DNA of 64,000 bases, from the NCBI GenBank assembly GCA_030077755.1, contig JAQJZZ010000012.1, positions 310,001 to 374,000 of the forward strand, in the 5' to 3' direction. Of the stretch, positions 1 to 64,000 are shown piece after piece (position 1 is the first letter of the stretch; each line of letters opens with the position of its first letter). The notes below the pieces were generated by a model. That model ran no database searches, had not been told where the DNA came from, and worked only from the letters and a program-made list of their open reading frames with translations. The position numbers were made by a program, and so were the translations under genes. The DNA comes from Filosporella fistucella (taxonomy: Eukaryota > Ascomycota > Leotiomycetes > Helotiales).

Positions 1-662
1 TCATCGCTGCTCTCGCCCAATTCTCCCAAGGAGCTAGCGTTTACATTCTAATTCACAAGATGGATCTAGTCGTCCCACACCAACGAGAGGATATCTACAA
101 TGACCGTGTTGCTCTTATCCGATCCAAGTCTGAGACATTCAACCCAGTACCTTTCGCTACTTCGATCTGGGATCAATCTCTCTACAAGGCTTGGGCTGAG
201 ATCATCCACGACTTGGTTCCTAATCTCGAGAAGATTGAACAACATTTGGGAAATTTGGGCAAGCTGATCATGGCAGAGGAGGTCATGCTCTTTGAGCGCT
301 CCTCATTCCTTGTCGTGTCCAGCTGGGCCTCGGAGATTGGCGCAATGAACCCCACTACCGACCGTTTCGAGCGACTGAGCAACATCATCAAAAACTTCAA
401 GCAGACCACGAGTCGCTACACTGGAACCCCGAAGAGTGCAGAACAATTCATCTTGATGGAGCTGAAGTTACAAGTCTTCTCGATGTTCTTGATCAAGTTC
501 ACCACCAATACTTACCTTGCCGTTGTCCTTCCACCTGGCGAGACAACCTTCAACAGCGCAATGGAGAACTGCAGTATTGCTCGGACCGAATTTGAAGGCC
601 TTGATTCACCAGCAAAGAAGAGTGCAGACAGAGGAGCAACTGCTGGCCCTGTTGAGGCATGA
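1..662 (+). CDS. gtr1: Gtr1/RagA-type small GTPase, C-terminal part (5' end outside window)
   Basis: The frame is open from base 3 with no start codon, so the gene begins upstream of the window; the stop is at 660-662. The first residues read ILIHKMD, which fits the HKMD guanine-specificity motif of Rag GTPases. It is followed by the Gtr1 hallmark TSIWDQSLYKAWAEI and the roadblock-like C-terminal domain (VMLFERSSFLVVSS). In yeast, Gtr1 pairs with Gtr2 on the vacuole within the EGO complex and passes amino-acid status to TORC1. About 219 codons are visible, with no intron. The short polar tail after GLDSPAKK is ordinary for the family. Identification is by motif and order, and I see no sign of damage. 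Confidence 0.85.
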   Translation, partial: IAALAQFSQGASVYILIHKMDLVVPHQREDIYNDRVALIRSKSETFNPVPFATSIWDQSLYKAWAEIIHDLVPNLEKIEQHLGNLGKLIMAEEVMLFERSSFLVVSSWASEIGAMNPTTDRFERLSNIIKNFKQTTSRYTGTPKSAEQFILMELKLQVFSMFLIKFTTNTYLAVVLPPGETTFNSAMENCSIARTEFEGLDSPAKKSADRGATAGPVEA

Positions 663-1681
663 AGGATGATTTTTTTAGGGATGGCGTCAAATGGATATAC
701 AAAACAGGTCATGCATAGTTTTCAGCGTTCTTGATGATTGACGAAGCATAGCACGGAGGCAAAATACCCAGGCGTTACGGATAGAGATCACCAGCGTGGA
801 ATTTGAAATGGATGCTGATATGCGATGCTGAGATTTTGATTTCATTCCTCATTGTGACCATGGACAAGTGACATTGTTGAAAAGTTATGGAATGGTGAAA
901 AGTGCTAATCGTGAACATGCTTCTAAAGACCAGAATATCGTGACATTTATGCCAAGAACGGCTCTCTAACTTGATGATCAAATTGATTGACAATCGAGGG
1001 GACCTAACGCTGAAATCCAATCCAAACATTATTCAAGCTTCTCTACAGAGGTTCAAATTTTCTCGACAAAAATTCACTCTTCAACGCCAAGTTTTAAAGT
1101 CTTTATTAATAGCTAGCCAAGTGCATTACAAATCCACAATAGATCCAATCCTCCCCTCCCATTCACAACCCTAGCCAGCCTACAGTCAAATCACTCCTCC
1201 ACAATTACCTAAACCTCAATCCTACAAGCCATAATCACAAAACCAACTCCCGCTACAGAATCATCCCACCGGCACCCCCCAAAAAGTGCCGCAACCATCC
1301 ATTGTTGGTCACATCACAATTCCCACCATACCCTTACAAACCAGCTACAGCCAACCAACATCAACCAATCCAGCCGCCACTGCTATATTAATCCTCCATG
1401 CTACCAAAGCTTATCTAGAAGTTTAACCAGACAACCAAGTCCTGCTTTTAGGCTATTGCGCCACCTATTTCCTTGCTCCACGTGATGTCCTTTTACCTGA
1501 GGTGGCTCTTTTAATTAGTGCGCCGGCCCTGTCCTGACATCTACCGTCTCTACCTTACATTAACATACAACTCGTCTTATTCCCCAAGCACTGTATCCGT
1601 TACATACACAACTTCTTTCCCCTATATCTCATCTTCCGTACGGATCAGGTGTCTGAGGGAGCAAGACTTGGATCTGTGAGG
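663..1681. other. Intergenic region
   Basis: This holds the 3' flank of the Gtr1 gene and a pyrimidine-rich 5' region (about 1100-1640) in front of the next regulator gene. It contains a CACGTGA box near 1478. Reading frames inside are short and show no family resemblance. Confidence 0.5.
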
Positions 1682-3716
1682 ATGAACGGCATGCTCCGCA
1701 GCAAACAGGGCTGCTGGACCTGTCGCCTACGACGCAAGAAATGCGATGAGAGGAGGGATGTCTGTCAGACGTGTGAGGGTTTGAGTATTACCTGCTATGG
1801 ATATGGGCCTAAGCCCGAGTGGATGGATAATGGAGAGAGGGAGAGGGAGATGGCGATGGGGATTAAGAGTATTGTTAAGCAGACAAGGTATGCATTCATC
1901 TCATCTCAATTTCTTGGACTTTGACGATCAGATGAGGAATGAGATTCTCTCGTGCCCTTAAGCGGTGCTGAGATTGGGTTTATGGGATTAGCGCTAGATG
2001 TTTTAGGTCAGGAAAGCTGATTTAGAACAGTAGGAGAAAAGGCCGGCTAGGTGGCTCGGTAGCTAGGTTTCAGGCACGGTATAGAGGGAAAAGTGGCAAA
2101 GATGAGGAGCCTATCATTAGGATTGCACCTAAATCGACGAATGCGCCAAATGTCACGATACCGACTGCTCGGTCGCCCATTTCAGAACGAGGCACGAGTG
2201 CCGACCCGAAGAATGCAGTACCTGAGAGTGATTCTTCGGTGCAATCGAGTGGTCAAAGTACAGGTGCTTCTCCTATCACCAGTATTGGGACTTCACCAGT
2301 GAGTTGTTTCAGTTGAAGCAATATTTGATATTGAGCTAACGTGAAGAAGAGTTGTACGAGCGGGGTGGATGATCACTTGTCTACTTCGTGGAGTACACCT
2401 CAGATTTCAAGTGATGAATCGGCCCTCCTGATGCATTTCTTGGATAATGTGTTTCCGCTACAGTATCCAATGTACAAACCACCAGTTGTAGAGAAAGGTC
2501 GAGGGTGGCTGCTCTCTCTTTTGCTGCGGACAAAACCGTTGTATCATGCTGCTCTAGGCCTTAGCTCCTATCATGCAGGAGTCACCCTGCTAGAAGCACA
2601 TCACAACTCGGTTTGTCGTACTTTCAATGTTATTGAGCAGGAGAAACATATCGCCATCTGTTTGTCTGAGTTTCAGCAAGCTATCAAGAACGTTGGACAG
2701 TGGATTGAAAAGACTGCTTGCCAGGCTGGGAATTCCCTCGGTCTTATGGCCTGTATCGTACAGCTTGTCTTCTTCGAGGTATGATTTCCTCCTTGTTAGG
2801 ACGCCTCCGCTGACAGTACCAGCTGTTTGCTGGTCATGGCTTCACATGGCAAATCCATCTCCGTGCTGGAACAGACATCTTCTGCCAGGGGTATTATGAT
2901 CAATTGATGGGATTTGGCATGGCAGATACCCCGGACGGACCCTATAACATCTGGGTGAATTTCCCTTTTTCTGAAGAGGTTATTACCTTCAGATTCTTGT
3001 CTGCAGTCATGGTATGGCTTGACCTCGTATCATGTATTACCACCGGAAATGCTCCCCGACTGCAGGCATTTCACACACATGTAACGACTGCGGGCCCGCA
3101 AATCGACCTCGAAAGTATTGTCGGATGTAAGAATTGGGCTGCTCTCGAGATGGGTCGTGTTTCCGCATTGCATGAATTCAAAGTTCAGCATATTCGAAAC
3201 AATTGCCTTGATGGAGTAGAATTTAGCAACAAGGCCGACCAGATCAAGAGGGACCTTCAACGTCAACTTACAGAGGGGTCATTGGAACATCTTGGGATCT
3301 CCCAAGCCACGCCATGTATCCCGATTGCGACTCCGCAGGCAATCGTGACACGAATATTCGGGCTCACTTCTTTAATATATCTTCATCTTATCGTCCACGG
3401 GTTCCAGAACTATGACCGCGACTTCGAAGCCACTCGAGAGGAGATCCTGACGATTCTGCGCGGTCAAATGCAATTCGATCTGCTACCAGCCGTCATTTCG
3501 CCATTGTTCATCATGGGATGTGCAGCACGGAAAGAAGATGAGCCTCTTTTCAGACACGTCTTCTCGTCAGCTCCAGTCGTTGATCCATCGTTGGAACATC
3601 GTGCAAAAATTCTTCCTCTTCTGGAAGAAACATGGCGAAAGAGAGATGCCACGGGTGGTAATATGACCTGGCAGGATAGTTTGGACTTGTCTGAACATCC
3701 TCTCTTGCTTCTCTGA
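1682..3716 (+). CDS. Zn(II)2Cys6 transcription factor with Fungal_trans_2-type C-terminal domain
   Basis: Four exons join in frame: 1682-1887, 2031-2298, 2347-2778 and 2823-3716, giving about 599 aa. Residues 10-35 form the binuclear zinc cluster (GCWTCRLRRKKCDE, then CQTCEGLSITC). A Ser/Thr/Pro-rich linker follows, and then a long helical C-terminal domain resembling the Fungal_trans_2 class. I chose the ATG at 1682 because it directly precedes the SKQGCWTC start usual for this class. The exon 3 acceptor (2347 or 2350) is the least certain boundary. The protein should be a nuclear DNA-binding regulator; its targets cannot be inferred, since neighbouring genes do not form an obvious pathway. 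Confidence 0.8.
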
Positions 3717-4490
3717 AAAAGTGTATGATCAAAGTATGGTGTGCCTATGCTGTTGGATTTCGGCGTCAAACTTCGAATATGGGACTTTCATCTGACTTGG
3801 TATGTTTCTGTCACGGAGTCAAAAGGTTGATGAGCAATACAATACCCTCGTTGTGGATTTCAAAGCTTCGATTCTTGAATTATTCATGATTTATCAGACG
3901 GAAATTCAAAAGAGATTTTGGGCGTTTGGCATAATAATTAGACTACGACATGAACACGATTCGCATGGCCAGCCTCGTCGCGCCTTGTGATCCTTGGGTG
4001 CCGTTCTGACCTTAAGTGGAGCCAAAAGATCTGCGGTCTGGACGATGGTTGGATGGAAAGGGGGTGGGGATTTGCGAATTGCGGTTGTGGTTCTGATTGG
4101 TTACATGAGCTCTCGTATGCCAAGACATGGTACGTGCTGCTTGTACCTCTCTCTGCGCTTCGACCGCTAATTGGATGCAGCATGCGGCTATCTCAAGCTA
4201 TTTCAGCCCCATGTTTTCAATCTTCACAATTGACTTTCTTCCTGACAAAGCACCCAGTGTCACACAGTGTCATCCAATGGGCCATGATGCAGCTCGGATC
4301 GGAGCCTCGCAACGCGTGCATTAGTCCGAGGTAATGTGAGGAGCGTGCTTCTGTGACTTTTTTTTATATTTACTTACTACTGTCCCTTTTTTCCTATTCA
4401 ATTCTCTCGTCATTCCAGCTTCAACCGTGTCGTTCTCTTTCGTCTCTCCCTCAGTTCTACCCTTCGTTTGTTCATATCGAATCTTCCAAA
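3717..4490. other. Intergenic region
   Basis: This spans the 3' flank of the regulator and the promoter/5' leader of the AIF-like gene. The last 120 bases before the ATG at 4491 are pyrimidine-rich, as in many fungal leaders. No coding frame here looks real. Confidence 0.5.
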
Positions 4491-5751
4491 ATGGTCAAGA
4501 ATATCCTCATCATAGGTGGCTCTTTTGCTGGCGTGTCAACAGCCCATCGTCTGCTCAAAGCAGCTCCCAAGACTGGTCCCATTCATATCACCATCGTCTC
4601 AAATACCACACATCTCTACTGGAACATTGCTACTACTCGAGCCATCATTCCAGGTGCTCTCGCAGACGACAAGATCTTCGCACCATTAGCACCAGGCTTC
4701 AAGCAATATGGCGATAGGTTCGAATTGGTGATTGGAACTGCACAGCAATGGGACGAGGCGAACAAGAGAGTCCGTGTTGGCACTGAATCTGGAGAGAAAG
4801 TGTTGACCTATGATTATTTGATTCTGGCTACGGGAACCAGCACTAAATCTCCTGCACCTTTCAAAGGAGCTGGATCATATGAGGCTACCAAGGAGGCGTT
4901 GCACGAGTGGCAGGCCAAGGTAAAAGCTGCGAAGAGTATTGTTGTTGGTGGGGCTGGGCCAACTGGTGTCGAAGTTGCAGGAGAACTTGGATCAGAGTAT
5001 GGCAAACAGAAGAAGATTACTTTGGTAAGATTATCTTTTGCCCCTATTACTACGTACGCCCGACTTACTCAATTTACAGATCTCTTCCGGCGCCGTCATC
5101 CTCGAAGGCACACCGGCCAGCGTCTCCAAAACAGCCGCCAAGCAACTCTCCTCCCTCTCCGTAACCGTCACTCCCTCCACCAAAATTACCAACGTAGCCG
5201 TTACCCCCGCAGGACCCACGGAATTGACCCTCTCGTCGGGCACAAAAGTAACATGTGATCTCTACATACCCACCAGCGGCCTGACACCCAATTCTGCTTA
5301 CGTTCCAGAGAGATTCAAGAATCCAAGTGGGTTCGTACTTGTAGATCAGTTTTTGGGCGTCAAGGGAGCGACGGATGCGTGGGCGGTGGGGGATGTGAGT
5401 TCGGTGCAGAGGGCGCAGTATGTGAACACCGAGAAACAGAGTGTGCATGTAGTGAAGAATATTGGGTTGTTGTTGAAAGGACAGAGTCAGGTGCCTTATA
5501 AGGTTGATGAGAAGAGTATGTTTTCCCTTTTACTATCATGCCTTCAATCTTTTGATATCACAGTTCGTCTAAGTCGCAGATGAAAGAGGCTAACCCAAGA
5601 AATAGATATGCTCGCCGTCCCCGTCGGCAAGAAGCAGGGAACAGGCCATATGGGTAACATGAAATTCCCTAGTTTCATGATTGTCATGATTAAAGCCAAG
5701 ACGCTCTTCACACAGAATATGTTGCCGACTATCAATGGAGCAAATGCTTGA
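4491..5751 (+). CDS. AIF/AMID-like FAD-dependent NAD(P)H oxidoreductase
   Basis: Exons 4491-5024, 5080-5515 and 5606-5751 join in frame to 371 aa. The N-terminus has the FAD-binding dinucleotide fold (ILIIGGSFAGVSTA, residues 5-18). ATGTS near residue 112 closes that domain, a second Rossmann motif (VVGGAGPTGVEVAGEL) lies near residues 148-163, and the FAD-contacting AVGDVSS is near residue 285. This is the layout of the AMID/AIF2 branch of pyridine nucleotide-disulfide oxidoreductases, and the length is normal for it. No mitochondrial presequence is visible, and the short C-terminus matches the membrane-associated AMID group rather than long mitochondrial AIF. The leader ends CCAAA just before the ATG. 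Confidence 0.85.
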
Positions 5752-6331
5752 TTTGGGTATCAGGAAGCTGATTTTTGGTGTAAATGATGGGTATTGATGT
5801 GTTTTGAGAGAGGGAGTGGTAATGGCAGTTGATGTCGGATATTGGGTACTAGACGTCGGATGCTAGGTGATGGATGACAGGGAATAAGAGGAGGATACCC
5901 AAATTGGAATAGATGTATTGTAGAGCTCACGGCGTTTTATATCCAATATAATTTGTATTTTCTAAGATTTGTTGTTACTTGAGGTGTGTTTTATACGCCC
6001 TTAGCTCAGAAAGTCAAGTCGTTTGATCTGCGTTGCATTTCTCGGATATTGGAAGTATAGTTCAGGCTGCGTGTGCGAGATTAGTCTCTTGGATGTTGTG
6101 TGAGGCTACGTTTGTAAGCCACACTTTCTGGTGATTGATTGCAAGATTCTATAGAGAGTGCATATTTTACTTTTCTAGTATTCACTTTCAAGATTGGTTT
6201 ATCTGGAGGGTATTACGTGATTCCGTCTTACTATTCCTCTCCCTCTTATCCGTTATCACCCTATACCACTTTATTACTCTACACCCTCATGTTCATTCCT
6301 CACTCTAGCCCTCTCTACCTCCCTGTCTCCC
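5752..6331. other. Intergenic region between convergent genes
   Basis: This is shared 3' flank of the AIF-like gene (+) and the DeoC-like gene (-). It contains short imperfect repeats of GGATATTGGGTAC/GGATGCTAGGTG type around 5830-5880 and AT-rich sequence that may hold polyadenylation signals. No gene seen. Confidence 0.45.
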
Positions 6332-7536
6332 TCAACCACCACCACCACCAACTTCCCGAACCAACCCTTCTAAATCCAAAATTCCCACCCTCTGCACACC
6401 CATCCCTTTAACCCACATCACCTCCTCCAGATTTCTAGCTCCATCTACTCTGATCTCTATTCCCTCTTTTAGATATTGTTTTAGTAGTGCGACTTTTTGG
6501 GCGAAAGATTCTTCTTCTTGCTGTGAGTCGGTGTGGAGGGAAGTGGAGGGTTGCTGTGAGGGTGGAGGGGATGAAAAGGGAGGTGGTGATAGGAGGTGAG
6601 GTAGGGAGGTAGAGAAGAAGGATATTTGTTGCCGGTTGCAGATCTCGCTGAGTCGGAGGAGAGAGGTCGTGGTGAGATCTGCGAGTTTGTTAGGATGCGG
6701 ATTGGAGGGAGATGGAGATAGAGCTATACAAAGGCAAAGAGAGGGATGCTTGTGAATAAGCTTTGTAAAAATTGAATATATGACCAAAGCGGCGAAACAG
6801 ACATGAAAGAGAGGGGCAGATTCCTCAAGAGAAGGACTCTAGACTCAAAGCTCACGGAAAGCCCAATATTCATACAAACTCAGGAAACAAGACCAAAGAA
6901 ATCATAAGCTCCAAACTTATTCCAATCTTTAAATCTTCAAAAACATCACAACAACAAATAGAAATTCCAAACAAAAATCAAAACCATCAAGGGAAATTCC
7001 AACTTACAACCCACCTCCCCCCTAACCCCCATAACCCCCTCCCCCTTCCCAACCGCCTCCCTCAAAACCTTAATCTCCTTCTCCACAAACTCCCACTTCC
7101 CACTTCTCACCCGCCCAACATTAACACAACACTCTACCTCTACTCCCTTGCCACCCTCATATACCACTTTTTCAGCCGTCAGGAATTTAGTTTCCATTAG
7201 TGAGGAACCGTGCGGATAGTCGATTGTGGTCGTTATTATTATGTTTTGGGGGGGAGGGAGGGAAGAGAGGATTTTGAGGGCGAAGAGGAGATGGTAGGGT
7301 TTTATGCTTATGGAGGGGATTTGATATTGGGAGGCGAGATACAGCAGGGAGGAGACGGTGGTGTCTGTTAGGGTTGGGTGGAGGAGGGAGAGGGTTAGGA
7401 ATGGGGTGAGGGATTGCAGGGTTGGTTTGGGGGTGGACATGTTTGGTGTGATGTTTGGATGTATATTGAGGTTTGGGGAGAGTGAGTTGGAGATATATTG
7501 AATTAGGTGGTAGGATGTGGTGTTTTCGCTGCTCAT
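6332..7536 (-). CDS. DeoC-fold (deoxyribose-phosphate aldolase-like) protein lacking catalytic residues
   Basis: Exons 7536-7008 and 6723-6332 join in frame (donor GTAAGT, acceptor TATAG) to 306 aa. The order of DeoC landmarks is kept: SISIKPYHLLFALKIL (usually VCVNPxxVPxAxxxL), IDYPHGSSLMETKFL (IGFPHGxxxTExK), ECCVNVGRVRSGKWEFVEKEI, SFFSTS and GARNLEEVMWV. By alignment with the DeoC pattern, the Schiff-base lysine of the KTS motif is Ser, the proton-relay lysine of KxxGGIR is Arg, and the catalytic Asp of the VDMVINIG region is Glu. The fold is probably kept while aldolase chemistry is lost. The gene has no stops and normal splice sites, so it may be a true pseudoenzyme. The loop around LPHLLSPPPFSSPP is an insertion. 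Confidence 0.65.
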
Positions 7537-8010
7537 ATTATGCTGTGGAGAAATTTACCCCGCAGTTACCCCGCTATTAGCTCTATAAGTGACCTTCCCC
7601 ATCGTTTGAGTTATGTTTTTGGAGTTTTGAACAGGACCATAGAGGTTATCTAGTGTTGTAGCGACTGCTTGAAGTAGATAGTATAAATATATTCATAAGC
7701 AGTTCATATTAATTTGGTCTGCGAGCCGTTTGCTTGGGGGTGTTTTTGTCACTGCATTCTTGGTTCTGGCTTCACTATTGGAATGTTCTTCATGCCAGGG
7801 TTTATACTCTTTTTCAGACGAATATGAATTTCTTTCTGCTAATATTTTGGTACTGAAAAGCTACTTCGGTGATTCTTTTATCCACCTTCCTTGTTGACCA
7901 CGAAATAGACAGTTCATCGTCCCAGTTTATTGAGTAGCCTAGTAATCAGCTTTCGTATCGCCCGCCCACGCTCGAGTTAATATTGAAGCCCTTGCTGACA
8001 GTTCAATGAA
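7537..8010. other. Intergenic region
   Basis: This AT-rich stretch holds the promoter of the DeoC-like gene and the 3' flank of the next minus-strand gene. No coding frame or RNA gene recognised. Confidence 0.45.
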
Positions 8011-8693
8011 TTAGTCAACACCATTTCTAGATCGCACCTTGTCCCAGGAAGATTCCAATGTTTCTTTCAAACTCTCTACTTCTGTGTTTTGAAGCTTAAA
8101 AGCTTTCCTCCATGCACATTGGACTAATCCATTCGCGATAACCAGTTGGATTGCTTCTGTGATGCCAATATCATCTTTCCACAAAGACCTGCAAAAATCT
8201 CGCACCAATATTGCGGCAAACTCCAGCCCCTCAGAATCTGCAATTTTCCAGTCTCTTGCTAGTAGATCGATTTTGTTCGCAAGTACAAACATCTGCATTC
8301 CTCTGAACTGAGAGTCCACTATTTGCGACTCATTTTGCATCCTCTTGTGAAAAATGGATAGATATTCGAAGCTCGCACGACTAGAGGCTTCATAGATCAG
8401 AAGAGCGATATGACTCTCCTGAAATATAGAGCGTAGATACGCACTATCATATCTTTGAAAATCTATAAATTCCCAACAGATAGAGACGTTCTTTTCGTTA
8501 ATCGGAGGCACTATAGCATTTGAATCAGAATCAGTTGGATCGTATTCTGGCTTTGGTCGAGCAAAGTCGTCAAACCAGTACTGCTAACTATGTAAATACA
8601 GTATCAGGATTGAGGAATGTATACCCACTACTCACTCTGTTTAAGTACAGCCTTTTTCCCAACGTCAGTATATCCTCCTAGTATGATCTTCAT
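8011..8693 (-). pseudogene. Degenerate Ras-like small GTPase gene
   Basis: Reading from an ATG at 8693, the first exon gives MKIILGGYTDVGKKAVLKQ, a P-loop-like GxxxxGK in which the usual Ser/Thr after the lysine is Lys. After an intron-like segment (about 8637-8581) the frame continues YWFDDFARPKPEYDPT, with the switch-II position reading WEFIDFQRYDS instead of WDTAGQERYRS. The body (HIALLIYEASSRASFEYL) and the NKxD motif (LANKIDL) are kept. The two exons cannot be joined in frame with the obvious GTGAGT donor and the available AG acceptors, so either a weak splice site is used or the gene carries a frameshift. GTP hydrolysis as in Ras is unlikely. Confidence 0.5.
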
Positions 8694-9162
8694 CAAAAGC
8701 TTTTTTTTCTAGCTCATAAAGTATTAAAGCTGCTGAATCCTAGCCTCATCACTATCTGTAACGAGAACGGGTCTCCGCGCGAAAAATGTACTGGGTACAT
8801 GGTGGCAAACAGAAGATTGATGAAGTTGTGAAATGGTGTTGCGATGTTGTGTTGGTGTTGGGATTAGACCGGCCGGTTCGGTGCACAACTTTCGGAGCAC
8901 GGTGAGTGTTTAGGAATGAGAAGACATAACTGGCAATGAAGAAACCCCGCACTGTTCTGAAACTAGAAGGGCTCTTCATAACGGTCCTGGCATGAGATAT
9001 TTCTGGGGCCATATTTGATACCGTCCGCACCCTTTCAAAATTAATAGAGCAGCGCATTATTGATACGGCTGATCCTTCCAGAGTCAGCATCGCTTATCTG
9101 GTTTCTATACCTCCCGAACTTTCCCTCTCATTAACATATTAATAATACTGTCAACTGCTACG
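8694..9162. other. Divergent promoter region
   Basis: This is the shared upstream region of the degenerate GTPase gene (-) and the ceramidase gene (+). A 112-codon open stretch on the minus strand here has no recognisable features and is probably chance. Confidence 0.45.
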
Positions 9163-10349
9163 ATGGTATCATTACAATGGCCATACGTTGAAGGGCCTTC
9201 GGTATGGGGCGCAAAGACATCTGCGTATGAGTAAGTATCTTCTAACTTCACCGGAAATTGTAGAAGTAATCTAATAACCTTGTATAGATTCTGTGAGATG
9301 GTAAAAATTAACCTAAATGTTCTTTACGGGACCATTTATTCATTTTACCTAGGATTTCTACATAACCCCATATATTGCCGAGTTCGTCAACACCATGACC
9401 AATTTCGGTTACGGTAGGAATCCCTTCACTCCTCCTCTGAAAACGGTACTAATATCCATCGCAGTCTACCTTGGAGTCAGAGGAATCGAAAATTCTCGAA
9501 GAGGTGGGAATAATAGTGTCGTAATTCTATGCTACTCCATGCTGGTCATCCTGGGTGTAGGCTCCGCCGCATATCACCTCAACATCAAGCACGAAACCCA
9601 GATGCGTGTGTCTCGTCTCTTGCCACTTCCAAACCCACGCTGATAATAATTTATAGTGGATGAAGTCTCCATGCTATTCACCACAATCAGCATCCTGTAT
9701 GGTGCACTTAGCATCACCCTCGGAAGCAATACCAGAACCGCCCTCGCGACGCTTTTAGCCGTACTTGGTCTCTTGGTTGCCGTCAACCACGTTATAATTA
9801 GTGATGTTGATCAGTTTCGACTATGGTTTATATTCCTAGTCTTGGGAACTTTTGCACAGTGCGTGTGGTTGCTATCAGTAAAGGTGCCAGATAGGAAGGT
9901 CAAGAGGGAAGCTCAGAAGCTTGCTATTCACGGCACAGGTTTGTTCCAACATCCTCCCATCCACAAAGCTCAAGAAATGTGGCTAATTTTTGACCTTGAT
10001 AGTTGCTTTCGTTATTGCTTTCATTCTCTGGAACATCGATAATCAATTCTGCAACGAATTGGCTTCGTTACGAAATGTCATCGGCATCCCATGGGGTTTT
10101 GTCACTGAATTGCATGGCTGGTGAGTACCTACTTACACTTTATAAATATAGTGCTCAAGGCTGATGAATTTCTCAAGGTGGCACCTGCTTACTGGTCTTG
10201 CTGTCTATTACTATATTGTATTTGTTGAACGTCTGAGGCTTTATGTTAAATCAACCACCGATGATAGATCAGGCATAGTCCAGGCTAGATTGATTTGGCC
10301 TGGAGCACTTACACTTCCAAGGATGGAGATTTCAGTCAAAGATGTCTGA
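9163..10349 (+). CDS. Alkaline ceramidase (ACER/YPC1 family)
   Basis: Six exons join in frame to 301 aa: 9163-9230, 9288-9300, 9353-9605, 9657-9938, 10003-10120 and 10178-10349. The zinc-site pattern of ACER enzymes is complete: Ser and His in GSAAYH, Asp eleven residues after that His in QMLDE, and the late HGWWH pair. The N-terminal GPSVWGAKTSAYEFCEMDFYITPYIAEF matches the EExY/SPYIAEF region of the family. Several hydrophobic segments fit the seven-helix fold. It should hydrolyse phytoceramide or dihydroceramide to sphingoid base and fatty acid in the ER/Golgi membrane. Exon 2 is only 13 nt, yet it restores the conserved FCEM residues. Confidence 0.88.
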
Positions 10350-11934
10350 TAGGAATCGAATTTAAGGAGAAGGAAAGAGAAGGGAGGAGAATTTGCCAGG
10401 CACCATGAAGCTAAATCCAAAATTAAAGCATCACATCGTTCCCTGGCATTGATGTCTGAACCTATCCTTATCTATGTGACAGATGTGTAAAACTTAATAT
10501 GTTTATTACTTGTAGAAATGCCAACAATGAATCAGATGAATGAAGAGGAGAACATTTGTAAACGATGGACTAAAACAAGCTATGATGAATACACGAGAAA
10601 TGATAATTAGTAGATTCGAAACAAATTGCAAGATTCAGCGAGTAAAGGGATGAGCTTATCTTTGGAATAGATTTTGCTTCGATTTCTTGGACAGTTCCAA
10701 TATATAAAATGTGAAATTCAACTCCTTGACATTAAGATAGAATCTGACAAGGCCACAGTCCAATGCTCTAGTAGAGGTCAAGCTCCGCTTAAATCCCCAA
10801 GAATCTATTACTATCAAGCATCTGGGAAAGATTTTTGTTTCTGCATTAGCGACACAGCTTTGCCAAAGACCTCACACCTCTTGGATGTAGTCGCAAGCTA
10901 TCTCTAACACTCTAATCTTAATAGCTTTCAGGATTATATTCTTCTAACTCCACTTACTTATCCCTACACACGATATTGCTCGTGTCTCTTCTTCAAATTC
11001 CACTTTCTAGAATATTCCAAGTAGTCTCAGACAATACCGGTGCCTGATATCCTGCTACTCAAACCAATCTGACGTTACCTTAAGGAACAGCTCCAGAGTA
11101 CTCGAGAACCTATCTGGGCCGAGGTTAGGTTTAGTCAAGCGTCTGCTCAGCTCGTATTATCTTCCCTTGAGATGTCGTATTAAGGTATTAATCTTGAGTT
11201 TTTATAGATAAATTATTCGAGTTCTCTTTCCTCTAGCACGTGCCGATTTCTATTCTCCCAGATTATGCAGGAATGAATACATACAGATATTCAAGTATAA
11301 AAGCACTTCACTCGTAAATCAAACTCCTAATTATTCCAAATTCAGAAGACTTGACGATGGGCCCAGTTCTGAGGCATCATAGAGCAACTTCTGACGGCAG
11401 AACTAGGAATTTTGACCGTAAGACTTGAGAGCGAAGAAGAGAGTGTTGCGAGGCGACTCCGGTGCACCCTTTGGCGGAGACAATCCATCTTTTCTGAAGG
11501 TGGCCTCTCGGACAATGGATCTCCTGGATACTACAGATTCCAAGTGGTCCTGCAACCTTCTGATGATGTGCAATTTGCTGCTTATGCAATTTATCACCTG
11601 CTGATCTATCCAGCGTAGCACACACTGTGAGAGGATCATTTAAGACCTAGCACTGACTAGCCTGACCGTGGGAGTCGAAAGTTCGTCCTAGTTTGGAACG
11701 TTCAGATCTCCTGAAGCATCTAGATGGTTTGAATAAATTGCAATGTTGAAAGAACTTGAAAGGAAGAACTGAGAAGTCCTGATGATCTATCATCTGTAGC
11801 ACAAGCGGTACAGTCTTATCGTGAATTAATTTCTGCTCACAAATAGTAATCAACAAAAGAAAACCAAGTGTTGGTGAATAGGCTCTATACTCTAGGATCA
11901 AAAATCGAAAGCATGTATACTAAAATATATAGAT
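10350..11934. other. Long intergenic region
   Basis: About 1.6 kb without a convincing gene. It holds the 3' flank of the ceramidase gene and AT-rich sequence. A 77-codon frame at 10674-10907 and overlapping short frames at 11377-11640 show no motif, signal peptide or splice context. Decayed coding sequence cannot be excluded. Confidence 0.4.
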
Positions 11935-12592
11935 TCAAATCAATACCAGGAATTGCAGTATCCCGACGAACCCAGCTAAAAGACTTTTCGGCCCTTTCAC
12001 TCTCTCGGCACCAGCAGCTTGCACGTAGCCTGTCCCAGTCGCAGTTACACTACAATTCCCATTCCCAGCTGCAATTAGGATAGGCACACTACCTCCAGTG
12101 GGCAGGATGTAAGTAGCTCCACTCTCTACAATCGGGCCTCCATACGTCACAGTCGTACCTCCTACTACTAGACCTAATTCTGAAACTGTACTGATAGATA
12201 TCGCTGCCGGGAAGTTTAGTGTCAAAGACGGAGAAAGTGTAAGTACTTGGTATCAATTAGAAATTTATAGTAATATGGTGTGATGATTGCAAGCAATAGA
12301 AATATTTATTTAACAAGAGAAGAGGGCAAAACATACTTGGGGTAGCACCAGCGATACTAGCTGTCAGACTCGCTATTCCCAGCCCATCCACCGATGTCAC
12401 TTGCAAGCCAGTCGCGCCGTTGCTCAGAATCAAGTTTCCATCAGTAATCACTGCACCTTGACTTAATGTCGTATCACCATTTACGACCACAGCTCCATTC
12501 GAAGCTACACTCGAGAACGTGACGGTGTTTGTGCCATTGACAGCCGTGGATTGACCAGGAGGGGTCGGCGGCGGAGCAACATTTTGGAGGCT
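11935..12592 (-). pseudogene. C-terminal fragment of a secreted GPI-anchored-type protein
   Basis: Two exons (12592-12337 and 12245-11935) join in frame to about 189 codons, but there is no start codon: an in-frame TAA at 12595-12593 closes the frame upstream. The sequence is rich in Gly, Ser, Thr, Val and Asn (TAVNGTNTVTFSS, NGDTTLSQGAVITDGN). It ends in a polar stretch plus the hydrophobic tail SLLAGFVGILQFLVLI, a typical GPI-anchor signal. The signal-peptide half of the gene is missing; immediately beyond the break the sequence belongs to a protease fragment on the opposite strand. Cell-wall or surface protein origin is likely; the family is not recognised. Confidence 0.5.
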
Positions 12593-12628
12593 TTACCACA
12601 GAAGCGCAATCTCAGCCCCAGGCATTCA

Positions 12629-14372
12629 ATGACGATGAAGATCGCTGAACGAGTCTCTTCGCCCCGACTTTTTGGTTTCTCACCGAGTCTCATTTTCGAA
12701 GGGAATGACGGCTCTTGGAGCACCTTCATTATTCGAGTTGGGACACCCCCTCAAACTTTTCGAGTTCTCATCTCGACAGCCGGCCAAGAAACATGGATAC
12801 CATTGATAGAAGACTGCCTCGCTCTTGATCCTCCAAATTGTGGACATTTACGGGGCGCGAGATTTTCAGAATAAACCAAGCAACGGTTTCAGGACGAATA
12901 TGGTAAGAGTTTGGAAGTGATTTATCGCCGATTGAAATGTTGATTGGAAGTAGTCGACACATGGGAATTTGTCAATCTGTATGAATTAGCGCTTGAAGAT
13001 CATTTGGACGGCTATTCTGGTGGTGGTTTGTACGGATTTGATACTGTTGGATTGCAGATTCAGCATAGTGGTGGTCCGACATTGACCCGTCAGGTTGTAG
13101 CTGGTATTGTCCTACAAAGATCGGTTCGCATTGACATGCTCACACACTGACAAGAATTGCAACTAAGCACTTCATGTTCGGCATTTTCTCCTTTGGTCCA
13201 AAACCCACCAACATGTCCGACTTCAACGATCCGAAGCCAAGCTATCTCTGGACACTTAAGAATCAAAGCATCATTCCCAGTCTATCATTTGGATATTCAG
13301 CTGGTGCTTCGTACAGCAAGGCACTTGCAATATTGACCTTAGGTGGTTACGATATCGTCCAGTTCAATAACAACAAGAAAATGGAGTTCAAAATGACACC
13401 CGGCTTGGACATTGTGGTTGCATTGCAAGTGATTCAAGCGAGTGGCGCATTGCAAGGTGTTGTAATGTTATTGCCAGAGGCAGTGGAGATGGTGATCGAC
13501 TCGGCAATCCTCGAAATTTGGCTTCCCATCGCCGCCTGTGAAAAGTTTGAAAAGGCTTTTGGTATAGACCTTTCACCTTCTTGCAAGTTGAAAGAAGGAA
13601 GACTGACGTATTTTGTACAGGTCTCCAGCTCGACAATGCCACAGGGAGATGCTTGATCGATAATGCCACCCATGCTCGGCTTTAATCAGAGAATCCTATC
13701 CTGACACTTAAAATTGGGAACTAAACATACGGAGGCCAGACAATCAATATAGTCCTCCCATATGCAGCCTTCGATTTGAAAGACGACTATCCAATTTATC
13801 CTAATGCGACCAATTATTTTCCCATTAGAAGAGCTGTGAATGCGACCCAATATGTTTTTTGGAAGGACATTCTTGCAGGAGGCGTAAGCTCATACTCCAA
13901 GTTCGTAGATACAAAGAGCTGACGAACCATATAGATACCTAATTGCAGATTTTGAGCGAGCGAACTTCACGCTGACGCAGAGAACATATATACCAAACAT
14001 CCAATCCACCCTCATCCCGATTTTACCACCAGCCTCTCCAAGTGGAGATTCTCATCTGAGCAAAAGCTCGAAAACAGGGATCATCGTCGCCATTGTTCTT
14101 TTCGTCGTTTTTTGTTGGGGCTTGGGCTATTTGGGTATAAGAAATACAAAAGCAGGAAGGTGAAGGTCGAGGATCCGATAGTTGAGACTAGGGACGACAT
14201 TGGAGCCGTGGAAGAGGAACCGAAGAGTCCAAAGCCGGTGAGCGCTGAGCTTGCAACTGGAACACCAACTAGATGGGAAGTCGCATCTGATTCGCAGACA
14301 CATGAGATGGATGCTGGCATGGTGTCTGAAATTGGCGGAAGAGAAGTGAAAGCCGAGTTGCCAAGAACGTGA
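12629..14372 (+). pseudogene. Pepsin-like aspartyl protease-family pseudogene (STAG-type, C-terminal TM and tail)
   Basis: Fragments in order: DGSWSTFIIRVGTPPQTFRVLISTAGQETW (12.7-12.8 kb), NLYELALEDHLDGYSGGGLYGFDTVGLQI (12.95-13.1 kb), FGPKPTNMSDFNDPKPSYL with LGGYD (13.2-13.35 kb), VIDSAILEIWLP (13.5 kb), INIVLPYAAFDL (13.75 kb), YLIADFERANFTLTQ (13.95 kb), a TM segment near 14.09-14.14 kb and a cytoplasmic tail. This is a fungal class in which the first DTG is replaced by STAG. The frame is broken by TAA stops at 12872, 13683 and 13722, by frame changes near 13.1 and 14.1 kb, and by the missing signal peptide. All three stops fit former CAA glutamine codons. Confidence 0.75.
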
Positions 14373-14680
14373 TAGAATGTAATTGCTCGGCTCCCGGCAA
14401 AGGAGTCGAGAATCAAAAGACAATTGGGTACGTCGGTGTCAAAATAGGATCCCAGCTCGGGGCCTACTGAAAAGGAGCTCACCCAAAAACGGCTACCCAT
14501 TGAGGCAGGAAGGTAACAAACAAGCAAGGGTAACAGGGAGGCTAAAATAGAATACAGCTATCATTAAATGTTCAAAATGTAGATATATGTCTACACAGTA
14601 TCATTCTTCATTAACGTCATCTTCGTGAAGGAACCCTACGAGGCACCAAATTATAACACCAAAACTCCCCAAATTTCCGC
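14373..14680. other. Intergenic region
   Basis: About 300 bases between the pseudogene tail and the convergent DUF4048 gene. Nothing is seen beyond 3' flanking sequence. Confidence 0.5.
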
Positions 14681-16300
14681 TCATCGGGACATCATGATGA
14701 CCTCATCTTGAAGTATATCATGCGGAGTTTTGCCATTGGTTTTCTCGAGGGGATTCTGTCGCTCATCCGTTGGAGTGATGGTCTTTTCCCACTCTTTTAA
14801 TATTGTGGACATCGTCCTTTGCAAGTTACCTTTCAACGCTCCGGGGCTCAACTTGTCGAGAGCTGGCCATTGAAGTTCATCTCTCTTTGATGGCGTACTG
14901 GTTTCATTTATCGCTTGGTCAATGATTCTGTTACGGTCAATTTTGATAAATGGTGGAGATTTGAATTTGACTGACTTGACGATCTCATCTTCCGCGTTTC
15001 CATTTGACGGCGTTGCTGGGTCTGATGATATAGTGCTCGCGCTCCATCTGGGTGATTTTGGTGTTGGGGAATCCCAATTTGACCAATCGTCATCCAGATC
15101 ATCAAGTGCTGGTGCAGCTAGAGAAAGAGGTCGGGTTTTTTTGACTGTCGATGGTGTCCTCGCCGCTAGTCCTGACTGATCACTTTCGGGCCATAGAGAA
15201 TCTGCAGAGTCCAATATCGTGTTATTTCCGGTCAAAGAATCCCAGGTCCGTGGGGAAGGTACTTTTGGTGATGACATACGTTTGCTATTGTTCAAAAGGC
15301 TCCCTTTGCTACCTCGTCTTGGAGTGGTTTGAAGCTGATCAAGGGTTGATCTGTTTGTAGTTCCGTGCACCGCCTCATCGCCGACTGTTGCCTGACGTAG
15401 GTCCTCAAGGAAGGTGAATAATCCTGCTTTGACATCTTCTGCAATCTGTTTCGCTCCATAGCCTACCCCAGCTTGGTATGAATGTCTTGCGCTAGCCCGA
15501 CTTGAACTGATTTTAGTGAGACCCTGGCTAGTATCTGGCATGGTTGTGCTTCTTGAGATCCCGCCAGCTTCGGAGGATGATTCATGAACAGGTGGGAATG
15601 GCTGATGATTGAAATTTGATCGTTCTGGAGAGAGCAGTGACAGCGTACGGGTATGAGCTCCAGAGAATTTCCTTCGAGATTCCTTGGGGATATTAAGCCC
15701 AAGAAGAGCCTTCCTTCGGTCCAATTCCGCGCTTTGTCTTGGGGTCATTGTTGGGTCCTGGCTGCTACCATCCGTCACAACCGCTTCCAAGGATATCAAA
15801 GGCTCCACATGTCTGATCTCTGCCTTCTTCTTGTGCCTCTCGTGAGTTGCCCATTGCCTTTTCAATTTCTCCAAATCCTCTTCGGCTTTCGCTAGCTCTT
15901 CTTTCAACTCGAGGACTCTTCTTTCTTGTCCCGCGAGTGCGACTAGGAAGCCATTTGGGTCGTTTGGCGATGGTACTGGTACATTATCGATAGGTGTAGG
16001 TGGGAATGAGGGCAGATTCGAAGAAGTGGGAGTCGGTCTTCCGGACTCTGTGCTGTTGCTGCTCGGGGCGACCGGGAAACTTAACGACAGTCGATTTGGT
16101 CGCCGGGGATTATATGACAAGGCCCGATTGTGCCCAACAACAGGACGAGGGGGAGGTGACATGGCAAAATACGCCCTGTTGGGCGAATTTCCAACATGGG
16201 GGCTCGGGACCGCTGCTGGTTGACTTGACTCTCCATTTGTCAATATTGACTCAATTGAAGCGCGATTTATTGATGACCTTCGACGTTGATGACTAGCCAT
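14681..16300 (-). CDS. DUF4048-type protein with coiled coil
   Basis: A single open frame of 539 aa from the ATG at 16300 (MASHQRRRSSINRASIESIL). The frame stays open 67 codons further upstream, but that part looks like untranslated leader and the basic Ser-rich start is the usual one. The RRPNRLSLSFPVAP motif near residue 70 is the recognisable core of the DUF4048 family. A charged heptad-like segment (LAGQERRVLELKEELAKAEEDLEKL) follows near residues 120-150. The rest is low-complexity, Ser/Thr/Pro-rich and rich in potential phosphosites. Function is unknown; a cytoplasmic scaffold or regulatory protein is the likely type. Intact, without introns. Confidence 0.7.
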   Translation of the reverse strand: MASHQRRRSSINRASIESILTNGESSQPAAVPSPHVGNSPNRAYFAMSPPPRPVVGHNRALSYNPRRPNRLSLSFPVAPSSNSTESGRPTPTSSNLPSFPPTPIDNVPVPSPNDPNGFLVALAGQERRVLELKEELAKAEEDLEKLKRQWATHERHKKKAEIRHVEPLISLEAVVTDGSSQDPTMTPRQSAELDRRKALLGLNIPKESRRKFSGAHTRTLSLLSPERSNFNHQPFPPVHESSSEAGGISRSTTMPDTSQGLTKISSSRASARHSYQAGVGYGAKQIAEDVKAGLFTFLEDLRQATVGDEAVHGTTNRSTLDQLQTTPRRGSKGSLLNNSKRMSSPKVPSPRTWDSLTGNNTILDSADSLWPESDQSGLAARTPSTVKKTRPLSLAAPALDDLDDDWSNWDSPTPKSPRWSASTISSDPATPSNGNAEDEIVKSVKFKSPPFIKIDRNRIIDQAINETSTPSKRDELQWPALDKLSPGALKGNLQRTMSTILKEWEKTITPTDERQNPLEKTNGKTPHDILQDEVIMMSR

Positions 16301-17377
16301 TGTGCATGTCGTGTTATGCGATAGATCTGAGATATCGTGATCCAACAATGGAAAGGCGGAGGTTCGTTGTGCGAGCGTGAGCATGTAAAGAAGACGCCGT
16401 TTCCGTCGCCTGGTGCTTTGTTGGATGTCAACAAAACAATGTGAACCCCCAAGAAAAAGCAACAAATATGTCCAAGAAACAGGGCCGTATGTGACAGTCA
16501 TATAGTCATTAAATACATAGAAGTCAAAGGGAGAAAGTGAGGATATTCAGACCATTGCGGTTGAGGGAACACGAGATGCGGTGAAAGAGGATTCAGGAGA
16601 AAGATGGAAGTTGGAAATGGTTGGTAGAATGGCTCGCAAATGAGGCTTACCCCTGATGGGTATCTAATTGGTTGTGGCGCGACAGGGGAGTGGGTCAATT
16701 ATCAGGTGATTACGCGGGGTCAACGTGTCGAAATTGCTTCAATGCAAAACTTGACCCTTGCATCAACAATAATAACAACACCGAGGTTGTCTATCACAAC
16801 CAGCATCATCAACATCAACATCAACATCAACATCACCATCACAATCACGATATTCATATCTGTCTGAATACTCAGTATGCTGAGATATATTGGGCAGCCC
16901 AGACAGCCGTTTATCTATTTCCAGTCTTAGACACCCCGAGAGACATTATTTCTGTCGGTCTCACAGAACGAAGTCAATTATTCTACAGCTCATCATCACG
17001 TCTCACGAGCTCTGCCACTTCAGTTGCTTCTTACCAGGATAATTTAAGCTCTTTTCCCCGTTGATTTGGCAGTTCAATACCTGGGAGTCCGGTATCGACT
17101 TCCGTCGTTCTGCCATTCTTTTCTGTCTAGCTACTCTGTCCTGACCCCAGGACGTAATCCATAATCACCTCATTTATTTCTGTTTCGGACCAGAGGACGC
17201 GCCGTGGGGTAAAACATACTGGTGGAAACACGGATCAGGTGATACGTTGGCTCCGACCCAGCATCGGCTCATCCCAGCACGTAGTGCTCTCAACTTGACG
17301 TTGGATTACATTTGCCCTGGCTTCGACCGCTGCAGCGGTATTTTGGATATTCCTCGTTGCAATGAATCGTAGCGATA
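16301..17377. other. Divergent intergenic region with CAT/CAA microsatellite
   Basis: Upstream region shared by the DUF4048 gene (-) and the ligase-N-domain gene (+). It contains the trinucleotide repeat at 16804-16848. Open frames here are repeat-driven or short. Confidence 0.5.
16804..16848 (+). repeat. CAT/CAA trinucleotide microsatellite
   Basis: An imperfect run of CATCAA hexamers passing into CATCAC and CAATCAC. It lies outside any supported coding exon. Confidence 0.85.
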
Positions 17378-19088
17378 ATGCCCTTCCGGTTTTCCTACTT
17401 CTGTGAGCTTCTGGACAGCTTGGAGCGACTCCAGCGACGCCAAGTCCCTCTGCTACCAAAAGATCTTGGGCCTGCTATCAACGAAGCTTGCTCTCGATGG
17501 TTCGCCTCACACAAAGATAGTCTAAATGCACATACTACAGATGACAAAGCTGTCATGGCAATGTTGAGGCCTGAGAACCAGACAGACAGGGTCTACGGAC
17601 TTGATGTTGACAGTCTCGAGCTTACTCTTGCTAGAATATTTGGTCTCTCTAGAATGCGGCGAGACATTCTTCAGAGATGGAAGAGGGAGCCAGCAAACGG
17701 AGATATTGGAATTTGTCTCATGGAGGTCATGCAGGAGCTTAAAAGAGTAAGTTCTTCATACTGCAATTCGATGCCTTCTTTCTTGGGTACAGCTTGTGGT
17801 TATCAATTTCATGTCATGAATAAATTCCCAAACCATCTACCATGTATGGCTTACACATCAGCAGAATGCAATTGTTGCAATAAAAGCGCCAGTGACCGTC
17901 GAGGATATTGACCAGACTTTGCTACGAATCGCATCCAACAACCCAGCCTCGTCTTCCGAGGTTCAGTCACTTGCAACCACTTGGCCATATGTTGATTACA
18001 TTGATCTTCTGGGTGGCCTATACTCACGAATGCCACCTCGAGAAGCAAAATGGCTGACGCGGTTGATTTTGAAATCACTCGCACCTGTAAAGGTTCCCAA
18101 AGATATTGGAGCTGGCGCAACCCGTTCGATATACCCTACATGTCTGGCAGTCGAAATTAAGCTTCCAACCTCTTCTGCCCCACCACTCCGCCGAGAGGGC
18201 TCTGGAATAACCAAAGGAGTTCCAGATATAACACGTGTTCAGCTAGCAACACCACCCTCATCTTCGTTAGTATCACATCTTCGGCAGACTGTTCATAGCC
18301 CTGCTTTGATTGATTCTGCCCGAAATTCGGCAGCCCTAACATCATCTATTGCTCGTAGAATTGTGGTTACCGCTTCAAGTCGAGGCCATTCTACGCCAAA
18401 ACCGTTTCAAACGACTCTTGATCTGGTGTCGTTACCAAGTACGAATCAGACTGCCAACAACTCTAGAACCAGGACAGTCGGCGTTTTGAGACCGTCATCT
18501 GCTCACTCTACTTCGCCATCGATATCAGTCACTATGGACATGACTGTAGCATCATATGTCCCAGATTCTACACCTGCCAGGTCTATATTAGGACCACTTG
18601 CAACAAATTCTTTAACGTCCTCCCGCATGGGGTCCCAATCCTCCGCAACACAAGGGCAAAGGCCCTCGCATTTAATACACATTGGAAGTGGGACATGCAA
18701 ACTCGTTCCGCCAACTTGTACTATTACCAAGTATATTTTTGTTCTTGCACCTTGCATTGCCAAGATGCCATATGTCACGGAAGACCTGCTCCCCAGACAT
18801 GGATGTAGCTATGTACTCTCGCTTTCGGCCCTTTTACATCCTTCACTACCACGTCGGTGTCCCAAAACTCAAGAACGGTACAACAAAATTGTTCTTGTGG
18901 AGCCGAACCGACCTACGCAAACCTCAGCCTTTTTAGATAGAATTCGAAAGATGGAGTTGTCTAGGAATGGGAAGAGAGTACAACTCAAGGTGTATGATTG
19001 GCGACTACTCGAATGTGTTGGAAAGATTGAACAAGGGAGAGGGCAGAGGCCTGAACCCTGGAAACGATACTGGATGGACGATGTTTAG
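17378..19088 (+). CDS. DNA-ligase N-terminal-domain protein without an adenylation core
   Basis: Exons 17378-17746 and 17862-19088 join in frame to 531 aa. The start MPFRFSYFCELLDSLE and the segment LYSRMPPREAKWLTRLILKSLAPVKVP (residues 165-190) match the alpha-helical DNA-binding N-domain of ATP-dependent ligases of the Lig4 type. Where the nucleotidyltransferase domain with its KxDG motif should follow, there is instead about 190 residues of Ser/Thr-rich sequence with no motif. The C-terminal 130 residues (CIAKMPYVTEDLL, IVLVEPNRPTQTSAFLDRI, VYDWRLLECV) look folded and resemble the BRCT-like tail of ligase-like fungal proteins. It may bind DNA or partners but should not ligate. Confidence 0.6.
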
Positions 19089-19573
19089 CAGCTATTTTCT
19101 AGCTGCTGGCCTAAAAGGTTGAATGAGGGGTCAGGATCCTATTTTTGCATATTCTCGACGAGTTTCCTGCTATTAGTCTTGTATTTGGAGTTTCAGGTAT
19201 ACCCGCTGGGCATTCAAAGGCGTTTTGTGGTCACTAGGCAGTCTGGAGTTGTTCTATTGACGCTATCGAATTATCGATGAGGCTTTCACAATTGAGTTAA
19301 AATGAAGTTCTGATATCGCTGCCAAATTTGCCATGGCTTTCAAAGTGCCTGGAGATCTCCCAAGCTGAGATTACTTCGTAGGTCCGTTTTGGTAAATGCT
19401 TTAGTGGAACACGTCACTCGCCGGTTTCGCTAATTCGCATACTTGGACTATTTAATGCAGCAACAACAGTACATGGCATTTCTAAAAGCACAGCCCGAAT
19501 TCCCAATCGCATTCCAAATCTACAGCCTCACCCTAAAGTACAAGGACTCCAATACATTGGCCAACGGCTATAT
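19089..19573. other. Intergenic region
   Basis: Convergent 3' flanks of the ligase-N-domain gene and the small orphan gene. No feature found. Confidence 0.5.
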
Positions 19574-20086
19574 TCATGGGTAGCCCCTCTTGTAACATTC
19601 CTCTTCACAACGTGCGTAATCCATGCGGATCTCCTTGTTCTTTCTTGCCTTATTTCGTCCTTCCAAATTTGATTCTGCCTGCTTGATATGTCTATCTGTT
19701 GCCATTTGATCCTCATATGCATATGGATAATCCTCGATAACAGACGAGCGCATCTTGTATGTTCTAGCCATTATCAGTACAAGGGGTAAAAGTACGAGTT
19801 TTGGAACGAACTGGGCATGCCTGCGCTCTAGATTTTTATACTCAGCTGCGATCCCAACTTGTGCTTGAGCCGGAAGTCCCATGTGCTCTCTTGATATATG
19901 GTCCCTTCGTTCTTCGGGCAATTGACTTTTGATCTCTCTATATCGATCTTTCTCATCCTGTACGCGCTCGCGAGCTTGCTTTACTGCGCCCTTCACGTAG
20001 TAGTCCGCATATTTGTGGTATTGCTTTCCCCGTGCTTCTAGCTCTGGTGTCCACGGATTGGGGCTTTTTGTCCAAGAGCTTGACAT
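19574..20086 (-). CDS. Small hypothetical protein, charged with one hydrophobic segment
   Basis: Intronless frame of 170 aa from an ATG at 20086. The sequence is strongly charged (ARERVQDEKDRYREIKSQL, EGRNKARKNKEIRMDYAR) and probably helical. One hydrophobic stretch near residues 95-107 (FVPKLVLLPLVLIMA) could be a membrane anchor. I do not recognise the family. The leader shows no signal peptide. It is supported as a gene by length, an ordinary start context and codon usage like its neighbours, not by homology. Confidence 0.5.
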   Translation of the reverse strand: MSSSWTKSPNPWTPELEARGKQYHKYADYYVKGAVKQARERVQDEKDRYREIKSQLPEERRDHISREHMGLPAQAQVGIAAEYKNLERRHAQFVPKLVLLPLVLIMARTYKMRSSVIEDYPYAYEDQMATDRHIKQAESNLEGRNKARKNKEIRMDYARCEEECYKRGYP

Positions 20087-21198
20087 ACTGCCTATTAGTG
20101 AAGACCTGCTTCACAAGAATGAAGCCTAAACGAGTAATAATAGCAAGATGAATTCTCTGTGATGTGAAGAAGATATAAACTGGAATGGAGCTAGCGAAAA
20201 GATTGAATGTCGAATGGAGAGGCGAACAATGACTGGAAACTCTGTGCTGCTCGAATCTTACATTTCATGACAACTTACCTCTGTTATTTAAAGTGATCAA
20301 CATATTGTAGATTCTGCCTTACCGCTTTGCAGGCGGTAGGGCATTGCAAAAATCCAACAATCCAACAATCCAACGATGCAACAATGTAACTTTACGAAGG
20401 CTCTGCCTCTGTCGGTCTTCATCTTGCGGCCGGGGCGTCAACGAGATCACACTTCAACCGGGAGGAAAAATTGTATAGGGAGCATCAAAACCAATAGATC
20501 CTATCATAAAACAACTAGAAGAGGGGCTCAAAGTCTGGCCTGGAACGTTGGTACTCAGTGGGCTAGAAACGAAATGATAGTCCTGATGTGGAGGCCAATG
20601 AATCAACTCCTAGCGCTGGCAGGAGGCCTCAGACAGGCCGCCATGGTCGTCTGAAAATCGAGTGCAGTGTCTAAACTAGTAACTCAGGAACTAGAAAGTG
20701 CGTGACAAAGTCGCAGTAGCGGCTTGTGAAACGGTGGAATGACTTTATCCGTAGAACCAACTCAATTGCGGCGCATCCCAGGGCTGTCTATGCGTCAACC
20801 ACGTGATGTAATCCATTTTTCCACTGCGCCGTCGCCAATGCATCCTACCTTAACAACCTGTTTTGGTTACCAGATAAGCTTAGGGCGAGTCCGTAGCCTG
20901 TATGAACCCAAGTGATTGTGATAAGCTCGATAATTGGACAGCTTACTGGATACCCTTCCAATTTTGGTCCAAGGATTGTGTTCAATCACGTGACAAACCG
21001 ACACCACTGGACTCGCCAGTTATTTTAGGTAAGCGACACAATGCTATCATCAACTCAATGCGCGCGCCTAGTCAGAATCTAAATTTGCTATACCGCAGTA
21101 TCTCAAGGCTCTTAAAAAGGCCAGCGTACCCACGAGGTATCATAGCACGACAGTATGCTACCATCGTTATCGAGAACTTTTCCAAACCACCGGTCACA
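20087..21198. other. Intergenic region with a short ATCCAACA repeat
   Basis: Divergent upstream region. It holds a direct repeat of ATCCAACA at 20351-20386 and CACGTGA boxes near 20799 and 20985. The frame of the next gene is open upstream to 20902, but that part reads like leader sequence. Confidence 0.5.
20351..20386 (+). repeat. Short tandem repeat, unit AATCCAAC
   Basis: Three near-perfect copies of an 8-base unit followed by two degenerate ones, in non-coding sequence. Confidence 0.75.
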
Positions 21199-22654
21199 AT
21201 GTTGGGTTTAGAAGATCTCGTTCCCGATGTCCTCTTTTTGCTTCTCGTGAAAGCTCCCAGCACAGCCATCCTTAGGGGATACATTCGATCGTCACCACGA
21301 ATGTACAGCATTTTTCGCGAGCAACGAGATGTTATCCTCTCATCGGTTATTACACGCGAAATAGGTTTTAAAAATCTGCCCGAGGCTCAATTTGCGCTTC
21401 GTCTTGCACAATTTAATGCGACGAGTACCAGCGTGCCTGACCCTTCAGAGTGGATTCCACGTTATCAAGCTCTTTTAGCTTCTCCTTCAAGCTCATTGAC
21501 AGAGCCATCTGGGTCCGAACTTCTGGAACTGTTACAACAACATCGAAATGTCGAATTTATGACACGCCTTCTTGTTAGAGACCTCCTTCCCCTTCTTCAT
21601 GCAGGAATTTTCACTCCTCTGAGACAAGCACGTTTGGATGCCGATGAAGACGAATTCAGTAAGATCTCATCGACGGAGAAGATCAGGATACGTCGAGGAT
21701 TCTACAGATTCATGATTTATAGCGAGCTGTACCGATTCGATACTGGTGCATGTGCGCGTACGACTCCAGATTACCGGAATTATCACGGATCATATGAACA
21801 ATGTAGCGAATTCCTGACCCTCCTGCTAGCTTGGCAAGTGGAGGAGCTGAGTTGTGTAAATGACTTCTTGATTGATAAGGTCCGGCAGAAATGGTGCGAA
21901 GCCGAAAATCGTTTTTACGCCCTTGTGGAGCCAGACCCCGCAAAATGGGACGTGGACAATGACTATCCAGAGGGCACTCGTTGGGATACTGATCCGTCAT
22001 TCTTTTTCTCTCACTCCGCTAAATCTACTGGTCATGATGATTGGCAGCTATTCACAGCCAGTCTTCCTTTACACGATTTAAGAATATTGTTTCAAGCCTC
22101 TGGTGATGATTTGATTTCAATCATGCAACAACAAATGTTCCACGTCGGCGGAGATTTTTTGACGGATGCTTTGACCGAGACTCCCTATTACGAGTCGACT
22201 ATGACCGAGTTTGAAGAATATGAGCAGGCTGTTGGCAGTTTGATGAAAGTTCCATTTGCACGTGACTCTATTGATAGGGCTAACGAGGCATGGCTTTGGG
22301 CTCACAAGTATCAACCTTCTGATCTTTACGTTGAAGGGACGTATGAATTTAAAATCGGGGAAGGACTGCGACGATTTGGATATGTGTTCTGGGACAGCGA
22401 CAAGATACACAGTATGGGAATTCTGCATATGGAGTATGTTCTGATCATCTCAATTTCGGTTGATCGTGCTAATCAATTTCAGGCCCAAAGAAGTCTCAGA
22501 TCAGATGTTGAAGATATTTCCACGACCTATTTTGCTGGAAGATAGTGTCGAAGATAGAATACGAAAGCTATGGCGATCGAAACAGGAACCTGAGACCTGG
22601 CAGGATGACGAAATCTTAGCTGGCTTACAGCTGGATAGTAACGGATCAATATGA
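21199..22654 (+). CDS. F-box-like hypothetical protein
   Basis: Exons 21199-22433 and 22483-22654 join in frame to 468 aa. The N-terminus MLGLEDLVPDVLFLLLVKAPSTAILRGYIRSSPRMYSIF has the Leu/Pro pattern of a divergent F-box followed by the long helical region common in fungal F-box-like proteins. The frame extends upstream to another ATG at 21058, which would add a basic leader resembling a targeting peptide; I prefer 21199 because the F-box normally starts the protein. The remainder is rich in Trp, Tyr and acidic residues and has no known catalytic motif. A role as substrate adaptor of an SCF ubiquitin ligase is possible but not shown. Confidence 0.55.
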
Positions 22655-23401
22655 AGAAAAAACAACGGCGCGAAGGATTTCCTGAATCTCAAAAGGGCCG
22701 TATTACTTTATCCAGATAGTACCTAGGTGAAACAGGCTGAACAACTCTTCATCTGTGAAGACTCACGTGCCTGCGTCAAGAGCGTGGTTTTGTCAATGGG
22801 ACTTGAATTAATCCATCTTGGGATTTCTTGGACACTCTCAGTCTTTGGTGATCCCTGAATAACAGACCCTCGCTAATGCCATTATCCACATTCAAGGCTG
22901 AAGTCGAAGTGGCTGTGTAATGCATGGAAGAAATCGCCAAGCCTTAGCGGTCAACGCCTTGTACCAATCAATCTCACCCATCACAACAATCAGGAGATGC
23001 TCTGTAGCGATGCCTCGGTCATATCCAGGTCGGCGATGACATCTTCGAAAGAGTGGCTGTGCGATGTAACTTTAATTTCCTTCGTGCCTCTTAAGATCGT
23101 GAAGTTGATCAAAACTTTGCCAAGGATTACATTCTGGTGTGATTTGCAGGCCTACACTTATCCTCTTCAGCATTCAGCAGAAGCCACACGAACACGGAGG
23201 TACCGCGATGTATTTCTGTCGTGAATTCAGGAAGCTGAGACTTGAGAGTGAGAAGATAACTCTTGTGGAAGGTTAAAAAGGTGTTTAATTCCTCTACTTT
23301 CCTTTCAAATTATCATACTCAACACAATCATCTCACTTCAATAATCACATCTCCTCTTCACACTTTCATCAACTCCTGAAACATTTTCATCTCATTTCAA
23401 A
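22655..23401. other. Intergenic region
   Basis: 3' flank of the F-box-like gene and promoter of the secreted-protein gene. The last 120 bases before 23402 are rich in CATC/CACTTC, typical of a fungal leader. A 75-codon frame at 22997-23224 lacks support. Confidence 0.5.
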
Positions 23402-24248
23402 ATGACTGTCTTGAACTTTTCAAACATTGCAGTCGCAACACTTGCTCTTATCTGCACAGCAGTAAAAGCATACCCAACTACGACTGGCACCCTTAATGAG
23501 AGGACCGATGCGAACGATACCAGCGTCACTACGTATATCGCATACTCAGAGCACAATACCACGCAAGAAATCGATCCCGATACACTTGAATGGGTGGTGA
23601 GTTTGGTATTTCTCCTGCCCAAAAAGCTATGCTAACATTCCAGGATATCTCCAATGATCCCGGAGCCGAAAACCGGGCATGCGATCCAATGGTCTGTGGA
23701 GCATGCAGAATAGTGCGCGAAGTTTCTGTAACTACCGATAGCACCGGTACCTGGTGGTCTGACTGGTGTCGGGTTGCTGGTCTCACGACCAATTCAAAAG
23801 GACAAACTGTCGGCGTGGCACAAACTATGATGCAGACTACGACTGTTTCTGCTGAGATTTCCATCTCGCCTCCTATGCTCAAGAGCTTGCAAGCAAAAGT
23901 TGGATGGCAAGTGTCCAATAGTGTTGGCTGGAACCGAGACTATGGATGCTACAACTGGGATGGCGTTGCTCATGGTCTTTGGCTGCAGGAGAATATTGGA
24001 TGGAGCTGGCAGACAGTTACTGAGACCATTAGACAGGAGGGTCGTGGATGGTATGTCTTCTTCTTCTCATCATATGGCAGACCACTCACAAAATATACAG
24101 TGGACGTGCTCCTGTCAAGAAAGTGAAGCATGTTGAGATCAACTTTCCTGATCCAAACAAAACTGGCTTCCGTGAGTTTCAATCTCACTGCGATTGGGAT
24201 GTCAAGGGAGGCCGAACTTGCGATATGAAGAATTCCAAGCACATTTGA
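23402..24248 (+). CDS. Secreted cysteine-rich protein of unknown family
   Basis: Exons 23402-23596, 23644-24050 and 24101-24248 join in frame to 249 aa. The start has a clear signal peptide (basic-free n-region, hydrophobic VATLALICTAVKA, likely cleavage after AKA). The mature part carries about nine Cys (CDPMVCGACRIV, SDWCRV, YGCYNWD, SHCDWD, RTCDM) and many Trp/Gly residues, with a Thr-rich middle around AQTMMQTTTVSAEISI. I recognise no domain. Size, secretion signal and Cys content make it a candidate effector or wall-associated protein. Splice sites are canonical and the coding frame is intact. Confidence 0.7.
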
Positions 24249-25328
24249 TTGCTTCGCTAGTAATCATGACCGTCTCTTGATTTCTGTATATATCTCTGGA
24301 AGATACATATGGCATTCGAGGAGGGAGGACCCTTGAGAGGGTATTCTGTTGCATTGGGATCGGAGTTTGGTCAGCATATAGAAGTTAGAATTTTCCGATT
24401 TTTGCATTTGTGGAGCTTAGCATATATGGAAAAATGAAAAGGATATTTTTCTGGTACTTTGAAGAACTTTAGGCTGTGCTTGAATTCTGGTAGAGAAATA
24501 TCGTCTGGCCACAATCGCTGAGGAGGGGCGCCGAATACTCAAACAACACTCCCCTCAACATGACCCGTAAGCCGCTCCATGCTATATGATTATAGATGGA
24601 CCACTTCCCTATGTTTCGTATCTGATTTCCTAAGACGTTGTCCATTGCCATCCAAACGAGCATTGATAGGTACATTCTTAATTTACCCCGCCCCCTTTTC
24701 CAAGCGAGATGCCCTTGTTTCTCATTCCTCCACTACACTCTCTCATCGATACGAGCATGACTCACCTGAATCAACTCTCCCTCGATACTGCCAACATAGT
24801 TCCACAGGGCTGACATAGTAACAAGGATCTCCGAGTCAGACAAGCAGCCTCTGCTTGCCAATGAAGTTGCGAGCGCTTTTACTCGCAGTGATTTCAATTC
24901 CCAACATTGCTTATTCCACCAAGCTTTAGCAGCCACGTGAGAAACGCTTGATAGCTGTCAGAAAGCTTTCTTACTCTCGGGATATCAGGGCTATGGCTTG
25001 GGAGTGCCAAGAAAGGCGCGGCTCAAAACGGCGAGCAAGGCCTATTCTTTTCCAGAATAAAATCAAACCTGGATTATCGCTTACTTGTGGCTGAATTATT
25101 GTTGCGTCTCCGAATTACCGCGGCGTATCGGCGTATCTTTCCTTCATAGACGCTTTTGTATCTCACTACATCCTAATATGAGCAAAGACTGCGAAGAAAG
25201 AGCTGTTCCTTGCAATCCCGGCGTTGCAAGATTCATCACCTGAATTTAATTTCACATGCAAGGCTTAGACATAATGGACGTCATGCTACTAAAGAGTTTT
25301 ATCTAATCTTCTGATATTGGAGCAACAG
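24249..25328. other. Intergenic region
   Basis: About 1.1 kb with no convincing gene. Frames at 24469-24936 on both strands are short and unsupported. It also holds the position where the lost first exon of the carbonic anhydrase pseudogene should be. Confidence 0.45.
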
Positions 25329-26159
25329 ATCTGAGTGCTCGAAATGAAGGAGGTGACTGGACCTACGCCACCGATAATGCGTGGCATCTAAATCACGGTC
25401 TTACGTCCTTCTCTCACTTCTTGTTATTCGACTTACTCAGAATATCACAGACTACGAAACGTGCCAAACAGGCTCCACACAGTCACCCATCTTTCTACCC
25501 TCGGGAAAATACTCCAAAACCCACAAGCCGAATTTCCACTACGATATCCCAATATCTGGCTCGCTTTAAACCTGGGGCTATGGTGCATCTTTCGCACTAA
25601 ACTTTACAAATGGGGTTGACATAACTGGTAACCCATCGTTCATGTTTGATGACGAAACAATATATCTGAAGCCCTGGGTACGCGATTCCATGCAGTAATT
25701 GGTTTTCCATTACTCACAGACTAACGAAATCAGCACACTCAGGCTCCATCCGAACATTCCATCTCCGGCAATCACGCACACGCCGAGATCCATCTCGTAC
25801 ACGCTGATTCCACTGGAAACCCCCGTGGCGTCGTCGGCATCCCTGTCAATCCATCTACCAAAACCACCTCTGAATTCTTCACCCACTTCTTGTCCGCAAT
25901 CCCAGCTCATGCATCGACTTCCAAAGTCGCGATCGAACAATTAAAAATGGGTGATCTGTTGAATGAAGTTGGGTATTTGAAGAGGTTCTGGACGTACAAG
26001 GGAAGTTTGACGACTTCACCTTGCACTGAGGGTATCAGATGGTGGGCCAGTGGGAAGACTTTGGAGGTTAGTTATGAGCAGATGAGTGAGCTGTTAGCTG
26101 TAAGTGCGTACTGGTCTAGGAGAACGCAGATGCTTTGGGGACATGAGATTGGTGTTTAG
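25329..26159 (+). pseudogene. Alpha-carbonic anhydrase pseudogene
   Basis: Pieces in order: GGDWTYATDNAWHLNH (about 25350-25395), then after an intron-like gap DYETCQTGSTQSPIFLPSG (family: CxTGxxQSPIxL), TWGYGASFALNF, KPW, then after a second intron APSEHSISGNHAHAEIHLVHAD and WTYKGSLTTSPCTEGIRWW, ending QMLWGHEIGV. The frame is closed by a TAA at 25567-25569 just before TWGYG. No signal-peptide exon or start codon is found upstream. In the zinc site, the second His of the HxH pair before APSEH appears to be Gln (HTQAPSEH), although this depends on the acceptor chosen. The TAA fits a former CAA codon. The ancestral enzyme would have been a secreted carbonate dehydratase. Confidence 0.72.
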
Positions 26160-26883
26160 GGTTGAAAGGTCGTAAGAGAGGTAGAGATTTAAGTTGGTTG
26201 ACTGGATGATGAATCAATTTCCTGCAAATTTCCGGTTTATACTAGTATAAAAACTTTGGAAAGGAATTGTAGAATATAATATATAGTCAATGTTCTAGGG
26301 GCTTTAATAATTGTATTAAAAGTGCAAAGAGAAATAAGGAATGCTTATATCGCTATAAGTTTTAAAGACTTCGGGATATTCTTCTACTACTTATACTCCG
26401 AAAACAAACTCGAGACTCTACCCTATGATAAATATCTATTATATTTTGGTACTATGCATTATATTAGAAACCCTAGGGATAGACTAGAGACTATAGATCT
26501 AGCCCTCTATACGTATACTTAGGACATTTCATTATATTCAAAATTCAAAGCTTGAATGTCTAAATGCATTTAATAAAAATCTACGAAACGAAAGCTGATC
26601 TCCCCTTTTATTTATTCTCCTCTCATATCCCAACTCGTTGAGTGCAAGATCCAACTACCACCTATCCCAAACTGTTGAAGTTTGAAAAATTCTCTTGTAC
26701 CATATGTGCAGAATCGTGAAAAACATCGCGTTGCCACCCAGATCGCTAAGGGGCCCAGGGGCAGGGGTATCTCGGAAAACATCGATGATTATGAGAAAAC
26801 CATGCAGAAAGAGTGGAAAGTAATGAATCGAAAGGCTGTTGATGTCGTAGATATTAGCAACATTTTCTTGGGGGGGGATTTGA
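26160..26883. other. AT-rich intergenic region
   Basis: The part from about 26165 to 26530 is visibly richer in A and T than its surroundings, with many TATA/ATAT steps. It contains only a meaningless 66-codon frame and could be a decayed repeat. The remainder is 3' flank of the 805-aa gene. Confidence 0.4.
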
Positions 26884-29301
26884 CTATGCGCCGCTTCCGA
26901 TGGTCTCTGCATTCTTCTTCTTCTTATTGCGCTGGCGACGCTTTTTTTCCCTTGCGGCAAAGGCTTTGGATGAAGTTTCGAGAACGGAAATGGATGACGA
27001 CAGGGTTACCGGAGCTGTACTATGGTGACCAGCTTGAGGTGTCTGAAATCCTTGTGAAGGAGGAGCACTGGTATTGATATAGCATGATGGGCCAGCAACT
27101 CCACTGGGAGGTGGACGAAAACCTTGAAATTCAGAGTATCGAATGACAACCGGCTCCTCTGGCTCTGAGTTCTGAGTTGCAGCCTTCTTGCCTTTGGCCT
27201 TTTTGCCACTTTTTGATTCCATCTCCTCTTGTTTATTTGCCGCAGAAATAATCTCAGCTCGCTTCTTCTCGAGTTGTTTCATAGCCCATTCATTGTCGGT
27301 GACGCTGACGGGATCCGTCACATTACCTTGGCGGAACAGGATGTCCCAATCTGTAAAATGTAGATCGTAGAAAGGCAAAACATGGAAGAGTTGAGTTAGG
27401 TTGAGAGGCATTCTTTGAGAAGGTGGAATGACCATGAGAATATTGACTTCCTGCAAGGATGGAAATCCATTTAGGTACTGCACAAACTCCTGAAGGAATT
27501 TGTGAGAGACAGTCTGCAAGTTAGGATTCTCAGGAAGAGGTCGAAGCACTCCAGCGGCGTGAGAAGTACCTATGAAAGGAGCATATGATTGAGAATGCCC
27601 TTGTTCAGTTTCGGGAAAGACGAGGACGACAGTCAAGTGAAGACAGAGTTGACGGAAATCCTCTCCTAGTGAGGCGATGATCTCGATGACATTGCCCCTA
27701 GGCTCTGGCTGAGATAGACTAGCTGAGTCTTTCAGGCGGGGATCAAAGGGGAAATTCGCTCCCTCGTGTAGGGTTGTTTCATTGCCTCTATTCGGAGGTC
27801 CCGAATGAAACTTGGCAGTGGACAATGCTCCTTCTTGAGCGACGTGGCCAAGACCTTTAGCCTCAACGATTGTTGCTGTCGTTGTGTCTAGTCGACTCTG
27901 TTTCGTGGTTTTGCTGGCGCGCACGCGCTTCTTGTTCTTGTTCTTTGTCTTTTTTTTAACATCCCCAGAATTGTCTTTGATGTCAAAGTCCACTTCTTCC
28001 TTCTCGATAGAGTCATATGTGATGTTAATTCTGACACTAACATAGTTCTCTTTCAAAAATGCCCTCTTGTCTTCTTTGGTCATTGATAAGAAGTCTTTGG
28101 TGAAATCGTAAACTTCCGGAGCGAATATTCGGTGAAAAGATCGCCTTGGCTCTGCAGGTATTCTACCCAAGGATGGTCCATTTCGCACAACGACCAGCAC
28201 ACAGTTACGAACAATTCCTTGAGAGTTAATTAAGATGTCTTTCTTTGACATGTCTTCCCGCTCCAGATGTTGGGTTGTTGTTGGTCTGAAGAAATGCTGT
28301 GTTGGTTGTATAGAAAAATTGTTTACCTTCCGGTTGGGCTTGGCTTTCGACTTTCTCAGCTGTGGGTTGATTCCCTGGAGATGTCTGCTTCCCTGGAAGT
28401 AGTTGCTTTCTTGCATTGTGTGCAACATTGAATTCTGATATGAGTTGAGAGAAAATTTTGGTAGAGGGAACCCCCAGTTGCTGTTGAGCATATTAAACAT
28501 CTGACTCTCTGCTTGATCCGAAGGTCCAGGGGAGAAGTTGAAATAGTCCGAGTCTACGAACGAGGCAACTAGCGAAGGAATGAATGGTGCAGCATTTGCC
28601 TTTAGTCGGGATTGAGGTTGCTTCTGTGGGGAACCAGCCGTGGTAGGACTATCACTAAGCAACGAGGAAATTTGCCGAACGTGATTGTGGCTTCCAATTG
28701 TCGAAGGCAAAGATGGTTGAATAACTTTCAGGGAGGTTGCAATAGGAGCCATTGTGTTGCTCTCGCCATCGTTAGGGATTTGATTGTTCTGAATCGACCG
28801 TGATAAAGGGCTAGGAGATCCCAGTGGTGACATGCTATCAGCGAATCTGCTCCGAGTTGTTTGAGTGACCTGGAGAAAGCGTAGTGAAGGGCTGATAGAT
28901 GAAATAGATGCCAAATGACTGCTTTTTCCATTGTAAATTTTTTGGGCGGATTGAACTGGCATTGAACTGGGGCTGCTGTTTGATGATGGTTCAATTGTCC
29001 ATTTCCCGAGGTCATCCGCTGTGGCCTTTTGTAGAGCCTGAATGAATTGCATCGTAGGGCTAGGATAATTCATCAATGTTGGCGTCTGAGTCTTTACCGC
29101 TGTGAATCTGCTGGACTCTGCATCTTCGGCTTTTGGAGTCGATTGTGCGGGCTGTGACAGAGTACTAACTACTCTCATCCTGCTGCTGTGTGCATCACGT
29201 GCAAGCTGAATAGCCTGCATGAAGCTCGCAGCCGCAGTCGGTGGCTCTTTGCTGCCATCATTTTCTGCGGTCAGAGAATGACCAGTATGGCCTGGCGTCA
29301 T
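26884..29301 (-). CDS. 805-aa orphan protein, low complexity with a basic C-terminal tail
   Basis: A single intronless frame from the ATG at 29301 (MTPGHTGHSLTAENDGSK). The N-terminal 350 residues are Ser/Pro/Gln-rich and include repeated motifs of the type PTMQFIQALQKA, PSLRFLQVTQ and AASFMQAIQLA, three related short helices. A more ordered part follows (NCVLVVVRNGPSLGRIPAEPRRSFHRIFAPEVYDF, and VNILMVIPPSQRMPLNLTQLFHVLPFYDLHF). Two Lys-rich stretches (KKKTKNKNKKRVRASK and the terminal REKKRRQRNKKKKN) look like nuclear localisation signals. I do not recognise a family. The sequence just upstream of the start is AG-bounded (TTTACAG near 29338), so a leader intron may exist and would run into the repeat array. 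Confidence 0.6.
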   Translation of the reverse strand: MTPGHTGHSLTAENDGSKEPPTAAASFMQAIQLARDAHSSRMRVVSTLSQPAQSTPKAEDAESSRFTAVKTQTPTLMNYPSPTMQFIQALQKATADDLGKWTIEPSSNSSPSSMPVQSAQKIYNGKSSHLASISSISPSLRFLQVTQTTRSRFADSMSPLGSPSPLSRSIQNNQIPNDGESNTMAPIATSLKVIQPSLPSTIGSHNHVRQISSLLSDSPTTAGSPQKQPQSRLKANAAPFIPSLVASFVDSDYFNFSPGPSDQAESQMFNMLNSNWGFPLPKFSLNSYQNSMLHTMQESNYFQGSRHLQGINPQLRKSKAKPNRKVNNFSIQPTQHFFRPTTTQHLEREDMSKKDILINSQGIVRNCVLVVVRNGPSLGRIPAEPRRSFHRIFAPEVYDFTKDFLSMTKEDKRAFLKENYVSVRINITYDSIEKEEVDFDIKDNSGDVKKKTKNKNKKRVRASKTTKQSRLDTTTATIVEAKGLGHVAQEGALSTAKFHSGPPNRGNETTLHEGANFPFDPRLKDSASLSQPEPRGNVIEIIASLGEDFRQLCLHLTVVLVFPETEQGHSQSYAPFIGTSHAAGVLRPLPENPNLQTVSHKFLQEFVQYLNGFPSLQEVNILMVIPPSQRMPLNLTQLFHVLPFYDLHFTDWDILFRQGNVTDPVSVTDNEWAMKQLEKKRAEIISAANKQEEMESKSGKKAKGKKAATQNSEPEEPVVIRYSEFQGFRPPPSGVAGPSCYINTSAPPSQGFQTPQAGHHSTAPVTLSSSISVLETSSKAFAAREKKRRQRNKKKKNAETIGSGA

Positions 29302-29458
29302 TTCGAACCGGTACTCCTAATGGCTCTTCAGACTGTAAAGAATGTTAGAACAATGTTATATGCAAGGACGGAGATTTTGGGTAAATGTTGTAACGATGGA
29401 CAAAAAAGTTGAAAGGAGAGAGGGTTTATATAGGCATGAGAAAACCAGATTGCCCCAT

Positions 29459-31377
29459 CGTTCTTTCGATTTTTGGAAAATCCCTATTGAGGAGAGGGTG
29501 AATCCGCTCATTAAGAGTCGCCCCTTCGGTTCTGGGAGAAGATCTCGAATTCGACGCCCTGAGTCAAGCATCGCTCTTTCGATTTTCAGAAAATGTATAT
29601 CCATCAAATGGACAATCCATAGCATTGTTATTGCACTTCATGCTTTGGGAGAAATCCATTGATGATATCCGCTCCACCTGATTTCGATCTTTGATATTTG
29701 GAAAAAGATTCTGAAAATATGGTTAAATCAATATAGCCATAATAATGTATTTGGATATGGGAGAAAATCACCAATGACATCCACAATAACGACATCGTAC
29801 TTTCGATATTTCGAAATTCTTCTCAGAAAGAAGGATAAATCCAGAGCTTGTCATTGCACCTTCGATTTCATGGAGAACGCTCCTGATAGAAGTCGCTGAG
29901 TCTGACATTGTTCTTTGAAACACTGAGAAATATATCCTTGGAAATTGGTGAATTGAAATACTGAAAATGATCCTTTGATCTCAGGAGATCGATGCTAGTG
30001 AGACGAGCGATTTTCAAATCGGTCTTTCCCCTGTATAGATTAGAATATAAATGATATAGATGAATACAGATGCCTATATTGCACCTTTTAATCTGGGAGA
30101 GCTTCATCAAAATCATTGATCAATCCACTTTTATTCTTTCAAGATTGGATATTGGGGATTTGTTGTGTAGATGGACACAGATCCCATGATCGCCCCTCTG
30201 GTACTTGGAAGAATGATTGACTAAATGATTCTCCAATGAAGATGCAAGGATTAATAAAGAATGACACAAGTACCGTGTCAGAAAATGAGTGAAGTAGTTT
30301 TGACAAGAAAAAGTATAAGAAGGCTGAAAATAGGAGAGAAAAAAAGGATTTTGCAGCTTCCTGTTCGTACATTCGATTTGGGGAAGAGCTTCCATTGACC
30401 TGGTGGATGCCCGCAAAATGCGAACTCAATGTTACCTGAATGCTAAAAGCAAAGCTTGAACATAAGAAATTAATATGAAGGAAAGTTGTTATGCCAAAAA
30501 TATATGAAAATGCCAAGCTGTGGTGGTCGTACCTGCGATATCAGGACAGCTGTCTCCTTTCTGTCTCCTGCTTTTGTATTTCCAGTCAAGCGAAGTTTTG
30601 ATTGATATCTGTGAAATAGTCAAATATCAGCCCATGAAAAAATTCGTCAAAACGATCATCATGTCGGGAGATATGAAATACCGAGCCATAGCAGGTCGTA
30701 CCTTCGATAATGGGACAAATACTCCTCTTCTCTTCTCTTCCTCGTGGCTTTCTTCAAATAGGATTAGAGGAAGTCTTCTGTGACCCCTGTGACGCAGAGA
30801 ATGTTAGCATGTATGAAAACATTGTGAACAAAGTTGATGTGTGGTAAAAAATATATACACCAAGATGTCGATCGTACCTTCGATATTGGGAATGCTCCTC
30901 TTCTATTCTCCTCTTCGTGGCTTTCTTCAAATAGGAAGTATTCTGTGGCTCTTTTGACGCAGAGAATGTTAGAATGCATTGAAACATTGGAAAGAAAGCT
31001 GTTGTGTGGAAAGAATATATAATACCAAGATGTTGATCGTACCTTCGATGTTGGGACATATGTTCCTCATCTACATTTCCACGTGGCTATCTCCAAATAC
31101 GATAACCCCTGTGACACAAAGAATATTAACATGTATGAAAAGATTGTGAACGAAGTTGTTGTTTTTAAGAGAGTATATACCACCGGGAGATGTCAGGTCG
31201 TACCTTCGATATTGGACAGATGCTCCTCTTTTTTTCTCCCCCTCCTAGCTTTCTCAAATATGATGACCCCTGTGAGACAAAGAATGTTACCATGTATACA
31301 AGATTGTGAAAAAAGTTGTTGTTTTGGAAGAATATATATATTACTAAGCGATGTCAGATCGTACCTTCGATTTCCGG
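29459..31377 (-). repeat. Array of diverged tandem repeats with a conserved splice-like core
   Basis: On the minus strand the motif CCCAATATCGAAGGTACGATC recurs with variation. Clear copies, given as plus-strand coordinates, are near 31357-31377, 31197-31217, 31035-31055, 30870-30890, 30694-30715, 30526-30546, 30364-30384, 30078-30098, 29852-29873, 29793-29813, 29571-29589, 29517-29537 and 29459-29476. The five or six copies at high coordinates are 160-176 bases apart and share the whole unit. On the minus strand each unit reads like an exon of 65-85 nt ending ATCGAAG, a GTACGA donor, a GCTAACATTCT branch site and a CACAG acceptor. Copies at lower coordinates are 54-59 or about 110 apart and much more diverged. 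Confidence 0.75.
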
Positions 31378-31552
31378 ACACCGTCACACCCCCAAAACTA
31401 AGCAATACCCTCCTCGTTGAAACCTCCGAACTTTAACCAAGATGAGGGGCAACAGTGAAACCCTCGGGATCAATTCGACTGATTCTTGGGCCGATATTGG
31501 AATCCAAGACGTGGTGACGATGGGAGGTGTCGCTTCGTGATGAGCTCCGTTT

Positions 31553-31860
31553 TCAATGTTCCAAAACCTCCTTGAGCACTTTCCAAAAATTGAGCGAGTC
31601 GCCGCGCTTTGGCTTGTGTAGCACACACGAAGGATCTTCGAATGGTGCCGATAGTCTGCCGTGAAGCGAGTATGCAAAAAGAGTTGGGTTGACAATGAGA
31701 ATTGCGAGATTGAGAGGGTCGAGGATTGTGTTGATTGTTGCCCACCAAACTTTTTGCGATCCGTGTAATTGAATCGATATGTGCAACCGAAAGGCTCGAA
31801 ACTCAAGCGCCAAGTGCTTGCAAAGAACTTTAAGCGCTTGCGATGGCTTCTCGAGCAGAG
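31553..31860 (-). pseudogene. Possible gene remnant
   Basis: An open minus-strand stretch of about 100 codons (KVALLEKPSQALKVL, HLALEFRAFRLHISIQL, VWWATINTILDPLNLAIL) has protein-like composition and amphipathic pattern but no start codon or family match. It ends at 31553. It could be a decayed gene end, or an upstream exon of the repeat locus next to it. Low confidence. Confidence 0.25.
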
Positions 31861-32524
31861 CGACTTTGGGAGTTGACTTGAGGAATCCACTTCAGCAGGT
31901 AGGATGCTGGTGCAAGATAATAATACTTAAAAGCACTTCTCGGTGTCAATAGGTGTCAGCAAAGACTATCCATCTTCAGTAATGGAGATGATGTGCCTTT
32001 GTAGATAGTGCTTAGTTGCTGAGTTTGAATTATTTACAAAAGTCAATATTGCTGTGGGAGAGGGCATTCTTATAGAGGAGAGACAAATTGGCTTGGAATG
32101 CACTCGAACTCTACTTGGTTCCTTTCAATTGAGTCATCAAGCCTGCTTCGAAGGCGAGTTGGTATAGGGGAGGGATTCTAAGAAGCCGGTCAAGGGCCCA
32201 AATAGAAACAATTTCAACGAATGAGTACAGTGGATAGCATCAGAAGTACACGGACAAGAAAACAGATTAAGCAAACTGCAAACAAATTTTGGCGACAAAA
32301 CAGCAATAGGACTTCCAACCATCACAGCCAAGAGAGACTCGGATGGTGAGTTGGATAGTCTAACTATCCTCTCGAATTGGACAATGGAAGAGGAAAATTA
32401 CACAAAATCAAAAATCAAATTTCACTAGATTTGTTGTACCGAAATACTCCCAAGTGCCCTCCATTTTCCCCAGGATCCTGGTATATCTTTTCATTCAACG
32501 CCTATTCCATATAAATTCATACAT
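31861..32524. other. Intergenic region
   Basis: Sequence between the possible remnant and the 3' end of the PhoD-like gene. No supported gene, RNA or repeat. Confidence 0.45.
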
Positions 32525-34509
32525 CTATCCCCACAATGCATCCTTACCCCAGCGCTTGCCAGAAATCGACGGAGGTGAAAGAAGGACGGAGGACCACGCT
32601 TCAACACCGTCAACATATAAACGGAACTTCAAGATGCTCTGGTCGCTTGAAGCATTCTCAATGGTAATAGCACCCAGCTTGGAATTGCCATTTGGTATGT
32701 ACCTGCAATCAAATTAGCTATACTCCTACAGAGGGCGAACACAACATACTTCACCATGACGTCTTCCTCATCGGTTTGTCGATAGGTTGGGGTTGGTAGC
32801 CAAAATTGGCTCAATGGACTTGTGGAAAATTCGTTCACTGTCGCGCTAATTGGCCACCTACCTCCTGCCGGCGGAGGAAAGGCTGTTGCCGCAAACTCGT
32901 GTCTGTCTCCAGAGAGAACCACAACTCCAACACCACCGCGAAGTCCCACATCCCACATAGCTTCGAGTATTTTTTGACGCTCATCGAGATAACCTGCCCA
33001 CGTATCAAGGCTATTCACCCGCCAATTCTTGGTGAACGGGATGCTAGAGGCCACGATTTTCCATTTCACGCCTCTAGGTTCGGGCTTTTGAAGGAAAGCC
33101 AACAGGTCAGCCAATTGCTCTGGACCAAGCATGGACTTCTCGGTACTATTGACATCCAATTCGGTGGAAGAATCTCTGTAAGTTCTAGTATCCATCATGA
33201 AAAAGGTTGCTGGACCTTGTGTAAACTCGAAATATGTCGCATCTTGGCGAGGAGTGTTATAAGTACCAGCTTGTCTTGCCCTAGGTGGGTTTACCGATGT
33301 TTGGTAGTTGTGCCATGGGTCTGCAGCAGCCCTGTAAACGCCTGTTGTATTGCCATCCCAATCATTTGCAATCTCGTGGTCATCCAGAACGTGGATCCAG
33401 CTAAGATTCTGACCTACTGAAGGCCAATCAGGAGAAGCATAAACCTGTCGATATTCTCTTCGATAATCCTCAACTGATGTCCCGAATCGTTTTGGAACAT
33501 CAATGTAGATGAAATCACCTAGGAACAGCATGAATTGTGCTCCGCCAGGAATCGACTTGATGACATTCGCCATGTGTCGGAAGCCTGGTATAGCCAAGGC
33601 ATGATTGAGAGGATTGTAAGGGAAGTGTGGCTTGATGCAGCTCGAGGTTAAAAATGTGAAGTCACCATTTTTAGACACCTGCCCGGCTTTTGGGGGAACA
33701 GTGAAAAATCCGGTATGGTTATTTGAGGTTGTCCACTGGTACGAACGGTCAGGATGATTTGGAAGAGGGAATGTGACTGCTCCAGTGTAATCAGTTTCAT
33801 TTCCAAGCATAGCAATCGTTCCGGCAGATTTCCATGCAGGATCTTCGTATGCTGCTGGTGTGTCTGCCAGTCGGTAAGAGACGAAAATGGGGAGCTGAGC
33901 AGGGTCAGGCTCTCTAATCAATATGTTTGCTTCAGTGGGGGAGACGTATCCCACACGAGCGAATGAAAGGTCGTGGCTTGGATGGTACACCTTGGCCCTG
34001 TAAAGCATATCCGTTGCAGCGAGGACAAGACCAAGATTAATCAGGAATGTCAAGAGGGACAACAGATCGGAAGTAGGGCTTGGCAAGCCAGTCAGAAGTG
34101 TCTTCCATGGTTTCGAGGACCTTTCTTCCAGTAGTAACGTTTCCTCAACATCAATTTCCTCCTCAATGTGTGTTGGTTTGTCTTCAGTAGGTAAGTTGGC
34201 AGAATGCGCAGCCGTAGATGCATAAGTTGGAGGCTGGTCTTCTACTTCTGTCTCGGTGATGGTTGCTGTTAATTTGTCGGCTAGGACATTGTATTGTGGT
34301 TGCGTGAAGAAACTGGCGATAAAGGACGGTATGTAGATTGCGAAAAGAGTATATATGATCGGAGGAAAATGCTGGTCCAGGTTAGTTGTGCATACAATTA
34401 AATACTCGATGGAGGAACGTACATGGCCTGGGATCCAGCGCAGGAAGATGTAAGTAGCTATCCTAAGCCCCACAGAGCTTATAACAGCGGCTTTGTCTTG
34501 CAGAGTCAT
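32525..34509 (-). CDS. PhoD-type metallophosphatase, membrane-anchored
   Basis: The main exon starts at the ATG at 34509. A canonical intron (GTATGT...CAG, 32749-32703) joins it to the last exon 32702-32525, which ends KRWGKDALWG. A second, 51-nt in-frame segment (34422-34372, GTACGT...CTAAC...CAG) is probably also an intron, giving about 628 aa. PhoD/PF09423 metal-site motifs are present in order: FLGDFIYID, LDDHEIANDWDG, FMMDTRTYR and SGDRHEFAATAFPP. The N-terminus has hydrophobic segments (ATYIFLRWIPG, PIIYTLFAIYIPSFIASFF, and SLLTFLINLGLVLAATDML), so the catalytic part should face the outside or a lumen. It likely hydrolyses phosphodiesters or phosphomonoesters. No sign of decay. Confidence 0.85.
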
Positions 34510-35798
34510 TTTTTAGTATTTTGAGAATCTTCAAGACTCCGCAAAGATGTATGCGAACATATGTAGTAGGAAGTAGGTTTTGAAGCGAGTGAGAAGGTGT
34601 TGACTTCGCGGACTGAAGCTCCTGATCGTCAAGCTGTTTCGTCATATGTGTGGCTGCAGCTAGCTGTTGGAAACAGGGAAGGAGCCACACTTAGTCCATA
34701 TTGGGAATGGTGCCGAATGTGCTCAATCTCGGCCCAAGCGTACCTGAAATACCTCGATCGTAAGCCATCAAAGTTTTATCAACAATCAAAATGTTCGTCG
34801 TTGTTTTTTTGGCACGGCTCTGCTGGATTGAGACAACATATTGAAAGTCTACCGTTATTGCCATAGATCTTTCAACTGTTTAAGCCTGTCCGTTCCGACA
34901 TTGCAAGGTTGCAAGGTTGCGATGGTTCACCTGCACAAGAATAACAAGGCGGAGAAGCAATAGGTGCGATATCCTGCAATCATTAATCTCCAAAGGGTTC
35001 AAGTTGTAGTTTCCAATCTTTTCGCAAATGAGTCTACCATAACAATCCTGATATCATTTCAACAACAAAGAGGTCCGGGCCTTCGCGGTATTGCTCAGAA
35101 CCTTCGGGTTGTCACCGACGGCTCCTCCCAGGGTCGGTCCAAGTTTGATGCAGACCTAGGTACCAAGCACATTCTTTACTCGCCATGTCTCATATATAGT
35201 ATTGCTCACTGCCTGGGTTCTAAGATTAAGCGCATATTTGCACGAGAACAATCCTAATATATATAGCACGTGACCTGTTAGTGATGCAGGTTGTGCGGGT
35301 GTGATTGTCACAATACTTCATGGGACAAGTACTTGTAATGTGGAGTGTTATAGAATTTCTTACCGATCTCAACACGGTCTAGCCCTATTCCCCCAGATAC
35401 TACGTAGCCTAAAAATGCACCAGTGTGGCATCGAGGATCCGGCGATCTTAGCGGCGAAATACCCTACTTTGATTGGATGTAGCAACACGACAAATTGAAC
35501 ATCGGTTTCTTGAAATGTGATGACATCTTTCAAGTAAGATCTCGTCCTGATTTCTCATATTCTCGACTCTTCTTTGGTAGGTAAATGGCTCTAGGAGCCA
35601 CACTAAGGTCTTGAAAGGTAACGACTTCGATCTAGTTTCTTGTCATATGCGATAGGCAGAGAAATTCCTCATCTTACTTCTTATCTCTCTGCCTCATTGT
35701 TTTACCCCTCGTACTCCTCACTTTGCTACCCTCTATGCCCTCACCTTGATCGAGATTTATACACTACCTGACCATTCATTTCCTGCCGTGATATCAAA
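34510..35798. other. Divergent intergenic region
   Basis: 1.3 kb between the PhoD-like gene (-) and the interrupted MFS gene (+). It holds short GCAAGGTT direct repeats near 34900 and a CACGTGAC box near 35267. No gene supported. Confidence 0.5.
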
Positions 35799-38700
35799 AT
35801 GAAGGAACTCGACCCAGAGGACAAGCGTCCTGGTATAGTCAGCGATCAATACGATGGTAAGTTGCTTGTCCTGACTGAAGTCTTGCTAACTTCTTCGACC
35901 AGACGGTACTGCTTCTCGTCATGTTCCTGTTCTTGTTGATAGTGATTTCGTCGCCGATATCGACTTTGAGGGCCTTTCATTATACGAGAAGAAATCCCTT
36001 CTGATCCAACGCGAGCTTGACTCCATGGGTATGGGAAGATATCAATGGTATATATGGTCGCTGTGTGGCCTCGGCTATTTCTTGGACCTGTTGTGGGCGC
36101 AAGCATTTGGCCTCATTGCTACTCCTCTACAGAAGGAGCTCGGATTCAGCGGTATTATGGATTAATTTTCCCATTCTTGTGTCCTGTATGGGGTTAGTAA
36201 GCTTGCTGCTCTTGCTCAGGCGCTAATCACCCTCGGCTCACCCTCGGCTCAGTCGACTCGCCTGAGGAACCTAAGCACCCTGAGCACCCCTGAGCACCCT
36301 GAGCATCCTGAGCAAGATTTACCACATCGTCACGTGTTTTGGCTTCCCGCTTTTTAGCCAATCACACTTGATCTGCCCTCTGTTCTCTCACATCAGTTTT
36401 GTCAAGTTTTGACGACGATGCTCAATTGAACATCGTCGACGACAAGATCTCCACATGTGAAAACTCAGGAGAATGCGAACATCTCGGCGCAGCTAACGCC
36501 ACCAAATCCTCTGAACCATCCCAACCTTTTCCCGTCCAGAAAAGAGCATTTGTAGCTGCCATATCGAGGTTATTCCATTCTTTAGCTCGAAGTCGTCGGT
36601 CTGTAATCGCGGCGTAGCGCCAGAGTATTGAGGTTGGGTGGTAGTGACTTAGGTGATCGTACCAGCGAGGTCGAGTTTCTGTTAGATATGATACTTGGGG
36701 TGTTCCGGAGGCGATGTGGGCGATTAGTGGTGCGAGGCAGAGGGTGGAGAGGAGGATCCATTCTGGGAAGGGGATGCATTGGCTGTTGTATGAGAGGTTA
36801 AGGACGGTGTAGGCCATTATGGATTGGAAGTTCTGCTGTTATTGAAGACAGGGGATTAAAGAAAAAAAGTGACTTACGGAGGAAGGGGCTTTTCTTATCA
36901 TAAAGTATGACTCCAAAATTCCAAATTCATAAAGGTGGTTACATTGAGAAGAGGTGTCGTGGTTGTGGGGCAGTGTTGTGATTGCAGGGGATATGAGGCT
37001 GACCCGTATACACAGCGTATCAAAGCGATGACTATCGAAATCGGGAAACGCTTGAAATAGATAAAGATTTGCGTTAAAAACTCACGGGACATGAGAATTC
37101 GAAGGGAAGATGATTCACCCAAAACACTAGCGTTGAAATCGAAAGGTTCAGATTCGAAAATTTCTATGTATGCTGAACACCATTTCTTAGAACCTCGATT
37201 TGCCAGAAATTTAAAGACCTTAACGGAATCGTTCGCCTTCCATGAAACTTCAAAGACGCTCTCCAACTCCGTATATGCAGAAACAGTAAATACAAGAAGT
37301 AAATATTTGATATCCCTCAGCGCATATGTCCAACGGAAACTCCATAATACTCCATTCTTTCAAAACAGCGAGAAATCTTGAATAATCGCAACCCAAACGC
37401 CTTGCCCGCATGCTGGTTTTGTTTGATTTCGAGTTTCTTTTTCCGGTTTTTTTCTGCTTTTTTTTTCTTTGTTTTCGGTAGGAAATCAACAAGGTGGTCG
37501 TGCCGCTGCGAACGAGAGGTTCCCAGTTCCATCCAATCCTCCATCCTCTCCAACGCCATCTTCCCCTGTGCACAACCCAATCTCGGTGATTGGATTATCT
37601 GGAAAGTTGACGGAGGACTCATCGTGAACGTCATGAGCTCTATCACGTTTCGAAAAAGTGATTTCCTCCATGTCGCCCGTACCCAATTCCGTAAAGCACT
37701 CTAAGATACGGAGGGAATCCAATGAAAGACCTCGTCTTCTCCACTGGCAACACTTCCACAACCGATTTACGGCAGCATCCTTTTTTCCATTCCGTCCATT
37801 TGCAATCTCAGGCCAGCGTTGGTCGACATAATCAACGACTTGTTTGAAGTGAATCCCGTCGTAGGAAGCGAGTTGCTCGAGGTCGAGGTCAACAAGTGGG
37901 GTGAGATGCTGATCCAATCTTCCTGGCGAGCGTGGTCGCAATCCAATGACATCCGCAGCTCGCACCCAGTGAAGGGCACTGCAATCGTTGCAACTTCGAT
38001 GTTCACAGGAGTCATCTAGCGATGGCCATGGTGTACTCCCGTCGGATAAAGGATCGCTTCTATTTCTTCTTCTGCCTGGGTGTCGTTCTGAAGCGCCTAG
38101 AAGACTTGGTCAATTCTGGAAGGCAAACTTGGGTTGGATGGAAATACCATAAGTATGAGTTCCTCCTTTCGTCCTACCTTTCTCCAAAAAACATGGCAAA
38201 TCCAGGATCAGCGAGTTTGAATAGTCCTTCAATCTGTAAAATGTTGCCTGGCTTGAGATCGGTATGCCATCTTCAATGATTAGAACAGCACACGCAAGAT
38301 AAACGGGGTCCAAACTTACCCATAGTGCTCGTTTGCAATCTTACCATTCTCGTCTCCCCAATTATGCAGTTTCTTGATTGCGTCAGCAAGTTCAAAAATA
38401 CTCTTTGTCCAAAAAGCCTCATGGCTCCCTGCCATTCCAGTTCCGATGTCAGGATATCCCAGTGTAGCCACCGATTGGATACCACGATTCCAAGGAGTTG
38501 CCTGCTCGAACCAGACATCATGAGGACGTGGAGAACCACAAACCACCCACGCAGCGGAATAGACGCAGTCCAAAGACCACACATCCACAGACCTCTGCGG
38601 TATGCGAAGAAGATCCCTCAAAACATCTGCACCATCAATGCTGCTAGAATGGACATTCGGTTTGTAAAACCGTTCCATGGAAACTGCGGCAACTGAATCA

Positions 38701-41700
38701 TCATCCCGCACGGAAAATTTGTTGTTGTTTGTGCGGTCAGGTTTCAGGAATGCTAGATCCCTGGGTATGCAGTGGTTTCCTGCCGCTTCGCTCAGAAGAG
38801 AGTGAATGGTGGGTACCTTTGTGCGGCCCCAGGGATTCTTGTGTGCAGATGAGGAGAGGGGAGACTTCCCGAGTTTGGAGAGGCTGTGGAGGAATGTTAG
38901 TATCTGCTGCTATAGCTAGCAAACAACTGATAGCTAAGATGACCGACTATGAAGACTTACTGTCTAGGCAAATGACGGGCTAACAGATCTGGTCTGTGGA
39001 ATACCCGCTCACAGTCCTTAAGGGTACATGGATATGCAGGTTTCTGGTGGCTAAGTTGATGGCGCCTATAAATTCTTAGCAGCTGAGGTAGGTGGGTGCA
39101 AGAAGTCAATGCACCTCAAGTGTTCTGCTCTGGTGAAGGTTTTCACGTGCCGGCATATATCACATGTGTGTACAGGTACCCCTTTTCTGGCTCTACCGAT
39201 GCGACCAGTGACTGGAATATACAGAGGCTTTTCTTCTGCGTTCTTTCCGGAAAGTTGCGCAAACATCTGCTTTGCTTGAGGAACTGATGTCCTTAGGCGG
39301 GAAAGAAGGAGTGCTATGAGTCTAGGCACAGTTAGTTTGACGCTGTCCGGGGCGATTTCTCATGTAAATGAGGTTCCTCACCCGCCAGTACTTGTACCGC
39401 CAATCAGATCAAATAGATCAAGTGCTTCAGGAGTACCCATCAGAGGCTTCCGGCCCATTAGAGCTGCAGACGTGATGGAGAACTTCTCGTCGACGAATCT
39501 GGATCCAGCTGGAGAGTTCGGATATTCGATGACTCCGCCACCAAGGCAGGTGACTTTGAATGTTGAAAGATTCTAACACAGTCAATGATTGGAAGGTTGT
39601 AAAGGTAGATGAGCACTTACCGTTGTTCCACCACCAGCATCGCAAACAATTGTATTCTTCCATTTGAAATCATCAAGATACCTAGAAGACTTGTCAATAG
39701 CCGCATCCGCGTCCCTTTCAGAGTAAACTCGCTGCAAATTATCCCTTCCATTCCTATAACAGAGTCAGTGAATGCCCAGAACAAGACCGAGTATGCATGT
39801 TTTACTTTAAACCTAGACCCAGTTGAGATATACAAGGCTCAGAAATGAAAGATTGAGCACTCCCTGTATCATAGCCGTAGGTAAAAATTCTCTGGTTAGC
39901 TGTATTTTCAATTGGAAGCAGGTCCGCTGGCCAAAATGTCTTTGCATTATTGCTCCAAGTTTTTGAAGAGAGTCCAGCCAATCCATGAACGAGTACAATG
40001 TCAGCCTTTGGATTCGGATCGCTTTGAAAGGCCGTGAGATGGGTCAACGAGCGGTGCCGCTCGTTTTCATGTCTTACCCAGTCCGCCTTTCTCCTGAAAG
40101 ACTTAGACTCCTTAAATTTGGCAGAAGGACAAGCGAAATGCCTGAGGTCTTCTTGGGAATAATTTGTTGTCGAATTAAACTTCCATGGGTCTGGATCAGA
40201 ATAGGACAATAGGGTTGTAACCTTGCCCGAGTGAATCAGGCGTGGTGAATCTGGTTCCGGTGGCTCCAAGCATTCTGATACAAAAGATCTGGGCACTGGC
40301 GGGGCCGAAATATACCCTGGCTTTCGCTCCATGAGATTCTTCTCAAGCGCTGCAATGTCATGATGTGCAAGCGGACACTGCAGAGCATTAGCAAGAAAGC
40401 AAAAAGAACGGATGATACCTACGGGAACTTTTCGACGACAACAAAGATCACAAGATCCAATGCAGCGAATTAAGGCAGTCTTTGCCCTTTGTTCAGGAGT
40501 ATATTTCCTCCTCATGCGGTGAACAGACTTGGTTCCATTGTAGGAAGTTAACTCTCCAGGTACTGTTTCACGACGTGGAACTGATGGATCGTAATCTTCA
40601 TCGAAAGATATCACAGAGGTCAAACTAGTTGACGTGTCATATTCCGACGAGGGTCGAGATCGGTGACTTCTTGACGGAGGCTTCGAGTCAGAGGACTGAG
40701 CGCCTTTGTTTCTCAATCTATCATCCAGTTCCGCAATCAATTGTGCTTCCTTGTAGATCTGATAAAGCCGTGTGGCCTTTCCCAGTTTATCCTTCGGGAT
40801 CATTTGTGGAAAAGGATGAAGCGTTGACGCCAGAGGAGTTCGCAGCTTTGGGGATTGAAGTTCTGGTTTCGAATCGAGTTCTGCAACATCCAACGGTGTG
40901 GGAGGTAAGCTGCAAGGTAGAGGTTCATTTATCAATGACGGTTGATCCCCTGGTGGCAATGGCACAGGATTTTGGTCGTCGTTGAGGTATCGTTCCAGCG
41001 CCAAGCTAGGCTTGTGTTTCGCAAAAGCCTGATCAAGGACCGGAGAATGGGTTCTGCTTCTGTAATTGCTAGACCCCGAAGAGGTCTTGCTGAAGCTCTG
41101 TGAAGAATTCTTGCTCTGCTTTGAAGCGGTGTGCTTCGATTGGCCGTTTCCAATCTTCCGTTGTGGGTCACCACCACCACCGGGATGGTTGTCTTGGTCT
41201 TCATCCTCGTCATAATCGTCGTCGAATTTCTTATCAGATCCCTTGGAATAGAAATCTTCTTCGGCGTGTTCGGCAAGATGATCCATTCTCTCATCCCAAG
41301 ACTGGAATGTTTTTGGGCATCGGTGGCATTGAGTTGGCCAGGCTCCAGCAACGGTATATCTTGACCCAGTCACTGTCGCATCATCATCCACAATCCCATG
41401 TTCTTCTCTGAGATGTTCGATGAAGTGATCCTTTCGACTGAAGACCCTTCCATTAGTCTTTGCATTTGCGCAAACGACGTAGTGCGCACGAAGAATGCCA
41501 AGGTTTTGGAAATGGAGGTTGCAGAATTCGCAGATCGGGTTGTTAAGAGCGGGGTTCGAGAGTGGGCATTCGCAACACATGAATTGGGTTTGGAGGTAAT
41601 GCTTCTTCCCTTCTTCGTGACGTTTCGCATCACCTCGAGTATGAGCAAAGTATCCACATCCTGGTTTGCTGCAAGAGTAATTTGGCTTGTATCCACAATT

Positions 41701-44700
41701 CCGGCAGTCTTTCTTGTGGATGTATTTGGGCTCAGGCGCCTCCGACTCAGCAACCTCTTCTGTTGCAGGAACCTGAATGGAAGACACTGATGTGATATCG
41801 GTGGTATCATCCACCTCGATAGCCTCGGAGTTGGAGATTGAATCAGACCAAGTGCTGGGGATGGTTGCCTCTTCGCTATCAGATGAACTCCCATACATCT
41901 TCTCGCGTTGCATGACGTCCTCCATCTTCTTGATCAAGTCTGCCATCTCACGCTGAGAGATTGGCGAGTATGGTCGTGTCTTGACGGAGTTTCTGAGAAG
42001 ACTCAGAGCTGTTTCTGGATCGACGGCGTCCTCTTGAATCATGTTCCTTGCTGATGAGACTGCAGGCGACATGGTTTGGATTTTGATAGGAACTGGGGTA
42101 TCGTCCCGTCCCATTCTGGAGTTTGTCGATGAAGGAGTCTTTTGTTTTGGTGAGGGACGTGGAGCATTCCTCCGTCTGCGATGATGTTGAGGCTTGGAAA
42201 TCTTCTTGGGGTCTAACATCGAGCCTTCGCGGGATGTCATCAACGCTGCAGGATTGATTCCGGGATTTTGTAGTGACATCGAGTTGGCGATTTCCTCCCA
42301 GTCAAAGTTTCCGAGTGTAGATGATTGCGGTAGAGGCGCTGAGTGATGGCTGCTCTGGTTGAAGATTTGATTGTGCGCATGAGGATTGAGGGGTGCTGCG
42401 AATGGGTGCGTCTGAGTCCCGGAAGCTGCTGAAAAGGAGGGGTGAAATTGAGGGAAGGCTGTTGTATTTTGATAGCCTGAAGGTCCCAGCTGAAACTGAG
42501 GGTTGTTGCCGTTGACTTTGGCCGGGTTAGTCTTTGGAAGTGAGCAATGTTGGGAGCGGATTATCAAGGTACCTGGAGCATCAAGCCCTGGAGAATCGAA
42601 CATTGACATGTCAATGTCTTGCATCATCATGTCTTCATTGAGCCCGGCGAAGCTTTGCTGACTGAAGTTGCCTTGAGAGCCTCCAACAGGGCTATAGTAC
42701 CCGTCAGTTGCATTGGAGGTAGCTGGCTGTAGGAGGGGAAGATGCTGAGGAGATATCATGTGATTTAGCCTCGAGTTGATGTCGTTTCCGTTCGGCGCCT
42801 GGTAAGCCATGACTGGTTGATTGCCAAAGTGAAGGATGATCGATCAGACAAAACAATTCAACTCGAGTCGATGAGTCCTCCGGCGTGCGATCGAGGTCGA
42901 AAGATGTTGGACAGGATGATGTGCCTGGCCGAGATGTTTTAAGAACCCAGGTACTCAGCCGTCAGCATTGCCACGATGGCTTGCACTCAGCCGCGTCTTG
43001 AGGGCGGTGGGCGTGGAGAAGTTGAAAAGGGCTTGAGGTTGCGGGCGACCAATGATGGGATGAGTACAGCCTCAACTGCATCGATAGCGTCGTCGCGAAG
43101 TCGTCGGGCTCCCCATGAAAAGCCTGAAAAGCCTTGCACGTTACCAATTTGCAAAGAATTGTATCTTCTTCAAAAGGGGGATTGAGAATGATAATTGATA
43201 CTATGCTGTTAGTTGGCTTCGCTAGAGTGCTTGCTCTAGAAAGCTCAAGGGGAATGGACCAAAAACTCAGTTGGAAGTGGTCACATGACCTGCTCCAAGG
43301 CTGGTAACGGTAGCATCGTGTGAGAAAGGGGTTGAGACAGAGGTCGGGCCGTCATGAGTTCGCCCAATCGAGAGGGTGAGAATTCCTTTCACGTAGTGGT
43401 TCTTTGCGGAACTGGTAAACAATCCATTTTACCAGACTGCCACCAGGAATCTGCTCTGAACTCCGAACAGGATGCTCCACCTACCTGTCCCAAAGTCCAC
43501 AAGAGCGATAGTTTTGTTTCGAATAAAGTTGATTTCTTGGTTTCGAAAGATCATTGCGATCAACAAGTGATCTCACCCCCGCTTTCATTCTCGCTTCTCC
43601 TCGCTCAAACATCTACTTCACCTCATTATTCCCATCAGCAGCAAGAATACTCTCAACCTTCGACACCTTCTCCGAGAAATGCTGTTTCTTATCCGTTCTA
43701 TTCATCGGTCATCAGCATACTCTATACCCCTTGAAATTGGAGAGAGATCCCACCTTGTTCCCGCTCGAATATCAGTCTGAACTCTCAACACTCCATTCTG
43801 ATGTACAAGAGTGTGCGCTTGCCCAATAACTCGCATTACTTCATCCCATGATCCTTCTGTTCTTCGAATCAGTGTTGCTCTTGAAATTTCTGCATCGCTA
43901 TATGTCCAACTCCAGGGGCAAAGCAACATTGAACGTCTCTCCCTTCTGTCCAGCACGTGATATCAAAAGATCTCAAATGAACATACCAACTGTCGTCCCA
44001 GCACTGTGCATCGAATAGCTCAACCCACTCGCTTTTATAAGTCTCTGTACAGCAGCGACTTCATTCGATACAGAAGCTGTAGGAGTTCCGATCTAGCTTT
44101 GGTTAGAAGGAATCCTGCTGTTCCGGGGATATCAATGTGAAGGTGGGGTACAAACAGGAATGAGGCAGAAATCTGCAACGCAGGATGGTGGTGTAGCGAG
44201 GGATGTGTAGTCCATTTCGTTTGATTGGGAGGGATATGTAGAGGGTAGGAAATAAATCCGATGGATGGAGATGGGGAAATGGGTATGAATGGTTGGCGAC
44301 TTGTTTGTGAATGTCGAACGCTGGCTTACTGGTGTTGAAAAGAACATGTCTATAGTGAATCCATAATGCGTGATGATAGCGCCGCCTTTTTCGATCGGAC
44401 AGCCTCTTCTCTTGTTCGGCTGCTCAACCCCTGTGTATTTACAGTAGTCAAATACGTTGGATTCTCCACTTCCATCTGGGACTTCATACTGCTTGCAATG
44501 ACTGCCGCAGTCCATGGTCATATTGATCGTTGAGTTTGGGCTGATATCTTGCTTGAAGTCACCTGTATCAAGTCAGCAATGCAACAGCTGGGAAGTAAAA
44601 TTGGTAAATTACCATATATATGCACGAAGAGATCATTGTTTCTGGATTCATCAGGGTTAGCTGAAGCGTCTTTTACGATACAGCCTGTTGGTTCACTCAC

Positions 44701-46909
44701 ATATATAGTGGTTGTGGCCACAGCTCCAGGAAGGTGATATTGAAAAGATCTGTCGGGCGGGAGGCGTCGCAAAGTCTGAAAGGTGATCCCCCAGGTATTG
44801 ATGATGGAATTAATTCAGTGTTTGATTTTGCGAAGTCAGTAGGCAAGTACAAGTTCTTATAATAAATAAGTTAGACAATTGCTTAGTAAATAGACATTAT
44901 ATGGTTGAATACGATAACGTTAAATTGGTGTTGTTCGGTAAATTGTAAGGCTGAATCACTAGTCACGTGCTCTGTCACGAGAGGTTCCAAATCTGCTCCG
45001 GCAGGGAGCTCTTGCAAGGGAGCAGAAACGGATTCCTGGGCAAAGTTCGGTATGGAAATTGTAGCCGGGGCACACAGAGGCCAAAATGGGTTCCACATTA
45101 TGGTGCGCAGGCTGACTCAGGGCGTGCTCAGGATGCTCAGGCTCTGCTCAGGCTCTGCTCAGGTTCTGCTCAGGTTCTGCTCAGGTTCTGCTCAGGCATG
45201 CTCAGGCTCGGCTCAGGTATGCTCACCCTCAGCTCAGGTTAAAGCAGCAGTTGCTCACGTCCAGAGACTAAAACGGAACCAGCGAAAGGGAAAATTAATC
45301 CTGAGTCTATGGGTATTTTCTACTGAGATCATGGAAGGGCAAGAGATCTTGGTTTGCTGACAGAGTTCTTCAGATGGGCAGCTCGGAAATATATTTACAG
45401 CGTTCAGTTCTGGACTTACAGCTGGAGCTTTTGTATGGGGTGTGCTGGTGGATATTATTGGTGAGTGTTATCCCTATCTGCTCTCTTCTCCTGGATCAAT
45501 TGGGGTTAATTATTATCAGGTCGTCGTTGGGCGTTCAACGGCACTGTCCTAATTACTTGCATATTTGGTCTTTGCCTCGGTGCCCCAAATACCTATAATG
45601 CGGTGCTTGTCCTTACCGCCTTCAATGGCTTTGGTATTGGAGGAAACATCCCCATCGATACAACTATCTGCCTAGAATTTCTGCCAAAGGTGAGTTGTCC
45701 GCAATATCAAATGACTCCCCTGGCTCACTTTTCTCCAGAACCGTCGATTCTTGCTCGCACTCCTTTCAATATTCCAACCTTTGGGAGTGATAGTCTGCTC
45801 CGGCATTGCTTATGGCTTCATTCCAAGATATTCCTGCCCATCCGACTTACCTTCATGCGGTTCTACTCCTTCAGGAACACCCTGCTGTACCAAATCGTCA
45901 AACTATGGATGGAGATATTTGATGTTCACATTGGGAGGAATTTCGCTCTTCGTTTTCTTCCTTCGTTTTGTGATCTTCAATTTCCAAGAAAGTCCGAAGT
46001 TCTTATTGAGCAAAGGAAAAGACGACCAGGCCTTAATAGTGCTAAACAATGTGGCGAAGACTAATGGCAGAGTCTCAAGTGTGACAATGGAGAGTTTTGA
46101 GATGCTGAGAAGATATGAGGAGAGGAGAAGTGATTCGGGATCTAGTGGAGTTGAGACGAGCATGATTCGAGACAATAGCTCGAAGAGATTTGTGACTGCT
46201 CCTATGCAGAGCGTAAAAGGGGAACTGAAAAGAGTCAGCATTCTATTCTCGACAGCTACGCTTGCAAGATTAACTATCCTGGTCTGGATAATCTATGCTT
46301 TCGACTATTGGGGCTTCTCAGTCGCTGGTAAGCAATCCGAAATTTTCTCGAAATTTTCACTTCGCCTTAGCAGAAAACTCACTGTTAACTCCACCAGGCT
46401 CATTCCTTCCCACCATTCTTGCTCGCAAGAATTCCTCCATCAACGTCTCCATCTCGGAGACCTACCGCGACTATATAATCATCTACACCCCAGGTCTTCT
46501 CGGCGTCGCTCTCGGCGCCCTTCTAATCCAGGTGCCACATGTTGGCAAGAAATACGCCATGCTCGTCTCCAGTGCTCTCATGGCCGTATCGCTCTTCCTC
46601 TTCGCAGCCGTAAACACTCAAGCGAGCAACATCGGTCTCAACACCATGGAATGCTTTTTTCAATCCATGTTCAACGCCATTCTCTACGGTTGGACACCCG
46701 AAGCATTCCCGGCATCGGTCAGAGGGACGGCTAGCGGGATAGCGAGCTTCTGGGGAAGACTGTTTAGTATTTTCTCGCCGCTTATTGCAGCACATCTGCT
46801 TGAAAAAAGTCTGAATGGTCCGTTGTATCTGGCTGGTGCAGGAGTTTTAGTGTGTTGTATTGCTATTCTGGGATTGCCTGGACGAGCGATGGTTCAGGAA
46901 GTAGAATGA
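35799..46909 (+). CDS. MFS transporter (sugar/metabolite type), split by a 9.2-kb intron
   Basis: Exons 35799-35856, 35903-36151, 45374-45460, 45520-45689, 45739-46327 and 46398-46909 join in frame to 554 aa. The frame has no stop, and every junction completes a conserved family sequence: [30 protein letters not shown] then [20 protein letters not shown] across the large intron, [34 protein letters not shown] and [17 protein letters not shown]. Twelve TM segments can be traced, so this should be a plasma-membrane symporter of unknown substrate. Intron 2 (36152-45373, 9222 nt) contains other genes on the opposite strand and is far beyond the usual intron length here. Whether it is still spliced is the key question. 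Confidence 0.85.
36214..36314 (+). repeat. Left boundary repeat array (CTCAGG / CCTGAGC)
   Basis: Contains one GCTCAGG, two copies of an 11-base unit CACCCTCGGCT, and then four to five copies of CCTGAGC spaced 9-10 bases. The last two copies form half of the 17-bp inverted match with the right array. The 11-base unit also recurs at the right end as GCTCACCCTCAGCTCAG, in direct orientation. Confidence 0.8.
36422..36843 (-). pseudogene. Fragment of a fungal membrane protein
   Basis: The frame opens after a CAG acceptor near 36844 ([19 protein letters not shown]) and runs through a hydrophobic segment ([19 protein letters not shown]). The conserved-looking stretch [33 protein letters not shown] and then [13 protein letters not shown] follow. 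It resembles a widespread family of uncharacterised fungal integral membrane proteins in which this stretch lies mid-protein. It stops at 36422, just inside the left repeat array, before the further TM segments expected of the family. The upstream exon would end at the GTAAGTCAC near 36880. Treated as a truncated copy inside the insertion. Confidence 0.45.
36898..38100 (-). other. Fragmentary coding-like sequence inside the insertion
   Basis: Two minus-strand open stretches, 37486-37965 ([28 protein letters not shown] and [17 protein letters not shown]) and 36898-37266 ([20 protein letters not shown]), have protein-like composition but no family match. They lack clear starts, and I could not join them to each other or to neighbours. 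A poly-T/TTTC-rich tract near 37430-37480 separates them. They may be exons of a captured gene. Confidence 0.3.
38160..38711 (-). pseudogene. Protein-kinase domain fragments in permuted order
   Basis: The upstream piece (38711-38320) contains [21 protein letters not shown], which matches kinase subdomain IX (DVWSLGCVxSE). Later in the same exon, [13 protein letters not shown] matches helix E. After an intron (GTAAGT...GAAG, 38319 to about 38279) the frame reads [15 protein letters not shown] and [11 protein letters not shown]. These are the catalytic loop (HRD changed to HTD) and the metal-binding loop (DFG changed to DPG). A one-base frame change in a T run leads into TKGGTHTYG, the activation loop. 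Subdomain IX thus precedes the catalytic loop, the reverse of a normal kinase. The piece is broken and permuted, and no N-lobe was found. Confidence 0.55.
39066..39553 (-). pseudogene. Patatin-like phospholipase fragment fused to a C2H2-like stub
   Basis: Exon 39553-39382 ends [24 protein letters not shown]...TAG intron joins it to 39321-39066, which starts [20 protein letters not shown]. This reproduces the patatin nucleophile elbow (GxSxG within GGTSTGG) and the helix after it (GLIAIMLGRLRM in relatives). Upstream, the expected DGGGxRG oxyanion motif appears only as LGGGVIEYP, and downstream the catalytic Asp region is missing. Instead the frame runs into [20 protein letters not shown], a damaged C2H2 finger, and stops. 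Only the start of a patatin domain is present, so lipase activity is not expected. Confidence 0.6.
39621..39754 (-). pseudogene. HSP70-like ATPase fragment exon
   Basis: One exon-like segment bounded by a TTATAG acceptor and a GTAAGT donor reads [19 protein letters not shown] then [20 protein letters not shown]. The VCDAGGGT core matches phosphate-binding loop 2 of the actin/HSP70 ATPase fold as found in fungal HSP70-like proteins. Nothing else of an HSP70 is recognisable nearby. Its splice sites would join it to the patatin-like exon on one side and to the hydrolase fragment on the other. Confidence 0.5.
39802..42810 (-). CDS. Chimeric frame: C2H2 zinc-finger protein joined to a truncated alpha/beta hydrolase
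   Basis: Long frame from the ATG at 42810. A 45-nt in-frame segment (40422-40378, GTAGGT...GCTAAT...CTGCAG) is probably an intron. Residues 1-350 are Asn/Gln/Ser-rich, as in many fungal regulators. Cys/His clusters follow: [45 protein letters not shown] and [22 protein letters not shown] final half-finger reads [17 protein letters not shown], after which relatives normally have further fingers. Here the sequence changes abruptly to [19 protein letters not shown] and FWPADLLP, the start of a DUF676/SesB-like hydrolase, and ends soon after YGYDTG, without the catalytic Ser elbow. The C-terminus is clearly a fusion of two truncated genes. Confidence 0.65.
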   Translation of the reverse strand: MAYQAPNGNDINSRLNHMISPQHLPLLQPATSNATDGYYSPVGGSQGNFSQQSFAGLNEDMMMQDIDMSMFDSPGLDAPGTLIIRSQHCSLPKTNPAKVNGNNPQFQLGPSGYQNTTAFPQFHPSFSAASGTQTHPFAAPLNPHAHNQIFNQSSHHSAPLPQSSTLGNFDWEEIANSMSLQNPGINPAALMTSREGSMLDPKKISKPQHHRRRRNAPRPSPKQKTPSSTNSRMGRDDTPVPIKIQTMSPAVSSARNMIQEDAVDPETALSLLRNSVKTRPYSPISQREMADLIKKMEDVMQREKMYGSSSDSEEATIPSTWSDSISNSEAIEVDDTTDITSVSSIQVPATEEVAESEAPEPKYIHKKDCRNCGYKPNYSCSKPGCGYFAHTRGDAKRHEEGKKHYLQTQFMCCECPLSNPALNNPICEFCNLHFQNLGILRAHYVVCANAKTNGRVFSRKDHFIEHLREEHGIVDDDATVTGSRYTVAGAWPTQCHRCPKTFQSWDERMDHLAEHAEEDFYSKGSDKKFDDDYDEDEDQDNHPGGGGDPQRKIGNGQSKHTASKQSKNSSQSFSKTSSGSSNYRSRTHSPVLDQAFAKHKPSLALERYLNDDQNPVPLPPGDQPSLINEPLPCSLPPTPLDVAELDSKPELQSPKLRTPLASTLHPFPQMIPKDKLGKATRLYQIYKEAQLIAELDDRLRNKGAQSSDSKPPSRSHRSRPSSEYDTSTSLTSVISFDEDYDPSVPRRETVPGELTSYNGTKSVHRMRRKYTPEQRAKTALIRCIGSCDLCCRRKVPVGIIRSFCFLANALQCPLAHHDIAALEKNLMERKPGYISAPPVPRSFVSECLEPPEPDSPRLIHSGKVTTLLSYSDPDPWKFNSTTNYSQEDLRHFACPSAKFKESKSFRRKADWVRHENERHRSLTHLTAFQSDPNPKADIVLVHGLAGLSSKTWSNNAKTFWPADLLPIENTANQRIFTYGYDTGSAQSFISEPCISQLGLGLK
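42811..43612. other. Upstream region of the zinc-finger frame within the insertion
   Basis: Between the C2H2 start codon and the ECM15 stop codon. Short frames on both strands are unsupported. The part after 43350 contains ECM15 3' flank. Confidence 0.45.
43613..44215 (-). CDS. ECM15: ECM15 / UPF0045 (MTH1187-like) thiamine-binding-fold protein
   Basis: Four exons (44215-44156, 44092-43987, 43856-43754, 43697-43613) join in frame to 117 aa. The chain reads [78 protein letters not shown] and a short C-terminal helix. This is the full length and all conserved blocks of the UPF0045 family (ferredoxin-like fold, small tetramers; some members bind thiamine or its analogues). Yeast ECM15 is about the same size. 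It is the only complete, apparently functional gene in the insertion. Its promoter and start overlap the intron-like tail of the adjacent ML-domain fragment. Confidence 0.85.
44330..44790 (-). pseudogene. ML-domain (NPC2 / PG-PI transfer protein-like) fragment
   Basis: Exons on the minus strand read [28 protein letters not shown], then [10 protein letters not shown], then [18 protein letters not shown] and [19 protein letters not shown]. This follows the ML lipid-binding fold of fungal phosphatidylglycerol/phosphatidylinositol transfer proteins (CDxSxPTDLxNITxVDLxPNPP at the start, CPLEKG in the middle). The signal-peptide exon is missing upstream and the last strand with its PGxYxVxAD motif is missing downstream. 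Splice sites between the visible exons are canonical. The gene is therefore cut at both ends, with the right repeat array lying about 325 bases upstream of its break. Confidence 0.6.
45115..45240 (+). repeat. Right boundary repeat array, 11-bp unit GGYTCTGCTCA
   Basis: About ten GCTCAGG cores in a row, mostly 11 bases apart (units GGCTCTGCTCA and GGTTCTGCTCA), degenerating to GGCATGCTCA and CCCTCAGCTCA at the outer edge. It lies between the ML-domain fragment and the continuing MFS intron. Confidence 0.85.
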
Positions 46910-47207
46910 GGAACATCATGGGAAATATCTAGAGAGTATATTGGGTCTGTCGCAGTAAGTAAAATATCTTGTAGCATGAATGTCGAAGCCGCGTGACATG
47001 TTCTATTTGTTGCAGCAACACTCAGCTTTCAGCAAGACTTGAAAGGTAACAGTGGTTTCAGCGATGATATACCTGGTCCGACTCTCAACCCGTGTCATTA
47101 AACGAATGTCACGGTAAAAATAGATATGAAATTATAACATGCGGAACCACTTGCACATTACGTCCGAATAAAAGCAACAACTCATCTCTTCCTTTCTAGC
47201 CGCTAAA
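46910..47207. other. Convergent intergenic region
   Basis: Just under 300 bases between the 3' ends of two MFS transporter genes. Nothing seen. Confidence 0.5.
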
Positions 47208-48925
47208 TTATGCCTTCTCCACATGCTCCTGTGTGCGAACCTGCCCACCAACCTTAGACTCCGACGCCTCCAGATCGAGCTTCTCTTCCCCCCGCGCTCT
47301 GGGGCCATCAAATAACAACGCAATATCCTCCAGAGAAGGGCCCTTCGTCTCAGGAAACAACATCCACACAACCACAAATTCAACGATCACCCACCCGACG
47401 AAGATAATGTAGAACTTCCACTTGATTTTGTCCAGACCGATTGGCGTAGTGAAAGAGGATAAGATATTAAAGCATTGCTGCGCAAAATAAAAGATAGCTA
47501 ATCCCGTGGTACGGAGCTCAAAAGGCGTAATCTCAGAGACGTAGAGACCCAGATTTCCATTCAGACCCAGGTTATATGCTGGAGAGAAGAGGTAGAGAAA
47601 GACGACGACGCTATATCCAGCGGCCTTATTGCCATCTTTTTGAAAGAGCGCACTACCGATAGTGATACAGATGTCGCAGATCCAGATAGCGGCTAGGGAC
47701 CAGAGGAACAGAGTGCGGCGACCGAGTTTTCCGGGGAGCGTGGCGAAGTAGAGGGCGCTGAACCAGGACACCATTTGAGATGTGGCGTTGATGAGGGTTT
47801 GTTGAAGATCGGTCTTCAACCCGACAGAGGACAGAATTGGAGAGAGATAGTAGGATACGAATGCGTTGCCAGAAAGCTGAGAGATGAGAGCTGCCCAAAC
47901 AAGAATAGCGAGTCTCTTTCGATTACCTGGGGTTTTGAGGAAAGCATGGAGATTGTTCAGATCTTTCCTGATCCCTGTGTGCTTAAATTCAGCCAAGTTG
48001 TTGACCGCTGATTGGATCTCCTCGAATTCGAAGATGGCCAATTCATCGTTATCGTTGTTGTCTCCATGGTACTTGACGATCATCTTCCACGCTTCATCGC
48101 TTCTTCCTTTAGACACCAGCCATCGAGGGCTTTCCGGAACGCTTCATTCAATGTTAGCTTTCAACGAATCAAGTAGAAATGCGATAATTACTCACAACCA
48201 AATACCGAGAAGTTGAATAGCTGATGGCACGACCTGCAATCCCGACGGGATACGCCAAGCGGCACTGTTCGTGATGCGAAACGTACCAAAGGTAGCCCAG
48301 CCAGCAACAATGGAGCCAAAGGCGTAGAACGTCAAGAAGAGGGCTGTAGCAGTGGTACGCTGGGCTGGGTGTGCGATCTCAGTAACGAAGGGAGAGCCAA
48401 CACCAGCAGTGATGATGCACCCAACACCAAGGAGAAGCCGGGCAATCACAAACATGGCAAGATTGACTGCACCTGCCTGTAGAGCTCCTCCGAGTACTGA
48501 GACCGCGGCCCCAAAAGCGAGGCCAGCTTTACGACCCCATCGATCACTGACGACGGGGATAAAGAAAACACCCACTACTCCACCTAATGGGTATGCCGCG
48601 TTGAAGAGTCCCAGCACGGCACCTTTGGGGGTTCCGAAGTAAGTTCTCCACTCGGTGACGGCTTGGAGACCGTTCATCATCGAGCCATCAAATCTGAAGA
48701 GGAGCGAGTTGTCAGTGAAGTATTTCTTCCTTCTCAGATGGTTGGAAAGCTAGAATAGTAAGATACGTACCCTTGTGAGAAGATTGACAAAAGAGGGATG
48801 ATGAGAAGTAGATTGAGCTTTCTGAGGTCCTTGTATCGGTACCATTTTGAAGTATCTATACCTCCAGAGGGCATAAAAGGGGCCGCTACCGACATCTCGA
48901 CGGGCTCAGGGTGAGGTGGTGCCAT
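47208..48925 (-). CDS. MFS sugar transporter (lactose-permease/hexose type)
   Basis: Exons 48925-48771, 48693-48196 and 48141-47208 join in frame to 528 aa. Sugar-porter signatures are present: DRWGRKAGL between TM2 and TM3, VPESPRWLVSKGR before the central loop, GRRTLFLWS, YVSEITPFELRTTGLAIFYFAQQ, and PETKGPSLEDIALLFDG at the end. I chose the ATG at 48925 (MAPPHPEPVEMS). It should be a plasma-membrane proton symporter for sugars or oligosaccharides. It shares a 1-kb divergent promoter region with the GH78 gene, which suggests uptake of the released products. Confidence 0.88.
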
Positions 48926-49919
48926 GGTTGCTGGCAATAGATGGCAATGAACGTCGTAATATATCTCTGAGTCTGAGAAAGAATGGTGGATGTTGGATGT
49001 TGGAGATTTGGGAGGAAAGTGATTCTCATAGTGGAATCATGAGAGTACTTTATACTTGAATCAGATACATGCACCATTATCTCCAGACAGTCCACGTCTG
49101 ATCAGGAACAAGTGGATCATAGGGGTCTAGGAGAAATCTGGAGTAAACAGGTCAGGGATAGGTAAAGCTCTCAAGAAGCGGGTCAGATGTTACCGAGCGT
49201 CCGGAGAGGTACCACTATGCTAGTGAAAGAAACTTAACAGATGAGAACAATCATCCCCGCTTCTCCTCTCTCCATACTCCAGAGTGTTTAATGAGGTGTT
49301 TGGTGGCTGGATCTGGCTTTGCGTGAAGAAAGTAGTGTTCGGACCATGTTAAGTGTTGCGAGGGGCGATACCGGTATAACATCCGCCGTCAACTCGCTGC
49401 CAACTTTGTCCGAAATGTCTTGTCCGTTGGGCTTGGCTGCATTGAATGGGTCAGACTCGCTTTAATATGGACTTAGTCTGACTCCAGTGGGAAATTCAAT
49501 ACATTCTTTGTAGTAAAATAGATACGTTGTATACGGGATACGAGCTTCTCCATGGTTCCCAGGTCCCAGACCCAAGTCGCATTTGTGGGACTCTGAATTC
49601 AGACTCTTTTTCACCTTACATCTGGGGGTTGGTCTATATTCGCGCCGGGAGTCGCGTTGAGCTAGAGTAATCAATGTACTGTATATGTTGGTTGTTTTCC
49701 ACTGTGGTTGTTTATTCTGGTTAAACTCTCTGCCATTATTTACCTCAAACTCCTCAGTACATCTGTATTTGTTCTAATCAAACTTTCTGCTACTCATCTC
49801 AATACATTCTGCAGCAAGCTTGCAGCCAGAATCCATTCCTTTCGCATCTTGTTTTCGTTGATTACTCTCACCGACCCATCGAACCTTTTCTATCATTTTT
49901 CTCAATACATTCTGCTCCG
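48926..49919. promoter_or_regulatory. Divergent promoter region between transporter and rhamnosidase genes
   Basis: About 1 kb between the start codons of the MFS gene (-) and the GH78 gene (+), so the two could be co-regulated. The leader of the GH78 gene contains a 15-base direct repeat. CGG triplets, the half-sites of Zn-cluster regulators, occur but no paired site stands out by eye. Confidence 0.45.
49798..49915 (+). repeat. Direct repeat CTCAATACATTCTGC in the GH78 leader
   Basis: Two exact copies (49798-49812 and 49901-49915), the second ending five bases before the GH78 start codon. They may be leader elements or a small duplication. Confidence 0.6.
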
Positions 49920-52490
49920 ATGGCAGCCAAACTTGTCGACAGGAGTTGGATGTGGCATCCTGACTTCACGGAGAGTCGCACCGACACAGCAGGACTCTTC
50001 GTCCATTTCCGCAGGCGCTTGATCCTCGATTCGCGCCCAATTCCACCTCTCCGAATCCAAATATCGGCAGACACTAGGTACAAATTATACGTGAACAATC
50101 GTTTGATCGCAAGCGGTCCTGTCAAAGGTGATCAGAAGCTATGGTTCTACGACGAAGTAGACTTAGGCCAATACCTCAAAATTGGAGAGAACAGAATCGC
50201 TGTCCACGTCCTGCGCTTCTTTCACGCAATTTCATATGCAAGCAGCTTTCCTCGGTTGCCAGTCGGGGGGTTGATGATCAAACCTATCGACTGCGGGCAG
50301 TTCTGGGCCGCACAGCTTCAAAGCAGCAGTTTGTGGGAAACGGCCATTGACCCATCCACCATTTTACCCACAGATCAGGTAGAAGATGATTTCTTGCACA
50401 TATATGAAACCCATAACGTCAACTTTACTTCTCCCGAAGATTTGGTGTGGATTACTGCAAAAGTCCACGAATTCCAAGCTTCAACTGGTCTCGGAGCACC
50501 GTGGAAACTCTCCCTGCGCATGATACCCGTTATGAGAACTCAAGAATCGTCCTTCGCCTGTTTACACAACATCAAGAGCTCGGTCTCAGACAGAGTTTGG
50601 GAAGATATACTGCTAAAGAAGGAGACCGAACACGCGACTCCTGGCAAAAGTCTTCTCCTCCCAGCGCACACAAGCCACTCTCTGGAGTTGGAGGTGGAGA
50701 ATCACACTACTGCCTTCTTACGTTTCGTTTACCAGCGGCCCGAGGCGGGAGGTAGTGTCTGTGAAATAACATATGCTGAGAGTTATGAGAATCCACCGAT
50801 TCTAGTCCCATATCTTCGATCAAAAGAACATCGCAGGGACAATGGCAAAGCTCTGTATGGCCCGAAAGACGTCTATACTTTTCGTGGTGCTGATGGTGTG
50901 ATGGGGCTCGACTATAATGAGGATGGAGAAACATACGAGACATTCAGTCCCTTCCACTTTAGAACTTTTCGCTTTCTCAAAATGAAAATCGATGTCGGGA
51001 GTACCAATCTCGTGCTAGAAGGCATCAAGATTGCACCAGTCACATACCCCTTGAAAGTTTCAGCACATTTCGATGTGGGAAATGCGGAGAACCACACGGC
51101 CATAGACAAGCTGTGGACAACCAGCATTCGGACTCTGTCCAATTGTATGCACGACTGTTACGAAGATTGCCCATTCTACGAACAGTTACAATACGCCATG
51201 GACACGCGAAGCTCGGCACTGTTTACCTATTACGTTTCAGGAGATGATCGATTGGCACGACAGGCCATGACACAGATCCACAGTTCATACGAGCCACGGG
51301 TAGGACTTACTTCCAGTCGAGCTCCATGCCACCAGCCTCAACTCATCCCTCATTTCTCTCTGTATTGGATCTGCGCTCTCAGCGATCACTATATATTTTT
51401 CGACGACCGAGATTTCATCCGCCCCTTCGCTGCCGTCATTGACGGCGTTCTCGAGTTCTTCAATTCGCGAATCGATCCAGAAATCAACTTGGTCTCTACA
51501 AAGTCCGAACCAGGGCTGTGGGATTTCACTGACTGGACCAACGAGTGGCGACCGTATGGTATTCCTCCTGCTGTTGCGCGCACCGGTTTCTCCACGTATA
51601 CGAACTGTTTGTATGCATATACTCTCAAGAATGCAGCGGTGATCCTCCGGGCTCTAGACCGTTCCCCGACTGCGGACGAATATTCGAAGCGCGCACATGT
51701 CATTTTGGAGGCCGTAAAGCGACATTGCTTCGATGGGTCTGTCTTCACCGATGGACTTGCCAGATCCGCGGATTCAAAACTTGACTACAGTGTTCACTCC
51801 CAAGTATTCGCTGTTCTATGTGGAGCTGCCTCTGGCCCCCTCGCTCGGTCTATTCTCGTCAAGTCCCTGGCGCTATCGTTACAATTTTCAAGCCTGCACT
51901 TACCTTATCCTTCTCCAACAGCATCCGACACTGGCGGCGATGACTGTGGAAACCAGAAATTCACCCAGACTTCTCTCTCTATGTCATTCTATACGTTACG
52001 GGCGCTCGTCCTAGCTGGGGGATCTTTATATACTAGTCACTTTGACGCCTTCTTCCAGCCATGGCGTAACCAGCTCGCGCTCGGCCTGACCACCTGGGAG
52101 GAGGATGCCGTATCACAGCGCTCTGATTGCCATGCATGGGGTAGTGTACCGATATTCGAGTTCATGGCTGAGGTCGCGGGCATCTATCCTGCAGCACCTG
52201 GCTGGACTATTGTTGGGTTCCGCCCACGCCTCGAGCTTTTCCCCACTATCAATGCTCGGATACCGATGCTGGTGGGACGGAGGAGGGCTTTGGTATGTGT
52301 ATGGTGGCAGACAGAGGAGTCTGGGGATGTCAAGCTGGGATTTAGGATCGAACTGGAAGTTTCGAGCAGTCGAGAGATGGTAGTACCTGTGATGGTCAAC
52401 TTGCCTGGCCAGACCTTCGGCATGAACTGTACGACCGAAGAGGTCACTTTCGTAGTAAAGGCAGCAGATATAGCCGCTGCTGGTTGCTAG
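49920..52490 (+). CDS. GH78-type alpha-L-rhamnosidase, intracellular
   Basis: Intronless frame of 856 aa from MAAKLVDRSWMWHPDF. The N-terminal beta domain has the sugar-binding-like RYKLYVNNRLIASGPVKGDQKLWFYDEVDL typical of GH78 proteins. The catalytic (alpha/alpha)6 domain begins near residue 385, with NCMHDCYEDCPFYEQLQYAMDTRSS carrying the conserved acidic residue after CPxxE. WDFTDWTNEW near residue 530 and HAWGSVPIFEF near residue 740 continue the family pattern. No signal peptide is present, so it acts inside the cell, probably on oligosaccharides or rhamnosides brought in by the adjacent transporter. A Zn-cluster regulator is transcribed convergently just downstream. Confidence 0.85.
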   Translation: MAAKLVDRSWMWHPDFTESRTDTAGLFVHFRRRLILDSRPIPPLRIQISADTRYKLYVNNRLIASGPVKGDQKLWFYDEVDLGQYLKIGENRIAVHVLRFFHAISYASSFPRLPVGGLMIKPIDCGQFWAAQLQSSSLWETAIDPSTILPTDQVEDDFLHIYETHNVNFTSPEDLVWITAKVHEFQASTGLGAPWKLSLRMIPVMRTQESSFACLHNIKSSVSDRVWEDILLKKETEHATPGKSLLLPAHTSHSLELEVENHTTAFLRFVYQRPEAGGSVCEITYAESYENPPILVPYLRSKEHRRDNGKALYGPKDVYTFRGADGVMGLDYNEDGETYETFSPFHFRTFRFLKMKIDVGSTNLVLEGIKIAPVTYPLKVSAHFDVGNAENHTAIDKLWTTSIRTLSNCMHDCYEDCPFYEQLQYAMDTRSSALFTYYVSGDDRLARQAMTQIHSSYEPRVGLTSSRAPCHQPQLIPHFSLYWICALSDHYIFFDDRDFIRPFAAVIDGVLEFFNSRIDPEINLVSTKSEPGLWDFTDWTNEWRPYGIPPAVARTGFSTYTNCLYAYTLKNAAVILRALDRSPTADEYSKRAHVILEAVKRHCFDGSVFTDGLARSADSKLDYSVHSQVFAVLCGAASGPLARSILVKSLALSLQFSSLHLPYPSPTASDTGGDDCGNQKFTQTSLSMSFYTLRALVLAGGSLYTSHFDAFFQPWRNQLALGLTTWEEDAVSQRSDCHAWGSVPIFEFMAEVAGIYPAAPGWTIVGFRPRLELFPTINARIPMLVGRRRALVCVWWQTEESGDVKLGFRIELEVSSSREMVVPVMVNLPGQTFGMNCTTEEVTFVVKAADIAAAGC

Positions 52491-52661
52491 GGGCTGTAGA
52501 TCCGGGTAGCTGAAATTCTCTCAACGAAAGTCCATCGATCCCGTTGCTGGCTTTCGCAGTTCATGTTGTGGAGAAATGATACCATGTTGATTTAAAACAT
52601 GAATAAAACCTATTTAGATCACATTTATATGAAAACGAAATGAAACTTCAGCCCTGGATCA

Positions 52662-54828
52662 TCACTGCTGAAAGCCCGAAGATGAAAACAGTAAAGAACT
52701 ATACCAATAGTCCGACGTCAAATTTGCCGACATATTGAATGGGTATTCCCCGTTTGCATCGCCGAAACCTCCCATTCGTATCTGAGAATTGCCCTCTAGA
52801 TTTGACATGAGTTGGCCAATCTCCAAGTGATTCTCTTGCGCAGGAGTCGTGTTGTACATTATCGGATCAGGTCGTGCTTGGTCTTCCAAGTCTGACGTGG
52901 GAGTTCGGAGATCAGTTATGGCTGAGAGCACATTTTGTAACCTGGGAGGGTTGTCCTGTGCTGAAATGGTGGCAGTATCAAACTCCACCGTTGCCTGGCT
53001 AAGAAGACTCCAGTACTTACCCGCAATCTGCCAGAATCGTGCCGAGGTCTTGAGGCATTCCAGCAGAGTGTAGAAGGAAGACATGTCGCTCATGCACTCA
53101 AAGTGGTTTCGCACCAGAATATAGCGGCAGGCGGTCCAGATCGCCCAGGAGAAGGGCCAGCCAATTCGGTCGTATAGATTCTTGTCCAATTTAGATACTA
53201 GTGCAGACAAACCTTTCAGGCTGTTCTCACAGCGCTGTTTGGAATCCAATATGCTTTCGTCGAATTGGCAATAGGAGCTTACTGCAGGGACATAAGCTAC
53301 TAAACTGTGCAGGTGAAGCACCAATGCATGGTAATAGATTTGTAGCATTGCCAACGTGGGCGATATATACCCCAGGGACACGCGCACATTTTCTTCAAGG
53401 TTGAGTGCTAGGCTTGGAGGAAGATTCTGGAACCACTGGGACAGTTCCTCGGAACAGGCAATAAACTTTTGTAACCAGTGAAAAGCCACAGACTCTTCAG
53501 CTATGAATGTACATTCTAGAAATATGGTGTGAATATTTCTCGAAATGTCCAGAAGCTCGAGCTGGTAGCTAAACATAGCAGCCGGGTTGGTGATTAATAG
53601 TTCTTGGTCTTGATTCGTTGATAACCTATCTTCCGCAAACACCAGACCCAGGGCTGATGATCCTCTCCACGTCTCATTTCTAGAAGGGAGAAAGTACTCT
53701 ATGTTCTCTGCACATATACTTGAGGGATGACCTGTAGTGATAATAATGTAAGAATCAAGCGCGTAGATGGCCCAGAAGAGGCGTCGGCGCTGCATCTCCT
53801 CCGTATTGCTCGGAAGCTTGCTGGTGCGGTCTTCTGCCGAAATCCTGAATACACGATTTCCAACGAGTCTCAGCTGCACTGAAAATTTTATAGCGATGGA
53901 TAGGGCGCCCCAGACCTGCGGTCCATTTGTCATGCCCGAGAGGTCTAGAATCAGGACAGTCAGGGCTTCTAGAGACTTGAGAGACGGTTCTTCCAGGATG
54001 TCAACAAATGTCCTTCTCTTGGTAAAGGTCCAGAAAGAGTCGCTTGACTTGCGATCGAGCCGAGGGTCATGAGAGTATGGAATACACGAGCCAAAAATGG
54101 CATAATATAACGGTGGTGGAGACCTGAGCAGAGCCATGTCGGAGAAGACGCGTTGAGTGTCAAGGAATGGGAGCCATGAATGTATGTGGCGAAAGTATAA
54201 AGAGGCTGCAGACAGTACTAGGTCTGCCGGAGGCTCTCTCTCAATAACCCGACTCGTTTTCTCAAGAGTCGCTAAAAGCGACTCTGGAGGTGATGGATTT
54301 CGTGGGATAGTATTCTGCAAGGCGGCACCAGATTGGTTCGATGAAGTTGTAGTTGAAAGCTCTGCAGAACTTCTTGGCTGGCCGCCTAGCCTCTGTACCT
54401 CGTTTTCTAAGCTTCCTAATAGATGGACGGTATTAGACAGAGATGGCTTAACTGGAGGAGAAGAATAGATCTCATAACATCCGAAACGTACTGATCTTTT
54501 CCTCAAGGAACTGGCGCTGGCCGGCAGGAAAGCCAGGTTTCCTTCTTCCAACGTACTTGCAGATAGCATCGACGTTCGCACAGCGCTGGCAAGAGGGCTG
54601 CTGACGACCACATTTTAATTTTCTCGACTTGCATCGCTCACAGCTGTGGAGCAGGAGGTGGAGGTTAGCCTAGGTACGTTGAAGGAATGCAATAGACTGG
54701 GGTAGACGCACGATATAGATTCCTTGGTATTTCGGTTCTCGGTGGTGGAGAAGAATGTTTTCGGGCTGGGAGAATGAGATTGACCCGCACCTAGCTCTGG
54801 CTCTCTTGGTGCAGCTAAGGCATGTCAT
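52662..54828 (-). CDS. Zn(II)2Cys6 transcription factor (Fungal_specific_trans domain)
   Basis: Exons 54828-54791, 54643-54492 and 54415-52662 join in frame to 647 aa. The zinc cluster reads CERCKSRKLKCGRQQPSC then CQRCANVDAIC, followed by RRKPGFPAGQ and a short coiled linker (IRSLENEVQRL). The middle homology region begins near residue 190 (LYFRHIHSWLPFLD) and contains MQRRRLFWAIYALDSYIIITTGHPSSI, the usual signature of this class. The small first exon (MTCLSCTKRARA) is the least certain part; the rest is solid. Placed between GH78 and GH79 genes, it is the natural candidate pathway regulator of the hydrolase/transporter cluster. Confidence 0.82.
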
Positions 54829-55685
54829 GTTTTTGTTAGCCATGTGACTCGACTAAAGAAGATGCAGGTGGATGAACTTGAGATGCAATCTCCTGAGAGA
54901 GCCGGGAGCTGGCATATGACATTGGTAGAGGCTTACATAAGGGCGTATAAGGACCTTCTGGACCCTGGTGTTCTCTCGGCATTGTACCTGTGCTTGACTC
55001 GTTGTTCCGAGCTCGCTTGCCCTAAACTGACTTAGGTAATCGGAAAGGTCCAACAGGTACTTACTAACTTGTACCTAGGTACCGGTACCTTGTGACTGGG
55101 CTCGGTGGATGTCATGCGACGAACACAATCCGAACATATCCAATTCTGGTGGTGCTGACGGACATGGTCGTCTTATGTTAAATATCAGGTCCTAGGTATC
55201 GGTAGTCCCCCCGCTTTTTGCCAACCCCGTACTCCGGCCGTACTCGTCTGCTCGTACCATCGATCCGCCGAAACTGTAAAACTGTGGGGAAGAGCCAAAC
55301 CTTGGCCTTGGGAGAGGAGAAGAGGAGAATGAAGCGAGACCTGACAGGTTATAGGTCATCATTGTTTAATTCTCTCATTTCGTGTACATGTACATGTACA
55401 TACCTGCATAAAGTACTTTAGTACCGTACCTTACTTCCCTTACCTAATACACATACCTTTTATTAATCGTCTATCAACCTTCCCTCATTATGACCACAAT
55501 ACTTGTACCGAATCGCCGAGTCGTAGTTGAGCTACTATCGTATTCATGCACCCTTTCTGGCCACCAGGTAACTAACTATATCACTTTCTCATCTATATAA
55601 TGCCATCCATAGGATCTCTTTAAACTTGGCTCTTGAAATAGCGGGCTTCTTGGAGCATTTGATTTGTTCTTCTTCCTCTGCAAAA
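54829..55685. other. Divergent intergenic region rich in GTAC palindromes
   Basis: Between the regulator (-) and the GH79 gene (+). Around 55050-55090 and 55380-55430 it is packed with GGTACC/GTAC steps, including a GTACAT run at 55383-55402. A 63-codon frame at 54844-55035 is unsupported. Confidence 0.5.
55383..55402 (+). repeat. GTACAT microsatellite
   Basis: Three copies of the self-complementary unit GTACAT in the GH79 promoter. Confidence 0.8.
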
Positions 55686-57707
55686 ATGCTCCGTCTATTT
55701 ACTTCTTTTTTTCTAGCCTTGAATCTTTTCAAGACTCATGTTGCTGCGACATCTGTGCATCAGCTCCCTCTCATCTGTCCCGCCAATGCAGCTCAGGTTG
55801 ACCCTACACCCGTAGGGGTCTCGTAAGTTCCTACCTAAATATAGACTAAATTTCGGCCATAGTATCTGGAATTGTATACTAATGACAGCCTGGTCAACAG
55901 ATTCGAGTTCTTCATGTGGCCCTCGTATATGACTACTAGGACTCCTTCAGCCCAATGCTTGAAGCAACTTGACAAGGTCTATGGACAAAAAACACCAATA
56001 CGTATTGGTGGAACGACTCAAGACAGAGCATCGTATGGTAAGTGATCTTGGAAAGAATTGCAGCTTCCCTCCTCTTTTCTTCTAGACTATCATACAGTTT
56101 CCTGGCGTGGTCTTGGCCACGCTGTGTCAATTATCCACTAAATCCATATTTAACTATTCAGACCCAAATTTAAAAGATGCTGTGAACTACCACGTTGACG
56201 GTCCGTTGGATCCTCCACTGAGTTTGACTTATGGTCCAAAGTTTTTCGATCTGATCAGTGAGTGTGATCCCTTATCCTCGCTATATACTGAGAACTGATC
56301 AAACGAAACAAGACCGTCTTGAAGTCCCGACAATCCTTGGTATGTCAAAGTCTCGAAGATAGCTCGTTTTCAACTATCTGATAATAGAGCTAGGCCTCAA
56401 TCGCGGTAGCAACAACAAATCCAACACCTTCGCTGCCCTCAGCATGGCCAAAGCAAAGATCCCTCGCCTCTTGACGGCCATTGAATTAGGAAATGAGCCA
56501 GATGGTAAGAAATCCGTAGTTCAAGATAATCCCAAGTCGCAATCCTGACCGGAATCAGTCTTTTCCTGGATCTGGAACTTGCGCCCAGAGCCCTGGACAG
56601 AAGTCGAAGAATCAGCGGAGCAAGCAGATTGGGCCCAAGATCTGATCAAGAATTGGAGGTCACCACTTCCCATCCTCTCAGCTGGAGTATACGCTCTTTC
56701 TTTCCAACTCAACGCAACATGGCCCACAACACGTTACTTGATAGATACAGCATTCAACTCGACCATCAAATCAGCAGTAAAATTCTACTGCAACCATCTA
56801 TACACCACCACACAGGGGCGACCGCTGTCATATGAAATGAACCACGCGGTAACAGTTCGTAGCCTAGATCCACAAAAAGATAGTGTTGCAGCAGCAGCAA
56901 GCGTAGGTAAACGTCACATTCTCGGTAAGAAACCCAAATTCTGAAGCAGACTCCTATTGACGCAAACGGTGTTGTAGGTGAAACCAATTTCCATACCGAT
57001 GAGCCGCCGCAGGATCGTACTTTTGGCAGTGCCCTTCAGACATTGGATAAATCTATGTGGGCCGTAGCGACTGGTGTCCAGCGATTATATTTCCACCAGG
57101 GGACCATCAATTCAGGTACCAACACCCAAATTATCTCTTACCCTGAAACACGCTTACATGTTCTTGTAAATAGCACCCTGGAACTGGTGGTCTGACGGCC
57201 TAGTCAAGGCTCCATTCTACGGCGGCTATTTCGCCGCCTTGGCCCTTGCAAATAGCGACCAGCTTGTCGCCATTGACTCCGGGCTCGATTCATATGCGCA
57301 GTATGCCGTCTATAGCCAAGGCAAGCCTATTAGGGCAGTGATGATCAATACCGATTATTATTCCGGAACTGGTGTGCGTAACAGTACAAATTTCACCTTA
57401 ACTGGACTTCGCGGCTCAAAATCCCTCAAGTCCCTTCGACTCACCGCGCCATCGAGCGAGTTTGTCTTTGAGATTGGCCAGAAACCAGGCTCTGGGATAA
57501 AGCTTGGTGGTATGTGCACCGTGTCTATATGTCTTTTGTGCTTATATGCAGAACACAAAGTTACTAATACGGTATCTTGCAGGCTCTTTCTTTTCCAACG
57601 ACGACTGTGCAATCCGTGGCAATCAGAAGCTTGAGACTTCTCAGCAGAAGGCGGGGGAAGTTACGGTTACCTTGAAGGCGTCGGAGGCTTTGATTGTATA
57701 CTTGTAA
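55686..57707 (+). CDS. Secreted GH79 beta-glucuronidase-like glycosidase
   Basis: Nine exons join in frame to 492 aa: 55686-55822, 55901-56037, 56162-56257, 56313-56339, 56388-56504, 56559-56924, 56978-57115, 57174-57509 and 57583-57707. A signal peptide (MLRLFTSFFLALNLFKTHVAA) starts the protein. GH79 landmarks follow: IRIGGTTQDRASY, LTYGPKFFDLI, LGLNRGSNNKSN, IELGNEPD with the acid/base Glu, and LGETNFHTDEPP with the nucleophile Glu. A C-terminal beta domain follows. Length equals that of fungal GH79 glucuronidases acting on arabinogalactan side chains. All splice sites are canonical; exon 4 is only 27 nt. It lies next to the GH78 gene and its putative regulator. Confidence 0.87.
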
Positions 57708-58811
57708 CGCTCGCAACGTGCGTCGCACACCCGTTCTAAGCTAGGCCACGGTTGTCTCGAGGGGAATCTCGATTGAAATTCCTATGTCCCAGGATAGACT
57801 CTTCTGATAGTTAATATCTATAATATTCACAGAACTCTATCATTCATGACAGCACTTGCCAGGACTTGAGTGGGATGATTCTGCAACCCGAGTCCAAATA
57901 TAGGGGGGTTTTTGCCTCTCGACTTGCAAGTCTTCAATACTTGCTGCGAAGCTACACCGTATGCAATGTTTAGCGGCCAAATGTTCAACTGAGCAGTACG
58001 GACAAAAGTCAGAGATATGAAACATGTGTATAGCGCCGTGTACATAAACAAGTAAGTGGTGCGGTTTCGTGAAGTAGTAGGTGAACAAATGCCCTACTGC
58101 AAAGTGAAGAGAAATAATGTAGAGAGTCATAATCCTATTATGGAAAACCCTTAAAAACAACAATGGAAGCGTGACTTAGGAGTTGCACGTGACACAATTC
58201 CAACATTAATACTGTTTGTCCAGTTAATGGTAATTGATATATAGGAAACTAAGACTACTTTCGGCCGTTGAAACATCTAATAACTGTATCATATGCTATA
58301 GCTGCTCCTAGGAATACTTGTCACAAGACATAAAATCCTCAAAAGTGCAGTGCCCAGGTGGGGGTGGCCAGCTTAGATAATGCCAAGCATCTAGAACCTT
58401 TTGATGCTCAACCCTATTTTTAAGCATCATGGATAAATTCTCCCCCCTTTGCAAATCCTCGCTTCTACCCCGCATTCTCGAAAGGGGAGACGAAGACCAG
58501 ACTTTTATGCTTACATGTATCCCCTCATCCCATCATCGGACTTTCGGGCGAAATCAGCAAGCGGTGACCCTGTACCTCATATAAAATAAGCACGAGAAGT
58601 ATTACTCCGTTCCGCGCTCGCAGAACAATAGCCACTTAAAATTATTTCTTACATTATCTGAATGACAAGCAAAAGAATCGAGAACAGGTGCTTGGTAATA
58701 AGCAGCAATCTGAGGCACCTCTAACTTACGTCATCTGGGTGCACACGTGATACGGTATGTCTTATACTTAGACATCAATTCTCAGAGGCGAGAACTTTAT
58801 ATATACAACCA
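57708..58811. other. Intergenic region
   Basis: 1.1 kb with CACGTG boxes near 58186 and 58744 and a TATA-like sequence (TTTATATATAC) about ten bases before 58812. Short minus-strand frames at 57827-58163 are unsupported. Confidence 0.5.
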
Positions 58812-60443
58812 ATGTTTCAATTGAGAATATCCAAATTAAATACAGCTATCAGGAACTCAAATCGCCTTATTCAAAAGCACTATTCGCAGCTATCACCAGC
58901 AAATTTTCAAAATCCGAGAGCATTCTCTGCCAAACACACAATGGCAACCGCAAGCAAGATCCATTTGACCATCAAAGATACAGGTGTCGTCAAGAACAAG
59001 GGTCAGACAACCGAGACAGCAGTGAAAACCTCACAGCTTCTGCAAGAGAATCATGATGTATTACACCCATGTTCGCCATCCAATGGACGCAAGATGACTA
59101 ACAAGTAACCAGAACCACCACATCTTCTTCAACCAAGACGGCTATCACAACCACATCGTGCATCATCTTCTCACTCTCTACGGCCTTGGTGCTCCTGCAT
59201 CCGTTATAGAAAAGCAATACAAAGCCAATGCCTCATACCAACGTCCTCCGGTAGCTGTCGAAGAACGAGTCATTCAAGATATGAGTAACCCAGAGCATTT
59301 CTCAAAGTACCTGGGTGATGAGAAATTTTATCATGATTTTTTGATCTTTTTCCAGAAAGAGATTGAGAAGAAGGGGTGGGAAAATGTATTGAATGAATTT
59401 GTGTTTGCAGGGACTGAGAGAGCGGATGATTTGTTGGGGAGACTTTATGCTGGTATTTTGCCTAGATCGCTCTTGAATCAATTTTAGGGTACTAATAGGT
59501 GATCACAGGTTTCTTACACCCAATTATCCATCTAGGTTTTGGTATCGAATTCAATCAACCAGCTATCATTGCCGAAGCTCTAGCTCAAGCGTGCGTGCAC
59601 GATACATGGACGACGCAGTATCTCCTTGCTGCTGAAAAAGCAGCCAAAGACTCGTCTTCCAAAAGCTCCAAGACAATGCTTGAAGTCATGGATGAAATCC
59701 GTGGTGATAAGAAATTATCTACTGCTGCAGATTGGAACGACGGAAACAAAATCCGAGATGGGATTCTCGTTCGCGCTAAAGAGGAAATGCTGAAATATGC
59801 CACCCAGTGTACCCTTCCCCTTTTCCCCTCACCCTCGTCAGGAATCAAAATCAAACTAACATACTCAGGGACCGTCACACCCGATAACCTCTCCCCAAAA
59901 ACCGCCGAAATGATAAACACGACCATCTACATGGCATCCACCTCTCAACACCCGCAAAAAGCCATAAAATTCGACTTCTATTTCATCCACTGCACCAATT
60001 CCTCCATCTTCTTCCCAGTATTCAACCAGCAATCCTGGTTATCAACCGAGAATAAAGTTAGATTACTGCAATGGAAAGGATATCTTGATTTAGTTATGTA
60101 TGCTTCCAGACGAGCACCAAAACTTATTTCAGAGGAAGTCGGCCATGTCGGCCAGATTGGGAAGAACGGAAATGTTGGAAATGGCGAGGAGGTCTGGGAA
60201 GGGTTGTTTGATAGGTTGTTTGAGGTTGATGATGATGGGCATTCTATTAAACTTGGTAGAGCGGTTAGGAATGGGAGTCTGGTCGCGGATACTGCGGATG
60301 GACCGTTGAAGGGTGAGATGTGGGAAAAGGTTGGGAAGATGGTGGTCCAGAGTGTGGAGGGGAAGGGTGAGAGATGGGTTAGGAGTGCGGGGTTTGAGGA
60401 GGCGTGGAAGGATGTTCCGGAGAGGGAGAAGGCTCAGCTGTAG
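58812..60443 (+). CDS. Questin-oxidase-like protein (DUF4243 family)
   Basis: Exons 58812-59057, 59113-59452, 59509-59808 and 59869-60443 join in frame to 486 aa. Family blocks are clear: NHHIFFN then HNHIVHHLLTLYGLGA, the Tyr-rich ANASYQRPP, GFLHPIIHLGFGIEFNQP, YATQWTVTP and a C-terminal FIHCTNSSIFFPVF. Relatives include questin oxidase and AflY/HypA-type Baeyer-Villiger-like ring-cleaving proteins of polyketide pathways. From 58812 the first 45 residues are basic and free of acidic residues (RISKLNTAIRNSNRLIQKHY), like a mitochondrial presequence; an alternative ATG at 58941 (MATASKIHLT) would remove it. No polyketide synthase lies within this window. Confidence 0.8.
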
Positions 60444-60655
60444 GTTGAGAGGGATTGTAGATGGAAGAGGCAAATTGTACTGAGTTTGCGGGGCCTGTTT
60501 AACTACCTTATTGTTTAATTGTTTCGCGGACACGGTATTCCAAATTGACACTTGTTTTTCAAATTAATGAATTTTAGCAGAGGAGAGTTTGTTCTACTTC
60601 TTAACTCACGATCATCCACTACTTCCTTTCCTGTGTCATGAGACCTAGATACCAC
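60444..60655. other. Short convergent intergenic region
   Basis: 3' flanks of the questin-oxidase-like gene and the hydrolase gene. Nothing seen. Confidence 0.5.
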
Positions 60656-61441
60656 TTATTTACAAAAGTCCCCCACAGCCTCATCAATAAATCCCGCCAC
60701 CACCTTTGGCAAACTCAACATAGGACTATGTCCACTCACCACCTCTCTATCAGTAATTCTCGCACCCTGCTCCCTCGCCATCCCCACCATATACCTCTGT
60801 GCTTCCACCGGAAACGCCTTATCCTCACTAGTCACCATAGCCCATACAGGTACATCTTTCCAACCCGTATACGCCCATTCCGCTCCCTCCTTATGCATCA
60901 GAGGTCTCGCAGCTTGTTGCACTAGTTCCTGGACCCAGAAATCTCCTTCTGAGACAGGAAGATCGTGATAGAAGAGCTCCCGGGTCGGAATAATGTTTGT
61001 TAGTTCCAGATATTCATTCCTGGAGTCGACTCTCCAGGTTGGTGGAGGCACACCGCCTAGTCCGTCGATGAAGCTGAGGCCAGCTGGACCAAACCCTGAT
61101 GCAAGTGTGATGAGACCTATAGCATAGGCTGTGTGTTCTTGAGGTGGAGGGAAATTCTCTTCTTTCGGTTTTGTGAGGTTTTTAAGGGCGGAAGCCCCAA
61201 CAGCTCCGCCGTAAGAGTGGACTATGAGGACAACGTCATGGCCTTGAGTTGTTTGACCTGTGATGGCGGAACGTACGGCGTTGATGTCATCTTGTAAGGT
61301 TATATCGGGGTTGGAGAGAGTAGAGGGGAGCGTGACTGCAATGCAAGTATATGTTGGAGAAAGGAGGGCGATGACTTTATCCCAGGTAGAGGGCTTGTGC
61401 CAGGCACCGGGAACGAAGACAAGAGATGGTTTAGAAGTCAT
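60656..61441 (-). CDS. Alpha/beta hydrolase (AB_hydrolase_6 type)
   Basis: Intronless frame of 261 aa from the ATG at 61441 (MTSKPSLVFVPGAWH); 15 further codons are open upstream but look like leader. The oxyanion-side VFVPGAWHKPSTW, the nucleophile elbow IVHSYGGAVG and the C-terminal catalytic His in SGHSPMLSLP make a complete triad pattern. The acid is probably the Asp/Glu near SEDKAF. Such soluble esterase-like proteins often act on small esters or lactones in secondary metabolism. It is the convergent neighbour of the questin-oxidase-like gene. Substrate unknown. Confidence 0.85.
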   Translation of the reverse strand: MTSKPSLVFVPGAWHKPSTWDKVIALLSPTYTCIAVTLPSTLSNPDITLQDDINAVRSAITGQTTQGHDVVLIVHSYGGAVGASALKNLTKPKEENFPPPQEHTAYAIGLITLASGFGPAGLSFIDGLGGVPPPTWRVDSRNEYLELTNIIPTRELFYHDLPVSEGDFWVQELVQQAARPLMHKEGAEWAYTGWKDVPVWAMVTSEDKAFPVEAQRYMVGMAREQGARITDREVVSGHSPMLSLPKVVAGFIDEAVGDFCK

Positions 61442-62575
61442 GGTGATTTGACAATTGAAAGAGTTGCTTTTACTGAACAGGGGCAAGCTACAAAGAGAAC
61501 AAAATTCTGGGTGAAAGTTCGCAGAACTTTAGTAAAGACCAAAGACAATTAGAATCGAGCAGGACCAAGTCAAATATATATAGCAAACACAAAGATCCCA
61601 GTAATAATCCGGATCGCAGATTGTTTCGCTTCAGGCTCCATCATTGGTCAGCTTAAGCTGCTCCGAGACCTTTTCGTGGAGTTTTCATGCTACCATTGCT
61701 TTTCAATAATGACGGCAGCCGCTGGGCGTAAACACAGCTCAAGCACCAGAGATGCTTTGCTTCTACAACCAAAGCTATTCAGCCCTGTGGCGCTCACGTG
61801 CCCAAGGGATTTTGCGGGTTGAAATTCCACTGAGAGGCTGGGCTTGGCGTCCCAAATAGGAAAATGAGATGGAGAGCTGCATGAAATGCGGCAGAACTGA
61901 GATTCAGAAATTCACGATACATCGAGGAAATGTTTCGAACACTTAATTGATGCTGATTCTCGCTTGGTTGACCGCTTGATCTGATGACACGTATTGGCTC
62001 GGAGGAGGAGTCGAAAAGAGGCCAGTTGTGCTATAGCGGAGGTCTAGGGGCAAGGTAATAGAAAAAGCACAACACAGGGTATCGTGACAATTGATCGGAA
62101 TCTTGTCTGCAAACTTGCATTATCTCTCGAAGCTGAGACGATTGTTACGATACACTATGTATATACTACAACTTCGGAAAATTAAGCACTAGAATAGTTG
62201 ACCGAATCAAATTCCGAACTCTTTATCAGGTACGAGAGGAGAGACAGGAGTAAGCTCGGGCTTCAGGAAGAGCGCTTCTGATACGATGCAATAGAGAAGA
62301 TACCGTCGAAGTAGACCGCATAGGTAGAGCACGTAGATGTAATATAATCAAAAAGTGGATGAAGGCGTTATCGTGATGGTGTTTGCGTATCAAAGGGTGA
62401 GGTAGGTACACAAGTACTTACGAGTTAGGCTAGGAATTCCGCTGTTCCGTCCCGGTTTTCTCAGCCTCGCCAAAACCCGATCTCCAAATTCTCATTCCCG
62501 AACCTCGCCCAAACTTTTTTATTCTTCCTCTCAACCATCCTTACCCACGACACAACAACGAGTCGTATCGTAACG
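61442..62575. other. Divergent intergenic region
   Basis: 1.1 kb between the hydrolase (-) and TIM22 (+). It has a CACGTG box near 61793 and TATATATA near 61575. No gene supported. Confidence 0.5.
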
Positions 62576-63369
62576 ATGAACGGTCCTATGGCGCATATGA
62601 ATGGAGGGGGAGGAGGCGATCTGAGTGCTGCAGATGCGCAAACCATGGCTGCTGTGAAAAGTGTACGTTTCTCTCTCCTATGTTATTGCGAGTTTGGAGG
62701 GGAGGGAATCTGTGGATTGGAGAGGGAAAGGGGATTGGATAAGGAGGGCATGGTTGTATGAGCACATCAAAGAGGATGGGAATGGCTTGGGGAATGATTG
62801 GGATGGCATGAAGACCAGGGAACGGAGAATGATTTCGGAGGCTGTCCGCATATTCAAGAGCTCTACTAACAGATCCCCTCAGATGCAAATGTTAATGGAA
62901 TCCTGTCCTGGCAAAACCGCTGTATCAGGCGTAATGGGATTCGCCCTCGGCGGAGCCTTCGGTCTCTTCATGGCATCTGTATTTCTCCCCTCCTTCTCAA
63001 CTGAATTCATCTAACAATCACTAGATGCAATATGACACTCCCCTCCACACCTCCGCCAACGCCGCCCACATCACCTCTCTCCCTCTCCGACAACAACTAA
63101 AGCAAGGTTTCAAGGACATGGGATCGCGCTCTTTTTCCTCAGCCAAGAATTTCGGCAAAGTTGGCGCTATTTTCGCAGGCACAGAATGCTGTATAGAGGG
63201 TTTCAGAGCAAAGAACGATTTGAAGAATGGGGTTATGGCTGGGTGTATTACGGGTGGTGTATTGGCGGCGCCGGCGGGTCCACAGGCTGCTGCGCTGGGG
63301 TGTGCAGGTTTTGCGGCGTTTAGTTTGGCTATTGATGCGTATATGAGGAGGCCGAGTGAGACGGATTAG
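62576..63369 (+). CDS. TIM22: Mitochondrial inner-membrane translocase subunit TIM22
   Basis: Exons 62576-62662, 62883-62978 and 63025-63369 join in frame to 175 aa. The core [30 protein letters not shown], then [33 protein letters not shown] and [17 protein letters not shown], is the Tim17/22/23 fold with four membrane segments and the conserved Cys pair region. The Gly-rich N-terminal arm ([15 protein letters not shown]) is normal. TIM22 forms the channel of the carrier translocase that inserts metabolite carriers into the mitochondrial inner membrane. The first intron is 220 nt, long for this window. Confidence 0.92.
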
Positions 63370-64000
63370 AGTGGGATGGGGGAGGGTGTAATGGATTTGG
63401 GAGAGAGTGTATTGTATATTTGGCATTGCGAGGCGTTTAGAGGGTGGGTTTGTATCATATATTCTAGATGGTACTAGGTCTGGAGTTGGATAATTGTTGT
63501 GTACTACCAATCTCAACTACAGATCAGGGAGAGAATAATGCTCTTCTTTCAACTACTACTCTTTGTATCAAACAAGAGCTTCCATTGAGAAGTAGTACAT
63601 CGGCTTCTGATTACTTCCTCACATTTTCCCAACAGATTACTTTCAAACCGTTATTCACCACCGTATTCACTTCCTGCCCAGACATAACATCAGACGAATG
63701 AACCAATACACTCTATTCCCCCCCCTCTTAGCGCCAAAAATTAGACGGACGGCGTCGATAAATACGCGTCTGACCTTAACCTGTACCACCAGCAGTATGA
63801 ATCAGAAAAATACCACGAATGGATGGTGGGACGAACGACACGTCGTGCTTGCGGTTTTACAACGGCGATATAGAAATGTAGGATACTAATTGTCATCCAC
63901 ATTCAAAGTTAACTCTGGTAAAGGGCAGGTGATAGTATTGTATTTCTAGGGTGAAAACTGAAATACAGTTTTGGAGATTTGAAGGGGACTAACTGTCGAC
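63370..64000. other. Intergenic region at window end
   Basis: 3' flank of TIM22. Short frames (63468-63701 and 63698-63889) show no features. Confidence 0.45.

Follow-up and report, generated by a model that had tools for sequence, protein, structure and literature searches.

A likely non-autonomous cargo element with Starship-type ends at the 5′ splice donor of an MFS transporter intron

Starships are transposons of the Pezizomycotina in which proteins of the DUF3435 family are the captains, and Cryptons are tyrosine-recombinase elements with short direct repeats. Starships have been described as giant and captain-bearing. An A. fumigatus study gives their size as about 20 to 700 kb, states that every Starship has a captain, and reports direct repeats of 2 to 12 bp in 19 of 20 elements and inverted repeats in 18 of 20; its pipeline, at least, discards elements shorter than 15 kb as captain indels (PMC12153272). 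A Verticillium paper counts Starship regions regardless of the recombinase gene (PMC12289983). Among the titles and abstract openings returned by our literature searches, no publication on captainless Starship-type elements was found. In the same material, a Sanctuary paper deals with a non-autonomous element inside a Starship, and "nonautonomous" in a Fusarium paper refers to mimp elements; a search combining Starship with Helotiales returned nothing. Other described systems share single features with the locus studied here. ToxTA has TA target duplications and is likely Tc1/Mariner (PMC12506042), and introner families have median lengths of 30 to 654 nt and create new introns (PMC9860276).

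The window is the whole stretch of DNA that we analyzed, 64,000 nt long (C11:310001-374000, in an assembly of 45.77 Mb and 19 contigs). The best explanation of its split transporter gene, and one that we consider probable, is that a non-autonomous cargo element with Starship-type ends was recently inserted, in a site-specific manner, at the GTATT donor of a 61-nt MFS intron. Like Starships, the window element has short direct repeats that reflect the target, inverted repeats near its ends and cargo genes, and its family's ends show homology to the ends of a 191-kb element on contig C9 that bears a captain-like gene, although the outermost bases differ. Starships, however, combine a captain with large size, whereas in the small elements described here no captain was found and the lengths are 0.6 to 17.3 kb (9.2 kb in the window). 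Because they depart from Starships in these two features, we do not file the small elements as Starships; they look like non-autonomous relatives. ToxhAT and ToxTA resemble the window element in being short, gene-carrying and presumably mobilized by an enzyme that another locus encodes, but the TA target of ToxTA differs from the GTATT-like target and Starship-type ends seen here. With introners the element shares a border that is also a splice site, the donor lying within the target repeat. Introners make new introns, whereas in the window an existing intron was most likely enlarged, and by a far longer element; across the six other insertion sites that we reconstructed, the introner pattern of many copies forming introns at splice sites was not found. 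The likeness to Cryptons lies in the short direct repeats.

Conceptual splicing of the MFS gene joined six exons in phase into 554 codons with zero stops, the putative exon limits being picked by eye from GT..AG borders and homology. Exons 2 and 3 are separated by a gap of 9222 nt (36152-45373 of the window) that has GT..AG borders and keeps the phase, which bears out the preliminary description of an otherwise intact gene split at this point; the remaining four introns measure 46, 59, 49 and 70 nt. The joined protein is 81% identical to a Mollisiaceae protein over 99% of the length and 87% identical to a Mollisia scopiformis protein over 92%, and it matches both Pfam MFS_1 and Sugar_tr over the cut-off. 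The nearest homologues of the transporter belong to Mollisiaceae, which makes a helotialean host probable. When it was aligned with 39 homologues, the 40 best less the longest (P0020), it deviated at 2 of 172 strongly conserved columns, compared with 0 to 11 for eight homologues treated in the same way. We also observed that P0002, an MFS protein of M. scopiformis, has two additional residues, GI, precisely at the exon junction that bears the insertion; these possibly reflect conservation of GGTAT at the donor, or else a splice site annotated in the wrong position.

Our analyses revealed that the gap begins at exactly the base where the left end of a dispersed repeat family begins, and that the right terminus of this family falls at 45317. 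This coincidence of borders is beyond chance. With a query of 321 bases at the left border, the second genomic match starts at 36151. The family termini and the GTATT tips thus resolve the gap into one element (36152-45317) and 56 nt of ordinary intron (Table 1). Once one unit is removed, what stays behind is an ordinary intron of 61 nt; the insertion therefore occupies the 5′ splice donor, and the left tip of the element supplies that donor anew. The preliminary description had placed an insertion inside an intron and taken it to be either very young or still spliced; an insertion, and one that is young or spliced, is what we find, with its position refined to the 5′ splice site itself and the donor restored. 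Coding sequence does lie inside the gap, as that description also held, but it is the cargo of a mobile element, and the genes are "nested" in the intron only in a positional sense.

Table 1. Features of the split MFS gene and of the element within it (positions in the window)
Feature	Position	Strand	Basis or remark
MFS exon 1 (start codon)	35799..35856	+	conceptual splicing
MFS exon 2, closing with ..LQKELGFS plus G of the split codon	35903..36151	+	conceptual splicing, homologues
Inserted mobile element, 9166 bp, Starship-type ends, no captain found	36152..45317	+	termini common to other copies
Left direct repeat GTATT, doubling as 5′ splice donor of the host intron	36152..36156	+	
Left terminal module, common to other copies, partly to the 191-kb C9 element	36152..36425	+	BLAST: module bases 41-148, 242-268
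Left arm, subterminal inverted repeat GGATTAATTTTCCC..	36159..36176	+	I3, 18 nt, 94%
Left subterminal array, unit CCTGAGCAC	36261..36314	+	
Cargo region, short or exon-like frames only	36426..39800	-	
Cargo open frame, 1013 aa	39805..42843	-	7 homologues, 34-55% identity; none with a precomputed Pfam domain
Right terminal module, common to other copies; inner limit copy-dependent	44846..45317	+	
Right subterminal array, TGCTCAGG-type units, running opposite to the left array	45116..45239	+	
Right arm, subterminal inverted repeat	45284..45301	+	I3
Right direct repeat GTATT	45313..45317	+	
Leftover host intron, 56 nt: branch-site-like GCTGAC (45356-45361), CAG acceptor	45318..45373	+	
MFS exon 3, opening with DGQLGNIF	45374..45460	+	conceptual splicing
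MFS exon 4	45520..45689	+	conceptual splicing
MFS exon 5	45739..46327	+	conceptual splicing
MFS exon 6 (stop codon)	46398..46909	+	conceptual splicing

When the whole 9222-bp gap was used as query, at least 45 match rows were obtained in the genome. One is the window itself; outside it, at least 16 rows match the left end, at a minimum of 14 places, at least 26 match the right end, at a minimum of 22 places, and at least 2 match the interior. Some of these places are short, C9:2482379 consisting of left-module bases 226-274 only and C7:2719879 of part of the right array only. The left ends of the family start at the equivalent of 36152, and the right ends finish at 45317 or a few bases from it. 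Both tips could be read in six other small elements, namely those of 4.5 kb on C7, 15.8, 3.6 and 3.4 kb on C12, 17.3 kb on C16 and 0.6 kb on C9; two more pairings with one end incomplete (C12:1631678-1635213 and C14:983092-989924) were not counted. Among the tips compared (window included, several positions being extrapolated from partial matches), GTAYY is present at 6 of 10 on the left and 12 of 15 on the right, and exact GTATT at 5 of 10 and 8 of 15, respectively. The two tips of a copy are unequal in five of the six other elements (GTACC/GTATT, GTATT/GTACT, GTATT/GAATT, ATATT/GTATT and the degenerate 0.6-kb copy), and therefore do not represent a clean duplication. At C12:814249-833611 (L033-L035), two cargo elements are arranged in tandem, head to tail, and a single GTATT serves both. 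An exact search with the left-tip pattern returned the window copy alone, a result of little weight for divergent copies. No near-identical copy was found in the genome, the best ends being 89-93% identical; the case for recency thus rests on the intact host gene.

The cargo consists of kinase and TPR proteins in the 15.8-kb C12 copy, a HET protein in the 3.4-kb C12 copy, a GH3 enzyme, a rhamnosidase and a sugar transporter in the C16 copy, and an ankyrin and kinase protein in the incompletely paired C14 element; the longest frames of the 4.5-kb C7 and 3.6-kb C12 copies gave no Pfam match. We compared seven bodies trimmed of their ends, those of the window element, five of the six paired copies and one incompletely paired element, leaving out the almost bodiless 0.6-kb copy. 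By blastn, 1 of 21 pairs matched (C16 with C7, over 79 nt that are perhaps an end remnant), and by tblastx 2 of 21 (C16 with C7, and the 15.8-kb C12 copy with C14, which have a kinase type in common). Nearly all of the interiors are unrelated to each other. A family left end is also present at C17:1433802 (L053), where no right end was found and a methyltransferase frame lies ∼0.65 kb inward.

Six insertion sites besides that of the window were reconstructed by rejoining the flanks with one, two or no repeat copies. The flanks of the C9 giant element rebuild the frame of a sugar-transporter exon, and those of the C16 element a frame without a Pfam match, 340 codons long when one copy is kept, 279 when two are and 92 when none is. 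At the C7 site a host exon frame is probably rebuilt: one copy gives 156 codons with a DUF3433 match, 156 codons also result from the two-copy control, through a different left frame, and 129 from the join without a copy. The site of the 0.6-kb C9 copy yields 119 codons versus 85 and 93 in the controls, an ambiguous result. No host frame was recovered at the site of the 3.4-kb C12 copy (48 versus 51 and 53 codons) or at that of the head-to-tail C12 pair (68 versus 52 and 88). We therefore rejected splice-site targeting as a rule of the family, with the C9 giant and the C16 element in exons, the C7 element probably so, and two C12 sites lacking a host frame. At none of these six was a splice site demonstrated, and the insertion at a donor is that of the window. 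Counting both strands, the window contains 149 copies of GTATT and 43 of GGTATT, and so landing on a copy that forms a donor needs no special mechanism.

Whole-genome family searches, performed with PF11917 and PF12520 only, returned 12 matches to DUF3435 (PF11917) at 6 places, with none on C11 or in the six other paired small elements (0.6-17.3 kb). One match, at C9:2159118-2159471, lies within a match to the family's left end and reads inward, ∼1.9 kb from the tip; a right-end match is found 191 kb away in equal orientation. The outer flanks of these two ends are the halves of one sugar-transporter gene, which join in frame and give a Sugar_tr match with the right-end version of the repeat, whereas the left-end version breaks the frame. 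Thus, both ends belong to one element of 191,312 bp with tips at C9:2161363 and C9:1970052. A weaker DUF3435-matching piece begins ∼1.5 kb from its left tip. The DUF3435 score is modest: two pieces scanned by themselves score 22.1 and 16.0 bits, below the cut-off of 25.8, and 36.2 bits are reached together with neighbors. Farther out, from ∼0.74 kb, two open stretches presumed to be captain exons gave no Pfam match, which makes the start of the captain-like gene uncertain. A stop codon divides two of the presumed open stretches, and the gene may be broken. The element, Starship-like in its anatomy, also contains, at C9:2087168-2088767, one of the six DUF3723 regions of the genome.

In BLAST comparisons, the C9 giant matches the left end of the window element with 78% identity over 109 bp, namely module bases 41-148, and over a second stretch of 27 bp with 89%, and its right end with 75% over 152 bp; BLAST detected no likeness in the outermost 40 bases of the element's left end. 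An alignment matches up much of the left module. Both types of tip have a common layout, with a direct repeat, a short spacer and an inverted repeat on the left and a longer spacer on the right. Their cores differ, GTATT being combined with GATTAATTTTCCC in the family of the window element and GGCAGTTG with CAACTTTT in the C9 giant. We suggest from this layout that the GTATT and GGCAGTTG tips may be two tip types of one recombination system. Given the different GGCAGTTG-type tips and the unlike outermost 40 left bases, the C9 captain may not act on the GTATT family.

A captain within the small elements was rejected, as neither the DUF3435 search nor tblastn gave one. The DUF3435 genes on C15 (1661650), C10 and C5 were rejected as owners of GTATT ends; no end match below E 0.03 was present in the ∼0.9-1.3 kb inspected upstream of each of these three genes. 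DUF3435 matches are also located at C15:1672815 and C9:4320062. No captain with GTATT tips was found in this genome. At C15:1661650-1683104, C10:1571414-1621075 and C5:1254-57347, DUF3435 matches lie ∼9-53 kb from DUF3723 genes, a proximity that makes further Starships in the genome likely.

Under the explanation that we favor, site-specific recombination would have inserted the window element at a GTATT that was the 5′ splice donor of the 61-nt intron, and the donor would already have read GTATT beforehand. The enzyme mobilizing the small elements would be a DUF3435 captain encoded at another place, which would act in trans by recombination between the short core repeat of the elements and a GTATT-like target. 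The insertion would be young, as judged from one assembly. Alternatively, the small elements, with the same ends and target, could be what is left of full Starships whose interiors were lost in situ, and be immobile themselves, which we regard as unlikely. The inner point at which copies diverge from the common left module varies from copy to copy, as internal deletions would yield, and the Verticillium study cited above reports Starship regions irrespective of the recombinase gene. However, four pieces of the captain-like gene on C9, used as tblastn queries, had no matching fragment in the window or at loci L032-L051, the tandem pair has its single common GTATT, and the window element keeps an intact frame of 1013 codons, all of which argue against remnants.

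Insertion at the donor site is compatible with a further claim, that the 9.2-kb gap is a working long intron from which the element is spliced out and MFS protein made; we consider this addition improbable. The donor GTATTA, the branch-site-like GCTGAC and the CAG acceptor are all in place, and because the donor is restored at the left tip while the branch and acceptor sites lie outside the element, splicing across 9.2 kb is possible in principle. The reading phase is preserved and no decay is seen in the coding sequence, which fits a recent insertion or continued splicing. Against a long intron stand the lengths of the other introns of the gene (46-70 nt), and intact halves need no splicing to persist: the C9 sugar transporter, split within an exon by 191 kb and thus beyond rescue by splicing, has downstream open stretches of 279 and 297 codons. 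The integrity of the two halves is therefore no proof of splicing. A young insertion is the simpler reading, and the transporter gene is more likely to be at present disrupted or weakly expressed.

An unrelated cut-and-paste DNA transposon, with short inverted repeats, a 5-bp target duplication and only a chance likeness to the C9 borders, appears distinctly improbable. The short subterminal inverted repeats and 5-bp repeat are as it would have them, and the outermost bases of the C9 tips do differ; but the 5-bp core is near-constant across sites while often unequal within one copy, and on C9 the end matches fall directly at the edges of an element that interrupts a single host gene. An assembly error that joined two loci can be practically dismissed, even with evidence from one assembly only, since both borders are termini of the same family in the correct orientation with GTATT at each, and the flanks are one gene.

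A wider interpretation, which goes beyond the preferred explanation and which we offer as speculative and rather doubtful, is that these elements form a family of captainless "mini-Starships," in which end modules surround exchangeable host-type genes and a captain would move them in trans to GTATT-like targets, with donor-restoring insertions hiding the cargo in introns while the host gene works. If captainless Starship-type elements do carry genes in trans, the reach of the system has been underestimated. The GTATT and GGCAGTTG tip types provide natural material on how captains recognize ends and targets, and the donor-site insertion offers a clean natural test of maximal intron length in ascomycetes.

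The 1013-codon cargo frame of the window element gave no Pfam match at E 0.01, and one of its seven homologues has a name (Bisporella); its best-scoring other protein match in the genome is 36% identical. The two ORFs scanned in the neighboring cargo region of short frames likewise gave no Pfam match. That the cargo has a recent copy at another place in the genome was rejected, as the matches listed were the distant protein matches and two interior DNA matches, the latter at C12:1290160-1290393 and 1290630-1290744 (71-82% identity). Window positions 43626-44095 are the part similar to this C12 region (C12:1290160-1290744), a possible relative of the cargo. Elsewhere in the window, positions 30696-31371 are tandemly repeated, the period being 165 or 322 bases.
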